A DNA stretch of 7,960 nucleotides from Candidatus Lindowiibacteriota bacterium (lineage in GTDB: Bacteria; Lindowbacteria; 2-12-FULL-62-27): NCBI GenBank assembly GCA_023249255.1, contig JAHFCY010000062.1:6388-14347 (forward strand), read 5' to 3'. The notes beneath the pieces were generated by a model. The model was given only the letters and a program-made list of their open reading frames with translations. It was not told the origin of the DNA and did not search any database. A program made the translations under genes and the position numbers. Positions 1 to 7,960 of this stretch are shown here, piece by piece; position 1 is the stretch's first letter; each line of letters starts with the position of its first letter.

Positions 1-43
1 ATGTACTTCACCGGCCAGAGCACTTAAACTTTTCCCTTACGAA
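1..43. other. Short flank downstream of the operon's third gene; content unresolved
   Basis: No hairpin followed by a T-run is visible, so no terminator can be called. On the minus strand a GTG at 21-23 opens a frame (VLWPVKY) that runs off the window, with a weak AAGGGA 9 bases upstream; this could be the start of a fourth gene. On the plus strand a frame from the left edge ends at TAA 25-27 and could be the tail of a convergent gene. Neither can be decided from 43 bases. Confidence 0.25.
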
Positions 44-1204
44 TCATTCTCCGACCGCCGATCCAGGGAGGATGGAGAATTTGAATGAGCCGGTGCCGGC
101 TGGAATGCCGCCGCTGGTGACGTCGGCTGAAACCGACCAATCGCATTTGGTCATGAATTCCACTCCCTTGTAAGTGACGCCGATCGACGACATCGAAATA
201 TCCGCGCCGCTTGTGCCGGCCGCCGAGCTTCCTGAAACCGCGAGTGAGACGGGCGATTGAGGCAATGCGGTCGTGAACTGGATATTGGATCCGACGTTCA
301 TTGCCGTCGACCACGATCCCTGCGACGACGTGAATTTCAATTGAATCACATCGCCGGTTTTGAAGACAACGCCGGCGAGTTTGACGGTCTGGTTCGTGAC
401 GGTCGCCGTGAGTTTACCGGCCGTGTTCACGGAAATTTCAGCCGGGGAGACGGTGAGCGCGGCCGGCACAACGGGCGAGCCTTTGACCGCGAACTCGTAA
501 ATGCGCGCCGCTTTGTCGGTGGTGGTTTGCGTCGGGGTCGTGACGTTCAATTTGACGTATCGCGCCTTGGCCGTTGTCGTATGGGTTGTCACGCCGAGCG
601 TGTTTCCGGTGACCGTCACGGCGTTCGTCCAAGTCGTTCCGTCAACGCTGACGGATATGTCGAAGTCTTTTGTGTTGTACGCCGTTCCTTCGTTTCCGGC
701 CGACGCGTGGCTGACGACGAATTCGGTCAGGTTGGCAACGGATCCGAGGTCGACTTGGAGAAATTTGGATGACGCGCCCGAACACCATTTGTCGGACCAG
801 CCGCCCGAGACACTGCCGTTGAACGCTTTTTCCGCGCCTTCGGTCGTCCCGCACGGCGTACTGCTCGTGGCTGTTTTGTTCAGAGCGAGATTCGATGGCA
901 ACACCGCCGCTGCGACGGGGGTTGTTGCGGCCGGAGTTGCGACAGCAACGGAAACCGTAAATTCCTTCACGGAGAGAACCTCCACACTTCGGGAGTCGGC
1001 GCCGATCGTCATGCCGTTTTTCAACACGCCGGCCTTGGCGACCAGCTGTGCCAGATCGTCCTGCGCGGAAGACGTATATCCGGCGGCGAAGGCGGGAACT
1101 GCAAAGAAGAGAAACATAAAGATTATAAGGAAGGCATGAAGGGAGGAAAAATTCGTTGGAGGAAATCTTCCTGCGTTCCTATCTTCCTTATGGATAATTC
1201 TCAT
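44..1204 (-). CDS. Exported discoidin (F5/8 type C) domain protein with an unrecognised C-terminal beta-rich domain
   Basis: A 386-residue protein. The signal peptide has an unusually long n-region (residues 1-25), then a hydrophobic core FLIIFMFLFFAVPAFA, with cleavage probably after residue 40 or 41. The next ATG (residue 30) lies inside that core, so the ATG at 1204 is the start. Mature residues 42-82 are a short helical and extended segment; 84-102 are an Ala/Thr/Pro/Val linker; 103-242 are an F5/8 type C domain with NLALNK, AFNGS, KWCSG, LQVDLGSV, DISVSVDG..W and ARYVKL, ending ARIYEFAV. Residues about 245-386 look like one or two beta-sandwich domains (alternating hydrophobic strands, Ser/Thr/Gly-rich) that I cannot assign. 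Bacterial discoidin domains are mostly carbohydrate-binding modules, so glycan binding outside the cytoplasm is likely. No catalytic domain is present. The domain matches the C-terminus of the giant protein two genes upstream at about 60% identity by eye. The start overlaps the previous stop (ATGA). Confidence 0.92.
   Translation of the reverse strand: MRIIHKEDRNAGRFPPTNFSSLHAFLIIFMFLFFAVPAFAAGYTSSAQDDLAQLVAKAGVLKNGMTIGADSRSVEVLSVKEFTVSVAVATPAATTPVAAAVLPSNLALNKTATSSTPCGTTEGAEKAFNGSVSGGWSDKWCSGASSKFLQVDLGSVANLTEFVVSHASAGNEGTAYNTKDFDISVSVDGTTWTNAVTVTGNTLGVTTHTTTAKARYVKLNVTTPTQTTTDKAARIYEFAVKGSPVVPAALTVSPAEISVNTAGKLTATVTNQTVKLAGVVFKTGDVIQLKFTSSQGSWSTAMNVGSNIQFTTALPQSPVSLAVSGSSAAGTSGADISMSSIGVTYKGVEFMTKCDWSVSADVTSGGIPAGTGSFKFSILPGSAVGE
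479..898 (-). repeat. Discoidin domain copy 2 (middle of the third protein)
   Basis: This segment encodes residues 103-242 of the third protein and is homologous to the C-terminal domain of the giant protein. Similarity is also visible in the DNA: both copies carry closely related stretches around the AARIYEF codons (near 490-510 and 2190-2210). The duplication therefore seems to have occurred within this locus or a close ancestor, followed by divergence. The Cys at residue 118 and Cys 141 (KWC) correspond to the two Cys of copy 1. Confidence 0.9.
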
Positions 1205-2175
1205 TTTCCCAACCTCGTTTCGCGGAGGATTGTCCGGCCGGCAAGGACAGGCGCGCCGGGGTTGGCCGGATCGACGGCAATTCGGACCAGGATTGTCGGG
1301 TCGTAGTCAAACATTCTGTTGATGAGCTCGCGCTCGGCGGCGAGGGCGGACGAAGCGGCCGGACCGATGACGGCGCCGGTTTTCGCGAATGTTTTTTGCG
1401 TGGCGGCGGCGAATCGGTCGTATTCCTTCAGCATCGGGTCCGAGAGTTTTCGACGCTGGGACGAGAGGAGTAGGAGGCGCGCGTCGGTGTCGGTGACGCC
1501 GCTCTTGTCGAGTTCGCCGGTCAACTTGATCAAAAACGAAACGTAACTGTCGGCCATCTGGTTCGTGATGACGGACGCGGTTCGGGTGATGGATTTGGCC
1601 ACCCGGCGCCGAAGGGCCGCGTCACCTCGCGGAGCGGCGCGCCGGAGCAGGTCCGTAAAATCGCTTGCCGCCACTGTGTCCTCCACCAGTTCCATCACTC
1701 TCGCGGGCGGCGATCCGCCGGAAGTTCGGATAACCTCAAGCACAGTCAGCGGGTTTGCGATCAGGAAATCCTCAAGCCGCGCGCGCTCGACGGTCAGAAG
1801 AATGGAAAGCGGCGAAGCCATCGGGCCGGGCGCCCTGGAGCGCATCCGCGCCGCGAACGAATCGAACGCGGCCAGAGACGCATTAACGTACGTGTCCTGC
1901 TGTTGGGCAAGAAATACTTCCTTGTGCAGGGTCTTGCTGATGCCCTGCTCGTCAAGAATCTTCCCCGCGCCGCGCACATACGCGATGTACTCCCCGGCCA
2001 GCCGGTCGGTCAGCTTCGTGACCTGCGCCCGAATGTCCGCCACGACCTTCCGCAAAGAATTCAGCGCCGCGCGCTTGGATTCGAGCGAAGCCGGCGAGAC
2101 GGCTTCGGCCCGCACCGCGGACGGTCCGGCAAGCGCCAGAGCCGTCAACAAGGCGAATAAGACAGATCGCATCAT
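1201..2175 (-). CDS. Exported helical protein made of two diverged copies of one module; function unknown
   Basis: A 324-residue protein that I do not recognise. Residues 1-23 form a Sec signal peptide: MMR, hydrophobic core to about residue 16, then SAVRA before EAVSP, a good signal peptidase I site; no lipobox Cys is present. The mature part is predicted all-helical, rich in Ala, Leu and Arg, and has no Cys. Residues 44-150 and 192-301 are homologous to each other: they align without gaps at an offset of 148 residues (EYIAYV with SYVSFL, LDEQGIS with LDKSGVT, FDSFAAR with YDRFAAA). A 3-residue insertion then shifts the offset to 151 (ERARL with ERELI, NPLTVL with DPTIL). The start is ATGATG; the first ATG overlaps the upstream TGA and has GAGGTG 8 bases upstream, so translation is probably coupled to the giant gene. 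The stop overlaps the next start. A periplasmic or surface accessory partner of the giant protein is inferred from context only. Confidence 0.9.
   Translation of the reverse strand: MMRSVLFALLTALALAGPSAVRAEAVSPASLESKRAALNSLRKVVADIRAQVTKLTDRLAGEYIAYVRGAGKILDEQGISKTLHKEVFLAQQQDTYVNASLAAFDSFAARMRSRAPGPMASPLSILLTVERARLEDFLIANPLTVLEVIRTSGGSPPARVMELVEDTVAASDFTDLLRRAAPRGDAALRRRVAKSITRTASVITNQMADSYVSFLIKLTGELDKSGVTDTDARLLLLSSQRRKLSDPMLKEYDRFAAATQKTFAKTGAVIGPAASSALAAERELINRMFDYDPTILVRIAVDPANPGAPVLAGRTILRETRLGK
1213..1216 (-). promoter_or_regulatory. Ribosome binding site of the third gene
   Basis: GAGG on the minus strand, 8 bases before the ATG at 1204, inside the last codons of the second gene. Same spacing and same overlap arrangement as the preceding junction. 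Confidence 0.7.
1273..1602 (-). repeat. Internal module B of the second protein
   Basis: Residues 192-301, the diverged second copy of module A. Landmarks are DSYVSFL, LDKSGVT, KEYDRFAAA, ERELINRMF and DPTILVRIA. Offset to module A is 148 residues before, and 151 after, a 3-residue insertion near residue 265. Residues 151-191 between the modules form a basic helical linker (RRAAPRGDAALRRR region). Confidence 0.72.
1726..2046 (-). repeat. Internal module A of the second protein
   Basis: Residues 44-150. This is a helical module of about 107 residues, homologous to module B. Landmarks are GEYIAYV, LDEQGIS, AAFDSFAAR, ERARLEDFL and NPLTVLEVI. No known domain recognised. Confidence 0.72.
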
Positions 2176-5100
2176 TTGCCGTTCACCTCAAATTCATAAA
2201 TGCGCGCGGCATTGTCGGTCGTTTGCGTCGGCGCCGTGATTTCCAGCCGGACATATCGAGCCGACCGAGTTGTCGTGTGTTTGGTCACGTTGCTCGTGTT
2301 TCCCGTCACGGTGACATCCGTCGACCAAGGAAGGAGGAGGTCATTGCTGACCTTGATCGTAAAATCCTTCGTGTTGAAGCTCGCGCTCTCGCTGCCGGCG
2401 CCCGCGTGCGCGACAACGTAACCCGTGATTTCGCGGACCGAGCCGAGATCGACCTGAAGATATTTCACTGCGGCCCCCGAGCACCACTTGCCGATGGCGC
2501 TTCCGTTGAACGCCTTTTCAGGCCCCTCGGTTGTGGCGCAGGCTGTACTGCCGGTCGCGGCTTTTCCATTGGCGACATTCGACGCCGACGGCGTGAAGGA
2601 AGTCGCGGTCGTTGTGCCGGCCGTCGCGGTCGGCGCGCTTGTCCCGCCGCTTTGTAGAGCCGCCGACTTTTTCTGAATTTCCAACTGAAGCAATCCCTTA
2701 TCCGATGCTTGCAATTTGGACGTTGTCGGCAAACCGAGCGACGGGTCCGTGCCTACTCCGCCGGAATTGAGGTGGGTCTGGATCTGGCCTAATTCAAGAA
2801 CGTTCTTCGCGCTGTTGATGCGATTCTTGAAATCGGCAACCGATCCCACGTCCACAACGGGCTGGCCCGGCGGCGTGGACGCGGCTTGGAGCGTCGTCGT
2901 CCGCGAAGAGATACTGCTGATGAGAGTCGCCTTCCGCTCGGCCGATAACGCCGAGTAATCAGGCGCGACTCCCGCTCCGGCGGCGCGCGCCACGCCGTTG
3001 AGATCATTTTTCGTCTGGGTCAATGTTGCCAAGTCCATCGTCGCAACCTTCGACATCAGGTCGTTAAACAGCGCCGTCGCGGCCTTCTCCTTCTCGGCCG
3101 CTGTCACAAGCACGATTCGCGCGTCGATTTCGGTCGCGATCAGCGTTTTCTGGTCAGCGGTCAACGTCGAAACGTCAGGATACTGTTTTGAGACAGTTTG
3201 CGATTTCGTCCCCGAGACATGGTCCTTCAGAGTCTTCAGCACCGCCGACGAATCCGCGCCGGTGATGGCGGCTCGGACCGTCTCAAGTTCGCGCGTCGAG
3301 ATGAGATCGGCAGTCTCTTTGATAAGCGTTTGGCGGTCCGCGTCCGAGAGCTTGTCGCAGCCCGGGACGGCATTTTTGATGCTCAAATCCACGCTTTTCT
3401 TCTCGAGTTCCGACTTGATGGAAACAAGATAATCTCTGTCAGCGGTCTTGGTGACTTTCCTGTAGTCGTCGGCGGCGAGAGACGATATGCGCGCGTTGTA
3501 TTCACTCGTCAGCGTGGCTCGCTGGTCCGCCGTCAGAAAATAGTCCATGCTGGAGGGTGTCTCACCGGTTCCGAGCCGCCACTTCGTCAGTCCGGCAATA
3601 TACACGCGATATGCCGCCATGGCATCGTCCTGCTTCTTCTTCAGGCCGCCCTTCGCGGTGGCGGCTTCGGTCTTGAGCGTCGCCCGTTGATCCGCGGTCA
3701 GAATCTTGACGTCGATATCCTGAACCCACTTGGGTTGACTTGTCCGGTCGAATGTTTTGTAGTTGTCCGTGAAGCCGGTGAAATCATCGAAGCCCTTTTC
3801 GGAATCGATCCGTCCGATATAATCTCGGAAATTGGTCATGGCGGCGGATTGCAACCCCGGCAGTTCGGCCAACCGTTTGCGGGCGTCATCTTTCATTGCG
3901 CTGATATCATCCTGCGAGAAAAGCGAAAAACTCCCCAGAGTCGAAACCGTTTTTCCCTCCAGATGCCCGATGAAGAGATTGATCTCGTCGGTGGTTGTGT
4001 ATCCGTAGAGGGCGTCGGACAGCGGTTTCCGCTGTTTCGCAACTATGCTGTTCCAAGCGGCGGCTTCGGCGGCCTTAAGTTCCTTGATCCGCGTATCGGC
4101 CTCCGCGACAAGCGTTTTTTCGTCGGCCTCGGTAACTCTGCGTTTTCCGTCGGACGTTGCACTCGCACGTAACTGAAAGTCAGCCTTCAACTGTGTGGCC
4201 GCGGCGCTCGTCGTCGCGCTCTTCAACAAAGCGCTGTAGTAACTGACCAGTTTTGCGGCGCCCTTGGCATCCAGTGAGTCGATCTTGTCATCGATCTTTT
4301 TGAGCATGGCGTCCCTCGCCGCCGCGGTGGGCCAGAGGTAACCGTTCTTGATCGTATCTTTCAATCTCGTGCAATCGACGGAACTCACCGCGTTGTCAAC
4401 CTGGAATTCGATATCGCTCCAGTTGGGATCGGAGCCCGCGGAACCGAATCTTCCGTCCTTCTCGCTCTGAATGTCCTTTCGAAGCGACTCATTCTCGGCG
4501 TATGTCAGCAGGTTGAACTGCATCTCGCCGACGGTCTGGCTGGTCGAAACTTTGTCCAGCCACCAGTTGAGTTCGGCCCTCGTTTTCGCGTTCTTGGCGA
4601 TTGTCTTAGACTTCTCCAGCGTCTTGTCATGCCCCGCCTTCGACTCATCCACCGCCGCCTGGATCTCCTTCTTCAGCATATCTTTGTCGGACGTGGAAAG
4701 GCGCGACCCATCCGGAAATCCGCGGGCGGCGTCGATTTCGTTCTTGTCTATGTAGGTGTTCAGCATATAGGCCGTGCTGTTTACAGCGGTGGAGAGTTCG
4801 GGCGCATAGATGCGGATCTTTTCGATCCATTCGCGAACGTTCTTGATTGCTTCGAGAGAGGCATTGGCCTTGGAGGTCACGTTCCGGATGGACACGGCGC
4901 GCGTGAGGTCCGTCCTCTCCTGTTCCGTCAAAAGGTCAGACGTGTTGATGTCGGATTGGACCGTATTCAGAGCGCTCTCGCTGGCCGCGCTCGCGATGCG
5001 CGACTCAAACCCCGAAGCCGCAGATTTCTTCAATGCCTTGAGACGTTCATCATTGGCCGCGATCAATTTGGTTTTGTCGGATTCGGGGATATCCGTAAGC

Positions 5101-7960
5101 GCGTTCAATGTGCTCTGCATGGCCTTACTCGCCGCGCCGGTCATGACGTTATTGATATCCGCGGAGATGAAATTGACGATCTGCAGGATTGCCTTGCTCC
5201 GCAACGTCGCTTTGATCTCCGCGCCAAGCACGGTGTTTTTTTCGATGGTGGGCAAAACTTCTCTAACGCCGGCCGTCGTCGTTTTTGCGGTCAGGTCGGA
5301 GACGAAGGCTTTCGCCGCTTTCTGGCGCGGGATTATTTCCGCGCAGATGTTTGCTTTCTGGACGTCCGTGAAATTCGCGAGATCGGGCGCGGTCGCGGTG
5401 GGCTTGGGCGGCGGCTGCCACGATGAGGCGTCGGCGTTCAATGGGCGGCTCGTGCACACATAGCTGAACCACGCATCGAGTTCCTCGAGCGTCGCGGCGG
5501 CGGCGACGGACGTTTTCATGCCCGCTTCAAGCTCGGCCAGCTCCTTTTCCAGAGCGGCGATCTTGTCCGCGACTTCGCCCTGCATCTGCGCCTTCTGAAA
5601 CATGGTCATGCTCGCGACGTCGACGTTGCCGCCGAAGTCCCAGTTCTGCGTGCCGTCCAACGCATCCTTGAGCTGGTGGGCCTGGAAGAGATTGTTCCGG
5701 GTGAGGTAGTACCGGATGTTCTTGATCGACGTGTATGGCTTCATCACCTTCTCGAGCGCAGTCTTGAGCGTCTTAATCTGCCCTGTCGTCAGATTTGCGA
5801 TACTCCCGAGGTCGGAGGGCAGTCCCGTGTTGGTCGTTCCATCGAGCAGGCTCGAGAGATTGTTGAGGTCCGCTTCCGTCACCTTCGGACCCTTCATGTA
5901 CACCTGAATGGCCGCCATCTGCTTGAAAGGTTGAAGCAGTTTGTCAACTTCGGTGCGGAGTTTGTCCCGCTCCGCTGTTGTAAAGTACGATAAGTCGAAC
6001 TTCCAGACTTTCTCGAGCATGATCTTGCCGTTCGCGTAGTAATCCTGAACGTTTTCCGGGGCGTTGTCCCGAAACCCATCCGTGAGGTTTTGGACCATGT
6101 TATCCATCTGCGCTTTCCGGTACTCGGTATATTTCGTGTTGAACTTCGTCTCCGCGTCGCCGCCGCGCGCGCCCGAAAGATCGCTGTAGCCGGGCCACGG
6201 AGTTCCGGCGAGCGCGTCGCGGATGGCGAAGTAGTCCCGGATGGTCTTGGCGGCGTCGGTCAGAGATGCGACGACTTTGCCCACCTCGGCCACGATATTC
6301 TTGCTGTCCGCCTCCGCGGCTTTTGCGGCGGAATCCGTGAACGCCTTCATCGCGGCGTACAGTCCTCCCACGTCCACCTGACCCCCGCCGAACACGAACT
6401 CTCCTCCTGTCAGGGGGTTGAGAATCGCGTCGATTTCATCGGTGAGGGTTCTGATCTGGTCCTCGGTGAGGTCGTGTCTCTGTCCCCATGTGACAAAGAA
6501 TTCCCCGATCATGTTGTGCGGCGTCTCGGCGTGATCCACGAAATTCCGGATGACGGTGAGCGACTCGCGAAGCCTGGAGATTTTCTGTTCTTCGCTCGGC
6601 ATCCGCGGTTCGGGCTTGGGCATGCCGGGACGATCGGCCCCGGGCGTGCCGAAGGGACCCTCCCACTCTGTTTCGCGCGGTTTGTCGATCGGTTTCGGAT
6701 TTTTGTAGTCGTTCAGCTGCGCGGCCACGAAATCGCGAACGATCTTCATCGTGGCGGCGGCGCCCTCGACCTTGACCGTCTTCAGCCGCATGTCGATTGA
6801 CTGGACCAATTTCTCCTTCGCGTCGGCGGTCAAATATTCGACTTTTTTGTTGACGAGCTCGTCCAGCGTCGTCACCGGATCCGTGAACAGGGCTTTGTAA
6901 TTTTCTAGTTCGTATGCCGACTTCGCGTTCGCCACATATTCAAGCGCGGCTCTGTACTGCAGGTCCGAAAACGCGACGGTTTGTTTGGTGATTTCATAGT
7001 CGATCGTCGTCTTAAATGCCTGACGCGACGCGCCGGTGAGGTTCTCGATGTTCGGGAACCTGAAATAACGGTCGACCTTCGTGCCGTCCAGAAATCCCTT
7101 CAATGCCCGCAGTTCGGCCAGATTGGAGCCGGGAATGAACGCGACGAGCCATTTTTTGGCATCGTCGGCGGATACTGGCTGGGGATTGAGAATCTCGTCG
7201 ATCTCGCCTTTCAGCGTGCTCTTCTGGTCGGCCGAGAGGCGCGCGTCTTTATCGATTTTTTCTTTGAGGTCGTTAAACGACAAGACGCTCGTGGCGTCGT
7301 TTTTGCGATAACGCATCATGTCGCGGTGATCCTTCATCGCCAGTTCCGCGATGCCGCCTTCGAGGTTCTTGAGGAAATCCTGCGTCTTCGGCCGGACGAT
7401 CGAAATCGTCATAAAGGGAATAGTGATCACGCACGCCGGATCTTTGAGGATATCTTCCTTCAATTTTTTGAGATCGTCGGCGGTCGACGTTGGATAAATT
7501 TTCGCCTTATAGCCATCAAGCGCCTCGGCCTCGCGGAGGACCGCCCGGGCGTAGGCCGCTTCCTGCTCGGCTTGCTCCTTGGCCGCGCGGGCCGCCTCCT
7601 CGCGCTTTTCCGCGGCCGTGTCCACATCGCCGCCGAACCAACTGCAAAACTCGTCCCACGCCGCCTCAAGCGCCTCCGCGGCAGCGTTAAAGAGATCCAC
7701 CGCCGCGCCCAGCGCCTGCTCGGCCAGCTTCAGCGCCTCCTTCGCCGTCTCCACCGTCGCTCCGACCGGATCGGACGCGAGTTTCCCGAGTTTGTCCTTG
7801 ACCGAGTTGAACGCGCCCTCGCCTATATCCTTGGCGGTGGTGAGCGCGCCCGCGAGGAGTTTCTGCGTGTTCGCGGCGGGGTCATCGAAGAATTTTTTGG
7901 AGGCGTTCGCGAGCGCCGCCGCGGCGTCATAGCCCTTGTTCGCGAGATCTTTCGTCGTGC
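2172..7960 (-). CDS. Giant helical-repeat protein with C-terminal F5/8 type C (discoidin) domain, 5'-partial
   Basis: At least 1,928 codons are visible (roughly 200 kDa) and the frame is still open at the right edge, so the N-terminus and any signal peptide lie outside. A GTG at 7752-7754 has a nearby GGAG, but the 68 codons upstream continue the same Ala/Lys-rich helical composition and contain no ATG, so I treat that GTG as internal. Order from the N-terminus: Ala-rich amphipathic helices, with probable coiled coil near 7520-7620; about 23 degenerate helical repeats (7238 to 2679); a Pro-rich linker inside the array (6582-6713); a Thr/Ala/Ser linker; and a discoidin domain (2175-2582) with C...KWCSG, LQVDLGSV, NTKDF and ARIYEFEV. 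Bacterial discoidin domains usually bind carbohydrate and occur in exported proteins. No transmembrane segment, LPXTG or enzyme domain is seen. The stop overlaps the next start (ATGA). A role as a surface stalk or adhesin is inference; the repeats are not a family I can name. Confidence 0.9.
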   Translation of the reverse strand, partial: TTKDLANKGYDAAAALANASKKFFDDPAANTQKLLAGALTTAKDIGEGAFNSVKDKLGKLASDPVGATVETAKEALKLAEQALGAAVDLFNAAAEALEAAWDEFCSWFGGDVDTAAEKREEAARAAKEQAEQEAAYARAVLREAEALDGYKAKIYPTSTADDLKKLKEDILKDPACVITIPFMTISIVRPKTQDFLKNLEGGIAELAMKDHRDMMRYRKNDATSVLSFNDLKEKIDKDARLSADQKSTLKGEIDEILNPQPVSADDAKKWLVAFIPGSNLAELRALKGFLDGTKVDRYFRFPNIENLTGASRQAFKTTIDYEITKQTVAFSDLQYRAALEYVANAKSAYELENYKALFTDPVTTLDELVNKKVEYLTADAKEKLVQSIDMRLKTVKVEGAAATMKIVRDFVAAQLNDYKNPKPIDKPRETEWEGPFGTPGADRPGMPKPEPRMPSEEQKISRLRESLTVIRNFVDHAETPHNMIGEFFVTWGQRHDLTEDQIRTLTDEIDAILNPLTGGEFVFGGGQVDVGGLYAAMKAFTDSAAKAAEADSKNIVAEVGKVVASLTDAAKTIRDYFAIRDALAGTPWPGYSDLSGARGGDAETKFNTKYTEYRKAQMDNMVQNLTDGFRDNAPENVQDYYANGKIMLEKVWKFDLSYFTTAERDKLRTEVDKLLQPFKQMAAIQVYMKGPKVTEADLNNLSSLLDGTTNTGLPSDLGSIANLTTGQIKTLKTALEKVMKPYTSIKNIRYYLTRNNLFQAHQLKDALDGTQNWDFGGNVDVASMTMFQKAQMQGEVADKIAALEKELAELEAGMKTSVAAAATLEELDAWFSYVCTSRPLNADASSWQPPPKPTATAPDLANFTDVQKANICAEIIPRQKAAKAFVSDLTAKTTTAGVREVLPTIEKNTVLGAEIKATLRSKAILQIVNFISADINNVMTGAASKAMQSTLNALTDIPESDKTKLIAANDERLKALKKSAASGFESRIASAASESALNTVQSDINTSDLLTEQERTDLTRAVSIRNVTSKANASLEAIKNVREWIEKIRIYAPELSTAVNSTAYMLNTYIDKNEIDAARGFPDGSRLSTSDKDMLKKEIQAAVDESKAGHDKTLEKSKTIAKNAKTRAELNWWLDKVSTSQTVGEMQFNLLTYAENESLRKDIQSEKDGRFGSAGSDPNWSDIEFQVDNAVSSVDCTRLKDTIKNGYLWPTAAARDAMLKKIDDKIDSLDAKGAAKLVSYYSALLKSATTSAAATQLKADFQLRASATSDGKRRVTEADEKTLVAEADTRIKELKAAEAAAWNSIVAKQRKPLSDALYGYTTTDEINLFIGHLEGKTVSTLGSFSLFSQDDISAMKDDARKRLAELPGLQSAAMTNFRDYIGRIDSEKGFDDFTGFTDNYKTFDRTSQPKWVQDIDVKILTADQRATLKTEAATAKGGLKKKQDDAMAAYRVYIAGLTKWRLGTGETPSSMDYFLTADQRATLTSEYNARISSLAADDYRKVTKTADRDYLVSIKSELEKKSVDLSIKNAVPGCDKLSDADRQTLIKETADLISTRELETVRAAITGADSSAVLKTLKDHVSGTKSQTVSKQYPDVSTLTADQKTLIATEIDARIVLVTAAEKEKAATALFNDLMSKVATMDLATLTQTKNDLNGVARAAGAGVAPDYSALSAERKATLISSISSRTTTLQAASTPPGQPVVDVGSVADFKNRINSAKNVLELGQIQTHLNSGGVGTDPSLGLPTTSKLQASDKGLLQLEIQKKSAALQSGGTSAPTATAGTTTATSFTPSASNVANGKAATGSTACATTEGPEKAFNGSAIGKWCSGAAVKYLQVDLGSVREITGYVVAHAGAGSESASFNTKDFTIKVSNDLLLPWSTDVTVTGNTSNVTKHTTTRSARYVRLEITAPTQTTDNAARIYEFEVNGK
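2175..2582 (-). repeat. Discoidin domain copy 1 (C-terminus of the giant protein)
   Basis: This segment encodes 136 residues that run to the end of the protein and is homologous to 479-898 in the third gene, in the same orientation. Shared blocks include TTEG.EKAFNGS, KWCSGA, LQVDLGSV, NTKDF, VTVTGNT, HTTT..ARYV, PTQTT and AARIYEF. Compared with copy 2 it lacks a 4-residue insertion before KWC and has one extra residue in the loop before the conserved Trp. The Cys at domain position 15 and the Cys of KWC are present in both copies and could form a disulfide. Confidence 0.9.
2184..2189 (-). promoter_or_regulatory. Ribosome binding site of the second gene
   Basis: GAGGTG on the minus strand, 8 bases before the ATG at 2175, inside the last codons of the giant gene. 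Together with the ATGA overlap it supports re-initiation or coupled translation and decides the start. Confidence 0.75.
2679..7238 (-). repeat. Array of about 23 degenerate helical repeats in the giant protein
   Basis: The unit signature is close to LTADQRATLKTE, usually followed by I-D-x-R-I. The first signature residue falls at 7238, 7040, 6833, 6470, 6167 (weak), 5984, 5792, 5609, 5372, 5228 (weak), 5090, 4931, 4700, 4508 (weak), 4331, 4136, 3920, 3701, 3536, 3350, 3164, 2948 and 2714 (minus strand). Spacing is mostly 46-79 residues, with larger gaps of 121 and 101 residues around the Pro-rich linker. Most constant are position 1 (Leu/Phe/Val), Thr/Ser at 2, an acidic residue at 4 and Leu at 9. 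Several units have an LDGT-like turn 17-18 residues before the signature (7080-7091, 5835-5846, 5649-5660). Each unit probably folds as two or three helices. The pattern loosely recalls the helical GA/FIVAR modules of giant Gram-positive adhesins such as Ebh; that is a resemblance only. Confidence 0.82.
6582..6713 (-). other. Pro-rich linker interrupting the repeat array
   Basis: About 44 residues of the giant protein, rich in Pro, Lys, Glu and Gly (for example KNPKPIDKPRE and PGMPKPEPRMP), with almost no hydrophobic periodicity. It lies between the repeat signatures at 6833 and 6470 and explains the long 121-residue spacing there. It probably forms an extended hinge between an N-terminal three-unit segment and the main array. 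Confidence 0.7.

Follow-up and report, generated by a model that had tools for sequence, protein, structure and literature searches.

The stretch of DNA analysed here (the window, 7,960 nucleotides) corresponds to positions 6388-14347 of a contig of 14,347 bases, and carries a giant gene followed by two smaller genes on the same strand (Table 1). Of the giant protein 1,928 residues are visible, since the contig stops at the window end and the reading frame is therefore open at its N-terminus. Two relatives, G1A and G1B, are encoded by the genome of Candidatus Lindowbacteria bacterium RIFCSPLOWO2_12_FULL_62_27 (G001). On another contig of the window's own genome (C47), a frame located at L036 2238-3731 (+) begins, as G1A does, with a signal-like stretch and a beta-rich domain, and runs off the contig end; we infer from this that it is probably the missing N-terminus of the giant gene. 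ATPase-like and transposase-like frames, as judged by eye, precede it. The giant protein is probably secreted, as indicated by the signal-like starts that were recognized by eye in the relatives and in the C47 frame.

Table 1 Features of the window and of the related loci in genome G001 (window positions, unless a locus is named; aa, residues of the visible giant protein)
Feature	Position	Strand	Basis
Giant protein	2172..7958	(-)	Open frame, contig end, relatives G1A and G1B in a second Lindowbacteria genome
Ala/Lys/Glu/Asp-rich segment of amphipathic appearance, aa 1-150, kept in relatives	7509..7958	(-)	Alignments; amphipathic character judged from the sequence
Helical repeat array, 22 detected units, aa 212-1770	2649..7325	(-)	Profile, shuffles, leave-one-out; AlphaFold2 of the last four units
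Proline-rich insert separating units 3 and 4, aa 416-455	6594..6713	(-)	Read from sequence
Probable worn unit or insert, aa 517-617	6108..6410	(-)	Below profile threshold; candidate worn motif picked by eye
Four-unit stretch with structure prediction, aa 1495-1772	2643..3476	(-)	AlphaFold2
F5/8 type C (discoidin-like) domain, C-terminus of giant protein	2193..2555	(-)	Pfam PF00754 E=1.5e-13, PF22633 E=3.2e-10
Companion gene, 324 aa, signal-like start, 4-base overlap with giant gene	1201..2175	(-)	Homologues at both G001 loci
Second downstream gene, 386 aa, signal-like start, F5/8C domain	44..1204	(-)	Pfam PF00754 E=2.4e-17
G1A, 3,537 aa	L022 4224-14837
G1B, 2,159 aa	L023 2872-9351

The giant gene and its neighbours

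Conservation between the giant protein and its relatives starts at the first visible residues, with residues 1-119 aligning to residues 1792-1903 of G1A (34% identity, 4e-9) and residues 6-428 to residues 550-975 of G1B (31% identity, 1e-34). At the other end, the F5/8C domain scores 51.4 bits against a curated PF00754 cut-off of 28.2, and the matches of the giant protein to plasmids are limited to this domain. Weak matches of the whole protein to Mito_fiss_reg (0.015), YlbF (0.0028) and ZPR1 (0.0088) are far below the cut-offs and were discarded. An origin from a phage, or an identity as a tape-measure protein, was also rejected, as no phage record matches, no viral contig was found and the relatives have signal-like starts.

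The companion protein belongs to no Pfam or NCBIfam family, and its two halves resemble each other. At each of the two G001 loci, homologues of 31-35% identity come immediately after the giant gene. The proteins of this group (L022 14834-15766 and 16377-17318, L023 9383-10372) are about 310-330 residues long and have signal-like starts, and the four-base overlap with the giant gene is found in L022 as well. The F5/8C domain of the 386-residue protein is approximately 61-63% identical to that of the giant protein. The maintenance of the companion beside the giant gene, together with the presence of an F5/8C domain in the product of the next gene, suggests on the basis of gene arrangement that the giant gene and its neighbours share a function.

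The C-terminal domain of the 386-residue protein recurs with 88% identity farther along the contig (L001 334-684 (-)), and a weak copy of it lies next to the L022 giant gene. Candidate defence genes are also located near the giant gene (L001 5202-6356 (-) and 691-2973 (-)), namely one for a PDC-S02-type nuclease (E=1.4e-134) and one whose helicase-like product weakly matches AbiO/Nhi.

A degenerate array of predicted three-helix units

In a preliminary description, the array was presented as a degenerate series of about 23 helical units, spaced at 46-79 residues and of an apparently undescribed type. The first motif, LSADQKSTLKGE, begins at window position 7238, exactly as listed there, and the last one at 2714. 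A repeat profile of about 53 residues detects 22 units in the giant protein, a search that is partly circular because the profile was made from 20 hand-cut units of the same protein. Most consecutive motifs are indeed 46-79 residues apart, with two exceptions of 121 and 162 residues. The interval of 121 residues is due to the proline-rich insert after unit 3, whereas the interval of 162 residues probably holds a worn unit that scores below the profile threshold and with which the count would become 23.

The repeat array is real, as confirmed by several controls. In leave-one-out tests, which were not wholly blind as the unit boundaries had been preset with the full profile, 20 of the 22 units outscored the best of 50 shuffled versions of themselves and 16 outscored all 1,100 shuffles; the two that failed (aa 882-930 and 928-976) are short neighbouring units. 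With a profile made only from window units, two proteins of another Lindowbacteria genome reached 122.4 and 135.7 bits, against at most 5.4 for 60 shuffled and 3 reversed controls. Shuffling, reversal and leave-one-out testing thus rule out a chance or low-complexity repeat. For alignment, non-overlapping segments were taken. The mean pairwise identity of the units is only about 15-22%, which makes the array a degenerate one, and it is the same regardless of the distance between units, so that no recent local duplication is visible. Exact copies of LTADQRATL are present at aa 1420 and 1475.

The helical character that had been read from the sequence agrees with the structure prediction. The AlphaFold2 model of the four-unit stretch, obtained with 10 sequences, has a mean pLDDT of 78.7 and a pTM of 0.55, and contains three helices (A-B-C) in each unit. 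At two of the three junctions helix C is continuous with helix A of the next unit (H45-73 and H107-144), while the third junction is interrupted by a Pro-rich linker. The model resembles a series of partly joined three-helix units more than it does a superhelical solenoid of compact shape, the packing of the units being uncertain at this pTM. The best-conserved columns are mainly hydrophobic core positions and the LT-K/E motif of helix C. A Foldseek search with the model gave no match in the PDB or among viral models at E<=0.001, which does not show that the fold is new, and closer structural comparison only retrieved common three-helix arrangements with Z values of at most 7.1, which is background for helical models.

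Relatives, distribution and family assignment

G1A and G1B share an order of parts in which a hydrophobic, signal-like start (judged by eye) and a conserved N-terminal region are followed by the beta-rich domain, the Ala/Lys/Glu/Asp-rich segment and the array. The beta-rich domain, of about 320 residues, occurs in about five copies in G1A and once in G1B. Its predicted structure (mean pLDDT 75.3) has no PDB match at E<=0.001, which again does not establish a new fold, and does not clearly resemble a lipid-transfer fold (Z 5.3 at best, which is background for the method). An iterated profile detects 11 units in G1A and 7 in G1B, next to the 22 of the window protein, and the profiles of the window units and of the G001 units match each other with 98.5% probability in hhalign. 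The C-termini are of different types: that of G1A has a DUF4214 followed by two F5/8C domains, whereas that of G1B has a B_lectin domain, and a second B_lectin-like stretch, read from the sequence, lies inside the G1B array.

Among up to 386 genomes, nearly all from other families, the unit profile gave matches at E<=1e-4 only in the window's genome and in G001, and none in a third genome of the same family (G002); weak single matches elsewhere (E 2e-4 to 0.01) were taken as chance. A GTDB scan with the whole giant protein, by a method that finds close relatives only and may omit the window's own genome, yielded no match. The host of the giant protein has no close cultured relative.

No significant match of the repeat units was found in Pfam, NCBIfam, PHROGs or PDB profile searches, the first three of which were done with 40 units. 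The unit appears to represent an undescribed repeat family within a known kind of protein. The nearest look-alikes that had been proposed are the GA and FIVAR modules of giant adhesins, and one could suppose that the units are very divergent members of these named families. By eye there is some resemblance to GA in an A-t-t-eL-k pattern, and GA was the sole named look-alike in the Pfam, NCBIfam and PHROGs searches, with a match in one of the 40 units (E=0.014), a value that is unremarkable when 40 units are scanned. On the other hand, the whole giant protein has no match to GA (PF01468), and at E<=1 this family has no match in the window's genome or in G001; FIVAR (PF07554) was not found in the whole protein, the 40 units or these two genomes. 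Profile-profile comparison with family sequences taken from other genomes gave a probability of 0.9-1.5% for FIVAR (13 sequences) and of 0.3-0.8% for GA (an alignment of only two sequences), compared to 98.5% for the positive control. With empty searches and values below 2%, membership of GA or FIVAR is not supported, and at the sequence level neither seems to be a detectable relative of the repeat unit; that they are nevertheless its true family is very improbable.

Possible role of the array

We consider it fairly probable that the array forms a long helical stalk, variable in length, within a secreted giant protein whose end carries a carbohydrate-binding-type domain. The units, of about 53 residues each (46-79 if loops are included), would consist of a helix A (hxxFxxxIxxA), a helix B (TxxeLxxLKxxLdG) and a helix C (LTADQKatLKxEIdxRI). 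Helix C could continue as helix A of the unit that follows, and a chain of such three-helix units may extend over the whole array. The N-terminal beta-rich part would then be positioned near the cell, the helical chain could project outward from the cell surface, and the F5/8C domain of the window protein, or the B_lectin domains, may attach to glycans, either at the tip or along it. A stalk is favoured because the number of units varies among the relatives and lectin-type domains, of different families, are present at the ends. The observation that conservation mostly concerns hydrophobic core positions and the motif of helix C also makes this the best-supported reading. Of the stalk, spacer and multivalent binding solenoid that were suggested previously, the stalk thus comes forward, and the choice is narrowed rather than settled. 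The protein showed no recognizable surface anchor. Domains of the F5/8C type are found in enzymes as well, and can bind ligands other than sugars.

It can also be envisaged that ligand binding is done by the repeats, at many sites, as in Embp of staphylococci, with the C-terminal domain only assisting. The array is the largest portion of the visible giant protein, and repeats of three-helix bundles can bind directly in Embp. However, the surface has no obvious patch of strong conservation, the top columns being core hydrophobics and the helix-C motif, and the units are just about 15-22% identical, so that we regard binding by the repeats as unlikely, although conserved charged positions (K, D, E) may be binding residues. 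Even less probable, in our view, is a role as a lipid-associated structural bridge or envelope component, in which the beta-rich domains and the amphipathic segment do the work and the array is a spacer inside the envelope. Such a role would agree with the preservation of the amphipathic segment in all three proteins and with the multiplication of the beta-rich domain in G1A, but the beta-rich model lacks a clear lipid-transfer match and the lectin-type domains at the opposite end suggest an outward orientation.

If the array indeed acts as a stalk, its closest functional counterparts may be the rods of Embp and Ebh. These giant extracellular proteins are composed of many degenerate three-helix units, with a helix common to neighbouring bundles, and are rod-like (PMC7587433), a similarity that on the side of the present protein rests on the AlphaFold2 model with its pTM of 0.55. 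The F- and FG-repeats of Embp are pairs of three-helix bundles that behave as rods in solution and bind fibronectin (PMC7587433). By analogy the giant protein may work like an Embp/Ebh rod, even though there is no detectable sequence relation, the PDB entries of these proteins not being listed by the unit profile at E<=10. Another difference is that the present array is combined with F5/8C or B_lectin domains and with beta-rich domains, in an uncultured lineage. Giant1-3 of Apilactobacillus kunkeei are very large extracellular proteins that also have long rods of alpha-helical repeats, called undescribed by the authors, and beta domains at the ends (PMC12863079). Compared by description only, they differ in that the repeats are parallel alpha-helical and the N-terminal part is a beta-solenoid (PMC12863079). 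Spectrin repeats likewise consist of three-helix units linked by continuous helices, but the present units are about half as long and have no sequence match to them; in the structural comparison, beta2-spectrin repeats 14-16 were retrieved at background level (Z 5.9 over 199 residues, rmsd 15.3).

Cultured Firmicutes are already known to have giant surface proteins that contain worn helical repeats. The present case concerns an uncultured lineage, a repeat that has no name in the libraries used, and lectin-type tips that differ between paralogues. A more complete picture, which we put forward tentatively and with somewhat less than even confidence, is that of a three-helix repeat that is new and to date known from Lindowbacteria only, builds a stalk through helices that pass from unit to unit, and is combined with a beta-rich repeat domain whose fold is unassigned, interchangeable lectin-type tips and a conserved companion that is made alongside. 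If confirmed, the unit could enter domain libraries as a candidate for a new repeat family, and the proteins would serve as an example in which the length of the array and the binding domain seem to change independently of each other.

F5/8C domains were also encountered in a different setting. In G002, a frame of 1,474 residues (L024 2681-7102 (-)) has a signal-like start that is immediately followed by a ubiquitin domain (Pfam E=6.8e-24), and further carries two F5/8C domains and Ig-like domains; it seems to be an example of a bacterial ubiquitin-like domain that is secreted. A frame of 2,053 residues in G001 (L039 5151-11312 (+)) has a signal-like start and, by reading, a similar ubiquitin-like sequence.
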